This document shows, one piece after another, positions 1 through 46,417 of a stretch of DNA of 46,417 nt; the first letter of the stretch is position 1; the number at the start of each line of letters is the position of its first letter. A program made the position numbers and the translations under genes. A model generated the notes under the pieces. The model ran no database searches and was not told the DNA's origin. It saw nothing but the letters and a program-made list of their open reading frames with translations. This DNA comes from Chthoniobacteraceae bacterium (GTDB lineage Bacteria; Verrucomicrobiota; Verrucomicrobiia; Chthoniobacterales; Chthoniobacteraceae): NCBI GenBank assembly GCA_947476045.1, contig CANJNZ010000033.1:1-46417 (forward strand), read 5' to 3'.

Positions 1-329
1 AAAGAATGTAGCGGCCGGAGTTCATGGGCCGGCATCGTCCACGGAGCCACTCCGAAATTCAAATGCGTGACATCCATTTTCATGCGCAACTCACGCAAAC
101 TTCGCTGCTAACAAAACACCGACCGCGCATCAACCGGACACCCGTGAAAATTTTTGGCAAAAAAGAACCTGAAGCTTAGGGATACCCCCCTTGCTTCAAG
201 CTCCCATGTGCCCGCATTTTTAAAACCAGTCACGACCCACCCGGTGACGTGCAGTCGCCGCGATGACGTTGCCGTTACGCGCTGAGATTTTTCTTTTCCT
301 GCGCGTAGGTTTTTGGGAGATTTCGGGGT
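1..329. other. Spacer without a recognisable gene
   Basis: I see no convincing coding region, RNA gene or repeat here. Open frames crossing this stretch on the minus strand are only tails of repeat-driven frames from further right. The last 30 bases should carry the leader of the small regulator that starts at 330; a clear promoter cannot be picked out by eye. Confidence 0.5.
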
Positions 330-620
330 ATGCGAAAGCGGCGTTCTCCCAACGATGATGCGATGGTGGCTCGGGCGGCGTATTGTTATGCGATGAAGTT
401 TTGCGGGCGGCTGCCCAACTGTGTGAGGAAGGTGCGCGAGGCGCGCGGGCTCAGCCGGTATGCGTTGGCGCTGGCTTCGGGAGTGTCGCGGGAGATGATC
501 CGGCGGATCGAGACGGGGGATTCTTTTCCTTCGCTGTTTGTGGCGACGCGGATGGCTTGGGGGATGGGGCTGTCGCTCGCGGAGTTTGCAATGAGGATGG
601 ACGGGCTGCGTCGCAGGTAA
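330..620 (+). CDS. Small XRE-type helix-turn-helix regulator
   Basis: A 96-residue protein that is mostly a helix-turn-helix DNA-binding domain of the Cro/C1 (XRE) type. Residues about 33-85 give the pattern: VRKVREARGLSRYALA, then SGVSREMIRRIETGD as the turn and recognition helix, then a closing helix around LSLAEFAMRMD. There is no ligand-binding or dimerisation domain. The N-terminal 30 residues are basic and unlike the family, so a later start (ATG at 363 or 393) is possible. It stands alone, with a perfect 16-bp palindrome 5 bp after its stop codon that could be its operator or a transcription end. The target is unknown. Confidence 0.75.
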   Translation: MRKRRSPNDDAMVARAAYCYAMKFCGRLPNCVRKVREARGLSRYALALASGVSREMIRRIETGDSFPSLFVATRMAWGMGLSLAEFAMRMDGLRRR

Positions 621-624
621 AAGC

Positions 625-640
625 GCCCAATATATTGGGC
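625..640. repeat. Perfect 16-bp palindrome after the XRE gene
   Basis: The sequence GCCCAATATATTGGGC reads the same on both strands and starts five bases after the stop codon of the XRE gene. It has no T-tract and no loop, so it is not a typical terminator; a binding site for a dimeric protein is possible but unproven. Confidence 0.6.
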
Positions 641-1025
641 TAACACGTTTCGCGGGGACGGTGCTTTCATTGCCGCCGATGTCAGTGCGCTTTTCCATTT
701 TTGAGTCGGCCAAAGGAACCAGGGGTTCGCTTTTGGATTGGGGGCGGGCGTGCGGTTTCCGGGCTTTGGGCGGGCGGGGTGGAACCACGAAGACGCGAAG
801 GGCACGAAGTTGCGGGGCGGGCGGGAAGCGGGAGGTTGCGGAATGGAGGTGAGCGCGGGTTTGGGAGCCGAGCGGAGCAAGACAGCCTGCCGCAGGCAGC
901 CCGAAGGGACGCTGCGGCGGCAGCGGGCAATGGTTTTCTCGGGGGAAATCGGGTTCTTCTCTGTTGGACACGCTGGGGCGGCTCTTGGAAGCCCTTCCCC
1001 GGACGGCGCGGGGCCTTGCTTGCGA
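641..1025. other. Repeat-like spacer, no sure gene
   Basis: No reliable gene is seen. The stretch holds short motifs that look like dispersed intergenic sequence: a G-rich 15-mer at 766-780 (TTGGGCGGGCGGGGT) that recurs exactly at 36350-36364 in another gene-poor stretch, followed at about 784-810 by iterated ACGAAG-type units. A frame from ATG 738 stays open through the minisatellite up to 1400, but its first 90 codons look like translated intergenic DNA. Confidence 0.45.
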
Positions 1026-1311
1026 GCCGGAAGCAAGTGCTTGGACGGCGGAAGCAACGTCCCAAACGGCGGAAGCAACGTCCCGGACGGCGGAGGCAAC
1101 GTCCCGGACGGCGGAGGCAACGTCCCGGACGGCGGAGGCAACGTCCCGGACGGCGGAAGCAACGTCCCGGACGGCGGAGGCAACGTCCCGAACGGCGGAA
1201 ACAACGTCCCGGACGGCGGAAGCAAGTGCTTGGACGGCGGAGGCAACGTCCCAAACAGTGCAATCAACGTCCCAAACAGCGCAATCAACGTCCCGGACGG
1301 CGTGGGGAAGC
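1026..1311. repeat. 21-bp minisatellite, about 13-14 units
   Basis: A unit of 21 bp, core GACGGCGGAGGCAACGTCCC plus one base, repeats about 13-14 times with point changes (AAC for GAC, AGC for GGC, AAGTGCTTG for AACGTCCCG). Because 21 is a multiple of three, several frames stay open. Plus-strand frames read as heptapeptides DGGxNVP or EATSRTA; minus-strand frames read as GTLPPPS or AVRDVAS. The DGGxNVP frame ends in a TGA at 1398-1400 that overlaps the ATG of the next gene (ATGA). Whether any frame is translated cannot be decided by eye. Unit length, degeneracy and lack of spacers rule out CRISPR. Confidence 0.9.
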
Positions 1312-1396
1312 ACCCCGAAACGCCCGCACGGCTCCCAGCTTTCCCCTCAAAACAACCACAAAACCAAATACAACAAATCCAAAATACAACTAACCT

Positions 1397-2098
1397 ATGA
1401 AGCGACAACACTACTATCCCAGCCGCATCTCCGACCAAGGGGACTGGCTGGAAAACTATGCAAATAAACTGGCCCTCATTGCGCCCAGCCTCTCCATCTC
1501 GCCGACGGATACGACTGCGAGCGGGGACGATGCGCGCTGGTGTGCCTATGTGCTCGGCGTGTGGATTCCGGCGGTTCGCGCCTTTTCACCCTCCACCACG
1601 GATGCGATGGACCTGGTGCTCGCGGGCGAGGGCAATTCCCCGATGGTGCTGCCCACTTTCACCCCGCCTTCGCTGCCCAACGGTGCCGCGCCGCGAAAGC
1701 CGGGTGCGCTCACGCGCATCTTTGCGATGGTGGCGAAGATCAAGCTGGACCCGGCCTACACGGAGATGATGGGGACGGATCTGGGCATCGTCGGCTCGGC
1801 GGAAGCCAGCACGCACCCCGTGCCGAAGTTCACCGCCGAGTTGTTGCAAGGCATGGGCTCGCAGATGGTGAAGCTGGTGTTCTTCAAATACACGCACGGC
1901 GGTGTGTGGATCGAATGCCGTCGCAACGGCGGCGCGTGGGAGTTCCTCGGCATAGACACCGACAGCCCTTACATGGACGAACGCCCGTTGCTCGCGCCCG
2001 GCACGCCGGAGATGCGCGAATACCGGATGCGCTTTTGGGACAAAGGCACGCCCAACGGCGACTGGACGGCGGTGGAAAAGGTGACGGTGAGCCCTTAA
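1397..2098 (+). CDS. Hypothetical protein with FnIII-like C-terminus
   Basis: A 233-residue protein with no signal peptide and no enzyme motif that I can name. The N-terminus (YYPSRISDQGDWLENYANKL) resembles a family of hypothetical proteins that I associate with Verrucomicrobiota and Bacteroidota. The last 45 residues (EYRMRFWDKGTPNGDWTAVEKVTV) look like the final strands of a fibronectin type III-like fold. The middle is rich in small residues and Pro. It starts directly at the end of the minisatellite, with ATG 1397 overlapping the stop codon of the repeat frame. An inverted-repeat element begins right after its stop. Function unknown; a structural or surface role is only a guess. Confidence 0.7.
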   Translation: MKRQHYYPSRISDQGDWLENYANKLALIAPSLSISPTDTTASGDDARWCAYVLGVWIPAVRAFSPSTTDAMDLVLAGEGNSPMVLPTFTPPSLPNGAAPRKPGALTRIFAMVAKIKLDPAYTEMMGTDLGIVGSAEASTHPVPKFTAELLQGMGSQMVKLVFFKYTHGGVWIECRRNGGAWEFLGIDTDSPYMDERPLLAPGTPEMREYRMRFWDKGTPNGDWTAVEKVTVSP

Positions 2099-2244
2099 CG
2101 AGTGTCGGGTGACGGGTGGCGGGTGGCGTGTCTGCTAGTGATTTGGAAAGTGAATGAGCAAGCCATGTCCTTTCGGCATCATGCTGCACAAACACGCAGA
2201 CTCCCACCCGTCGGGACGACACGACACCCGCCTCCCGACACTCG
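2099..2244. repeat. Inverted-repeat element A (about 146 bp)
   Basis: The left arm at 2099-2132 starts CGAGTGTCGGG; the right arm at 2217-2244 ends with its exact reverse complement, CCCGACACTCG. The inner parts (GGCGGGTGGCGTGTC against GGCGGGTGTCGTGTC) also pair after a 7-bp offset. The spacer is about 84 bp. The element fills most of the gap between the hypothetical gene and the DUF1844 gene, and its left arm begins at the base after the stop codon. Confidence 0.65.
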
Positions 2245-2345
2245 CCACTTTGAAGGGCGCGCTCCGTTTGTGCGTGAGGGAAATTTCACGAGGTGATTGA
2301 ATTCTGATCTTCACGCGGGCGGGCGGGAGTGCGTAGCGTGGAGGC

Positions 2346-2636
2346 ATGGCAGAAGTTTTACGCACGAAACAATCCGGGGAGCTAACTCAGACGTTTTTGG
2401 AGTTTCTCCTCATGCAGACACAGCAGGCGCTTTTTGCGTTGGGGAAGCATCCGAGCCGCCCTACGAATTCGCCGCCGCCGAATCTCCAACTCGGGAAGAT
2501 GTATGTGGATCATCTGGTGATGCTGCGCTGGAAGACGGACGGGAATTTGAGCGCGGAGGAGCTGGGGGCGCTGGATAATGGCATCACGCTTTTGCAGGGG
2601 GCTCTCACCGAGGCGATGAAGGAGAGCGCGAAGTGA
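2346..2636 (+). CDS. DUF1844 family protein
   Basis: A 96-residue cytosolic protein that matches DUF1844: a first helix (TFLEFLLMQTQQALFALGK), a Pro-rich link (PPPNLQLGK), then the conserved second part (YVDHLVMLRWKTDGNLSAEELGALDNGITLL). The family has no proven role. The start ATG at 2346 follows a good ribosome site (GGAGG, 6 bp upstream). Its TGA overlaps the GTG start of kdsA by four bases, so it is the first gene of the LPS operon and probably translationally coupled to kdsA. Confidence 0.85.
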   Translation: MAEVLRTKQSGELTQTFLEFLLMQTQQALFALGKHPSRPTNSPPPNLQLGKMYVDHLVMLRWKTDGNLSAEELGALDNGITLLQGALTEAMKESAK

Positions 2637-3448
2637 GGCCGCAATTTCAAACGGGGAATGTGACGTGGGGTGGCACGGAGCCGGTGTTCATCCTCGGGCC
2701 GTGTGTAATCGAGTCGGAGGAGTTTGTGTGGCGGATGGCGCGGGCGATTCACGGCATCTGCCGCGAGGTGGGGGCGCAGTTCATTTTCAAAGCGAGCTAT
2801 GACAAGGCGAACCGGACGAGTGTGAAGAGCGCACGAGGGCCGGGGCTGCGCGACGGGTGCGGGATGCTGGCGGCAATCGGGAAGGAGCTGAATGTGCCGG
2901 TGACGACGGATGTGCATTCGCCGGAGGAGGCGAGGGCGGCGGCGGAGTTTATTGATTTGCTGCAAATCCCGGCGTTCCTGTGCCGGCAGACGGATTTGAT
3001 CCAGGCGGCGGCGGAGACGGGGCGGGCGGTGAATGTGAAGAAGGGGCAGTTCCTCGCGCCGTGGGATGTGAAGAATATCGCGGTAAAATTGAAGGCGTTC
3101 GGTTGCGAGCGGTTTATGTTCACGGAGCGCGGGACGACTTTTGGATACAACAATCTGGTGGCGGATATGCGGTCGCTTTACTGGATGCGGGAACTGGGCT
3201 GTCTCGCGGTTTTTGATGCGACGCACAGTGTGCAGCGTCCCGGTGGCGGCGGCGATACGACGAGCGGCGACGGTGTGCTCGCGCCGGTGCTCGCGCGGGC
3301 GGCGGTGGCGGCGGGGTGCGACGGGGTATTTATCGAGACTCACGAAGATCCGTCGCGTGCTTTAAGTGACGGGCCAAATCAAATTCCGCTGGCACAATTG
3401 CCCGCGCTCTTGAAGACTCTCCTCCAAATCCATGCGCTCGTTCGTTAA
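2633..3448 (+). CDS. kdsA: 3-deoxy-8-phosphooctulonate (KDO-8-P) synthase
   Basis: KdsA condenses phosphoenolpyruvate with D-arabinose 5-phosphate to make KDO-8-phosphate, the precursor of the LPS inner-core sugar KDO. At 271 residues it has normal length. Visible family motifs are GPCVIES (22-28), KANRTS (58-63, the KdsA form of the substrate loop), DVHSPEEA, GQFLAPWDV, ERGTTFGYNNLV, FDATHSVQRPGG and FIETHEDP. Cys24 in GPC sits where metal-dependent KdsA enzymes have their metal-binding Cys (E. coli-type enzymes have Asn), and the His, Glu and Asp partners in DATHS, ETHED and SDGPN are present, so a divalent-metal enzyme is inferred. The start is GTG 2633, overlapping the previous stop. It overlaps lptC by 17 bp. 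Confidence 0.95.
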   Translation: MRPQFQTGNVTWGGTEPVFILGPCVIESEEFVWRMARAIHGICREVGAQFIFKASYDKANRTSVKSARGPGLRDGCGMLAAIGKELNVPVTTDVHSPEEARAAAEFIDLLQIPAFLCRQTDLIQAAAETGRAVNVKKGQFLAPWDVKNIAVKLKAFGCERFMFTERGTTFGYNNLVADMRSLYWMRELGCLAVFDATHSVQRPGGGGDTTSGDGVLAPVLARAAVAAGCDGVFIETHEDPSRALSDGPNQIPLAQLPALLKTLLQIHALVR

Positions 3449-4043
3449 GCCAGTCATCTTTGTCCTCGGAGCGGTGATCGGCTTTACGCAGGTCGCTGCG
3501 AAGAAGGATGAGCCGAAGAAGGAGCAAAAAAAGGACGCCCCTGCGAAGGAAGCGAAGGCTGGAGCAAAGCCAGACGGAAAAACGGCGAAGGGTTCTAACA
3601 AGGACAATAATTTGAATTTACCTGTGCCCCCGGGACAGCCGCAGAAGGGGTTGAAAATTCCCGTCTATGACGGAAACGGCAAGCTCACGATGAACTTTCA
3701 CATCGGGACTGCGACGTGGATTGATGACGAAAACATCAAGATGCAGGAAATGCGCATCGAGACGTTCAAGGATGACGGCAGCCGCGATACGGATCTGGAG
3801 CTGCCTGATTCGGTGCTGAACAACAAGACGCACGAACTGAAATCGAAGGTGCGGGTGAATATTAAGCGGGACGATTTTGAAATCACCGGCAACAGCATGA
3901 CATACAATCTCGAAACCCGGAATGGGACGCTCGGCGACGGTGTGAAGATGATAATTTACAACCTCGGCGACGAGACCGGGGAGCAGCCGAAGGATAAGAA
4001 AGCGAAAGTCGAACTACAGCCAATCAAGGAGGAAAAAAAATGA
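3432..4043 (+). CDS. lptC: LptC-like LPS export protein
   Basis: A 203-residue protein with one N-terminal hydrophobic segment (residues about 6-22), a Lys/Ala-rich linker (about 24-65), and a beta-rich domain (about 70-185) with the repeating strand pattern of LptC/LptA proteins (MNFHIGTATWIDDENIKMQEM and MTYNLETRNGTLGDGVKM). LptC is anchored in the inner membrane and passes LPS from the LptB2FG transporter to LptA. The family call rests mostly on place: it lies between kdsA and lptA-lptB. ATG 3432 lies inside the end of kdsA, and the stop overlaps the ATG of lptA (ATGA), so translation is probably coupled. The charged linker is longer than in E. coli LptC. Confidence 0.75.
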   Translation: MRSFVKPVIFVLGAVIGFTQVAAKKDEPKKEQKKDAPAKEAKAGAKPDGKTAKGSNKDNNLNLPVPPGQPQKGLKIPVYDGNGKLTMNFHIGTATWIDDENIKMQEMRIETFKDDGSRDTDLELPDSVLNNKTHELKSKVRVNIKRDDFEITGNSMTYNLETRNGTLGDGVKMIIYNLGDETGEQPKDKKAKVELQPIKEEKK

Positions 4044-4831
4044 AGCTAAGCGCAAAGATCGCCATCGTGGCATCACTCACCGCATTCGTCGTATCAGCAG
4101 ACGCACAGCGTCTGCAATTGGGTGGCGGCAGTTTGGAAGTTAAACCAAGCCAGGCTGAAGCTGCAGCACCAGCGCCGACGAAAGCAGCGCCTGAAACTCC
4201 TGATGCCGCTGAGCCCAAACCCGCGAAGGCGCCGACGGAAATTATCGCCCGTGAGGCAAGCCTCGATAACAGAAATCACATCGCGATTTTCACCACGGAT
4301 GTGGATGTGAAAGATCCGCAGTTCAATTTGGACTGCGACAAGCTGACGGTGCATCTCAAAAAGCCGCAGACAGCTGCAAAGCCGGAGGATGTCAACGCAC
4401 CCAAGGCTGCCGCCCCCATTGGAACCAAACCGAAAGACCCGGTCGCGCCTAAACCGTCCGACAAAACCGCGAAGAGTGACAACGGCGGCAATATTGAAAA
4501 GGCGATTGCCGAGGGAAATGTGGTCATCGTGCAGGATAAACCGGATGCTGACGGAAAAGTGCAGCACTACGTCGGAAAGGGTAAAAAAGCGGTTTACGAA
4601 CCGGACAAAAAAACCTGCACGCTCACTGGATGGCCGCGCGTGGCGCAGTCGATGAACGGCTCCATCAGCAAAGAGATTATTTCCAAGGAAGAAGGCTGTG
4701 TGATCGTGATGAATCAGGAGGGCAGAATTGACGTCCACGGCTACCACATTACGCGTTTGGTTGATACAGGCGCTCTGGACGGGCAGACGCCCAAGCGCGA
4801 GCCGAAACCAGAAACATCAGGACTCCGATAA
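4040..4831 (+). CDS. lptA: LptA/OstA-like periplasmic LPS bridge protein
   Basis: LptA forms the periplasmic beta-jellyroll bridge that carries LPS to the outer membrane. This 263-residue protein has a signal peptide (residues 1-22, ending in SADA), a Pro/Ala/Lys-rich stretch, then OstA-type strands (IIAREASLDNRNHIAIFTTDV, FNLDCDKLTVHL, KAIAEGNVVIVQ). Unusually, the OstA domain is split by a low-complexity insert rich in Ala, Pro and Lys at about residues 112-152, between the CDKLTVHL strand and the AIAEGNVVI strand, so it is longer than E. coli LptA (185 aa). It overlaps lptC by 4 bp and ends 3 bp before lptB. Confidence 0.85.
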   Translation: MKLSAKIAIVASLTAFVVSADAQRLQLGGGSLEVKPSQAEAAAPAPTKAAPETPDAAEPKPAKAPTEIIAREASLDNRNHIAIFTTDVDVKDPQFNLDCDKLTVHLKKPQTAAKPEDVNAPKAAAPIGTKPKDPVAPKPSDKTAKSDNGGNIEKAIAEGNVVIVQDKPDADGKVQHYVGKGKKAVYEPDKKTCTLTGWPRVAQSMNGSISKEIISKEEGCVIVMNQEGRIDVHGYHITRLVDTGALDGQTPKREPKPETSGLR

Positions 4832-4834
4832 ATC

Positions 4835-5608
4835 ATGTCTGTTGCCGCACCAGCATCCGAATCAGAACGAATTCCAGCAACCGGTGAACCGATGTTGCAG
4901 ACCGAGCAACTCGTAAAAATATACGGCGGGCGCGCCGTGGTGAACGGCGTGGATATTAATTGTCGCAAAGGCGAAATCGTCGGTCTGCTCGGCCCGAACG
5001 GTGCTGGAAAGACGACCAGCTTTTATATGATCGTGGGTCTTGTTCGTCCCAATTCCGGCAAGGTGCTTTTCAATGGCAAGGATGTCACAGACCTCGCGAT
5101 GTATAAACGTGCGCGCATGGGCATGGGCTATCTCCCGCAGGAGGAGAGCATTTTTCGCAAGCTCACGGTGGAGCAAAACATCATGGCCATCCTCGAGACC
5201 ACGCCGATGAACAAGGCGGCGAGGAAAGCCCGCTGTGAGGAGTTGCTTGAACAATTCGGCATCGCGCACGTCCGCAAGCAACTCGCGCTCACACTTTCCG
5301 GCGGTGAAAAGCGCCGTCTCACCATCGCGCGATCTCTCGTCACCGAGCCGAGCCTGCTCATGCTCGACGAGCCGTTCAGCGGCGTGGACCCCATCGCCGT
5401 GCAGGACGTGCAGGGTATCGTGAGCGGCCTGCGTAAACTCGGACTCGGCATCCTCATCACCGACCACAACGTCCGCGAGACCCTGAGCATCGTGGACCGC
5501 GCCTACCTCATTTTCGAGGGCCGCGTGCTGATGCAGGGCACGAAAGAATTTCTCATCAACAACCCCGAGGCGCGCCGTCTTTATCTCGGCGAAAACTTTT
5601 CGATGTGA
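4835..5608 (+). CDS. lptB: LPS export ABC transporter ATPase LptB
   Basis: LptB is the cytosolic ATPase that drives LPS extraction by LptFG. The 257-residue protein has all ABC motifs: Walker A GPNGAGKT (residues 53-60), Q-loop in YLPQEESIFRKLTVEQN (typical for LptB), signature LSGGEKRR, Walker B LLMLDEPFSGVDP and the switch His in ITDHNVRE. The C-terminal YLGENF ending is also LptB-like. The first 20 residues are an extra, uneven extension compared with E. coli LptB. It follows lptA by 3 bp, so the three lpt genes are one unit. The lptF/lptG membrane genes are not in this window. Confidence 0.96.
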   Translation: MSVAAPASESERIPATGEPMLQTEQLVKIYGGRAVVNGVDINCRKGEIVGLLGPNGAGKTTSFYMIVGLVRPNSGKVLFNGKDVTDLAMYKRARMGMGYLPQEESIFRKLTVEQNIMAILETTPMNKAARKARCEELLEQFGIAHVRKQLALTLSGGEKRRLTIARSLVTEPSLLMLDEPFSGVDPIAVQDVQGIVSGLRKLGLGILITDHNVRETLSIVDRAYLIFEGRVLMQGTKEFLINNPEARRLYLGENFSM

Positions 5609-5650
5609 TACCTTTCTTACCCAGAACAAACACAACAAAGGAGAAACAAA

Positions 5651-6232
5651 ATGCAAACAGCCAACGTTAATGTGCCAATCCGAGTCACCGGTCGCCACGT
5701 CAGTGTCACTGACGCGATTCGCGACTACGCAAAAAACAAAATTGACCACATCCATCTGGATTACCCGCGCATCATTGAGGTGCACGTCATCCTGGATGTC
5801 AGCAAGCACCGACAAAGCGCTGAAATCATCCTGCATTGCGCAAATCACATCACCATCGAAGCCGACATGGAGTGCGACGATATGTATGCGGCGATCGATG
5901 GAGTCGTTGCAAAAATCACGCGGCAGATGCGGAAGTATAAAACCAAGATGCTCCGCTCGCATCGTCCGCGCAAACATGAGCCCCAGCATTTCGACGAACA
6001 AGTGCTCCACATTGATGAGCACTTTGAAGCCGAGGAGGCCGAACCCAAGCACCTCCACACGGAGCGTTACACGGTCAATTCGCTCTTCGTGGACGAGGCC
6101 GTGCTCCAGCTTGAAATGGCTGCGAACCGGCCGTTCATCGTGTTCATGAACTCGAAAACCGAGCGCCTGAATATCCTGCAGCGCAGGAAGAACGGCGGTT
6201 TCGGTCTCATCGAGCTGACGCTGCCCACATAA
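5651..6232 (+). CDS. hpf: Long-form ribosome hibernation promoting factor
   Basis: A 193-residue HPF. The N-terminal RaiA/YfiA domain (residues about 5-105: VPIRVTGRHVSVTDAIRDYAKNKI...) binds the 30S subunit, and the C-terminal dimerisation domain (about 140-190: RYTVNSLFVDEAVLQLEMA ... RRKNGGFGLIELTLP) joins two ribosomes into a 100S dimer, which silences translation in slow growth. ATG 5651 has a strong ribosome site (AAAGGAG about 8 bp upstream). In enterobacteria lptB is followed by rpoN and hpf; here hpf follows lptB directly after 42 bp, with no rpoN between. A terminator lies after it. Confidence 0.95.
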   Translation: MQTANVNVPIRVTGRHVSVTDAIRDYAKNKIDHIHLDYPRIIEVHVILDVSKHRQSAEIILHCANHITIEADMECDDMYAAIDGVVAKITRQMRKYKTKMLRSHRPRKHEPQHFDEQVLHIDEHFEAEEAEPKHLHTERYTVNSLFVDEAVLQLEMAANRPFIVFMNSKTERLNILQRRKNGGFGLIELTLPT

Positions 6233-6255
6233 ATTCAAAGTCGAGTCGAACTCGT

Positions 6256-6293
6256 AAGCCAGACGTCGAGAGGCGTCTGGCTTTTCTTTTTTT
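6256..6293 (+). terminator. Intrinsic terminator after hpf
   Basis: A perfect 10-bp stem (AAGCCAGACG at 6256-6265 with CGTCTGGCTT at 6274-6283, loop of 8 bases) is followed by a T-rich tract (TTCTTTTTTT). It ends the DUF1844-kdsA-lptCAB-hpf transcript. Confidence 0.92.
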
Positions 6294-6356
6294 CACACCC
6301 TATGGAACAACGTGCGGGCTGGTAAATGCTGCATGCGTTTGCATACACACTCAGTC

Positions 6357-6977
6357 ATGAAATACTTTTGTCTCGCACTGCTCATCACCTGCTCCGCCAG
6401 CGCGGCAACGACCATTGAAGTCGTTGCAAAACTGGCGGACATTCCCGCCGGAATGGAGGTGCCGGCTACCGCTGCAAAGCTGGATCAAATCAAAGGAGTG
6501 GATGTTCTCAGCGCGCCAAGTGCGGTTACGTCACCCGGAAAGAGCGCGAACATCGAAGTGACACAGCAGGAGATCGTGCCCGGCGCGGACGCGGTTGCGT
6601 TGGGTGTGGCGATCAATGTCACGCCGACCCTCGGAGAGAAGACGATCCATTTCACCGGCAAGGCGACCGACCGTGCATCTCACGGAAAGCGCAGCGATGG
6701 CGGCGTGAACACTGTCGAATTCGCCACGAGGGAAGTCTATTTCGAGGGAAACACGACGAGCGGCGGGACGGTCATCATTCACACAGCTCCCGTGACGAGC
6801 AAGACGACCAAGGACGACAAGGTGCAAACCAAGTCGCGCGAATTGGTGATCTATCTTACATTCACCAAGCGCACGACAGACGAGACGCCAACGAAGAAAC
6901 CCGGTGCAACATCACCGAAAAAGTCTGCTCCCACTGCTAAGGCAAAGTCCGCCTCAACCGCAAAAAAGAAACGCTGA
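6357..6977 (+). CDS. Exported protein with secretin-like segment
   Basis: A 206-residue exported protein. ATG 6357 is preferred because a signal peptide follows at once (MKYFCLALLITCSASAA); earlier starts add an unlikely polar leader. Residues about 35-145 resemble the short region near the core of secretins and pilus-Q-like proteins (LSAPSAVTSPGKSANIEVTQQEIVPG, then VALGVAINVTPTLGEKTIHFTG, as in the usual ITLEVNPTVG block), but the pore-forming remainder is absent. The C-terminal 45 residues are a Lys/Ala/Thr/Pro tail. So it may be a free periplasmic secretin-like domain, perhaps with a surface- or nucleic-acid-binding tail. Function unknown. Confidence 0.6.
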   Translation: MKYFCLALLITCSASAATTIEVVAKLADIPAGMEVPATAAKLDQIKGVDVLSAPSAVTSPGKSANIEVTQQEIVPGADAVALGVAINVTPTLGEKTIHFTGKATDRASHGKRSDGGVNTVEFATREVYFEGNTTSGGTVIIHTAPVTSKTTKDDKVQTKSRELVIYLTFTKRTTDETPTKKPGATSPKKSAPTAKAKSASTAKKKR

Positions 6978-6983
6978 GCCGCC

Positions 6984-7181
6984 TTAGTAGTAATATCCGC
7001 GGTGGCGCGGCGCGTAGTAGCCGGGGCCGGGGGTATAAACACGCGGCCCGGGCGCGTAGTAGCCGGGGCGGTGGTGACGGTGTCCGGGATGTAGCGGTGC
7101 TCCGTGCGGGAGCGGTGGGTGCGGGACGAAACAGCCGGTGGTGGCGAGTGCGAATACGCTGGCGAGGAGTTTGTATTTCAT
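6984..7181 (-). CDS. Small Tyr/Pro/Gly-rich lipoprotein
   Basis: A 65-residue protein with a lipoprotein signal (MKYKLLASVFALATTGC, lipobox Cys17). The mature part is a repeat of GYYAPGP/PGYYAPR units, rich in Tyr, Pro, Gly and His, ending in YYY. Proteins of this type are common in Gram-negative envelopes but have no proven role. It is the third gene of a minus-strand group behind the PVC dehydrogenase and the DUF2314 lipoprotein, with a 51-bp gap. Confidence 0.65.
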   Translation of the reverse strand: MKYKLLASVFALATTGCFVPHPPLPHGAPLHPGHRHHRPGYYAPGPRVYTPGPGYYAPRHRGYYY

Positions 7182-7232
7182 ACGCGGTGAAATTACGGCT
7201 GATACACCGCCCAGTGCAAGGGCAGCCTTCCG

Positions 7233-7745
7233 CTATTCTTTGAACTGAATCTTTTCCCCGTAGCGCGCCTTTTCCCAGTCTTCGGGAAACTTCGCTTTGA
7301 AAACGCGCAGCATATAGCCGCCGACGGTCTTGCCGTTTTCGTTGAACATCCAGTCCGCGATTTCACCGGGCGGAAAAGAGACCATGCCGTCGGTAGGAAC
7401 GCCACTGCCGGGCTGGAAGGTGTTGTCGTCCACTTTGCCACGGAGAAGCGCGCCGTCGTAGGTGACAAAATTGACGAGAAGGATTTGCTGTTTCCCTGCG
7501 ATTTTTGTGGGGAAGGATTTGCGGACGATGAAGCCGCTCTGCCCCTGCGCTGGCTTTTGCAGCGCGGTTAAAAACTCACCAACAGTCGCGCGTGCCTTTT
7601 CCATCGCGGCGGCGAGTTCGGCGTCGCCGGTGTTGCCGTGCATGAAATCACGCAGCGCGACTTTGCGTTCCTCCTTCGCCTTGTCTTTGCACGAGGTGAA
7701 AGCAAACACGCACGCAGCGGCGAGCAGGCATCGAGTGAAAGTCAT
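7233..7745 (-). CDS. DUF2314 lipoprotein
   Basis: A 170-residue lipoprotein: signal peptide MTFTRCLLAAACVFAFTSC with the lipobox Cys at 19, then a DUF2314-like domain (residues about 45-165). Typical marks are AMEKARATVGEFL, the VRKSFP strand, and the closing ADWMFNENGKTVGGYMLRVFKAKFP, which matches the family pattern of a final Trp-Met, Gly-Gly-Tyr block. No catalytic residues are known. It starts 6 bp after the stop of the PVC dehydrogenase gene and is surely transcribed with it. Confidence 0.75.
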   Translation of the reverse strand: MTFTRCLLAAACVFAFTSCKDKAKEERKVALRDFMHGNTGDAELAAAMEKARATVGEFLTALQKPAQGQSGFIVRKSFPTKIAGKQQILLVNFVTYDGALLRGKVDDNTFQPGSGVPTDGMVSFPPGEIADWMFNENGKTVGGYMLRVFKAKFPEDWEKARYGEKIQFKE

Positions 7746-7751
7746 GCGGTG

Positions 7752-10700
7752 CTACTTCAACGTTTTGAGATACGCGAACATGTCGCTGACTTGTTCGGGC
7801 GTCATCGTGTCGAGCAGGCCTTCGGGCATGATCGAACGACGGAGGAATTGCGAAGCGAGGATGTCGCCGCGTGCGATGCGGCGATCCTGTGCGCCGGGCG
7901 CACGGAGGATGATGGCGTCCTTGTCTTCGCTGGCGAGGAAGCCCTCGACGAGGTCGCCGCTTTTCATCTCCACACGGAAAAGACGGTAGCCGTTTTCCAT
8001 CGCGGCATTTGGCGTGATGATGTTGCGCAGCAGCGCTTCGACTCCCATCGCGCCTGCACCGGAAAGATTCGGCGCGAGGTTGCCGCCCTGACCTGCGATG
8101 GTGTGGCAGGCTTGGCAAACGAGCGTCACGGTCTTGCCCTTCGTCGCGTCGCCGGGTTTGTCGGCGAGTGCACGGTATTTTGTAAATTTCGCATCGAGTG
8201 CGGTGGCTTCAGCGGTGGTGAGGATGGGTGGGAAATCGCTGGTCTTGGCGACCTTCGCACCGCTCTGAAGTTTGCCCCACGGTCCGGCACCTGGTGCGTA
8301 AAAGACGAGGCCCGCCGGCTTCGCGACGCCTTCGTAGCTACGGTCGAAATCATTGCGGACTTCGTCAGCGGTGCGCGTGCGGTTCCAGATGCGGAATTCG
8401 CTCAGCGCGCCGGCGAGCCCGCCTTTTCCATTCGTGAGTCCGATACGGACGTTCTCGAATTTCTGCGGCAAGGGCTGGCCTTGATCCTGATCGAGCGTGC
8501 CGTCTTGATAGATTTTCAGCGCGCCCTTTTCATCGCGCGTAACAGCGAGATGTGTCCAGATACCGGCGACGGCGGGCTTCTTTGCAACGATGGAGTCGCC
8601 GGCTCCGTTCCAGATGCGGAAAGTTCCGCCAAAGAAATTCATGCAGAGCTGGCCTGCAACGCCGAGGATGCCGTCGGCGGGGCCGATGGCGCGGTCTTTC
8701 GGATTCAGCAACACCCACGTTTCTACGGTGAACGGGCCGTCGAGCGTGATGCCGGTTTCGCACCACGCGTTGTCGCTGCCGTCGAGCATGAGCACGGGGC
8801 GGAAAAGTGCGGTCAGTTCGTTCATCAGCGCGGCGAGATCGGCGTTGTCGCCGAGGATGGTCTGGAGCTTGTCGAGCGTCGGCCCGTCGAGATCGGCCTT
8901 TGCAATGGTGCCAGCGCGAACGGCGGCGACCACGGCTTGTGCACCGGGTTTCTGAGTCGTGAGGCGATCCAATGCACTGCGGCGCTGTGCGGGAGTCAGA
9001 CCGCTCCACATTCCGAGCAGGAGTTTTCCAGCTTGTTCGTTTTTTGAAAGCGCGAGTGCATTGAGCGCTTCGTCGCGGATGGCGGCGTCTTTGGATTCTT
9101 TGGAGAGCTTGGCGAAAAGCTCGGCTTGTGTGCTGCCCATCTCGCGCAGCGCACGGAGCGCTGCGAGTTGTCGGTCGGCTGGTGAGTTGCCAGTGAGCAA
9201 CGCGACGAGGTCAGGCTCCAGCGTGGTGAGACGGAAGTCCGTGGCGAGTCGTAGCCCGAGTTCGCGCGCTGCATCGTCTCCGGTGAGAAGGTTTTTCGCG
9301 GCGTCGGCGAGCAGTGGCGTGAGCTTCGCGGTGTCGAGGCGGGTGCGGGCGGCGAGCAACGCTGCGAGCACGGCGGGGCGTGTGGTGGGATTCGTCAGTG
9401 CGCCGGTGAGCGCTTCGCCTACTCCCGGCTCGGTGACGAATTGCACGAGGCGCATCACTTCCTCCTGCCCGGGAGGACGTGTGAGTTTCGGCAAAAGCTG
9501 TGCGACGCGCGTGGCGCTGAGCTTCGGCTCCAGCGCGAGCGAGGCGAGCAGGCGGTTTTCGACGGGCAGTTTTGCAGCAGCGGCAGAATCAAGAAAGCGT
9601 GCAACTGCTTCGGGGTGCCTTTCGAGAAAGCGTCGAACGAGAAAACGCTCGAATTCACGGTCGTAGATGTCACCGGTCTTGAACTGAATTTTTTTGTTGG
9701 TGCCACCGCCGGCGAGCGAATCGCGGGCAAGCGTTATCATTATTCCGATTGCTTGCTCGGTTCCGGCAGGATTCACCGGAAATTGTCCGGGCTTCATTGC
9801 ATCAAGGAAGCGTCCAAGCGTTCGAACGACTTCGGAGCGCACTTCCGTGTCGGCGTCATCGGCAAGAGTTTGGAGCATCGGCATTATGATCGAATACTGG
9901 CCTTCGCGGAATTCGGGAAGCCCTGCTGCGTTCGTGGTTCTGAGAGTCAGCAAATCCGTGGATATGATTTCACCGCAGACTCGCACCGCCTCGCGGCGAA
10001 CGTTGCGGTTTTCGTCGGCGAGCAACGGCTTCAACACAGCGCCATCGAGTTTACCGAGTCCCTCCGCTGCCCATAGTGCGGCGATGCGCGTGCTTGCGGA
10101 CTTTGTTTTATCGCCGATGAGCGCGCGCAACTTCGGCGCTAGGCTTTCATCCTTTCGATCCACAATCGCCTGCCATGCGAGATGGCTCTGCGTCAGCGAA
10201 TCGCCGCCGAGCTTGGTCAGTAATTGATCGCCCGTTGCTTTGGTGAAATCGGCCATCACGAACGGCGTCTGCCCCGTTGCCTTCACGCGCCAGATGCGAC
10301 CGCGCGTCTTGTCGCGGTCCTTGTGGTTTCGCGGCACTTCGTTGTGGGAGATGATCTTGTTATACCAATCCACAATGTAGAGGCAGCCGTCGGGACCAAA
10401 GTGGATCGAGATCGGGCGGAACCACTCGTCGCTCGACTGGATGAAATCGCCGAGCAGCGTGTATTTGAAATGCGAGCCGTCGGGCGTGATTTTGATCGCC
10501 TGCACCTTGCGCGTGATCGGGTTTGCCACATACATCACATCGGCGTAGGCGGCGGGCCATGCGCCCTTTTTGTCCGAAAGCGCGAGGCCGCTCAGACCGG
10601 TGCCGCCCATGCGAAACTCTGCGGAAGGAGGAAAGCCGGGCTGGTAGCTTTTGCGAAAACCATCCATGCCGCCGGGGTAATCAGCATACTCGTGGAAAGG

Positions 10701-11501
10701 CATCACGGGGTAGCCGTAGTCGTTTGCCTCCTGCATCCACGCCTGCCCCTCGCCATCGAGCACGAAGCCCCAGATGTTATTCGGGCCGACGCTGGTGACT
10801 TCAAAATCCGATCCGTCTGGTCGCATCTTCGCCATCGAGCATTTAGGCCAGTCCACGACTTTGTCGCTGCCGGGCTTCACCACCTTGCTGCTGTTAAAAA
10901 GCCCCTGCGCCATCCAAATCCAGCCACCGGGAGCGCGCGTGAATTGATGCGGAAAAAGATGCGAGTCCTGCACGCCGAAGCCCGTCACCACGATGTCGTG
11001 TGCGTCGGCTTTTCCATCGCCATCCGTGTCCTTGAAAAACTTTAGGTCATTGCCGTGCTGCACATACACGCCGTTTTTATAAGGCAGGATGCCGAGCGGA
11101 ATTGCCAGTCCGTCCACGAAGACGCGCGGCTTTTGCAGGCCGGGAGCCGAGGGCGTATCAAACACAATCACGCGATCTTTTCGCGGGCTGCTGTAAAGAG
11201 CCTTTGCCTGTGCCGCGCTTTCGTTGCCGTCCACGGGATATTCAAACGCCGTCATGGACCACATCCGTCCGTGCTGATCCCAGTCCACCGTGATGAACTT
11301 TCCAAAACCCTCATCCTCCTGCGCCACCAGCTCGATCTCAAAACCCGGAGGCAGTGTGAACGTCGCCTTTTGCTCCTCGCCCGTCAGCGGTGAAGGCTTC
11401 GCGGCCTTGGCGGGCGCGGGTGCGGGTGCAAAAACATCGGCTACAAACGACGATGCGAGTGGACTGAAAACAAGTGCAGCAAGGAGTGGGATGTATTTCA
11501 T
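7752..11501 (-). CDS. PVC-type dehydrogenase with HEAT, LamG-like and c-type haem domains
   Basis: A 1249-residue exported protein (signal peptide about 1-18). Order of parts: an N-terminal beta-propeller of the PVC membrane-bound dehydrogenase type (about 45-410: LPPGFEIELVAQEDEGFGKF, KFFKDTDGDGKAD, GPDGCLYIVDWYNKI); HEAT-like helical repeats (about 430-880); a LamG/concanavalin-like beta sandwich (about 900-1080, with FTVETWVLLNP and LAVTRDEKGALKIYQDG); and a Planctomycete/Verrucomicrobium-type haem domain with CQACH near residue 1127 and the distal Met region IMPEGLLDTMTPEQ. The likely role is periplasmic oxidation of a sugar or aldose linked to electron transfer, but no substrate can be read from the sequence. 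Two lipoprotein genes follow closely. Confidence 0.92.
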   Translation of the reverse strand: MKYIPLLAALVFSPLASSFVADVFAPAPAPAKAAKPSPLTGEEQKATFTLPPGFEIELVAQEDEGFGKFITVDWDQHGRMWSMTAFEYPVDGNESAAQAKALYSSPRKDRVIVFDTPSAPGLQKPRVFVDGLAIPLGILPYKNGVYVQHGNDLKFFKDTDGDGKADAHDIVVTGFGVQDSHLFPHQFTRAPGGWIWMAQGLFNSSKVVKPGSDKVVDWPKCSMAKMRPDGSDFEVTSVGPNNIWGFVLDGEGQAWMQEANDYGYPVMPFHEYADYPGGMDGFRKSYQPGFPPSAEFRMGGTGLSGLALSDKKGAWPAAYADVMYVANPITRKVQAIKITPDGSHFKYTLLGDFIQSSDEWFRPISIHFGPDGCLYIVDWYNKIISHNEVPRNHKDRDKTRGRIWRVKATGQTPFVMADFTKATGDQLLTKLGGDSLTQSHLAWQAIVDRKDESLAPKLRALIGDKTKSASTRIAALWAAEGLGKLDGAVLKPLLADENRNVRREAVRVCGEIISTDLLTLRTTNAAGLPEFREGQYSIIMPMLQTLADDADTEVRSEVVRTLGRFLDAMKPGQFPVNPAGTEQAIGIMITLARDSLAGGGTNKKIQFKTGDIYDREFERFLVRRFLERHPEAVARFLDSAAAAKLPVENRLLASLALEPKLSATRVAQLLPKLTRPPGQEEVMRLVQFVTEPGVGEALTGALTNPTTRPAVLAALLAARTRLDTAKLTPLLADAAKNLLTGDDAARELGLRLATDFRLTTLEPDLVALLTGNSPADRQLAALRALREMGSTQAELFAKLSKESKDAAIRDEALNALALSKNEQAGKLLLGMWSGLTPAQRRSALDRLTTQKPGAQAVVAAVRAGTIAKADLDGPTLDKLQTILGDNADLAALMNELTALFRPVLMLDGSDNAWCETGITLDGPFTVETWVLLNPKDRAIGPADGILGVAGQLCMNFFGGTFRIWNGAGDSIVAKKPAVAGIWTHLAVTRDEKGALKIYQDGTLDQDQGQPLPQKFENVRIGLTNGKGGLAGALSEFRIWNRTRTADEVRNDFDRSYEGVAKPAGLVFYAPGAGPWGKLQSGAKVAKTSDFPPILTTAEATALDAKFTKYRALADKPGDATKGKTVTLVCQACHTIAGQGGNLAPNLSGAGAMGVEALLRNIITPNAAMENGYRLFRVEMKSGDLVEGFLASEDKDAIILRAPGAQDRRIARGDILASQFLRRSIMPEGLLDTMTPEQVSDMFAYLKTLK

Positions 11502-11639
11502 GAAAATGAGAGCGTTCGAGGAAAGCCGCGCAATGTGGCTTGCCTTAGAAAAAAGTCACGCATCCAACAGCGTGATTGCCCCAGAGGAAACTATGTGAAC
11601 GAAATTTGACGCCGCGAGGTTGCGACGGTCTTTCTCTCG

Positions 11640-12281
11640 CTACTTCAACTTCGCTTTCGTGGCGTTCAAGGCGGACGTGGCCTTGTAGATTTCCGGTTTG
11701 AGATCCTGCACGAGTTTGTCGGCGGCGGCGAATTCGGGGGTGTCCTGTGTCAGCTTGCTTCGGGCTTCGCGGCGCTTTTCGAGTTCTGTGTTCAGGGAAT
11801 CAATTTTCTTTTGAAGCGATGCAACCTCGGCTTCGCCGGATTTTTTGTCGGGCACCTGGGCGGCGGGTGCTGTTGTCGCAGGTGGCGTCTTCTTTTCATC
11901 GGGCTTGGTGACGGGTTTGTTCACCGCTGGCGGCTGGCATTTTTCGGGTGTGCGCTTTGACTGTGTTTCGCGGAGTGCAGCGGCGATTCTCTCGCCGCGC
12001 GAGCGGATTTCCTGCTGCAAGCTTCCGGCCTTCCGCGACAGCATTTCGATTTTCCTGGAGAGGGCGTCCTTTTCCGCCTGCGTGCCGTCAATGCCCTTCA
12101 GTGCGAGATCCACTTCCGCCTTCGCGAGTTCCATTTTGATACGCTCATACTGCTTGAGCGCGGCGTTTTCATCAATCTGCGACAAGCGCAGATCAATGCT
12201 CGCAGCGGGCGCGTTCTCGGCGCGTAGCGGTAGTGCGATTGCGATTGTAAAAATGACGAGGAAGACGGCGGTGAGTTTCAT
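11640..12281 (-). CDS. Exported coiled-coil protein
   Basis: A 213-residue protein of unknown function. ATG 12281 is chosen because a signal peptide begins there (MKLTAVFLVIFTIAIALPLRAENA). The mature protein is almost wholly helical and charged: two coiled-coil stretches (about 30-105, and 145-205 with SLQKKIDSLNTELEKRREA) separated by a Pro/Lys/Ala-rich hinge (about 108-140). It may be a periplasmic spacer or envelope scaffold. It lies 82 bp behind a DUF1080 gene in the same direction. Confidence 0.65.
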   Translation of the reverse strand: MKLTAVFLVIFTIAIALPLRAENAPAASIDLRLSQIDENAALKQYERIKMELAKAEVDLALKGIDGTQAEKDALSRKIEMLSRKAGSLQQEIRSRGERIAAALRETQSKRTPEKCQPPAVNKPVTKPDEKKTPPATTAPAAQVPDKKSGEAEVASLQKKIDSLNTELEKRREARSKLTQDTPEFAAADKLVQDLKPEIYKATSALNATKAKLK

Positions 12282-12363
12282 GATGGGTTGGTTTTTATTT
12301 TGGTTCTGTGGTGAAAAATGAGGCATCAGCGTTTGTGTCTGGCAGCCCGTCCGGCAGAGATGA

Positions 12364-13047
12364 TTACTTTTTCTCTGCCGCCGGAGCAGGTGCGGCTGCA
12401 TCGCCTGCCTTCGCCGCTGGCAGTTCCTCGATGGTGATATCCTTCACCTGCACCTGCGCCTTGCCGCCGCCGTGGACCTGGATGCCCATCTTGCCCGTCT
12501 GAATAATCTTCGGGTCAGCCTCTATGTATTCCAGGCCCTGCACGCCGTTGATCCAAGTCTTGATGCGGTTTCCCTGCGCCCAAATCACATATTCATTCCA
12601 GTCGTCCTTTTTGATCACCGGACGCAGCGCTGCCATGTCCGACTGCATCATCAGCTTGTTGCGGCGCGATTCGTCGTAGATGCAGCCATACCAGTTCGGC
12701 TCGCCGTAATCGCACTGATAGCCGGACATCTCGGTGTTGTTTGGCACGCGCTGGCTGCGGATTTGGAAGCCGCTGTTCACAAAGCCCGTGCCCGACAGCT
12801 TGATCTTCATCCGCACGATGCAGTCGCCGTAGTCCTTCGTCGTCGCGATGAAAACATTGTGCTTCACCTGCTCCGTCAGCGAGCCGCCGGTGATGCAGCC
12901 ATCCTCCACGCGCCAGAGCTTCGGGTCGCCCTCCCATCCCGTGAGCGTTGTGCCGTCAAACATCGGAGTCGTCTTCCCAGCCGCTGGCGGCGGCTCGGCG
13001 TGGAGCGAAAGTGAAGCGAGGAGCGAGAGGCAGAGGATGAGTTTCAT
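12364..13047 (-). CDS. DUF1080 (3-keto-disaccharide hydrolase) protein
   Basis: A 227-residue exported protein. ATG 13047 is preferred because MKLILCLSLLASLSLHAE is a clear signal peptide. The mature part is one DUF1080 domain: opening MFDGTTLTGWEGDPKLWRVEDGCITGG, middle GTGFVNSGFQIRSQ and MSGYQCDYGEPNWYGCIYDESRRNK, and end GKMGIQVHGGGKAQVQVKDI. This LamG-like beta sandwich is called 3-keto-disaccharide hydrolase in current databases and occurs in many copies in PVC bacteria, usually with dehydrogenases. The C-terminus is a short Ala/Pro/Lys tail. It fits a role in periplasmic sugar breakdown. Confidence 0.9.
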   Translation of the reverse strand: MKLILCLSLLASLSLHAEPPPAAGKTTPMFDGTTLTGWEGDPKLWRVEDGCITGGSLTEQVKHNVFIATTKDYGDCIVRMKIKLSGTGFVNSGFQIRSQRVPNNTEMSGYQCDYGEPNWYGCIYDESRRNKLMMQSDMAALRPVIKKDDWNEYVIWAQGNRIKTWINGVQGLEYIEADPKIIQTGKMGIQVHGGGKAQVQVKDITIEELPAAKAGDAAAPAPAAEKK

Positions 13048-13200
13048 GGTGGAAAAAGAAGTGTGTGCGTTGAAAGAACCCGCACCGTGCGGAAAACTTT
13101 GGCAATTGTCAGCCGGGAAAAGGGCATCGAATATTTTGCGAGATAAATCCGCCTTTCCACCGCTCGACATGAAGCCTCCCGCGCGGTATCAAAAGCCACC

Positions 13201-13641
13201 ATGAAAGGTAGGACGCTCAATCTTCAGTTGCCGCGCGGCTGGTATGAGGTCGAGAGCGACCGGACGCGTTCCTTCCGCAGGCACGGGCAGAAATGCGGCA
13301 TCCTCCACCTCACGCTGCTGCCATCGCTCGAAATCGAACTGACGGATGGCGAGCAAGTGCTGGGTTATCTCAAGGAGATGGTGGCGGGACTGAATGCGCC
13401 ACTCGGATCCCTCATTTCATCCGGCCACGAAGAATGTGCGGAAGGGATCATGGCCTTCGCCCTCTATAAACACTTACAGCAAGGGCAGCATGAATTCTGG
13501 CTCATCCCCGCAGAAGCCGTAGTTTTCGCTGAATGGCAGATGGGCGCCCTCGCCACGGCCGGCCTTGAGCGTTCCGAGGCTCAACAGATGTTGCGCACGA
13601 TGCGCTTTGAGGATTTCGATTCTGATGAGGCGGATGGGTGA
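13201..13641 (+). CDS. Conserved-looking hypothetical protein
   Basis: A 146-residue soluble protein with no signal peptide or known motif. It begins MKGRTLNLQLPRGWYEVESD, then shows alternating strands and a helix (EQVLGYLKEMVAGL) and ends with an acidic tail (FEDFDSDEADG). The layout of strands and helix looks like a small alpha/beta domain, perhaps related to the PsbP/DUF1795 type (an LPRGWYEV-like opening), but I cannot name a family. The gene converges with the alpha/beta hydrolase gene, with a 14-bp gap. Confidence 0.6.
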   Translation: MKGRTLNLQLPRGWYEVESDRTRSFRRHGQKCGILHLTLLPSLEIELTDGEQVLGYLKEMVAGLNAPLGSLISSGHEECAEGIMAFALYKHLQQGQHEFWLIPAEAVVFAEWQMGALATAGLERSEAQQMLRTMRFEDFDSDEADG

Positions 13642-13655
13642 TCGAGTTAGCAAAC

Positions 13656-14480
13656 TCACCGCGTTCCGTTCAGCAGGAAATCGCTGATGCGCTGGAACCA
13701 TTCGGCGCTGGGGTGGGTGGGGAGGCTGTTGTGGCCGGTGTCAGGGAGGTGGATGAGGAGTTTTTTGCCGGGGTAGTTGTCGAAGAGCTTGCGGCCTTGG
13801 GCGGCGCCGACGACTTCGTCCTCCTCGGCGACGACGATGGCGACGGGGCCGGGGTGGCGGGCGAGCGCGGTGATGTTGTCGTATTTATCGCGGAGGATGA
13901 GGCTGGTGGGGAGCCACGGGAATTTCGCCTGCGCGACTTCCTGCATACGGGCGAACGGCACGACGAGCGCGATGCCGGCGATGCGCTGCGGGAGTGTGTC
14001 GGCGACTGCGCACGCGATGCCGCTTCCGACGCTTTCGCCGAGGATGAAAAGCGGGCGCGTGTCTGCGGCGAGCAGTTCCTCGATGGCGGATTTTCCAGCG
14101 GCGGTGAATGAGTCCTTTCCCACGCTGCCGGGCCTCGCGCCGTAGCCGGGGTATTCAAAAAGAAAGACCTCCCACTTTGTGCCGCCATCGAGCGACTGGA
14201 ATGCGTTGAGGTAAAACGTGCGGTGCAGCGCGTAGCCGGCGTTGCCGTGGAAGACGACGAGCCGTGCGGTGGCGCGCGGGTTTGGTTTTCGCCAGCCGAT
14301 GATGTGGCCGTTCGCATCGCGCCACGGCTCGACGAAGCGGCCCGCCTGCGCGAGCACGCCAGCCTCAGTGTCGCGCGTGGGGTGGTAGAGCAGGGAATTC
14401 TGGCAACCCGCGACGAGCAGAACGAGCGCGGCGTAGGTGAGGGCGATGGTGCGCACGGCGATGATGAGAAGTCTTTTCAC
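13656..14480 (-). CDS. Alpha/beta hydrolase lipoprotein
   Basis: A 274-residue hydrolase anchored by a lipid: signal segment residues 5-25, lipobox LVAGC with Cys26. It belongs to the FrsA/BEM46-like branch of the alpha/beta fold: LVVFHGNAG (oxyanion region), FEYPGYGARPG, nucleophile Ser150 in GESVGSG, acid Asp221 in AEEDEVV and His250 in DTGHNS, so a complete triad. The substrate is probably a small ester or lipid, not readable here. Members usually act on the periplasmic face of a membrane. Confidence 0.87.
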   Translation of the reverse strand: MKRLLIIAVRTIALTYAALVLLVAGCQNSLLYHPTRDTEAGVLAQAGRFVEPWRDANGHIIGWRKPNPRATARLVVFHGNAGYALHRTFYLNAFQSLDGGTKWEVFLFEYPGYGARPGSVGKDSFTAAGKSAIEELLAADTRPLFILGESVGSGIACAVADTLPQRIAGIALVVPFARMQEVAQAKFPWLPTSLILRDKYDNITALARHPGPVAIVVAEEDEVVGAAQGRKLFDNYPGKKLLIHLPDTGHNSLPTHPSAEWFQRISDFLLNGTR

Positions 14481-14707
14481 GGCAAGCCCGCTCGTTTTAT
14501 GGGCGAAATGAACGGACGCACAACGTGGGGCAAAGTCCGGCTGTTGTCAGTCGGCAAAATGAACGTCCGCTCTTGCTGGGGAAATGGAAAACCGATTCCA
14601 TGCGTGCGCCATGCCAACTGCATTACCATCAAACCAGACCTCCTGCGGTGGAATACAATGGTAGGCGACTCAGCGAGCTTTCCCTCTAATTTGAATTTAA
14701 AAATCGT

Positions 14708-15175
14708 ATGCAATTCTTCATCAGACTTCTGCTCATCTCCTGCACGTTGGCTGCTTGCACGACGCAGCGTCCGATTGCTTCTATTCACATAGAGCACCTT
14801 GCCTGCTCCGAAGTTCGCAGCCATTTCTCTACACATCCGGCAGGCGTAACTTTCGTCAGCCGCAATGGGCGTATGTATGGCATGGACTCCGACGCGACAA
14901 TCACCCTGAAGACGAATAACAAAGTAGAGGTGACCGAGTATGGCTACGCCCCTCAGACTTACAACGGAACCTACTCCGTTGATGTGTCTGGTGCGATTCA
15001 TGTCTCATTGAGACACTATCCCGCCAAATGGCCGACCATGTATCTCCGCAAGGACAGGCGAGGAGTTATCCTCTTTCCGACTGACCAAGACCCTTCTTTC
15101 CGAATGGGCGGCAGGGCAGGGGCCGTTGAGACTTCACAGATGGCTCCTTACTGGCCGTTTCGCCAAGCACGATGA
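14708..15175 (+). CDS. Hypothetical lipoprotein
   Basis: A 155-residue protein with a short lipoprotein signal (MQFFIRLLLISCTLAAC, lipobox LAAC, Cys17). The rest looks like small beta strands (ATITLKTNNKVEVTEYG, TYNGTYSVDVSGAIHVSL), a pattern seen in lipocalin-like or copper-resistance-like small barrels, but I recognise no family. Base composition is less GC-rich than its neighbours and the preceding 230 bp hold no gene, which could mark recent arrival. The last residues (SQMAPYWPFRQAR) contain aromatic residues but no clear domain. Confidence 0.6.
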   Translation: MQFFIRLLLISCTLAACTTQRPIASIHIEHLACSEVRSHFSTHPAGVTFVSRNGRMYGMDSDATITLKTNNKVEVTEYGYAPQTYNGTYSVDVSGAIHVSLRHYPAKWPTMYLRKDRRGVILFPTDQDPSFRMGGRAGAVETSQMAPYWPFRQAR

Positions 15176-15230
15176 ATCCGTCGCTAACTCCTAATGCGCT
15201 GTAACGCCCCTTTTAGCGGAGCGAGGGAGA

Positions 15231-16346
15231 TCAACCGAGCAGGCGGTCGGGGTTGAGGGCTTGCAGGGGTTTGGGGAGGAAGATGCCGTCTTTGCGGATG
15301 AGTTTGCCGTCGAAGTAAATCTCGCCGCCGCCGTAGTCGGCGCGCTGGATGCAGACGAGGTCCCAGTGGACTTGGGAGCGGTTGCCGTTGTCGGCTTCTT
15401 CGTAGGCCTGGCCGGGCGTGAAGTGGAAGGAACCGGCGATTTTTTCGTCGAACAAAATGTCGCGCATGGGGTGGAGGACGTGGGGATTGAAGCCGATGGC
15501 GAATTCGCCGATGTAGCGGGCGCCGGGGTCGCTATCGAGGATGGCGTTGAGTTTCTCCGAGTCTCCGGCGCAGGTGGCTTTGATGATTTTGCCGTTTTTG
15601 AATTCGAGGCGGACGGCGTCGAAGCTGGTGCCCTGGTAGATGGTCGGGGCGTTGTATTGGATGACGCCGTTGACGCTGTTGCGGACGGGGGCGGTGAAGC
15701 ATTCGCCGTCGGGGATGTTGTGCTCGCCGCCGCAGGGGAGGGCGCGGATGCCTTTGATGCTGAAGCGGAGGTCGGTGCCGGGGCCTTTGATGTGGACTTC
15801 GTCGGTGGCCATCATCGCCTCGGAGAGTGCTTTCATTCCGGGGATCAGCTTCGAGTAGTCGAGGGTGCAGACGCGGAAGTAGAAATCCTCAAAGGCCTCG
15901 GTGCTCATGCCAGCGAGTTGCGCCATGCTGGGCGTGGGCCAGCGAAGGACGACCCACTTGGTTTTTTCCACGCGCCAGTCGAGGACGGCTTTCATCTTTT
16001 TGCTGATGAGTTTCATCTGCGAAGAGGGAACGTCGGCCATCTCGGTGATGTTCTGCCCGCCGCGAAATGCAATGTAGGCGGCCATTTTTTTCATCTGCGC
16101 GAGCTGGACGGCGCAGTGGACTTCGAGCCCGGCCTCCTGCGCGCCAATCGCCATTTCGCGCGCGACGCGGCTGTGGTGAGTCTGCACGAGCGGGATGGCT
16201 TTTGCAGCGCGAACGGCGCGGATGAGTGCGACGGTCATCTCGTCCGGGATGTCGAACATATCGAGGAGGACTTTCTCGCCGGGCTTGAGTGCGGTGGAGA
16301 AGGAGACGAGGTTTTTTGCGAGGTGATCGTAGCGCGGGTCGTTCAT
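15231..16346 (-). CDS. M29 family aminopeptidase
   Basis: A 371-residue cytosolic metallo-aminopeptidase of the thermophilic (AmpS/PepS/T) family. ATG 16346 ([14 protein letters not shown]) is chosen because the domain begins there; an upstream frame extension is basic and unlike the family. Candidate metal ligands are in order: Glu in [11 protein letters not shown], Glu in [10 protein letters not shown], His and Tyr in [12 protein letters not shown], and His and Asp in QVHWDLVCI. It removes N-terminal residues from peptides using two metal ions. It is divergent from rfaE2, with an 85-bp shared upstream region. Confidence 0.9.
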
Positions 16347-16431
16347 GTCGGCGGGGAAAGTAGCGGTTCGCCCGCGCGTGCCAACAAACTTTCGCCTCGC
16401 ACGAATCGGTATCCTCCGCGATGGAAAGGGG

Positions 16432-16911
16432 ATGAGTTTGCAGAAATTGAAATCAGCCACGGAACTTGCCGCGCTCCGCGAGCAGCTTGGCGCGCAGGGA
16501 CGGCGGCTGGTTTTTACGAACGGGTGCTTTGACCTGCTGCACGTCGGTCATGTGCGCTATCTCCGGCAAGCACGCGCGATGGGCGATGCGCTGGTCGTGG
16601 GGGTGAACGGCGATGCGAGTGTCCGTGCGCTGAAAGGGCCGACACGACCGGTGAACAGCGAAGACGACCGCGCTGAAGTGCTTGCTGCGCTGGAGTGCGT
16701 GGATTTCGTCACGGTCTTTCACACCGAGCGTGTGACCGATTTGGTGCGCGTCATCCGCCCGCACATTTACGCGAAAGGCGGCGACTACACGGTGGATTCA
16801 CTCGACCCCGGCGAGCGCGGCGCTTTGAGCGAAGTCGGCACGGAAATCCGTATCCTCCCGCTCGTGCCGGGCAAAAGCACGACCAGCACTCTCGCCAAAT
16901 GCCAAAGTTAA
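16432..16911 (+). CDS. rfaE2: D-glycero-beta-D-manno-heptose 1-phosphate adenylyltransferase
   Basis: A 159-residue protein equal to the C-terminal half of HldE. It makes ADP-heptose from heptose 1-phosphate and ATP for the LPS inner core. Motifs: [17 protein letters not shown] (nucleotidyltransferase HxGH), [20 protein letters not shown] and [16 protein letters not shown], and the closing PGKSTTS. ATG 16432 follows AAAGGGG and gives the usual length for the stand-alone form; the kinase half (RfaE1) is not in the window. Its end overlaps purN by 13 bp, so they are co-transcribed. Confidence 0.93.
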
Positions 16912-17510
16912 AACTCGGAATCCTCGGCTCGGGTAAAGGCTCGAACTTCCGAGCCATCGCCGACGCCATCGCACGCGGCGAACTCGACGCGGAGGTGCGC
17001 ATCGTCATCAGCGACGTGGAAAGTGCGGGCATCCTCACGCTGGCCCGCGAGCACGGCTACCGCGCGGAGTTCCTCGCGCCGGGGCGTTTCAAAACAAAAC
17101 TTGAACCCGAGTCGGAGGTGCGACTCGTGGCGATGCTGAAGGACGCGGGCGTCGAGTGGGTCGTGCTCGCAGGCTACATGCGGATGATCAAAGCCCCGCT
17201 GCTCGAAGCTTTCCCCCGCCGTATCATCAACATCCACCCCTCGCTGCTGCCTGCATTTCCGGGTCTCGCCTCGTGGGAGCAGGCGGTGCTCGCAAAGGCG
17301 ACGAAGAGCGGATGCACGGTTCATTTTGTGGACGAGGGCATGGACACCGGCGAAATTATCGCGCAGGCGGAAGTCCCCGTGCTCGCCGATGACACGCCAT
17401 CGTCGCTCCACGCGCGTATTCAAATCGAGGAACACCGCCTTTACCCTGCCGTGCTCCGCCGAATCGCAGCAGGAGAGATCGCACTACCCGTCGCGCCGGG
17501 CGTGTGCTAG
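16899..17510 (+). CDS. purN: Phosphoribosylglycinamide formyltransferase
   Basis: A 203-residue PurN. It transfers a formyl group from 10-formyl-tetrahydrofolate to GAR in purine synthesis. Motifs: LGILGSGKGSNFRAI (phosphate loop), VVLAGYMRMI, the catalytic Asn and His in NIHPSLLPAFPG and the Asp in VHFVDEGMDTGEII. ATG 16899 ([10 protein letters not shown]) is chosen because the Rossmann-like strand begins at once; the frame is open further upstream inside rfaE2, but that part is unlike the family. Coupling with an LPS heptose gene is probably only translational convenience. Confidence 0.94.
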   Translation: MPKLKLGILGSGKGSNFRAIADAIARGELDAEVRIVISDVESAGILTLAREHGYRAEFLAPGRFKTKLEPESEVRLVAMLKDAGVEWVVLAGYMRMIKAPLLEAFPRRIINIHPSLLPAFPGLASWEQAVLAKATKSGCTVHFVDEGMDTGEIIAQAEVPVLADDTPSSLHARIQIEEHRLYPAVLRRIAAGEIALPVAPGVC

Positions 17511-17519
17511 CGTCCCGCC

Positions 17520-17732
17520 GTGAACACACAGAAACCCATGCGCATCGTAGGCCGCCGGAAGAAGACGGCGGTCGGTCTCGAAGCTACAAATGGCATGTTG
17601 AAACTTGTGATCGCATTACGCGGGAACAAGCCATTCATGCCGCGTGGCGTGTATCGTTTTCACACTCATGAGGAGGCAGACGCATGGAATCTGAAAATGC
17701 TTACCCGGCCGAATCGCGCCCCCCAACACTAG
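17520..17732 (+). CDS. Small protein before a nucleotidyltransferase
   Basis: A 70-residue basic protein with no known fold name. It starts with GTG 17520 (or ATG 17538). Its second half, GVYRFHTHEEADAWNLKMLTR, resembles small proteins that I have seen next to nucleotidyltransferase genes. The gene's last 49 bp overlap the start of the nucleotidyltransferase in another frame, a strong sign of a two-gene unit. The pair has the size and layout of a toxin-antitoxin or abortive-infection module, but which one would be toxic is not clear. Confidence 0.6.
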   Translation: MNTQKPMRIVGRRKKTAVGLEATNGMLKLVIALRGNKPFMPRGVYRFHTHEEADAWNLKMLTRPNRAPQH

Positions 17733-18196
17733 AGGACTTGCTGAAGATTTGCCGTGCGCTGAATGAGCGGGGCGCACGCTATCTCGTGGTTGGCGGCTTT
17801 GCCGTGATCGAGCACGGCTTTCCTCGCGCCACGATGGATATTGATTTCCTGCTGGAGTCTTCGTTGGAAAACCAAGCCAAGGTCAAAGCAGCCCTTACTG
17901 TGTTGCCGGAGCAGGCGATCATCGAACTCGGAGAGGATGACATTCGCGATTACGTCGTCGTGCGCGTGGTGGATGAGATCACTGTGGACTTGATGCTCGC
18001 TGCGTGTGGAATCCCGTATGAAGAGGCGAGTCAGCAAACGATTGTTCACACGATTCAAGGCGTGCCCATTCCATTTGCATCGGCAGAGATGCTCCTACGG
18101 ATGAAGCAAACCGTGCGCGACAAGGACGCAGCGGATCGTGCATTTCTCGAAGCAAAAATTCGCGGCGAGGATGTTTCACACTGGACGGGCGATTAA
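17684..18196 (+). CDS. Nucleotidyltransferase (AbiE/MNT-like)
   Basis: A 170-residue protein of the DNA polymerase beta-like nucleotidyltransferase fold. The core is YLVVGGFAVIEHGFPRATMDIDFLLE: a GG motif, then DxD with Asp residues that would bind metal. A conserved later region is VDLMLAACGIPYEEA and IPFASAEMLLRMKQTVRDKDAADRAFL, typical of AbiEii/DUF6036-like proteins that scan small substrates or tRNA ends. ATG 17684 gives a short leader before the domain; it lies inside the preceding small gene. The chemistry is likely NMP transfer to an unknown target. Confidence 0.8.
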   Translation: MESENAYPAESRPPTLEDLLKICRALNERGARYLVVGGFAVIEHGFPRATMDIDFLLESSLENQAKVKAALTVLPEQAIIELGEDDIRDYVVVRVVDEITVDLMLAACGIPYEEASQQTIVHTIQGVPIPFASAEMLLRMKQTVRDKDAADRAFLEAKIRGEDVSHWTGD

Positions 18197-18250
18197 ATAA
18201 AACTCGCCGATTGCAAATCACTGCGCGCGTGATTTTCTCCGCGCCCACTC

Positions 18251-20269
18251 ATGGCAGGCTTTCGTCTATTTGATCTCAATCCCGAGCAGGAGCAGGCGGT
18301 GCGGACGACCGAAGGGCCGCTCCTCATCCTCGCCGGTGCAGGCAGCGGGAAGACGCGTGTCATCATCGCGCGCACTGCCTTCATGCTCTCGCAGGGAATC
18401 GCACCGGAGCACATCCTGGCGGTCACTTTCACCAACAAGGCGGCGATGGAAATGCGCGAGCGCCTCGCCGGAATGGTCGCGGAGGACGTGGCGAAAAAAG
18501 TCACGATGTCCACGTTTCATGCGCTGTGCGTGCGAATCCTCCGGCAGGACATCCAGGCGCTCGGCTACAAAAAGAATTTCTCCATCTACGATGAAGGCGA
18601 CCAGATGGGGCTCATCAAAAAGATCATCACCCGCGTCTCTGCACGCGACGAGAAACTCGATCCGCACGTTGCTAAAAATGCAATCAGCAAGGCGAAGAAC
18701 GCAGGATGGGCCGCACCCGAGGACGACAAGACCCTGCTCGGCGCAGTCTTCGCGCGATACAACGCTGACTTGAAGACGCTCAACGCAGTGGACTTCGACG
18801 ACCTGCTGTTACTCACCGTGAAACTCCTCAACGAGCACGGCGAAGTGTGCGAGCGATGGCAGCGCCGTTTTCGCTACCTCATGGTGGACGAGTTTCAGGA
18901 CACCAACCGCCTCCAGCTCGACCTCGTCGCGCTACTCGCCGGTTCACGCGAAGAAGGCGCACGCCCCAATGTCGCCGTCGTGGGCGACGACGACCAATCC
19001 ATCTACGGCTGGCGCGGCGCGGAAGTGACCAACATCCTCGAATTCGAGGCCCACTTTCCGAACCCCACCGTCATCAAACTCGAACAGAACTACCGCTCGA
19101 CGAACTTCATCCTCGGCACCGCGAATTCCCTCATCAAAAACAACCCGCGCCGCCGCCCGAAGAAACTGTGGAGTGCCCAGCAGGGCGGCGAAAAAGTCCG
19201 CATCGTTGCCATGCCCGACGACCGGCAGGAAGCGCAGTTCATCACCGAGGAAATCAACGCCCGTAAAACCGCCGAGGGCAAAAAGTGGGAGGACTTCGCC
19301 GTCCTTTTCCGCATGAATGCGCAGTCGCGGCTCGTGGAGGAAAACTTCCGCCATCTCCGCGTGCCCTATCGCATCATCGGCGGAAAAAGTTTCTTCGACC
19401 GGCGCGAAATCAAAGACGTTCTCGCCTACGCCTCGTGCCTTTTGAACGTGGATGACGACGTCGCACTCCTCCGCATCATCAACACACCCGCGCGCGGCAT
19501 CTCCGACACCACCGTGGAGAAAGCAGTCGAGTGGAGCATCCACGCACACACCCCCGTTTTCGCCGCACTGCGCAGCGAGGAATTCCTCGCCACCCTCACC
19601 ACACGCACCAGCGCCGCCATCGAGAAATTCACCACCTTCCTCGACGACTACGAGACGAAGATGACCGAACCCCTCTCCAACCAGCCCGCCATTTTACGAA
19701 TCCTCATCGCGGAAAGCGGCTACCTCGCCGACCTCCAGCGCACCTGCAAGACGCCCGAGGAATGGCTCGACCGCGAACGCGGCGTCAACGAACTCCTCAG
19801 CAGCTTCGAGCAATTTGAAGGACGCAGCGACAAGGGCCTGCGCGGCTTTCTCGATGAAATGATGCTCCGCCAGGAACGCGAAGAGGACAAAGAGGAAGAC
19901 ACCGCCGGCGTCACCCTCATCACCCTCCACGCCAGCAAAGGCCTCGAATTCCCGCACGTCTATCTCATGGGCGTCGAGGAAGGCGTCCTCCCGCACGACC
20001 GTTCCAAAGTCGAAGGCACCGTGGACGAAGAGCGCCGCCTGCTCTACGTCGGCATCACCCGCGCCCGCGAAACCCTCGCCCTCACATGGTGCCGCCAGCG
20101 CATCAAATACGGCACCCCCATGCCCGGCATCGCCAGCAGCTTCCTACGCGAATTCGATCCCGAACTCGTCGAGCACAAAGACGTCGGCCAAATCCTCAAC
20201 GCCCCCGTCACCGAAGAAAAAGCCACCGCCAAATTCGACGCCATCTTCGCCATGCTCGGCAAGATGTAG
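18251..20269 (+). CDS. UvrD/Rep family ATP-dependent DNA helicase
   Basis: A 672-residue superfamily 1 helicase, about the size of E. coli Rep (673). Motifs in order: LNPEQEQAV (Q motif), GAGSGKT (29-35, motif I), AVTFTNKAAMEMRERL (Ia), VDEFQDTN (II), VGDDDQSIYGWRGAE (III), KLEQNYRSTNFIL (IV), VTLITLHASKGLEFPHVY (V) and LLYVGITRARETLALTW (VI). The TFHALCVRIL and FSIYDEGDQMGLIK part is closer to Rep than to UvrD, but PcrA/UvrD cannot be excluded without an alignment. It unwinds DNA 3' to 5' in repair or replication restart. ATG 18251 gives a full-length Q motif. Confidence 0.95.
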   Translation: MAGFRLFDLNPEQEQAVRTTEGPLLILAGAGSGKTRVIIARTAFMLSQGIAPEHILAVTFTNKAAMEMRERLAGMVAEDVAKKVTMSTFHALCVRILRQDIQALGYKKNFSIYDEGDQMGLIKKIITRVSARDEKLDPHVAKNAISKAKNAGWAAPEDDKTLLGAVFARYNADLKTLNAVDFDDLLLLTVKLLNEHGEVCERWQRRFRYLMVDEFQDTNRLQLDLVALLAGSREEGARPNVAVVGDDDQSIYGWRGAEVTNILEFEAHFPNPTVIKLEQNYRSTNFILGTANSLIKNNPRRRPKKLWSAQQGGEKVRIVAMPDDRQEAQFITEEINARKTAEGKKWEDFAVLFRMNAQSRLVEENFRHLRVPYRIIGGKSFFDRREIKDVLAYASCLLNVDDDVALLRIINTPARGISDTTVEKAVEWSIHAHTPVFAALRSEEFLATLTTRTSAAIEKFTTFLDDYETKMTEPLSNQPAILRILIAESGYLADLQRTCKTPEEWLDRERGVNELLSSFEQFEGRSDKGLRGFLDEMMLRQEREEDKEEDTAGVTLITLHASKGLEFPHVYLMGVEEGVLPHDRSKVEGTVDEERRLLYVGITRARETLALTWCRQRIKYGTPMPGIASSFLREFDPELVEHKDVGQILNAPVTEEKATAKFDAIFAMLGKM

Positions 20270-20318
20270 CCGAGTTTTCGATATATTCAGCCAGCACGGA
20301 TGCGTCTTTTTTGAGTGC

Positions 20319-21218
20319 TCAATGTTTTGCGACTGGCAGTTCGGCATATACGATTTCTGAGCCGAAGATGCTTTTCGCTGCAGAGAGGACTTTACCTTCG
20401 CGCGAGATGATTTCACTGAATCCGAAACCGCGCCATTTCTGTGCATGATCCACGCTCCAGTTCGCGGCGATGATGTGGTGCTTGAAGTCGTCATGCACCT
20501 GCCCCGGCAGGATGTGGTAAAACCATTCTGCGGGATAATCACCATCCGCCCACGCCGTGGGATAGAGCAGCGCCCACAAATGGCGGCTGCGATATTTTTT
20601 TACGACGTAGTGAATGTCGAAGCACACGGCCAACCCTACGCGTCCATATTCCGTGTCAAAAGTTTGAAGTCCTCGGTCGCCCGGTGTCGCCCACGACTGT
20701 TCGGCGTGTGGCCAGAGCTCCAGTTTGCGGTAGTGTGCGACGATTTCTCCGCGTGGGTTTGCGAGGCAGACGGTGTTGAAATAGCGCGCTTTCCTAGAGC
20801 CGTCGTCCACTTCGATGAATGGAATCGTGAGGTAAATGCTGAGTTCCTTAGCGAGCTGGCAGAAGTGGCGTGTCGTTGTCCCCGGCACGCGTTGCGCCAC
20901 GGAAACGGGGCTGCGTCCTACGTATTCGTCCTCGATGGGCCAGTCGGGCAGTCGCCAGTTTGTCTTTCCGTCCTGCGACAAGTAGCCGGTGATGCATAAC
21001 TCGGGCAAAACCACGATCTTCGCGCCGTTGCGTGCCGCTTCGCGCACAAGTTTCGTTACCTTGCGAGTGTTCGCCGCCACGCTTCCCATTTTCGACGAAC
21101 ACTGAATTGCAGCGACTTTCACTGTCTTTGAAGACGATGGCTGCAGCGTAGTTTTTGCGACTGCCAACAAACTCGTCGCACCGAAAACTGCCAACAGCAC
21201 GATAGGCCGTAGTGCCAT
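20319..21218 (-). CDS. Exported carbon-nitrogen hydrolase (nitrilase superfamily)
   Basis: A 299-residue amidase/nitrilase-fold enzyme with the full Glu-Lys-Cys triad: Glu73 in VLPELCITGY, Lys165 in HYRKLELW and Cys199 in GLAVCFDIHY. ATG 21218 (MALRPIVLLAVFGATSLLA) is preferred because it adds a signal or membrane segment, which most nitrilases lack, so the enzyme is probably exported. It hydrolyses a C-N bond in a small amide or carbamoyl compound; the substrate is unknown. It is divergent from the sulfatase operon, with 170 bp between the starts. Confidence 0.9.
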   Translation of the reverse strand: MALRPIVLLAVFGATSLLAVAKTTLQPSSSKTVKVAAIQCSSKMGSVAANTRKVTKLVREAARNGAKIVVLPELCITGYLSQDGKTNWRLPDWPIEDEYVGRSPVSVAQRVPGTTTRHFCQLAKELSIYLTIPFIEVDDGSRKARYFNTVCLANPRGEIVAHYRKLELWPHAEQSWATPGDRGLQTFDTEYGRVGLAVCFDIHYVVKKYRSRHLWALLYPTAWADGDYPAEWFYHILPGQVHDDFKHHIIAANWSVDHAQKWRGFGFSEIISREGKVLSAAKSIFGSEIVYAELPVAKH

Positions 21219-21388
21219 CCAGCTATGATGCGCTTGTTGATAAAATGTGGGTCTATGCGTCAGGGAATCATCGCGAAAATTCATGGCCGCACGGTGGCTT
21301 TCCTCGACTTCATGTCAACCGCTGTGCGCATATTTCCATCGCGCTGCGTGGATGTGCTGGCCATATCTATGGCCTCCGAAAATCGACC

Positions 21389-22810
21389 ATGATCAGGCTT
21401 ATCCTCTTCCTCATTTTTGCATCACTCATCGCGCTCAACGCCGCTGATGTGCGCAAGCCAAACATCGTTCTCATTTTCATAGACGACATGGGCTACGGCG
21501 ACATCGGCCCATTTGGCTCGACGAAGAATCGCACGCCGAGTCTCGACCGCATGGCGAAGGAAGGGATGAAACTGACGAGCTTTTACGCGGCGCCGGTTTG
21601 TTCCGTGTCGCGCGCGCAAGTGCTCACTGGATGCTACGGCCAGCGTGTTTCGATCCCTGGTGTATTTCCTCCTGCATCACATGCGGGCATCAATTCCGAA
21701 GAACACACAGTGGCCGAACTGATGAAGACACAAGGATACGCGACGATGTGCATCGGTAAATGGCATGTCGGCGACCAACCGGAGTTTTTTCCGACACGAC
21801 ATGGTTTCGATCACTACTTTGGCCTGCCCTATTCAAATGACATGATGCGGAAACCGCCCGGTGGCGACAAACCAGTCGTCCCGCTCATTCGCGATGAGAA
21901 GGTAATCGAGATGCTCACCGGCCCGGAGCAGGATCGACTTACCGAGCGTTACACGGACGAAGCAGTTCGCTTCATCACGGAAAACAAAACGCGTCCTTTC
22001 TTCCTATATATGCCGCACACAGCCGTCCATGTGCCGGTGCATCCGGGGGAGAAATTTCGCAATAAATCGAAGAACGGGATCTTCGGTGACTGGGTCGAGG
22101 AGGTGGACTGGAGCGTCGGGCGTGTGCTCGACACGCTGCGCGATTTCAAGCTGGCGGAAAATACACTCGTGGTTTTCACCAGCGACAACGGTCCGTGGCT
22201 CACGCAGGGTAAAAACGCTGGCGAAGCAGGCCCGTTGCGTGGTGGAAAAGGCAGCACTTGGGAGGGTGGCGTGCGCGAACCGACGCTTGCGTGGTGGCCG
22301 GGAAAAATCGCCGGCGGCAGTGCATGCGACGCGGTTGCCGGAACCATAGACTTCCTTCCGACGTTCGTAAAATTAGCGGGCGGCACCGTGCCTGCGGATC
22401 GGAAAATTGACGGGGCAGACATTGCCCCTCTCCTTTTCGGCACCACGAAAGAATCGCCGCACGAGGCACGTTATTACTATCAAGGCTACAAGTTGCAGGC
22501 TGTCCGATCCGGTCCATGGAAACTCGCCATCGCTCCGCAAAATGAAAACATGGGTGGCGGACAGGCCGTTTTCGCTTCGATGGAGAAACCGCGCCTTTAC
22601 AACCTCGATGTGGAAATCGGCGAGCGCACTGACGTAGCAGTAGACCACCCGGAGGTCGTCACGAAACTCAAGGCACTTGCTGTGAAAATGGCCGCTGAAC
22701 TCGGTGACGGAAAACCTGGCCCCGAAGTGCGACCGGCGGGTTTTGTGAAGAATGCTGTCATGCTTTCGCCCGACACTCCCGCCGTTGAAAAGCCCGCAGT
22801 AACACCGTGA
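21389..22810 (+). CDS. Exported sulfatase with variant active-site motif
   Basis: A 473-residue arylsulfatase-type enzyme. ATG 21389 gives a signal peptide ([18 protein letters not shown]). The N-terminal metal site is present ([16 protein letters not shown], Asp32-Asp33). The residue to be turned into formylglycine is Cys71, in [12 protein letters not shown]; the usual CxPxR core reads CSVSR, with Val at the Pro position, so maturation may differ. Later conserved blocks are [34 protein letters not shown] and [14 protein letters not shown]. It removes sulfate esters from polysaccharide or sulfated aromatics. GTGA overlap with the next sulfatase shows an operon. Confidence 0.92.
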
Positions 22811-24093
22811 AAAAATATCTGCTCGTTCTGTTGCTGGCCCCGCTGCTCGCGCTTCATGCTGCTGCTGAGCGCAAGCCAAACATCGTGCTCATCCTCGCCG
22901 ATGACCTCGGCTATGAAACCATCGACGCAAATGGCGGCACTTCCTACAAGACGCCGGTGCTCGATCAACTCGCGGCAAGCGGCTCGCGTTTTACCTACTG
23001 CTACGCGCAGCCTCTGTGCACACCGACGCGGGTTCAGTTGATGACCGGACGCTCGAATGCGAGGAACTACATCAATTTCGGAAACATGGATCCGCAATCA
23101 GTGACGTTCGGGAATCATTTTCAACAGGCCGGCTACGCCACATGCATCGCGGGCAAGTGGCAGTTGGGGCAAGGACTGGCACTGCCGAAGAAATTTGGTT
23201 TCGACGAATACTGTCTGTGGCAGCACACGCGTCGTCCTCCGCGCTATGCGAATCCCGGTTTGGAAATCAATGGAGTGCAGAAAAATTTCACGAACGGTAA
23301 ATATGGTCCTGACATCGTGAACGACTACGCGCTGGATTTCATCACGCGGAACAAGAGCAAGCCGTTCTTCCTCTACTACCCGATGATGCTCACGCACGAT
23401 CCCTACCAGCCCACACCGGATAGCAAAGACTGGGACCCGAAAGCCATCGGAGAAGGCGTCAATCAGGCACCCGCGCACTTCGGTGACATGGTGGCTTACA
23501 TGGACAAGCTGATTGGCAAACTGCTCACGAAACTCGACGAGCAAGGACTGCGCGAAAATACCCTGGTGCTTTTCGTCGGTGACAACGGCACGGGGCGGGG
23601 CACCCGCTCTATGATGGGCGGGCGTGTCGTCATTGGCAGAAAAGGCAGCACCGTGGACGCCGGAATGCACGTCCCGTTGATCGCGAACTGGCCCGGCCGC
23701 ATCGCGAAAGGAAGCGTGTGTAGCGACCTCGTGGACACCACGGATTTTCTGCCGACAATTTGCGAAGCCAGCACCGTGAAAATCCCCGAACCGGAGAAAC
23801 TCGATGGACGCAGTTTTCTCCCGCAACTGCTCGGCGAAAAGGGTCGTCCACGTGACTGGATCTATGCTTGGTATTCACCGCGACAAGGGCAGGGGAACAA
23901 GGTGACCGAGTTCGTATTCAATCATCACTACAAGCTCTACCGCGACGGCAAATTTGTGGACCTCGCCAAAGACCCCGACGAAAATGCCGCGCTGCCCGTC
24001 GCATCGCTCGCCGGCGACGCTGCGAAGGCTGCGCAATCGCTACAGACCGCACTCGATCAATTCAAAGACGCCCGCCCCGCCGCACTGCATTAA
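22807..24093 (+). CDS. Exported sulfatase
   Basis: A 428-residue sulfatase with signal peptide ([20 protein letters not shown]). Metal ligands [12 protein letters not shown], the canonical formylglycine motif [13 protein letters not shown] with Cys71, [23 protein letters not shown] and [10 protein letters not shown] are all present. It starts at GTG 22807, overlapping the stop of the first sulfatase by four bases. The two proteins differ too much to be a recent duplicate. Together with the alpha/beta hydrolase that follows they form a three-gene unit that probably removes sulfate and then ester groups from one substrate. An anaerobic (anSME) or FGE-type maturase is needed but is not in the window. 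Confidence 0.94.
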
Positions 24094-24103
24094 AATAATC
24101 CTC

Positions 24104-24892
24104 ATGAAAGCCATCTGCCTTTTCTTCGTTCTCGTCTCGTCACTCGCCGCCGAGCCACCTGCTGCGCCGCAGAAAAAACTGCCTCTCTCCGGTGAGGTAT
24201 TCCTCGTCGCGGAGCACACCGCTTTCATCATCCCCGGAAAAATAGACGTCACGGCCAAAGCAAAACCGTGGGTGTGGTATGCGCCGACGCTTCCGAATCT
24301 CCCCGGGAACGAAGAGCGCTGGATGTTTGACCAATTCATCGCCGCAGGCATCGCCATCGTCGGCATAGACATCGGCGAATCCTACGGCAGCCCTGCGGGT
24401 CGCAAACTCTTCACCGCCCTCTACGATGAAATGACCAGCCAGCGCGGCTACTCCACCAAGCCAGTCCTCATGGGGCGCAGCCGTGGTGGCTTGATGACGC
24501 TTTCATGGGCTGCAGAAAATCCCGAAAAAATCGCCGCTTTCGCCGGCATCTATCCGGTGTGTGACATCGCCAGCTACCCCGGTATCGCCAAAGCCGCCGG
24601 AGCCTACGGCATGACGCCAGACGCACTGCGCGCTCACCTCGACGAACACAACCCCGTCGCCCGCCTCACCGCTCTCGCCAAAGCCCGCGTTCCACTTTTT
24701 GCCATCCACGGCGATGCGGACAAACTCGTCCCGCTTGCGCCCAATTCCGCAATAGTCAAAGAACGCTACACCGCCCTCGGAGGAACCATGGAACTCATCA
24801 TCCCTGCCGGTCAGGGTCACAGCATGTGGGAGGGATTTTTTCAGTGCCAGCCGCTTGTGGACTTCGTAAAAAAGCAGGCCACGCAGCCTTAG
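24104..24892 (+). CDS. Exported alpha/beta hydrolase
   Basis: A 262-residue hydrolase of the prolyl-oligopeptidase/dienelactone-like kind. ATG 24104 (MKAICLFFVLVSSLAAEP) gives a signal peptide. The triad can be seen: Ser126 in GRSRGG, Asp in IHGDADKLVP (204-206) and His239 in AGQGHSMWEG. The early part has WVWYAPTLPNLPGNEERWMF, typical of secreted esterases that act on carbohydrate esters in PVC genomes. It starts 10 bp after the second sulfatase, so the three genes are likely one transcript. The substrate is not known. Confidence 0.88.
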   Translation: MKAICLFFVLVSSLAAEPPAAPQKKLPLSGEVFLVAEHTAFIIPGKIDVTAKAKPWVWYAPTLPNLPGNEERWMFDQFIAAGIAIVGIDIGESYGSPAGRKLFTALYDEMTSQRGYSTKPVLMGRSRGGLMTLSWAAENPEKIAAFAGIYPVCDIASYPGIAKAAGAYGMTPDALRAHLDEHNPVARLTALAKARVPLFAIHGDADKLVPLAPNSAIVKERYTALGGTMELIIPAGQGHSMWEGFFQCQPLVDFVKKQATQP

Positions 24893-25006
24893 AGAAATCA
24901 AGCTCGCCGATACGGCACTTTCCCGCGCTATTGGAGGATGTGGCTGATATTTAAAAATTCGCGCACGCCCATGCTGCGCATTTCTCAGCAAGCGTATCAA
25001 TTGTTG

Positions 25007-25912
25007 TTACTGGAAAAGTTCACCAAGTAGCTCCGCGAGGCGGTAGCCGGCGAGGACGATGCGGCGTCCGGCGATGGCGTTGCTGGTGTGAACGAAGTCA
25101 GGGCTGAGTTTATGCACTGCTGTTTCGCGGGGGTGTTCGCCCGGTGGATAGGCTTTGGTGCATCCGAGTATGTGGCTTTCTTTTGCCCAAGCCTCTGCGT
25201 CGCTTTTTACTGCGAGTTCAGGGAGTGTTTTTTTTGGAAAGCGTGCCATGAGTTTTTTTGCTTCGTCGGCGATGACCCCTTCGCCGGGGGCTTTGGGACG
25301 GACATCAGGTTTGGGGCATTGCCATTGCTCGACGATGGTGCTGTCTGCGAGTTCGAAGCGAAATGCCTTGTCCCAATACGAGTGGAGGTTTGCTTTCGTG
25401 CCGGGCCAGAGATCGGAAAAAGGCACGCCCATGATTAAGTAGCCATTGCCGCCGCGGTCGTCCCAAGTTGTGGCGTGGAGCGGCTGGTGAACGTCGCCGA
25501 TCCAGTGAATGATTTGGCCGAGTGCTTTTGCACGTTCGTTTTTTGGAGCGGCTTTGTCGCGGAGGACTTTGAGATTTTCGCCGATGGCCCAGACGACATG
25601 CGGAGGCTCTGGGAGTTTGAAATTTTTACCGTCATCATCCTTGGCGATATCGACGTAGTGCCACAACGACCACTCGTATTCTTTTTTTGGCAATGAGCGG
25701 AGGTCGTCCATCCAGCAGCCGACGGTTACGAAATTGTAGGGCTCGGCGTTGTTGAATTTGTTTTCGAGCGTCGAAACTAGTTCAGTGACTGCGGCGCGGG
25801 TCTTTGGGGTGGAAAGCTCCCATGCGATTTGGCCGACTAGCATGTGTCCGGCCGGATCCCATGCGAGTGCATGTGAAGTGATGAGTGCAAACGCTAGAAT
25901 ATATTTTCTCAT
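25007..25912 (-). CDS. S1/P1-type zinc nuclease
   Basis: A 301-residue exported nuclease that cuts single-stranded DNA and RNA. The signal peptide ends ALA just before Trp18, and in this family the mature N-terminal Trp is itself a zinc ligand. Other ligands follow in order: His in WDPAGHMLVGQIAW, Asp in CWMDDLRSL, His in LWHYVDIA, then IIHWIGDVHQPLHATTWDDRGGN with His, Asp and His. The set for three zinc ions therefore appears complete. It is the third gene behind pckG and the DUF1080 gene on the minus strand (22-bp gap to the latter). The role may be phosphate or nucleotide scavenging. Confidence 0.95.
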   Translation of the reverse strand: MRKYILAFALITSHALAWDPAGHMLVGQIAWELSTPKTRAAVTELVSTLENKFNNAEPYNFVTVGCWMDDLRSLPKKEYEWSLWHYVDIAKDDDGKNFKLPEPPHVVWAIGENLKVLRDKAAPKNERAKALGQIIHWIGDVHQPLHATTWDDRGGNGYLIMGVPFSDLWPGTKANLHSYWDKAFRFELADSTIVEQWQCPKPDVRPKAPGEGVIADEAKKLMARFPKKTLPELAVKSDAEAWAKESHILGCTKAYPPGEHPRETAVHKLSPDFVHTSNAIAGRRIVLAGYRLAELLGELFQ

Positions 25913-25934
25913 TGGGATTGGATTGGGGCTCGGC

Positions 25935-26579
25935 TCAGGGCTGCACTTTGCGCCAGCGGATTTCCTTCAGTGCGGCAGTCGTCCGGAATGACGCGAAACC
26001 GAAGGGTGCGGAGCTTTCGATTTCGCCCGCACGCATGGAGAGTTGTTTGCCTTCGAGTTCGAGTTTCACCATTTGCTCATCGTCAATCCACACATCGAGT
26101 CTGACTTTCGTGACTTTGACGCGAACGCGATACCAATGCCCGTTTTCGTATTTCTTGAACTGCGTCGTTTCGTTCTCGCTCGCGTTTTCGCTGTTCACGT
26201 TCGAGATGCCGGTGACTGTCCCGCCCCAGCCGCCCGCGATGAAGGTGACGTGCTTTTCGCCGACTGGAAATGTGAAGCCCACGAAGAAGTCATCGCCCTG
26301 CACGCGCATGGCTTTGAATTCCACTTCGTAGTCCATCTTCGCCGGAGCGGCGGCGAGATTGACGCCTGTAATATCGCCGCCGGTGCCGAGGATGATTTGC
26401 CCGTCTTTTACCGACACCTCGCCCTTGCCTGCAAAGTCCGTCTCTTTCCACTGGCCGAGCGCTTTTCCATCGAAAAGCGGCACCCACTCGGCCTCGTCAG
26501 CGTTTGAGTGGAATGCCGAGGTGCAGAGAGAGGCGAGTATTGTTATCGCGAGGAAACGACGGCGGGTTGGCGAAGTCAT
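25935..26579 (-). CDS. DUF1080 domain protein
   Basis: A 214-residue exported protein, the second DUF1080 protein in the window. The N-terminus MTSPTRRRFLAITILASLCTSA has a twin-arginine-like start (RRRFLA) before the hydrophobic core, so Tat export is possible. The domain has WVPLFDGKALGQWKETDF, VSVKDGQIILGTG, FEVEF-like MDYEVEFKAMR, GWGGTVTGISN and HWYRVRVKVTKVRLDVWIDDEQ. It is a LamG-like beta sandwich said to act on 3-keto sugars. It is the middle gene of a likely pckG-DUF1080-S1 nuclease unit. Confidence 0.88.
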   Translation of the reverse strand: MTSPTRRRFLAITILASLCTSAFHSNADEAEWVPLFDGKALGQWKETDFAGKGEVSVKDGQIILGTGGDITGVNLAAAPAKMDYEVEFKAMRVQGDDFFVGFTFPVGEKHVTFIAGGWGGTVTGISNVNSENASENETTQFKKYENGHWYRVRVKVTKVRLDVWIDDEQMVKLELEGKQLSMRAGEIESSAPFGFASFRTTAALKEIRWRKVQP

Positions 26580-26619
26580 GGCGCGAGTGTGCCACAGGCG
26601 GCACTCGCGGCAAGACGCA

Positions 26620-28371
26620 TCACAGCCGCGAGATGAGAAGCTCGCGCTGGAAAATGAGTTCTTTTGGCAGACGGTCGTGCAGTTTCAGCAGCAGTTCGTC
26701 CTGCCACAGCAACTCGCGCTGCCACTCGGCGCGGTCGAATTTATTTAACTCGTCCCACTGCTCGCGTGTGAAGTCGAGCCCGCGCCAGTCGAACTCGCTG
26801 TAGCGTGGCATCCAGCCGACTTGTGTCTCGCGTGCCTTGCCGCGACCACGGCAGCGGTCCACGATCCATTTCAAGACGCGGAAATTTTCGCCGTAGCCGG
26901 GCCACAAAAATTCACCTGCGGCGTTTTTGCGGAACCAATTGACGTGGAAGATGCGCGGCGGGTCGTTGAGCTTGCGACGGATGGAGAGCCAGTGGCTGAA
27001 GTAGTCGCCCATGTGGTAGCCGCAGAAGGGGAGCATCGCCATCGGGTCGCGTCGCACTTGACCGATAGTGCCGGCGGCGGCGGCTGTCATCTCGCTGCCC
27101 ATCGTCGCGCCGAGATAGACGCCGTGGGTCCAGTTGAACGCCTGAAAGACGAGCGGCATTGTTGTTGCGCGGCGGCCGCCGAAAATGATCGCGGAAATAG
27201 GAACACCCGCAGCATCACCGGCCTCGCTGGCGAGTGCGGGGTTGTTGAGCATCGGCGCTGTGAATCGGGAGTTCGGATGCGCGGCTTTTTCCTTCGACTC
27301 GGGAGTCCACGGGCGGCCCTGCCAGTCGGTCGCGTTGGCCGGAGGCGGTCCGTCTTTTCCCTCCCACCACACGTCGCCGTCGGGAAGCAGCGCGACGTTT
27401 GTGTAGATGGTGTCGCGCCCGATGGTGCGCATGGCATTTGGATTCGATGCAAAATTTGTGCCGGGCGCGACGCCGAAGTAGCCGTTCTCGGGATTGATTG
27501 CACGGAGCTGGCCGTTCGCGTCAGGCCACAGCCATGCGATGTCATCGCCGACGGTCGTGATTTTCCATCCCGCGAACGCATCGGGCGGAATCATCATGGC
27601 GAAGTTTGTCTTCCCGCACGCGCTGGGGAAAGCGGCGGCGACGTAGGTTTTTTCACCCTCCGGCGATTCGACGCAGAGGATGAGCATGTGTTCCGCCATC
27701 CACCCCTGATGCTCGCCGAGCCACGAGCCGATGCGGAGTGCGAGACACTTTTTGCCGAGCAGGACGTTTCCGCCGTAGCCGCTGCCGACGCTGATGATCG
27801 TGTTCGTCTGCGGGAAGTGACAGATGAAACGGCGGTCGGGATTGCAATCGAGCGTGCTGTGGATGCCGCGGTTGAAGTCGTCGCTCGTGCCGAGTTGCTC
27901 GAGGGCGACGCGTCCCATGCGCGCCATGATGCGCATATTCAAAACGACATAGATGCTGTCGGTGATCTCGATGCCCACTTTCGTGAGCGGTGAACCAGCA
28001 GGGCCCATGAGATACGGGACGACATACAACGTGCGGCCACGCATCGAGCCTTCGAGCATTGCGTGAAGTTTCGTCGTCATCTCGCGCGGGTCGGCCCAGT
28101 TGTTTGTCGGGCCAGCCTCCTCGGGGCCGGGCGTGCAGATGAAAGTGCATTGCTCCACGCGGGCTACATCGTTTGGATTCGAGCGATGATAATAGCAGCC
28201 GGGAAGTTTCTCCGCGTTCAGCGGTGTGAGGATTCCCTTGGTGACTGCTTCCTGCGTGAGCCTTTGTTTTTCCTCCTCGCTGCCATCGCACCACACGACT
28301 TGGTCGGGCTGGCAGAGCGCGCTGTATTTTTCCACGAATTCGCGGAGGTGAGTATTTGATGAAGTGTGCAT
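26620..28371 (-). CDS. pckG: Phosphoenolpyruvate carboxykinase (GTP)
   Basis: A 583-residue GTP-type PEPCK, about normal length. It interconverts oxaloacetate and PEP for gluconeogenesis. Motifs: [20 protein letters not shown], the P-loop and active Cys in [15 protein letters not shown], the [21 protein letters not shown] metal-binding part, [15 protein letters not shown] and [17 protein letters not shown] 28371 ([13 protein letters not shown]) is preferred; ATG 28389 would add six residues. The catalytic lid and R-loop residues look intact. It points away from rsmE, with a 136-bp gap that has a palindrome at 28460-28472. Confidence 0.96.
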
Positions 28372-28459
28372 GCCGATATTTTCAACCATGTGCGACGATT
28401 ACCATTTGCATTGAGCAGGGCAACGATGCGCTTGGCGAAAATTACACGTCAATTGTTAC

Positions 28460-28472
28460 ATCACGTCGTGAT
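28460..28472. promoter_or_regulatory. 13-bp palindrome between pckG and rsmE
   Basis: ATCACGTCGTGAT is a perfect inverted repeat around a central T, in the gap between divergent pckG and rsmE. Size and position fit an operator for a dimeric regulator, but no regulator can be named. Confidence 0.35.
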
Positions 28473-28507
28473 TGCACTCGGTGCGAATCTTCCGGCACGT
28501 TCCAGCC

Positions 28508-29245
28508 ATGCCGCGCTTTTACATACCGCAACACGCATGGAATCCCGACCGCCTCGCACTCGATGCAGCCGAGGCGCATCACGCCACGGACGTTCTACGA
28601 ATGAAGGCTGGCGACCATGCGACGGTCTTCAATGGCAGCGGAGCAGAGGCTGAAGTGGAAATCGTGAAAGCGGGGAAGCAAGGCGTGGAGCTGCGCCGGA
28701 TCTCGCTGACAAAGACCGCCCCGCTCGCATGTGCGATCACGCTCGGGCAGGCGATTCCGAAGGGGAAGAACATGGAACTCATCATCGAAAAGGCGACGGA
28801 GCTTGGCGCGTCTGCCATCGCGCCGCTGATGAGCGAGCGCACCATCGTGCGCGGCGACGAAGAGGACTCCATCCGCAAGCAGCAGAAGTGGCAGCGCGTC
28901 GCCATCGAAGCGTGCAAGCAATGCGGACAAAACTGGCTGCCGAAAGTGCAGAAGCCAGTTGCGCCAAAAGCGTTCTTCGAGAGCGGGCAGAAATTTGATC
29001 TCACGCTCGTTGCTTCACTGCAAAGTGACGCGCGACATTTGAAAACGATCCTTGCCGAGCACAGTGCAAAGCCGCCGAAGAGCGTGTTGATTCTCGTCGG
29101 CCCCGAAGGGGATTTCACTCCAGCCGAGATGTCGCTTGCGAAGACCGCAGGCTGCCGGCCAATCACACTCGGCCCGATCATCCTGCGCACGGAGACGGCT
29201 GCGATTTATTGTGTGAGCGTGCTAGGACACGAGTTGTTCACGTAG
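28508..29245 (+). CDS. rsmE: 16S rRNA (uracil(1498)-N3)-methyltransferase
   Basis: A 245-residue SPOUT methyltransferase. It methylates N3 of U1498 in 16S rRNA using S-adenosylmethionine. The N-terminal PUA-like part begins MPRFYIPQHAW with HHATDVLRMKAGD; the C-terminal trefoil-knot part has KGKNMELIIEKATELG, SERTIVRG, VAIEACKQCGQNWLP, ILVGPEGDFTPAEM and LGPIILRTETAA, the standard RsmE marks. ATG 28508 is chosen because PRFY is the usual N-terminus. It is convergent with trxB, with a 5-bp gap. Confidence 0.96.
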   Translation: MPRFYIPQHAWNPDRLALDAAEAHHATDVLRMKAGDHATVFNGSGAEAEVEIVKAGKQGVELRRISLTKTAPLACAITLGQAIPKGKNMELIIEKATELGASAIAPLMSERTIVRGDEEDSIRKQQKWQRVAIEACKQCGQNWLPKVQKPVAPKAFFESGQKFDLTLVASLQSDARHLKTILAEHSAKPPKSVLILVGPEGDFTPAEMSLAKTAGCRPITLGPIILRTETAAIYCVSVLGHELFT

Positions 29246-29250
29246 GCGAC

Positions 29251-30180
29251 TCAGTGCTCGCCGAGGTCGGCGAGGTGGCGCTCGGCGTCGAGGGCGGCGG
29301 CGCAGCCTTGGCCGCTAGCGGTGATGGCCTGGCGGTAGCGGTGATCGCTCACGTCGCCTGCAGCGAAAACGCCGGGGACGTTGGTCGCGGTGATGCCGTC
29401 TTGCTGGAGGAGGTAGCCGTTCTCGTCGAGATTAAGAACGCCTTTGAAGGGCGCGGTGTTTGGCGTGTGTCCGATGGCGACGAAGACACACTTCACTTCC
29501 AGTTCGCTCTCAGCACCGCTGACGAGATTCTTGAGTTTCACCGCGCGCATTTCGCCGTCGGTGTCGGTGAGGTATTCGAGCGGTGCGCTGTTCCAGATGG
29601 GTTCCACCTTCGGGTTGTCGAGTGTGCGTTGCGCCATGACTTTCGAGGCGCGCAGCGTGTCGCGGCGATGGATGAGATAGACCTTGCTCGCGAAGCGCGT
29701 GAGGAAATTTGCCTCTTCGCACGCGGAGTCACCGCCGCCGACGACGCAGACGGGGACGTTGCGATAAAATGCACCGTCGCATGTTGCGCAGGACGTGAGA
29801 CCGTGGCCGATGAGTTCGCGCTCGCGGGCGATGCCGAGCCATTTCGCGCTCGCGCCGCTGGCGACGATGAGAGTGCGGGTGTCCACCCATTTGCCTTCGA
29901 CTTCGATGCTCACGTGACCCTCACCGCGGCGCAGTCCGGTGCAGTCCGCATATTGGAAGCGAGCGCCGAAGCGTTCCGCCTGAGCCTTCATGTCCATGAT
30001 GAGTTGCGGGCCCATGATGCCTTCGCGGAAGCCGGGGAAATTTTCCACGAGCGTCGTGGTGGAAAGTTGTCCGCCGGGCTCGTGGCCTTCGAGGACGAGG
30101 GGTGAAAGATTTGCGCGAGCCGCGTAGATTGCCGCTGTGAGTCCGGCGCAGCCGGTGCCGAGGATGATGACTTTTTCCAT
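29251..30180 (-). CDS. trxB: Thioredoxin reductase
   Basis: A 309-residue NADPH-dependent flavoprotein that keeps thioredoxin reduced. Motifs: FAD site ILGTGCAGLTAAIYAARA (the third variable place has Cys instead of the common Pro), LEGHEPGGQLSTTT, the redox pair in SCATCDGAFYRN, NADPH site VVGGGDSACEEANFLTRF, and GVFAAGDVSDHRYRQAITASGQG for FAD. ATG 30180 (MEKVIILGTG) is chosen since the FAD strand starts there; the longer upstream frame has no likeness to the family. It is divergent from the UxaE-like gene (91 bp between starts). Confidence 0.96.
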   Translation of the reverse strand: MEKVIILGTGCAGLTAAIYAARANLSPLVLEGHEPGGQLSTTTLVENFPGFREGIMGPQLIMDMKAQAERFGARFQYADCTGLRRGEGHVSIEVEGKWVDTRTLIVASGASAKWLGIARERELIGHGLTSCATCDGAFYRNVPVCVVGGGDSACEEANFLTRFASKVYLIHRRDTLRASKVMAQRTLDNPKVEPIWNSAPLEYLTDTDGEMRAVKLKNLVSGAESELEVKCVFVAIGHTPNTAPFKGVLNLDENGYLLQQDGITATNVPGVFAAGDVSDHRYRQAITASGQGCAAALDAERHLADLGEH

Positions 30181-30271
30181 AAAACAGGTGGTGAGAAAAC
30201 AGACTGTGGCGCGCGGCGCAAGCGCATTGGAGATTGCCGCATGCGTGCCGGTCGTTGGATGTTCCCCGGAG

Positions 30272-31360
30272 ATGGATATTCCCGCACCGACAACTTTTGC
30301 CTCCGCGCCTACGGTCACTCTCGGTGTGCCGCTCGGGCGCGTGTTCATGGAGCCGTTGGTCGGGGAGAAAAATCGAGCACCTATTTTTCTCCACGAACTG
30401 GGCGGAGAAAAGGAACGCACCACTCGTGGGCCACGCGAACTTTTTGCGGAGACTCATGCAGCGCTTGAGCGTGCGGGGCATCGCGGACCGTGGGGCGCAG
30501 GTGGCATCGTGCGGGAAACGGAAGAGGCTGCGCAGTTCGCCATCGCGGGCGCGACTTGGTTCGCATTCGACCTCTCGCCGGTGCTCGAAGCTCGCGCTGA
30601 TACGATGTCGCTCGATGAGCTCGACGCCGCCATCGTCGCGCTGGAGGACGCTGGCGTTTATCCGCCCGGATGGGCCGATGCGTATTTGGATCGGGAATTC
30701 ACGCTCTCGCTCCGGCTCGATGATGAAACGCTCGCCCGCGCCGCAGTGAAATTTGGCCGCGCCCTCGCGCACGCAGAGCAAATGCAGCAGATGATTCGCA
30801 TCAACTGGATGGGAAAGGGGACTGCGCCCGATGTAGAATTGAGCATCGCCGCTGCTCCCGTCGCCACCACACGCGCCGAGTTGCTTTTCCTCGCTCTCGA
30901 AAATCGCCGCCGCGCCCTCGGTGCCACCGCTCTCGCGCCAAGCCTCGGCGCGGAACTCGAAATTGGCGACACCTTCACCGGCGACACGGCCATCTTCGCC
31001 GACTTCGCAGCCATTGCCGCCGCGAACGCGATCAAACTCAGCCTCCCGCAAAGCGCCTCCACCGTTTCCACGCATCTCGATGCCACCGAAGCCGCCCCGC
31101 TCGCTTTTCTGCGCGAACTCGCCTCGCACCAACCGGCCCTCTTCCGCGAGTGGTTAAAGTGCGCACAACTCCACTTCGCCACCGTCCGCCCTGCGTGGCG
31201 AATCTCCACCACCGAGGACGACATTCGCTTTCTCCCCGAAGTCGCCGACGATGCCCTCGCCGCCACCTTCCTTGACGAAAAGCGAGGCCGCCAGCTTCTC
31301 CTCGTCACCTTTTCCGAGGTCTCAGCCGAACTTCGCGATAAAGTCTCAGCTTCCGCTTAG
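30272..31360 (+). CDS. UxaE-like protein lacking catalytic motifs
   Basis: A 362-residue cytosolic protein that follows the outline of tagaturonate/fructuronate epimerase UxaE, an enzyme of hexuronate use. Regions that line up by eye with my memory of the family: FAIAGATWFAFDLS, AAVKFGRALAHAEQMQQMI, VELSIAAAPVATTRAELLFLALENRRRALG, and the end PALFREWLKCAQLHF and LDEKRGRQLLLVTFSEV. But the family motifs SVDE and SLHSGSDKF are here SIAA and SLPQSAS, and the ADADH block is not visible. It is also shorter than UxaE (about 480 aa). So it may be a pseudoenzyme or a new activity. ATG 30272 has GGAG 5 bp upstream. Confidence 0.6.
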   Translation: MDIPAPTTFASAPTVTLGVPLGRVFMEPLVGEKNRAPIFLHELGGEKERTTRGPRELFAETHAALERAGHRGPWGAGGIVRETEEAAQFAIAGATWFAFDLSPVLEARADTMSLDELDAAIVALEDAGVYPPGWADAYLDREFTLSLRLDDETLARAAVKFGRALAHAEQMQQMIRINWMGKGTAPDVELSIAAAPVATTRAELLFLALENRRRALGATALAPSLGAELEIGDTFTGDTAIFADFAAIAAANAIKLSLPQSASTVSTHLDATEAAPLAFLRELASHQPALFREWLKCAQLHFATVRPAWRISTTEDDIRFLPEVADDALAATFLDEKRGRQLLLVTFSEVSAELRDKVSASA

Positions 31361-31427
31361 AGACCGAACTATCCCGCAGACTTGGAGCTTGCTCCCGTGC
31401 GTGAGCATCGCGGAGAAAGCCCGCCCT

Positions 31428-32132
31428 ATGAAACTTCTCCGCACTACGTTTGCCCTCGTCCTCGCCATGATTTCCTGCACCGCATTTGCGAGCATTCTCG
31501 TAAAGAGCGGCGAAAAAATTGCCTTCCTCGGTGACTCCATCACGCAGGCTGGATGGGACAATCCCAAGGGCTACGTTCACCTCGTTGTGGAAGGACTTGC
31601 TGCGAATGGCGTCAACGTGGAGGCAGTGCCAGCGGGCATCAGCGGCCATAAATCGAACGACATGCTCGGACGTCTCGAGCGCGACGTGACTTCCAAAAAG
31701 CCGAACTGGATGACGCTGAGTTGCGGCGTGAATGACGTGTGGCACGGAGCGAATGGCGTGAGCCTCCCCGACTACAAAAAGAACATCACCGCGATTCTCG
31801 ATAAAGCAGCGGCTGCGAAAGTGAGAGTCGTCGTCACCACCGCGACCGTCATTAAAGAAGACCTCAACAGCCCTGAGAACGTGAAGCTCGCGCCTTACAA
31901 CGCTTTTCTCCGCGCCCTCGCCTCCCAGCGCAGGGCACCGCTTGCCGACCTCAACGCCATGTTTCAGGCACGCATCAAAGCGGCGAATCAACCCGGCAAA
32001 AACGTCTTCACCAGCGACGGCGTCCACATGAACCCCGAGGGCGACAAAATCATGGCGAGCGGAATTCTGAAGGCATTCGGCCTTGATCAAATGCAGATGA
32101 AAAAGGCCGAGGACAAGTGGGCCGGGAAGTAG
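31428..32132 (+). CDS. Exported SGNH/GDSL hydrolase, copy 1
   Basis: A 234-residue secreted esterase-type protein. Signal peptide MKLLRTTFALVLAMISCTAFA. SGNH blocks: I, FLGDSITQAGW with Ser37; II, GISGHKSNDML with the Gly; III, SCGVNDVWHG with Asn102; V, SDGVHMNPEGD with Asp197 and His200. All four are intact, so it should be active, perhaps as a deacetylase of a polysaccharide such as xylan or rhamnogalacturonan. ATG 31428 lies 67 bp after the UxaE-like gene. The C-terminal helix is Lys-rich (QMKKAEDKWAGK). Confidence 0.94.
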   Translation: MKLLRTTFALVLAMISCTAFASILVKSGEKIAFLGDSITQAGWDNPKGYVHLVVEGLAANGVNVEAVPAGISGHKSNDMLGRLERDVTSKKPNWMTLSCGVNDVWHGANGVSLPDYKKNITAILDKAAAAKVRVVVTTATVIKEDLNSPENVKLAPYNAFLRALASQRRAPLADLNAMFQARIKAANQPGKNVFTSDGVHMNPEGDKIMASGILKAFGLDQMQMKKAEDKWAGK

Positions 32133-32222
32133 GCCGTGCCAGTCGCACCGCTGGAACGGCGGATTCATACACAGACTTGGAGCTTGCTCCCATGCGTGCT
32201 CATCGCGGAGAAAGCGCGCCCT

Positions 32223-32927
32223 ATGAAACTTCTCCGCACTACCATCGCCCTCGCGCTCACTCTGATTTCCACCTCCGCCTTTGCGGACATCCTCGTCAAG
32301 ACCGGCGAGAAAGTCGCATTCCTCGGCGACTCCATCACGCAGGCCGGATGGGGCAGCCCGAAAGGATATGTCCATCTCGTAGTTGATGGTCTTGCTGCGA
32401 ACGATGTCGTCGTCACCCCGGTGCCAGCTGGCATCAGCGGGCATAAATCGAACGACATGCTCAATCGCCTCGACCGCGATGTGATTTCCAAAGCTCCGAA
32501 CTGGATGACACTGAGCTGCGGCGTGAACGACGTGTGGCACGGAGCACGCGGCGTGAACCTCGAAGACTACAAAAAGAACATCACCGCGATTCTCGACAAA
32601 GCAGCAGCGGCGAACATCAAAGTCGTCGTCACCACAGCGACCGTGATCAAAGAAGACCTCGCCAATGCTGAGAACACGAAGCTCGCCGACTATAACGCCT
32701 TTCTCCGCACGCTGGCCGCCGAGCGCAAAGCCCCGCTTGCCGACCTCAACGCCATGTTCCAGGAGCGCATCAAAGCCGAGAACAAGCCCGGCAAAAACAC
32801 CATCACAGGCGACGGCGTCCACATGAACGCTGAGGGCGATAAAATCATGGCGCGTGGAATCCTCAAAGCATTCGGCCTCGACGAAGCGCAGATGAAGAAG
32901 GCCGAGGACAAGTGGGCTGGTAAGTAA
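32223..32927 (+). CDS. Exported SGNH/GDSL hydrolase, copy 2
   Basis: A 234-residue near-twin of the gene before it. Signal peptide MKLLRTTIALALTLISTSAFA; blocks FLGDSITQAGW, GISGHKSNDML, SCGVNDVWHG and GDGVHMNAEGD are intact. Differences from copy 1 gather on the surface (for example NGVSLPDYKK against RGVNLEDYKK) and not at the active site, so the two may act on related substrates, or add to dose. Its own upstream 51 bp are part of the duplicated unit, which suggests that each copy may carry its own promoter or ribosome site. A terminator follows. Confidence 0.94.
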   Translation: MKLLRTTIALALTLISTSAFADILVKTGEKVAFLGDSITQAGWGSPKGYVHLVVDGLAANDVVVTPVPAGISGHKSNDMLNRLDRDVISKAPNWMTLSCGVNDVWHGARGVNLEDYKKNITAILDKAAAANIKVVVTTATVIKEDLANAENTKLADYNAFLRTLAAERKAPLADLNAMFQERIKAENKPGKNTITGDGVHMNAEGDKIMARGILKAFGLDEAQMKKAEDKWAGK

Positions 32928-32954
32928 TCGAAACCGCTCGCACCTAAAAATTCA

Positions 32955-32996
32955 GAAGGCAGGAAGTCGTGAGACCTCCTGCCTTCTTCTTTTTCA
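32955..32996 (+). terminator. Intrinsic terminator after SGNH copy 2
   Basis: A perfect 10-bp stem (GAAGGCAGGA at 32955-32964 with TCCTGCCTTC at 32977-32986; loop of 12) followed by TTCTTTTTC. It ends the SGNH transcript. Confidence 0.88.
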
Positions 32997-33015
32997 AATC
33001 ATTATTTTGTGCGGA

Positions 33016-33136
33016 CAAGGAGCGGCGACATTCCTGTCGCCGAACTCGCTACGCGAAGCGCCAGTTTTTCGGTGACGCTGAGAAAGTCTGGCGCTGCGCG
33101 CTCTGTGGACGGCGACAAGAATGTCGCCGCTCCTTG
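33016..33136. repeat. Inverted-repeat element B, nested palindromes
   Basis: The arms 33016-33042 and 33110-33136 (27 bp) are reverse complements with one mismatch. Each arm also contains its own small palindrome, CGGCGACA plus four bases plus TGTCGCCG. Inside the 67-bp centre a second inverted pair (AGCGCCAG near 33057 and CTGGCGCT near 33089) can form an inner stem. So the whole unit could fold into a clover-like form. It lies between a terminator and the end of dapL and encodes nothing obvious. Confidence 0.85.
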
Positions 33137-33175
33137 CTCGATCGCTCTGCGCCTTTTACTGGCACGCCCTGGTGC

Positions 33176-34411
33176 TTACTTCAGCGCGAGGATGCGGCGG
33201 GCGACTTCCTCGGCGTTGGCGCGGCTGTTGAATGCGCTGATGCGGAAATAGCCTTCGCCGGCGGCACCGAATCCAGCACCGGGCGTGATGACCACGTTCG
33301 CCTCGTTGAGCATCTTGTCGAACATCTCCCACGAGCCGAGACCGCCCGGGCATTTCACCCAGATGTAAGGCGCGTTCACGCCGCCCCACGTGGGCCAGCC
33401 TGCTTTGTTCGCGGCTTCGCGGAGGATGGCGGCGTTGCCGAGATAGTGCTCGATGAGCGCGCGCACCTGCGCTTTGCCTTCGGCGGAATAAAGAGCCTCG
33501 GCAGCGCGCTGGACGATGTAGGCGACGCCGTTGAATTTCGTCGTCTGGCGACGCAGCCACAGCGGATGCAGCGGTTTCTTTTCACCGCTCGCGGTCTTGG
33601 CGAGGACGGTCTTTGGCAGCACGACGAAGCCGCAGCGCACGCCGGTGAAGCCGCCGTTTTTGGAAAAGGAGCGCAGTTCTAGCGCGCAGTCGCGGGCACC
33701 GGGGATTTCGTAAATGCTGTGCGGGATGCCCGGCTCGGTGATGTAGGCTTCGTAGGCGGCGTCGAAGAGAATGATCGCATCGTGAGCGCGGGCGTAGGCG
33801 ACCCATGCTTCGAGTTGGGCGCGCGTGGCGGCGGCGCCGGTCGGGTTGTTCGGCGAGCAGAGGTAAATCACATCCACGTGGTTGCTCGGCGGTGCGGCGA
33901 TGAACCCATTCGCTTCGTCGCACTTCAAATACACGATGCCCGCGTAGGCGCCGGTGGCGTCGGCGTCGCCGGTGTGTCCGGCCATCACGTTTGTATCCAC
34001 ATACACGGGATAGACGGGATCGGTGACGGCGATGACGTTCTTCGCGCCGAGGATGTCGAGCAAGTTGCCCGAGTCGCACTTGCTGCCGTCGCTCACGATG
34101 ATTTCGTCGTCGGCAACATCCAGCCCGTGCGCGCGGTAATCATTCTCCGCGATGGCGTGGCGCAGCCACTCGTAGCCCTGCTCGGGGCCGTAGCCTTTGA
34201 AAGTGGAGCGGTCGCCCTGCTCGTCCACCGCCTTGTGCATCGCAGCGCGGACGGCTTCGGGCAGCGGCTCCGTCACGTCGCCGATGCCACAGCGGATGAG
34301 ACGCTTTGCCGCGTCCGCGTTCGCATCGGTGAATGCTTTCACACGGCGACCGATTTCGGGAAAAAGGTAACCGGCTTTGAGTTTCAGGTAGTTGTCGTTG
34401 AGATAGGCCAT
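33176..34411 (-). CDS. dapL: LL-diaminopimelate aminotransferase
   Basis: A 411-residue PLP enzyme, the exact usual length. It turns tetrahydrodipicolinate straight into LL-diaminopimelate in lysine and peptidoglycan synthesis, skipping the acylated route; the pathway is known from plants, Chlamydia and other PVC bacteria. Motifs: [21 protein letters not shown], the [13 protein letters not shown] substrate-binding part, [33 protein letters not shown] and the PLP Lys in [21 protein letters not shown] 34411 ([12 protein letters not shown]) is preferred over an earlier start, which would add a leader unlike the family. Confidence 0.96.
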
Positions 34412-34570
34412 TGCGTTGGATGTGAAATAAAAGTCGCGTGCAGTTGCAAGCGGGCGGGCGGTGTAAACGCGACCAAAGCGCCGGTCAACTACGCGGGCTT
34501 GCACATCGCGGGAAAGTGACGGGCCAGTCCCTACTTTCACCCGTTAACGCGCAGCCGCAGCGTCGGAACC

Positions 34571-34957
34571 TCAGTCCAGTTCCTCAGCCCAAGTCAGCGC
34601 CCTGCAGAGTCCGATCACTGACAGCAATCCGAGAAACAGGATCATCACGATTGCTGCGGCAAGACTCTGGGTGCGCAAAGCTCCGACGACGAGAAAGAGT
34701 AGGATGAGACCGGTGCATATCGCCCAGAGACGCGCTTGTTTTATCGCCTCCAAGGAACCGAGCACCAACTTGTCTCCAATCCATCGTCCTCCCGGATTAT
34801 GTGGGCTGAACGCATAGAGCGGCAAATCCAGATCAATGTCGTAGTTTCGAAAGACACAGAACAGCGCTATGACGAGCCAGATGCCGCAAACATAACAAAT
34901 GAAGTGCGCCCAGAATTTCTTATTCCCGCTCGATTGGTCTGGTGTGTTCGAGGTCAT
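34571..34957 (-). CDS. Small membrane protein, three helices
   Basis: A 128-residue protein with three likely membrane helices (FWAHFICYVCGIWLVIALF, LWAICTGLILLFLVVGAL, AAIVMILFLGLLSVIGLC) and a polar loop of about 25 residues between helix 1 and helix 2. There is no motif that I recognise. It lies between dapL and a ferredoxin gene, with its start near the ferredoxin end, and may be co-transcribed with it. Confidence 0.55.
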   Translation of the reverse strand: MTSNTPDQSSGNKKFWAHFICYVCGIWLVIALFCVFRNYDIDLDLPLYAFSPHNPGGRWIGDKLVLGSLEAIKQARLWAICTGLILLFLVVGALRTQSLAAAIVMILFLGLLSVIGLCRALTWAEELD

Positions 34958-35017
34958 TTCAGGGCGTTGTAAATGTTTAGGCTTTGCGGGCTGTTGGAAG
35001 TGAGTTGCGCATCGTCA

Positions 35018-35272
35018 TCAAGGTTTTGATTCGTGTGGTTGGTCGCCATCGTTGCCGACGGCTTCGGTTGGGCAGCCCTGCACGCTCTCCTCGCAAGCTG
35101 CAATCTCCTCAGGAGTCGTCGGCTGGCGAAAGACGTATGAATGGTCACCCTCATCATTGCGGCGAATGTTGTTCGGTGCGGTCTCGCGGCAAAGGTCGCA
35201 GTCAGTGCATTTGTCCGTGATGTAATACTTGCCGGGGACGTTCTGTGGATAGCTTTCGGAAAAGACAGCCAT
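35018..35272 (-). CDS. Single-cluster 4Fe-4S ferredoxin
   Basis: An 84-residue electron carrier. Four cysteines fit a single [4Fe-4S] cluster: CxxCxxC in DKCTDCDLCRETAP and the fourth in VQGCPTEAV. Another Cys is at AACEES. The form, with Ala-Pro after the third Cys and one closing GCP, resembles Bacillus-type ferredoxins, not the 2x[4Fe-4S] clostridial kind. The C-terminus is a loose polar tail (GNDGDQPHESKP). The partner protein is unknown. Confidence 0.88.
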   Translation of the reverse strand: MAVFSESYPQNVPGKYYITDKCTDCDLCRETAPNNIRRNDEGDHSYVFRQPTTPEEIAACEESVQGCPTEAVGNDGDQPHESKP

Positions 35273-35325
35273 AATCGTTCGTTAAAGAATGCGCGTAGCG
35301 GCGCTGCAGCGCATAGGCGTTGCGG

Positions 35326-35877
35326 TCATTTCTCGAAGCGCTTCATGTCAATGAGTTCAAAGGCGCTCATCTTGTCGAAGGCGGGCGAATAAGTGTCCCA
35401 AAGTTCCTTGGTGGTGCCGGCAATCGAGACGACGGCCACATCGAGGTTGTTGGTGCCCCAAAAGAGCGAATAGAGAATGTGGTGCGGCCCCTCCTCGGTT
35501 TCGAGGCAGATGCGGGTAAAGAGTCCTTGGTCCTTCTCGTCGCAGGTCTTGATGACCTTGGTGGCTTCTTTCTTCTTGGCGGCTAGGAGATCGAGGATGA
35601 ATTGCTTGGCGGTCTTGCCTGTGCCGTCCTTGACGCCGGTGAACGTCTGGATGCGAACGCCGGTCGTGTAAGGCTTCTTGCCGTGGTCGGTGTCTTCGCG
35701 AGTAAGCATCCAGTCATAGACTGGCCCGTGATGAGTCTCGGCGTAAAACCAATCTTTCGGGCGGGGAATCTTGCCGCCGGTCGGTTCGAGAACTTGTGTG
35801 ACAAACTCGGTTGGTGGAGCCTCGGCGAAAGCCAAGGTGGTGAACGTGAAAAGCGCGACGATTCGGAGTGTTTTCAT
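35326..35877 (-). CDS. Exported hypothetical protein
   Basis: A 183-residue protein with signal peptide MKTLRIVALFTFTTLAFAEA (ATG 35877; ATG 35886 would add three residues). The mature part looks like an alpha/beta PsbP/Mog1-like fold: WFYAETHHGPVYDWMLTRED, KTAKQFILDLL, TKVIKTCDEKDQGLFTRICLE, and a late strand-helix AVVSIAGTTKELWDTYSPAFDKM. The family assignment is only an impression. Two Cys residues could form a disulfide. It runs away from the repeat-rich spacer that starts at its 5' end. Confidence 0.6.
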   Translation of the reverse strand: MKTLRIVALFTFTTLAFAEAPPTEFVTQVLEPTGGKIPRPKDWFYAETHHGPVYDWMLTREDTDHGKKPYTTGVRIQTFTGVKDGTGKTAKQFILDLLAAKKKEATKVIKTCDEKDQGLFTRICLETEEGPHHILYSLFWGTNNLDVAVVSIAGTTKELWDTYSPAFDKMSAFELIDMKRFEK

Positions 35878-35886
35878 GGCTTTCAT

Positions 35887-36533
35887 TATTCGGGACGGCG
35901 AGCGACGCCTAACATCCTACTCTGCCGCGAACGGGCTGGGGTTGTTGGTGGGAGAGGGCTGGCATGGTGGTGGGAGGGGAACGGGTTTGGGGGGGCTTTG
36001 GCAAAGCGAAAGTGGGCTTGCTGCGGGAGTGGCGAGTGGCGTGCCTGCCCGACTGGCGGGCGGCTTGCGTGATTGCCTCGCACGGAGGACACGGAGTTCA
36101 CAAAGGGAAAGGCCGCGAAAACACGTGGGACGCCTTGTAGTGCGGTGGCAAGCGAAGCGCGACACCGCCTTGGAAGCGCCTCGTCCGGGTAAAAGGCGCG
36201 CGAGGTTTTGCTGGGAGATTCCTGCGGGGAATTCGTTCCGTTGCCCTGCTTGCGAAGGCGGCGTGGCGCTGTCGCTTCCCGCCGCACTACAAGGTTGCGC
36301 CCGGCAGGGACGGCGGGACGGTTCTTTCGTCCCTGCGGGACTCTTTGGCTTGGGCGGGCGGGGTTAACAGCACTGAAGTGCTGGGCTATTTTCAGGCCGC
36401 ACCGGTTTTCGCCGGACGACAAGTTTCCCGGCAAGATCGTGGGCGCGGGCTTTTTCGATGAGCAGTGGAGTTTCACGACGGAGAGGCCGAAGTAAGACTT
36501 TTCAGCAGAGGAAATGGCTGTTACTTTTCTACC
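35887..36533. other. Gene-poor, palindrome-rich spacer
   Basis: About 650 bp without a convincing gene. It holds an ACGGAGGACACGGAG-type direct repeat (about 36081-36096), a 40-bp inverted repeat (36133-36294), a 9-bp inverted pair GCAGGGACG/CGTCCCTGC (36304-36312 and 36328-36336), the G-rich 15-mer at 36350-36364 that is identical to 766-780, and a perfect hairpin CAGCACT-GA-AGTGCTG (36368-36383). It looks like a patchwork of dispersed short elements next to a toxin-antitoxin pair. Confidence 0.65.
36133..36294. repeat. Inverted-repeat element C (about 160 bp)
   Basis: The left arm 36133-36171 and right arm 36255-36294 pair as reverse complements over about 40 bp, with four mismatches and one gap; both outer ends read CCTTGTAGTGCGG. 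The spacer is 83 bp. Each arm can also form a small internal hairpin (GCGGTG ... CACCGC). Confidence 0.82.
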
Positions 36534-36758
36534 ATGACTGCCACGGAAAAATCCACCCTTCTCCAGCTTCCGGCGCACGAACGCGCGGAGATAGCTGAGT
36601 TGTTGCTGCATTCGTTCGACACACCCGACCAGCCAGCAATTGACGCAGCATGGGCGCGTGAATCTGAGGAGCGCATTGCGGCGTTCGAGCGCGGTGAAAT
36701 CACCGCCACGGATGGCGCGGCGGCGATGGCGGAACTGAGACGCAAGCTCACGAAGTGA
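36534..36758 (+). CDS. TIGR02574-type antitoxin (addiction module component)
   Basis: A 74-residue helical protein that matches the addiction-module component family TIGR02574: start LLQLPAHERAEIAELLLHSFD, middle PAIDAAWARESEERIAAFERGEI, and end GAAAMAELRRKL, which recalls the pattern DGEEVFARLRARL. ATG 36534 gives the whole family domain; a longer frame upstream adds odd residues. The stop overlaps the GTG of the ParE-like toxin by four bases. It is expected to bind and neutralise that toxin. Confidence 0.85.
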   Translation: MTATEKSTLLQLPAHERAEIAELLLHSFDTPDQPAIDAAWARESEERIAAFERGEITATDGAAAMAELRRKLTK

Positions 36759-37045
36759 CGCACCGCTTTCTCTCCCCGGCTCTACGTGAACTCGCTGAAG
36801 CCGCCGAATACTACGAGTCGCAGCAGCCCGGCCTCGGTGCGGAGTTTCTCCACGAAGTCGAGACGGCAATCATGCGCATCCAGCTTCACCCCGAGGCGTG
36901 GATGCTAATGTCGCCAAATACACGACGTTGCCGCACGCACCGCTTTCCGCATGGCGTCATCTATCAGATTCGTGACGATGAATTGCTCATTGTCTCCGTG
37001 ATGGATCTCCGTCGGCATCCTGACAGTTGGCGGAACAATCTCTAA
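36755..37045 (+). CDS. RelE/ParE-family toxin
   Basis: A 96-residue toxin-fold protein. Marks: FLSPALRELAEAAEYYESQQPGLGAEFLHEVE (start helix pair), then IQLHPEAWMLMSPNTRRCRTHRFPHGVIYQIRDDELLIVSVMDLRRHPDSW with the ParE-like closing arrangement of Arg, Tyr and His. It may hit DNA gyrase (ParE) or mRNA (RelE); the sequence does not decide. GTG 36755 overlaps the antitoxin stop (GTGA), the usual order of antitoxin before toxin. Confidence 0.88.
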   Translation: MTHRFLSPALRELAEAAEYYESQQPGLGAEFLHEVETAIMRIQLHPEAWMLMSPNTRRCRTHRFPHGVIYQIRDDELLIVSVMDLRRHPDSWRNNL

Positions 37046-37084
37046 TCCCGCCGCTACATCCCGGTTCACCATCTAACGATCCAC

Positions 37085-38104
37085 ATGAAACTCACCATCG
37101 CCGCCCTCATTCTCGCTCTCACGACTTCCGCTTTTGCGCACGATGCGAGTGCGGTGATGGCGAAGGCGGCGGATGCTTTCCTCGCTGCTCTAACGCCGAC
37201 GCAAAAGGCGCAGGCGACGTTTCCTTTCAAGGCGGAGGGGAAGGATGAGCGGACGAACTGGCACTTCGTCCCGCGCGAGAGAAAGGGGCTGGCGATTAAG
37301 GAGATGACGGGGCCGCAGCGGGTGCTGGCGCGGGCGTTGTTGCGCACGGGGCTGAGTGAGGATGGTTACAAGAAGGCGGAGGCGATTCAGGGGCTGGAGG
37401 CGATTTTGAAGGTGATGGAGGCGGGGAAAGCGGGCACGCCGGTGCGCGATACGGAGCTGTATTTTGTGAGTGTCTTTGGCGCGCCGGGCGGGAAGGAGCC
37501 GTGGGGGTGGCGCTGGGAGGGGCATCATCAGTCGTTCAATTATACGTGCGCGGGGGATGTGGCTCCCTCGATGACGCCGTCGTTTTTCGGGACGAATCCG
37601 GGCGAGGTGAAGGAGGGGCCGCAGAAGGGTCTGCGTGTGCTGGGGCAGGAGGAGGAGTTGGGGCGCACGCTGGTGAAGTCGCTGAATGATGAGCAGCGGA
37701 AGGCGGCGGTGATTCTGGCGGAGGCGCCGAAGGATGTGCTGGATTTGCCGGGGCGCAATGAGACGAAGCCGGAGGGCGTTTGCTACTCGGCGCTGAATGC
37801 GGAGCAGCAAAAGCAGCTCGTCACTTTGGTGAAGGAGTATCTTTTCCGCGCGCGCCCGGATGTGGCGGCGGAGGATTGGGCGAAGGTGGAGAAGCGGGGA
37901 TTGGACAAGCTGTTCTTTGCGTGGGCGGGGGGATTCGAGCGCGGCGAACCGCATTACTACCGGGTGCAGGCGGGGAGCTTTGTGCTGGAATACGACAACA
38001 CGCAGAACGGGGCGAATCACGTCCACAGTGTGTGGCGCGATTTTGATCACGACTTCGGTCTCGATGTGCTCGCGGAGCACTACAAGGCCGGGCACGGGAA
38101 GTAG
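37085..38104 (+). CDS. Exported DUF3500 protein
   Basis: A 339-residue exported protein (signal peptide MKLTIAALILALTTSAFA). It follows DUF3500: AFLAALTPTQKAQATFPF, ERTNWHFVPRERKGL, YFVSVFGAPGGKEPWGWRWEGHHQSFNYT, GTNPGEVKEGPQKGLRVL and the end DFDHDFGLDVLAEHY. Conserved His and Asp residues (GHHQS, HVHSVWRDFDHDFG) suggest a metal site, but no reaction is known. Earlier guesses in other genomes link it to surface carbohydrate use. Confidence 0.9.
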   Translation: MKLTIAALILALTTSAFAHDASAVMAKAADAFLAALTPTQKAQATFPFKAEGKDERTNWHFVPRERKGLAIKEMTGPQRVLARALLRTGLSEDGYKKAEAIQGLEAILKVMEAGKAGTPVRDTELYFVSVFGAPGGKEPWGWRWEGHHQSFNYTCAGDVAPSMTPSFFGTNPGEVKEGPQKGLRVLGQEEELGRTLVKSLNDEQRKAAVILAEAPKDVLDLPGRNETKPEGVCYSALNAEQQKQLVTLVKEYLFRARPDVAAEDWAKVEKRGLDKLFFAWAGGFERGEPHYYRVQAGSFVLEYDNTQNGANHVHSVWRDFDHDFGLDVLAEHYKAGHGK

Positions 38105-38110
38105 CGGGCG

Positions 38111-38650
38111 CTACTCGGTGATGGTGACTTCGTCGGGCTTACCGTTGCGGAGGCTCTTGTCGGCGCTGGCGAAGATTTTGTTCAGCGCGTCCTTGCTAGC
38201 GAGGCGATACTCGACGGTGCGTGCGTGTGTGGTGGTGGGGTAGCTTTTCACGACTTTCTTCCACGCGTCGCTGCCGCTGCGCTCGGCGGCCTCGGTGGCG
38301 AGTCCCTGCACTTTGCCGAAGGTCGCTGCTCCGATTCCGGCAGGGCCACTCTGCATGGCGGGTTCGATGTAATAAAAGCGCACGGCCATCTGGCCTGTCG
38401 TGTCCACGTTCACCTCGGTGACGCGCGCGGTGCCATCCACGACATACTCGTGGCTGCTCACGCTGACCATGGAGCCGACGACGATTTCATAAGTGCCGCC
38501 GGGCAGATTCGCGCGCCAGATCGGGCGCGTGGTGTTCGGCTGCTGCTGCTGTTGTTGCTGACCCGGTTGCTGGTTCGGTGTCGCTGCGGGCGCGGGAGCT
38601 TGTGCGAGGGCGGAATTGGTGAGGGCGAGAAAGGAGAGGAGTGTGCGCAT
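38111..38650 (-). CDS. Exported hypothetical protein, Gln-rich linker
   Basis: A 179-residue protein. ATG 38650 (MRTLLSFLALTNSALAQA) gives a signal peptide; the longer frame upstream has no support. A low-complexity Pro/Gln linker (about residues 18-38, with a Gln run) is followed by a beta-rich domain: GGTYEIVVGSMVSVSSHEYVV, then TARVTEVNVDTTGQMAVRFYYIEP, and a C-terminal helical part. No known family is recognised. It is convergent with the DUF3500 gene (6-bp gap). Confidence 0.6.
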   Translation of the reverse strand: MRTLLSFLALTNSALAQAPAPAATPNQQPGQQQQQQQPNTTRPIWRANLPGGTYEIVVGSMVSVSSHEYVVDGTARVTEVNVDTTGQMAVRFYYIEPAMQSGPAGIGAATFGKVQGLATEAAERSGSDAWKKVVKSYPTTTHARTVEYRLASKDALNKIFASADKSLRNGKPDEVTITE

Positions 38651-38715
38651 ATGGGTTTGTTGTTGGGCAATGGGTAGTCCGTATTCAGCGATTGGCAAAG
38701 GATGAACAAAGGCCG

Positions 38716-39180
38716 CTATCGCAATTCGAGTTTCGGGTGCGCGACGCTCGTCAACTCCCATTCATCCCAGGCCTTCTTCCGCCATTTCATCTCGAAAGGC
38801 TCGCTGAGTTCGTTCACGCGATCCCGCGCATAGAGCGCGAGTGGTCCGCCAAAACCTTTCATCGTCAGTTTTTCGCGCAGCACGTAGTCGCTGCCGACAG
38901 GATCGACGCCGTGAAACTCGCGCTCGATATCGAGCAAGGCGAATTGTCCGAACACTTCCCGGCAACCTTCGAGGACAAAAGTTTTGTCATGCTGCCAGCC
39001 ATCACGGTAATCATTCGCCAGCAAACGCGAGAGCGCATCGAAGTCACGCGCCTCGACCGCCTTGATGAGACGTGCTTGCGCGCGTTTCACCTGTCGTTCG
39101 GGCTGGCACCACCACCACAGCCAGAGCGTGAGAGCGAGCAGCGCTGCGCAAAACCAAATTCCGAGTCTTTTGAAATTCAT
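38716..39180 (-). CDS. Membrane-anchored NTF2/SnoaL-like protein
   Basis: A 154-residue protein with one N-terminal membrane helix (residues about 5-24, FKRLGIWFCAALLALTLWLWWW) and an NTF2/SnoaL-like body: VKRAQARLIKAVEARDFDALSRLLANDYRDGW, then an alpha-beta cone with EREFHGVDPV and a final WELTSVAHPKLEL. Such folds bind small ligands or act as scaffolds; no catalytic residues can be named. ATG 39180 overlaps the start codon of rppH on the other strand by two bases. Confidence 0.7.
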   Translation of the reverse strand: MNFKRLGIWFCAALLALTLWLWWWCQPERQVKRAQARLIKAVEARDFDALSRLLANDYRDGWQHDKTFVLEGCREVFGQFALLDIEREFHGVDPVGSDYVLREKLTMKGFGGPLALYARDRVNELSEPFEMKWRKKAWDEWELTSVAHPKLELR

Positions 39181-39631
39181 GAATACCGTTAAACTCCGGC
39201 CCAACGTCGCGGGAATCCTTCGCAACAGCGAGGGAAAAATCCTGATTTGCGAACGCATCCACGTCCGCAACGCATGGCAGTTTCCGCAGGGTGGAGTGGA
39301 TGATGGCGAGACGCATGACCAGGCGCTGGTGCGTGAGCTTTGGGAGGAAATCGGACTCGACCCGCAGGATTTCCGCATTCTCGAAAAGCGTCACGGCTAC
39401 CGCTATCTCTTCCCCGGCGGGAAAAAGAAAGGGCACCACGGAAAGGATCAAACTTACTATCTCTGCGACTTCCTTACCGAGAATTCGAAGATCAACGTGA
39501 ACACCGAGCACCCCGAGTTCCGTGGGTGGAAATGGATTTTCCCAAACGAATTCCGCCGCCAGTGGCTGCCAGCGATGAAGCTAGACGTTTATGCGCAGGT
39601 TTTTAGGGATTTTTTTGGGGTCGAAATCTAG
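39179..39631 (+). CDS. rppH: RNA pyrophosphohydrolase (Nudix)
   Basis: A 150-residue Nudix hydrolase. It removes pyrophosphate from the 5' end of mRNA, which starts decay. The Nudix box GGVDDGETHDQALVRELWEEIGL, WQFPQGG before it, and YYLCDF and FRGWKWIFPNEF after it are the RppH pattern. ATG 39179 is chosen because the first strand (RPNVAGILRN) begins a few residues later and the length fits. Its start codon shares bases with the start of the divergent NTF2-like gene, so no room is left for a normal Shine-Dalgarno site that is not coding on the other strand. Confidence 0.93.
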   Translation: MNTVKLRPNVAGILRNSEGKILICERIHVRNAWQFPQGGVDDGETHDQALVRELWEEIGLDPQDFRILEKRHGYRYLFPGGKKKGHHGKDQTYYLCDFLTENSKINVNTEHPEFRGWKWIFPNEFRRQWLPAMKLDVYAQVFRDFFGVEI

Positions 39632-39685
39632 GGTGTCTTAAGAGAATAGATTTGACGGCATCACTCCTGCTTTTAAGCCGTTGAT

Positions 39686-39778
39686 ATGCTTAGTTTTGGT
39701 TCATTTCTATTTATTGTCACAGGTCTCATCGGCAGCCTTTGGTGGGCCGTGCGCGAAGAGGGCGGAAGCGCAAGCTGA
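39686..39778 (+). CDS. Possible 30-residue membrane peptide
   Basis: A short frame encodes 30 residues with one hydrophobic segment (MLSFGSFLFIVTGLIGSLWW) and then a charged end (REEGGSAS). No clear ribosome site is seen, and there is no family, so it may be chance. It sits between rppH and the receiver pseudogene and would be a small single-pass membrane protein if real. Confidence 0.3.
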   Translation: MLSFGSFLFIVTGLIGSLWWAVREEGGSAS

Positions 39779-39787
39779 TATAAAATT

Positions 39788-40480
39788 ATGGGAGATCCTG
39801 AAAACGATCCACAGCTTCGCAATTCAGCCAATGATTTGAACAATTTGTTTCAAGTCATCACTGAATCTGCTCAGGCCCTGAAGCCGATTTGCGAACAACA
39901 TCCGGACGCAGGGAAGTATTACGCTTTTCTTTGCAGTTCCATCGAACGGGCAAAAGAAATTACCAGTTTGATGGCTGCGCGTCTTGGGGGGTTTTCGGAT
40001 GGCAAGACGAACACGGTTTCAAAGCCCGAACCAGTCAAGACGAATACGGACATCAAAATTGCAAATCCGGGTGGTGAATTGGAGATGGTTCTCTTGATCG
40101 ACGACGAAGAGATGGTCTGAAGCCTTGTGAGTGAAATGCTCACCTACGCCGGATATCGAGTTGTAACCGTCTGCGAACCATTCCGCGCTTTAAAAGTTTT
40201 TGAGCAACTCAAGGATCAGATCGCGCTCGTCATTTTGGATTACACCCTGCCGATTATGGATGGCTCGGAGGTCTTCGAGGAACTGAAGAAAATAAAGCCA
40301 TCTGTCGCTGTGATGCTAAGCAGCGGCTTCACGGAGCAAGAGAAAGTGCGGGCGATGCTGGCGAAGGGACTCCGCGGGTTTCTGCCAAAACCCTACACGG
40401 AGGCACGGCTTTTATCGCAGGTCCGGACGACGCTCGATACGCTTCGCTCGGAGAAAACCGGCGAGCGGCGGGTGCTCTGA
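39788..40480 (+). pseudogene. DHp-like/receiver protein split by in-frame TGA
   Basis: One frame runs from ATG 39788 to the stop at 40480 but is cut by TGA at 40118-40120, codon 111. Part 1 (residues about 10-65, ANDLNNLFQVITESAQAL ... ERAKEITSLMAARL) looks like the DHp helix pair of hybrid kinases with an AHDFNNLL-type H-box, but Asn is in place of His. No ATPase domain follows. Part 2 is a CheY-like receiver: DD acid pair VLLIDDEEMV before the stop; phospho-Asp in VILDYTLPIMDG, Ser in MLSSGFT and Lys in FLPKPYT after it. The TGA lies where Arg (CGA) is common, so one C-to-T change explains it. The downstream part alone (GTG 40127) lacks the DD pair. Sequencing error is possible. Confidence 0.8.
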
Positions 40481-40488
40481 TCTCCGGC

Positions 40489-42714
40489 TTACTGGGCGGC
40501 TGCGCCCTGCTGGGTTTGTGCGGTAGCAGGGGCTGGTGTGTTGTTGAACTCGATCAGATCGCCGAGGATATGCAGCGTTTCAACGCGAATGGGATCCACC
40601 CTTAGGATTTCAGCCTCCACTTCTTCATCGTCATCTCCATCGGCATCCGCAGGTTTGGTTGCGTTCGGTTCCTTGTGTGCGGCTGTGGCTTTTTCGTCCT
40701 TCTTTTCCTTCTTCGGCTCGAGTTCGGGTTTGGATGCGTTGTCGAGTGTTATGGCATAAACCAATTCCTCGGCGTGTTTGATTTTAGCCCGCTCCGCATT
40801 GCGTTTTTCTTTGCGCGCCTTGTCCTCGTCGAGTTCGGTGCGGCGGGTTTGCTGATTGAGCGAGATTTTGTTTTCAGCGATGCGCTTCTTTGTGCGCTCG
40901 ATGTCCTCCTCAATCCATTTGAATTCCTGTTCAGCCGCGATACGCGCGGTGGAGCGTTGTTTGAGTTCAGTCTTGAAAAGCGACTTCTCCAGCTTGTCGT
41001 AAGACACATCTTTGATGGTGTCGTAGGGCAGCGGGCCTTTGAGCGCGCCTTCTCCGATGTCTGCCTGGTCCCAAAGCGAAGGCAGCTTCAAATCGGCAAT
41101 CACTCCCTGAAGTTGAGTGGAGCCGCCGGAGATACGGTAGAATTTTTGTATCGTGAGCTTGAGTGCGCCTGCTTCGTTGCCGTTGCCGCGTCCGCTGAGT
41201 GAAAGGGGGATGATGTTTCCGAGGTCCACCATCGTCTGCACCGTGCCTTTTCCGAATGAACTCGAATCACCGACGATGACGGCGCGATTGTAGTCTTGAA
41301 GCGCGGCCGCAAAAATCTCGCTCGCCGATGCGCTGAGTTTGTTGTCGAGAACGATCATCGGCCCTTCGTATGCGACGCTGGGGTCGCGATCCTTGAGGAT
41401 GTTTTCGCGTCCATTGCTGTCGCGGACGACCACGACTGGCCCTCGCTTGATGAAGAGCCCGGTGAGATTCACCGCCTCTTCCAGCGAGCCACCGCCATTG
41501 CGGCGCAAGTCCATCACCAGACCCTGAATATTTTCCTTTTTGAGCCGCTCCAATAGCACGGCGACGTCCTTCGTGGTGCTCTTCGCGCCGGTCGTTCCAC
41601 TGTGCTGCATGTCTGCGTAAAATGAGGGCAAAACGATCCAGCCTAGGCGCTGCGTAGTGCCATCGGGAAGTTTGTGCTCGACGATTTCCGCCTTCGCCTC
41701 CTGCTCCTTGAGCTTCACTTTCTTGCGGGTAATTTCGATGATCTTGCGTTCCGAAGGATCGGTTGCAGTCACGGGGATGATTTTCAAACGGACGATCGTG
41801 TCCTCTTTGCCACGGATCATCTCAACGACTTTATCGAGCTTCGTATCGAGCGTTTCTGCGAATTCCCCATCGCCCTGCGCCACAGCGCAGATGCGGTCGC
41901 CGACTTTCAGGCGACCGTCTTCGGCAGCGGGCCCGCCGGGAACCAGTTCGCGGATTTTTGCATAGCCATCCTCGGTCGTGAGCACCGCGCCGATGCCCTT
42001 GAGTTCGAGGCTCATCGTGATGTTAAAACTGTCGAGCTGCGAGCGGCTCATGTATTCCGAATGCGGGTCGTAGGTCTCGGAGAGCACGCTGAGGAATCCG
42101 GCGATGACTTCTTCATCCCCCTGTTCATGGAGATTGCGGAGAAACTGATCGTAGCGGCGGGTGATGACTTTGACTGGCGCGTCCACCTTGTCCTTGGAGA
42201 GCGTGCGGTCGAGCATTTCACCTTCGATACGGTCGCGCCAGATTTGGTCGGCTTCCGCCTCGTCCTTCGGCCACGGGGATTTCTGCCGGTTAAACTCCAC
42301 CGTGCGGTTGCTCTTGAAATCAAACGTGCCCTTGAGCAGCTCCTTCACTTTTTCCACTCGGCCTTCCGCACGTTGTTGATAAACGGCGAAAATTTTCAGC
42401 GCGGCATCCACATCGCCGTTGAGAATTGCGTCGTCGAGCTTCGTGGCGTAGCTGGCGTTGAAACCGTCCACGTCCTTCTGCGTGAAGAACAGGTGATTGT
42501 AGTCGAGGCGTTCGAGATAGTTTTTGAGGAACTGCTTCGACAGCGTGTCGTCCAGCTTGCGGCGGCTGTAGTGCGCTTTTTCCAAAAGCTCGCCGACATT
42601 CTGCGCGACTTTTGGGGCGATTTTTTTGAAATCCAAATCACCGGCGCTCTGTGCCGCAGGTGCAAAGGCGATGGATGCGGCGAGTGGCGCGACGAGGTAT
42701 CGAAGGACGTTCAT
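40489..42714 (-). CDS. prc: Tail-specific (C-terminal) protease Prc, S41 family
   Basis: A 741-residue periplasmic protease, close to E. coli Prc (682 aa). ATG 42714 (MNVLRYLVAPLAASIAFAPAAQSA) gives a signal peptide. Parts: N-terminal helical domain (about 25-230; SETYDPHSEYMSRSQ), PDZ domain (about 240-330; GIGAVLTTEDGYAKIRELVPGGPAA), the Ser-Lys protease core with LDNKLSASASEIFAAAL (Ser) and SSFGKGTVQTMV (Lys), and a C-terminal coiled-coil region, plus an acidic tail (ADADGDDDEEVEAE). It degrades proteins with non-polar C-termini. It is behind the FKBP gene on the same strand. Confidence 0.94.
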   Translation of the reverse strand: MNVLRYLVAPLAASIAFAPAAQSAGDLDFKKIAPKVAQNVGELLEKAHYSRRKLDDTLSKQFLKNYLERLDYNHLFFTQKDVDGFNASYATKLDDAILNGDVDAALKIFAVYQQRAEGRVEKVKELLKGTFDFKSNRTVEFNRQKSPWPKDEAEADQIWRDRIEGEMLDRTLSKDKVDAPVKVITRRYDQFLRNLHEQGDEEVIAGFLSVLSETYDPHSEYMSRSQLDSFNITMSLELKGIGAVLTTEDGYAKIRELVPGGPAAEDGRLKVGDRICAVAQGDGEFAETLDTKLDKVVEMIRGKEDTIVRLKIIPVTATDPSERKIIEITRKKVKLKEQEAKAEIVEHKLPDGTTQRLGWIVLPSFYADMQHSGTTGAKSTTKDVAVLLERLKKENIQGLVMDLRRNGGGSLEEAVNLTGLFIKRGPVVVVRDSNGRENILKDRDPSVAYEGPMIVLDNKLSASASEIFAAALQDYNRAVIVGDSSSFGKGTVQTMVDLGNIIPLSLSGRGNGNEAGALKLTIQKFYRISGGSTQLQGVIADLKLPSLWDQADIGEGALKGPLPYDTIKDVSYDKLEKSLFKTELKQRSTARIAAEQEFKWIEEDIERTKKRIAENKISLNQQTRRTELDEDKARKEKRNAERAKIKHAEELVYAITLDNASKPELEPKKEKKDEKATAAHKEPNATKPADADGDDDEEVEAEILRVDPIRVETLHILGDLIEFNNTPAPATAQTQQGAAAQ

Positions 42715-42795
42715 TGTTCGCTGGATATAAAGTGGGGCAACCGTGGCAGAGAACCGCTGTTTGGCAAGCACCCCGCCGATTTTCCTGCGCCGAGA

Positions 42796-43248
42796 CTATT
42801 TCACCTTCAGCAACTCGACCTCGAAAACGAGCGTCTCATTGGGCCCGATCAAATCGCCTGCGCCACGGTCGCCGTAGGCGAGCGAGGATGGCAGGAATAT
42901 CTGCCACTTCGCGCCTTCCTTCATGAGTTGCAGCGCCTCGGTCCAGCCCTTGATGACTTGGGTGACGCCGAATTCCGCCGGTTCGCCGCGCTTGTAGCTG
43001 CTGTCAAACTCCCGCCCGTCAACGAGCGTGCCTTTATAGTGGACGCTCACCGTGTCCTCTTTAGTCGGCTGCTTGCCCGTTCCGTCCTTGAGCACCTTGT
43101 ATTGCAAGCCGCTAGGCAAAGTTTTCACGCCTTCCTTCTTCGCATTCTCGGCGAGAAATGCCTCGCCCTTTTCGCGTCCAACTTGTGCGTGGACGGGCTG
43201 GGTGAAAGTGAAGACGGCGGCGATTGTGGTGAGTAGCAGGAGTTTCAT
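42796..43248 (-). CDS. Exported FKBP-type peptidyl-prolyl isomerase
   Basis: A 150-residue isomerase that speeds up folding of exported proteins. Signal peptide MKLLLLTTIAAVFTFTQPVHA. The FKBP domain has SGLQYKVLKDGTG, DTVSVHYKGTLVDGREFDSSY, the EFGVTQVIKGWTEALQLMKEGAKW motif and LPSSLAYGDRGAGDLIGPNETLVFEVEL, with the active Tyr, Phe, Asp and Trp in place. The Mip-like entry (AFLAENAKKEGVKTLPSGLQ) is short, so it may not dimerise. It is 81 bp upstream of prc and could act with it in periplasmic quality control. Confidence 0.94.
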   Translation of the reverse strand: MKLLLLTTIAAVFTFTQPVHAQVGREKGEAFLAENAKKEGVKTLPSGLQYKVLKDGTGKQPTKEDTVSVHYKGTLVDGREFDSSYKRGEPAEFGVTQVIKGWTEALQLMKEGAKWQIFLPSSLAYGDRGAGDLIGPNETLVFEVELLKVK

Positions 43249-43285
43249 GCGCGAACGCTAAAGCGACGGCGCATCCGCGTGCAAC

Positions 43286-44260
43286 TCATTCGTCCTGTGT
43301 TACCCGGATTTTTCCTTCCTCCACATTCCATCGTTGCACCGCTGCTGCGCGGCCTTTTTGCAGCGATTTGAAAAACGCGGGCTCGTCCCGTTTTTGCAAA
43401 GTGAGATCATTCACGCCGCCCGCGTCGCAGGAGAGAACTTCCATCCGGCCCTTCGCCTCGCGCGGCCTGCCGATGATGCGCGTCGCTCCGGGCGAGAGCC
43501 CTCCTCCGTTTTGCGAGAGGACGAGAAAACTGTAAGGGAGCGTCGTGAGATCGATGCCGAGTTCACGGCTGAACTGCGACCAGTGCGCATCCTGCGAAGC
43601 CTCGCTCGGCACGTGGCCAAAGTGATGACACCAGTGCCGCTCGTTGCCGGGCGTCAGCATCCCGCATTTCTCCGCGTGCGTGCAGGGCGCGACGACTGTG
43701 AATTCACCACGCAATTCCTCCCGCACCGCAATGAGCGCGCGACTGTCCGCGTGCGTGCCGGCTTCCACCCAGATAATCTCATCGGCCTGTCTCGCCAGCG
43801 CAATCAGCCGCGCGCGTTCTGCGGCGTTGAGTTCATTCAACACGTGGCTCACGAGCAGAAGTGAACCGGGCTGCATCCTCTCTCCCGCGCTGCGCAACTG
43901 AACTTGCGGAAATCGCGCCCTCGTCTTTGCCTCCGCAAATCTCACCGCCAGCGGAGAAACATCCGCCAGCGTGAGCGTCTCCATGTTTTTCCACGTCCCC
44001 AGCACGCGTCGTCCGGCCACGCCGCTACCGCAGCCGAAATCATACACGTGCCGGGCAAGCGGGCTCCATTCGCGCGCGGTCAGTTCCGCGAGGACGGCGT
44101 CCCATTTCCACCCGATGCGCTCGGCGAAAGTGCAGTCGTATAAATCGAGATCCGTCTCGCTCTGCCAGTAGGCACCGCCAGCATTTGTGCCATCGAGAAA
44201 GCCCGCCCGCAATCGCGAGAGCGCGAGCATTTCCTCATGCGTAAAAGACTGCTCGCGCAT
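43286..44260 (-). CDS. Rsm22-like small-subunit methyltransferase
   Basis: A 324-residue class I methyltransferase of the mitochondrial ribosomal Rsm22 family (known in mitochondria and in bacteria). SAM-binding loop VYDFGCGSGVAGRRVLG, then ADVSPLAVRFAEA, VSHVLNELNAAERARLIALA and WVEAGTHADSRALIAVREELR; the family-typical Cys cluster in APCTHAEKCGM and HWCHHF, which may bind an iron-sulfur cluster or zinc. It is thought to act on 16S rRNA or help ribosome assembly; a reaction is not fixed. ATG 44260 gives a short leader (MREQSFTHEEMLALSRLRAG). Confidence 0.85.
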   Translation of the reverse strand: MREQSFTHEEMLALSRLRAGFLDGTNAGGAYWQSETDLDLYDCTFAERIGWKWDAVLAELTAREWSPLARHVYDFGCGSGVAGRRVLGTWKNMETLTLADVSPLAVRFAEAKTRARFPQVQLRSAGERMQPGSLLLVSHVLNELNAAERARLIALARQADEIIWVEAGTHADSRALIAVREELRGEFTVVAPCTHAEKCGMLTPGNERHWCHHFGHVPSEASQDAHWSQFSRELGIDLTTLPYSFLVLSQNGGGLSPGATRIIGRPREAKGRMEVLSCDAGGVNDLTLQKRDEPAFFKSLQKGRAAAVQRWNVEEGKIRVTQDE

Positions 44261-44278
44261 CCGTGGCGCGTCGTCGCG

Positions 44279-44449
44279 TTACTTCTTCTCCTTTGGAGGC
44301 TCGGGATGACGGCCTTCCTGAATCGCGTTGTTGTAGTCGTTCCAGGCACCCTTGGGTTTGGAGCGTTCAAAATCTTTGCGATGAGTGTAGATGGTGTTCG
44401 TGCAGCCGACGAAAGCGATGGTGAGTAGAGCGAAAAGGGCGGACTTCAT
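44279..44449 (-). CDS. Small lipoprotein
   Basis: A 56-residue lipoprotein. ATG 44449 (MKSALFALLTIAFVGC) places the lipobox Cys at 16; a longer start adds eight residues. The mature part is polar (TNTIYTHRKDFERSKPKGAWNDY and a Pro/Lys end). No family is recognised. It is first in the minus-strand group with the Rsm22-like gene. Confidence 0.6.
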   Translation of the reverse strand: MKSALFALLTIAFVGCTNTIYTHRKDFERSKPKGAWNDYNNAIQEGRHPEPPKEKK

Positions 44450-44534
44450 GGGCGCGGAGAGGAACACAATCACAAAGGGGCGTCAACAGTTGCAGTGTTG
44501 ACGCCCGCATTTCCCGCCCTAACTTGGCCACTTG

Positions 44535-46417
<1,883 letters not shown>

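Follow-up and report, generated by a model that had tools for sequence, protein, structure and literature searches.

We asked whether the interrupted reading frame at positions 39788-40480 of a 46,417-nucleotide stretch of DNA from a Chthoniobacteraceae bacterium (hereafter the window, meaning the whole stretch analysed) is the remnant of a histidine kinase or an intact kind of signalling gene that happens to be cut in this genome. A previous inspection of the letters alone (the sequence-only reading) had counted two independent losses in this frame, that of the kinase functions and that of the open receiver frame, and had concluded that a signal protein was decaying. The explanation that we favour, with a probability of roughly 60%, is that the gene belongs to a lineage-restricted family of ATPase-free "pseudo-transmitters" and that the window copy was cut by a recent nonsense mutation or by an error in the consensus sequence.

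The translated frame, which begins MGDPENDPQLRNSANDLNNLFQVI, encodes a helical hairpin containing the motif ANDLNNLFQVI, a linker and a receiver, in this order and all in the positive strand. It is a genuine coding frame, since the nearest genome has an orthologue with no interruption that shares 68% identity with it over 230 residues. The hairpin, a pseudo-DHp of residues 1-68 (39788-39991), was delimited by HisKA matches, hhalign, the family profile and the helices of the predicted model. Alignment of the family copies places its AAT codon for Asn15 (39830-39832) at the phospho-His position, and Asn19 (39842-39844), at position H+4, corresponds to the residue that HisKA kinases need for phosphatase activity (role from PMC3510030). 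A linker follows at 39992-40057; orthologues differ in its length and sequence, and pLDDT is below 50 over residues 68-86. The receiver extends from 40088 to 40423 (residues 101-212; PF00072, E=1.8e-20 when the whole frame is read through the stop, and E=2e-15 for the part behind it). The in-frame TGA at 40118-40120 is codon 111; it lies downstream of the DD pair (40100-40105) and upstream of the codon for the phospho-acceptor Asp (40238-40240), a residue that is Asp in every aligned relative. The natural stop of the frame, at 40478-40480, is likewise a TGA. Translation thus bore out what the sequence-only reading had said of the TGA, placed between the acid pair and the phospho-Asp, and, with the family alignment, of the Asn at the phospho-His position.

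In the predicted model of an intact orthologue (mean pLDDT 77.8, three sequences) a two-helix hairpin (helices 4-36 and 39-65) is followed by a linker without order and then by the receiver, which is complete. Structure searches with this model returned matches to the receiver only, with Z about 20 against solved receivers (e.g., 3crn_A, rmsd 2.3 over 129 residues), and a sequence search with the N-domain against solved structures gave no reliable match.

The ancestry of the N-terminal domain was clear from profile comparisons. PF00512 (HisKA) matched 8 of the 15 orthologue N-domains, with a best E value of 6.9e-6; the window's own copy taken alone had no PF00512 match in the Pfam search. In a profile-profile comparison (hhalign) with the DHps of four kinases encoded in the same genome, the N-domain had a probability of 94% (E=1.1e-7). 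When the N-domain profile was searched across the phylum, the matches beyond the order were exclusively DHp domains of long kinase frames, and in these matches the Asn column of the family corresponds to the His of AHDFNNLL kinases. On these alignments the homology is solid: the domain descends from true DHp domains, as the DHp pattern noticed by the sequence-only reading had indicated.

The phospho-His itself is absent from the family. In 29 copies from 26 genomes the position is occupied by Asn (24 copies), Ser (3) or Thr (2), and relatives with His in the H-box, which the sequence-only reading had envisaged as a counter-case, were not found among these copies. By comparison, HisKA domains without the phospho-His are rare and made up 0.9% in one survey (PMC12632262). 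Every one of the 15 rows in the N-domain alignment has the H+4 Asn, as do 26 of the 29 copies overall, three distant copies having Ser or Lys instead; the acid at H+1 is present in most family copies.

Of 57 related genomes searched with the N-domain profile, 26 carry the family in short frames devoid of an ATPase domain, and the 10 sampled from the genus are all among them. Full-length matches run across most of the genus and are scattered in the family and the order, and most of the sampled genomes of the same-family genera g2, g3 and g5 were unmatched. A scan of a genome collection yielded a single close relative, from an uncultured Spartobacteria MAG, which is the nearest named one. The frames are about 225-370 aa long, and in the aligned members a variable linker and no ATPase (CA) domain separates hairpin and receiver; this is also the arrangement in the window, where the linker alone stands between the two, as had been read from the sequence. 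The receiver residues DD, D, S and K are retained in nearly all relatives, with ED in place of DD in two of them, and the phospho-Asp occurs in every aligned copy, so that these domains are not pseudo-receivers. Apart from this gene, the four best receiver matches of the window's genome lie in long ORFs of 697, 720, 696 and 610 aa, each with a DHp motif nearby.

All 29 copies, from 26 genomes, have Asn, Ser or Thr in place of the phospho-His and are devoid of an ATPase domain, so both features are ancestral. The non-His H-box and the absent ATPase domain are traits of the family and not signs of decay in the window copy. This leaves the TGA as the one private lesion, and the two independent losses of the sequence-only reading do not hold, whereas the DHp(Asn)-REC family without ATPase domain that it had proposed to search for does exist. 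We found no account of such a family in the literature; it is conserved and apparently undescribed so far.

The window copy differs from its orthologues in the genus, the family and the order in that these are open through the position of the stop, in keeping with the pseudo-transmitter explanation. All 19 aligned relatives have a sense codon there, so full-frame relatives, which the sequence-only reading had proposed to look for, do exist. Its "likely Arg codon" fared worse: the nearest relative has TGC (Cys), the others V, I, L, T, A, S or R, and Arg occurs in 1 of the 19. An apparent second truncation near the same place, in genome G006, was discarded because a contig end lies there.

The part of the receiver behind the stop is as constrained as in the nearest relative. 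Between the two, pN is 0.106, the lowest within the gene, and pS is 0.671; the post-stop branch lengths are 0.111 for the window and 0.118 for the nearest relative, with four private changes each. Ahead of the stop the branch lengths are 0.532 and 0.209 and the private changes nine and four, a contrast in counts too small to be given much weight; the longer branch may reflect relaxation of the N-domain in the window's lineage. As no decay is visible behind the TGA, the stop must be recent or an error, and the pN/pS ratio and branch lengths led us to reject a long-standing pseudogene for the post-stop part.

The locus and its surroundings show other irregularities. Between 39638 and 40750 the DNA identity to the nearest relative falls sharply to 53-79%, most of the flanks being at about 85-93%. 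The dS of the gene relative to the nearest relative is about 2.3, near saturation, with 0.08 to 0.71 for the neighbours; in two other genome pairs the gene has 0.44 versus 0.33-0.40 for its neighbours, and 0.87 versus 0.45-0.52. Since the excess of dS appears here and the gene is closer to its neighbours in the other two pairs, the data suggest an exchange of alleles by recombination in the lineage of the window or of its nearest relative. The GC3 of the pre-stop part (0.518), below that of the neighbours compared, would fit an import into the window's lineage.

Two further broken genes were seen. In the orthologue of G020 (locus L084, G020:C29:4300-5600, minus strand) a TAG stands where the DHp of all other copies has Gln, a frameshift follows shortly after, and the receiver frame is open. 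In the window's own genome a frameshift within the DHp breaks a hybrid kinase in two (locus L075, G000:C28:35000-40000, minus strand, about 2845-2950). Both assemblies are fragmented, so either case may be an error or true decay. Because the G020 copy is also broken, inside the DHp, the presence of the gene is patchy, and it is probably dispensable.

Whether the TGA exists in the organism is a choice between explanations that are equally possible on these data, and each falls short of even odds by itself. A real, recent nonsense mutation in a dispensable gene, with decay just starting in the window's lineage, comes close to an even bet: the presence of the family is patchy, with most sampled g2, g3 and g5 genomes lacking an N-domain match, the G020 copy was broken independently by its TAG and frameshift, and the window N-domain scores lowest among the genus orthologues. 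The absence of relaxation behind the stop speaks against such decay, as does the receiver frame that is still open in G020. The same absence of relaxation favours an error, made in sequencing or in the consensus of this fragmented assembly, with the gene intact in the organism, an explanation that we regard as a serious contender at somewhat under even odds. It agrees with a TGA that is private to one assembly and one substitution away from the TGC of the sister, with the hybrid-kinase gene split inside its DHp on G000:C28 of the same assembly, and with the MAG origin of the nearest named relative; the compared neighbours, among them the Nudix, S41 and FKBP genes, all keep their frames, so that local quality looks good, which weakens it. 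The fallback of the sequence-only reading, a dimer role for the first part together with an erroneous stop, thus came closer to the evidence than its main proposal, except that a recent real nonsense mutation would serve equally well.

Two further explanations would keep the gene at work in spite of the stop, and both are improbable. Readthrough by a near-cognate tRNA or by selenocysteine insertion would supply low levels of full protein; the sister codon TGC (Cys), the conserved sequence behind the stop and a report that bacterial in-frame stops under purifying selection (dN/dS <1) are widespread (PMC7918605) are in its favour. A merely recent stop accounts for the same data, though, and Cys is not conserved at this column. 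In the window's genome (96.8% complete) SelA had no match, the best match to the SelB model reached 155.5 bits against a cut-off of 242, and the best match to tRNA-Sec 45.7 bits against a cut-off of 47, while control genomes exceeded the cut-offs; selenocysteine is therefore unlikely. A SECIS search behind the UGA matched nothing, and the controls were equally silent. An alternative genetic code was also rejected, because the gene's own stop and that of another gene in the window are TGA. Least probable of all is a split gene that now works as two proteins, one from the DHp part and the other a receiver part initiated at GTG 40127 or ATG 40136. Start codons directly behind the TGA and the conserved post-stop part would suit it, but the second product lacks strand 1 and the DD pair and should thus neither fold nor be phosphorylated, and no ribosome-binding site was clear by eye.

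The gene lies between a Nudix hydrolase gene (39179-39631, positive strand; PF00293, E=2.3e-23), a conserved upstream neighbour in 14 of 20 loci, and a convergent tail-specific protease gene of the S41 type downstream (40489-42771, negative strand; PF17804, PF03572 and PF11818), which also occurs in four of the nearest loci. Farther upstream, at 38708-39174, about 400 bases of the window have no counterpart in the nearest relative (locus L036); they make up most of a DUF4440/SnoaL-like gene in the minus strand (weak Pfam match), of which the relative has only the start.

A short ORF in the positive strand (39686-39778) ends 9 nt ahead of the DHp(Asn)-REC start and encodes a 30-aa micropeptide, MLSFGSFLFIVTGLIGSLWWAVREEGGSAS, with one hydrophobic stretch that looks by inspection like a transmembrane helix. 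Such ORFs, 27-32 aa long and marked by a hydrophobic stretch plus a WWA motif, lie directly ahead of the gene in 15 of 20 loci. The pooled pN of 0.32 is less than half the pS of 0.74, so the micropeptide is probably translated. It had no Pfam family above the cut-off; a resemblance to FixS (E=0.15, in one member only, below the cut-off) was not relied on. The micropeptide is linked to the DHp protein by position only. A two-part device, with the micropeptide as tether or sensor at the membrane and an Asn-type DHp dimer that takes phosphate out of the hybrid-kinase network or serves as its sink, is a speculative proposal that we consider rather unlikely.

According to the pseudo-transmitter explanation, the ancestor of the family would have had Asn substituted for the phospho-His of a DHp (some members have Ser or Thr), and the protein is made up of a DHp-derived hairpin, a flexible linker and a hybrid-kinase-type receiver that is complete and phosphorylatable. 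Intact copies would dimerise via the hairpin and dock on the receivers or hybrid kinases of the cell. They might then strip phosphate from receivers, with the H+4 Asn retained and the His and ATPase domain gone; alternatively, their own receiver might take up phosphate and act as a sink. In the window's genome the effect of the TGA would be a fragment consisting of DHp and linker, along with a remnant of the receiver that should be unable to fold. The likeliest role of intact copies would be that of a dimeric docking or phosphatase module bearing a phosphorylatable receiver. In HisKA kinases the T/N at H+4 is required for the phosphatase reaction only, the acid at H+1 for the kinase reaction only, and the His is helpful for the phosphatase without being essential (PMC3510030). 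The H+1 acid, a kinase-only residue that most copies still keep, would argue against a pure phosphatase, and so may the isolated EnvZ DHp, which had no phosphatase activity in one study (PMC8971529), contradicting the original report. The cut copy of the window is ordinary in itself. The interest lies in the family: orthologues that never have the phospho-His, are devoid of an ATPase domain and retain the phosphatase residue and a phosphorylatable-looking receiver would offer a natural test of whether a DHp can act in the absence of a kinase, be it as a docking dimer or as a phosphatase.

The isolated EnvZ DHp fragment (PMC8971529) is likewise a DHp without ATPase domain and a potential phosphatase, but it was engineered from a true kinase and its activity is disputed in that study. 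HisKA-type hybrid histidine kinases (DHp-ATPase-receiver) share with the family the homologous DHp hairpin and a receiver of the hybrid type; unlike them, the family is without phospho-His, ATPase domain and sensor domain, and its proteins have a length of about 230 aa. DivL and other pseudo-histidine kinases (PMC9430884, PMC12632262) also have a DHp-type module without kinase function and a presumed interaction role, and the analogy would extend to the family, which additionally is without the ATPase domain and has a phosphorylatable receiver fused to it. Osp and FixT, single-domain response-regulator inhibitors of kinases (PMC9430884), resemble it as receivers without an output domain that may exert control by docking; these two lack the two acid residues and are unphosphorylated, whereas the family described here keeps both acids and adds a DHp module.
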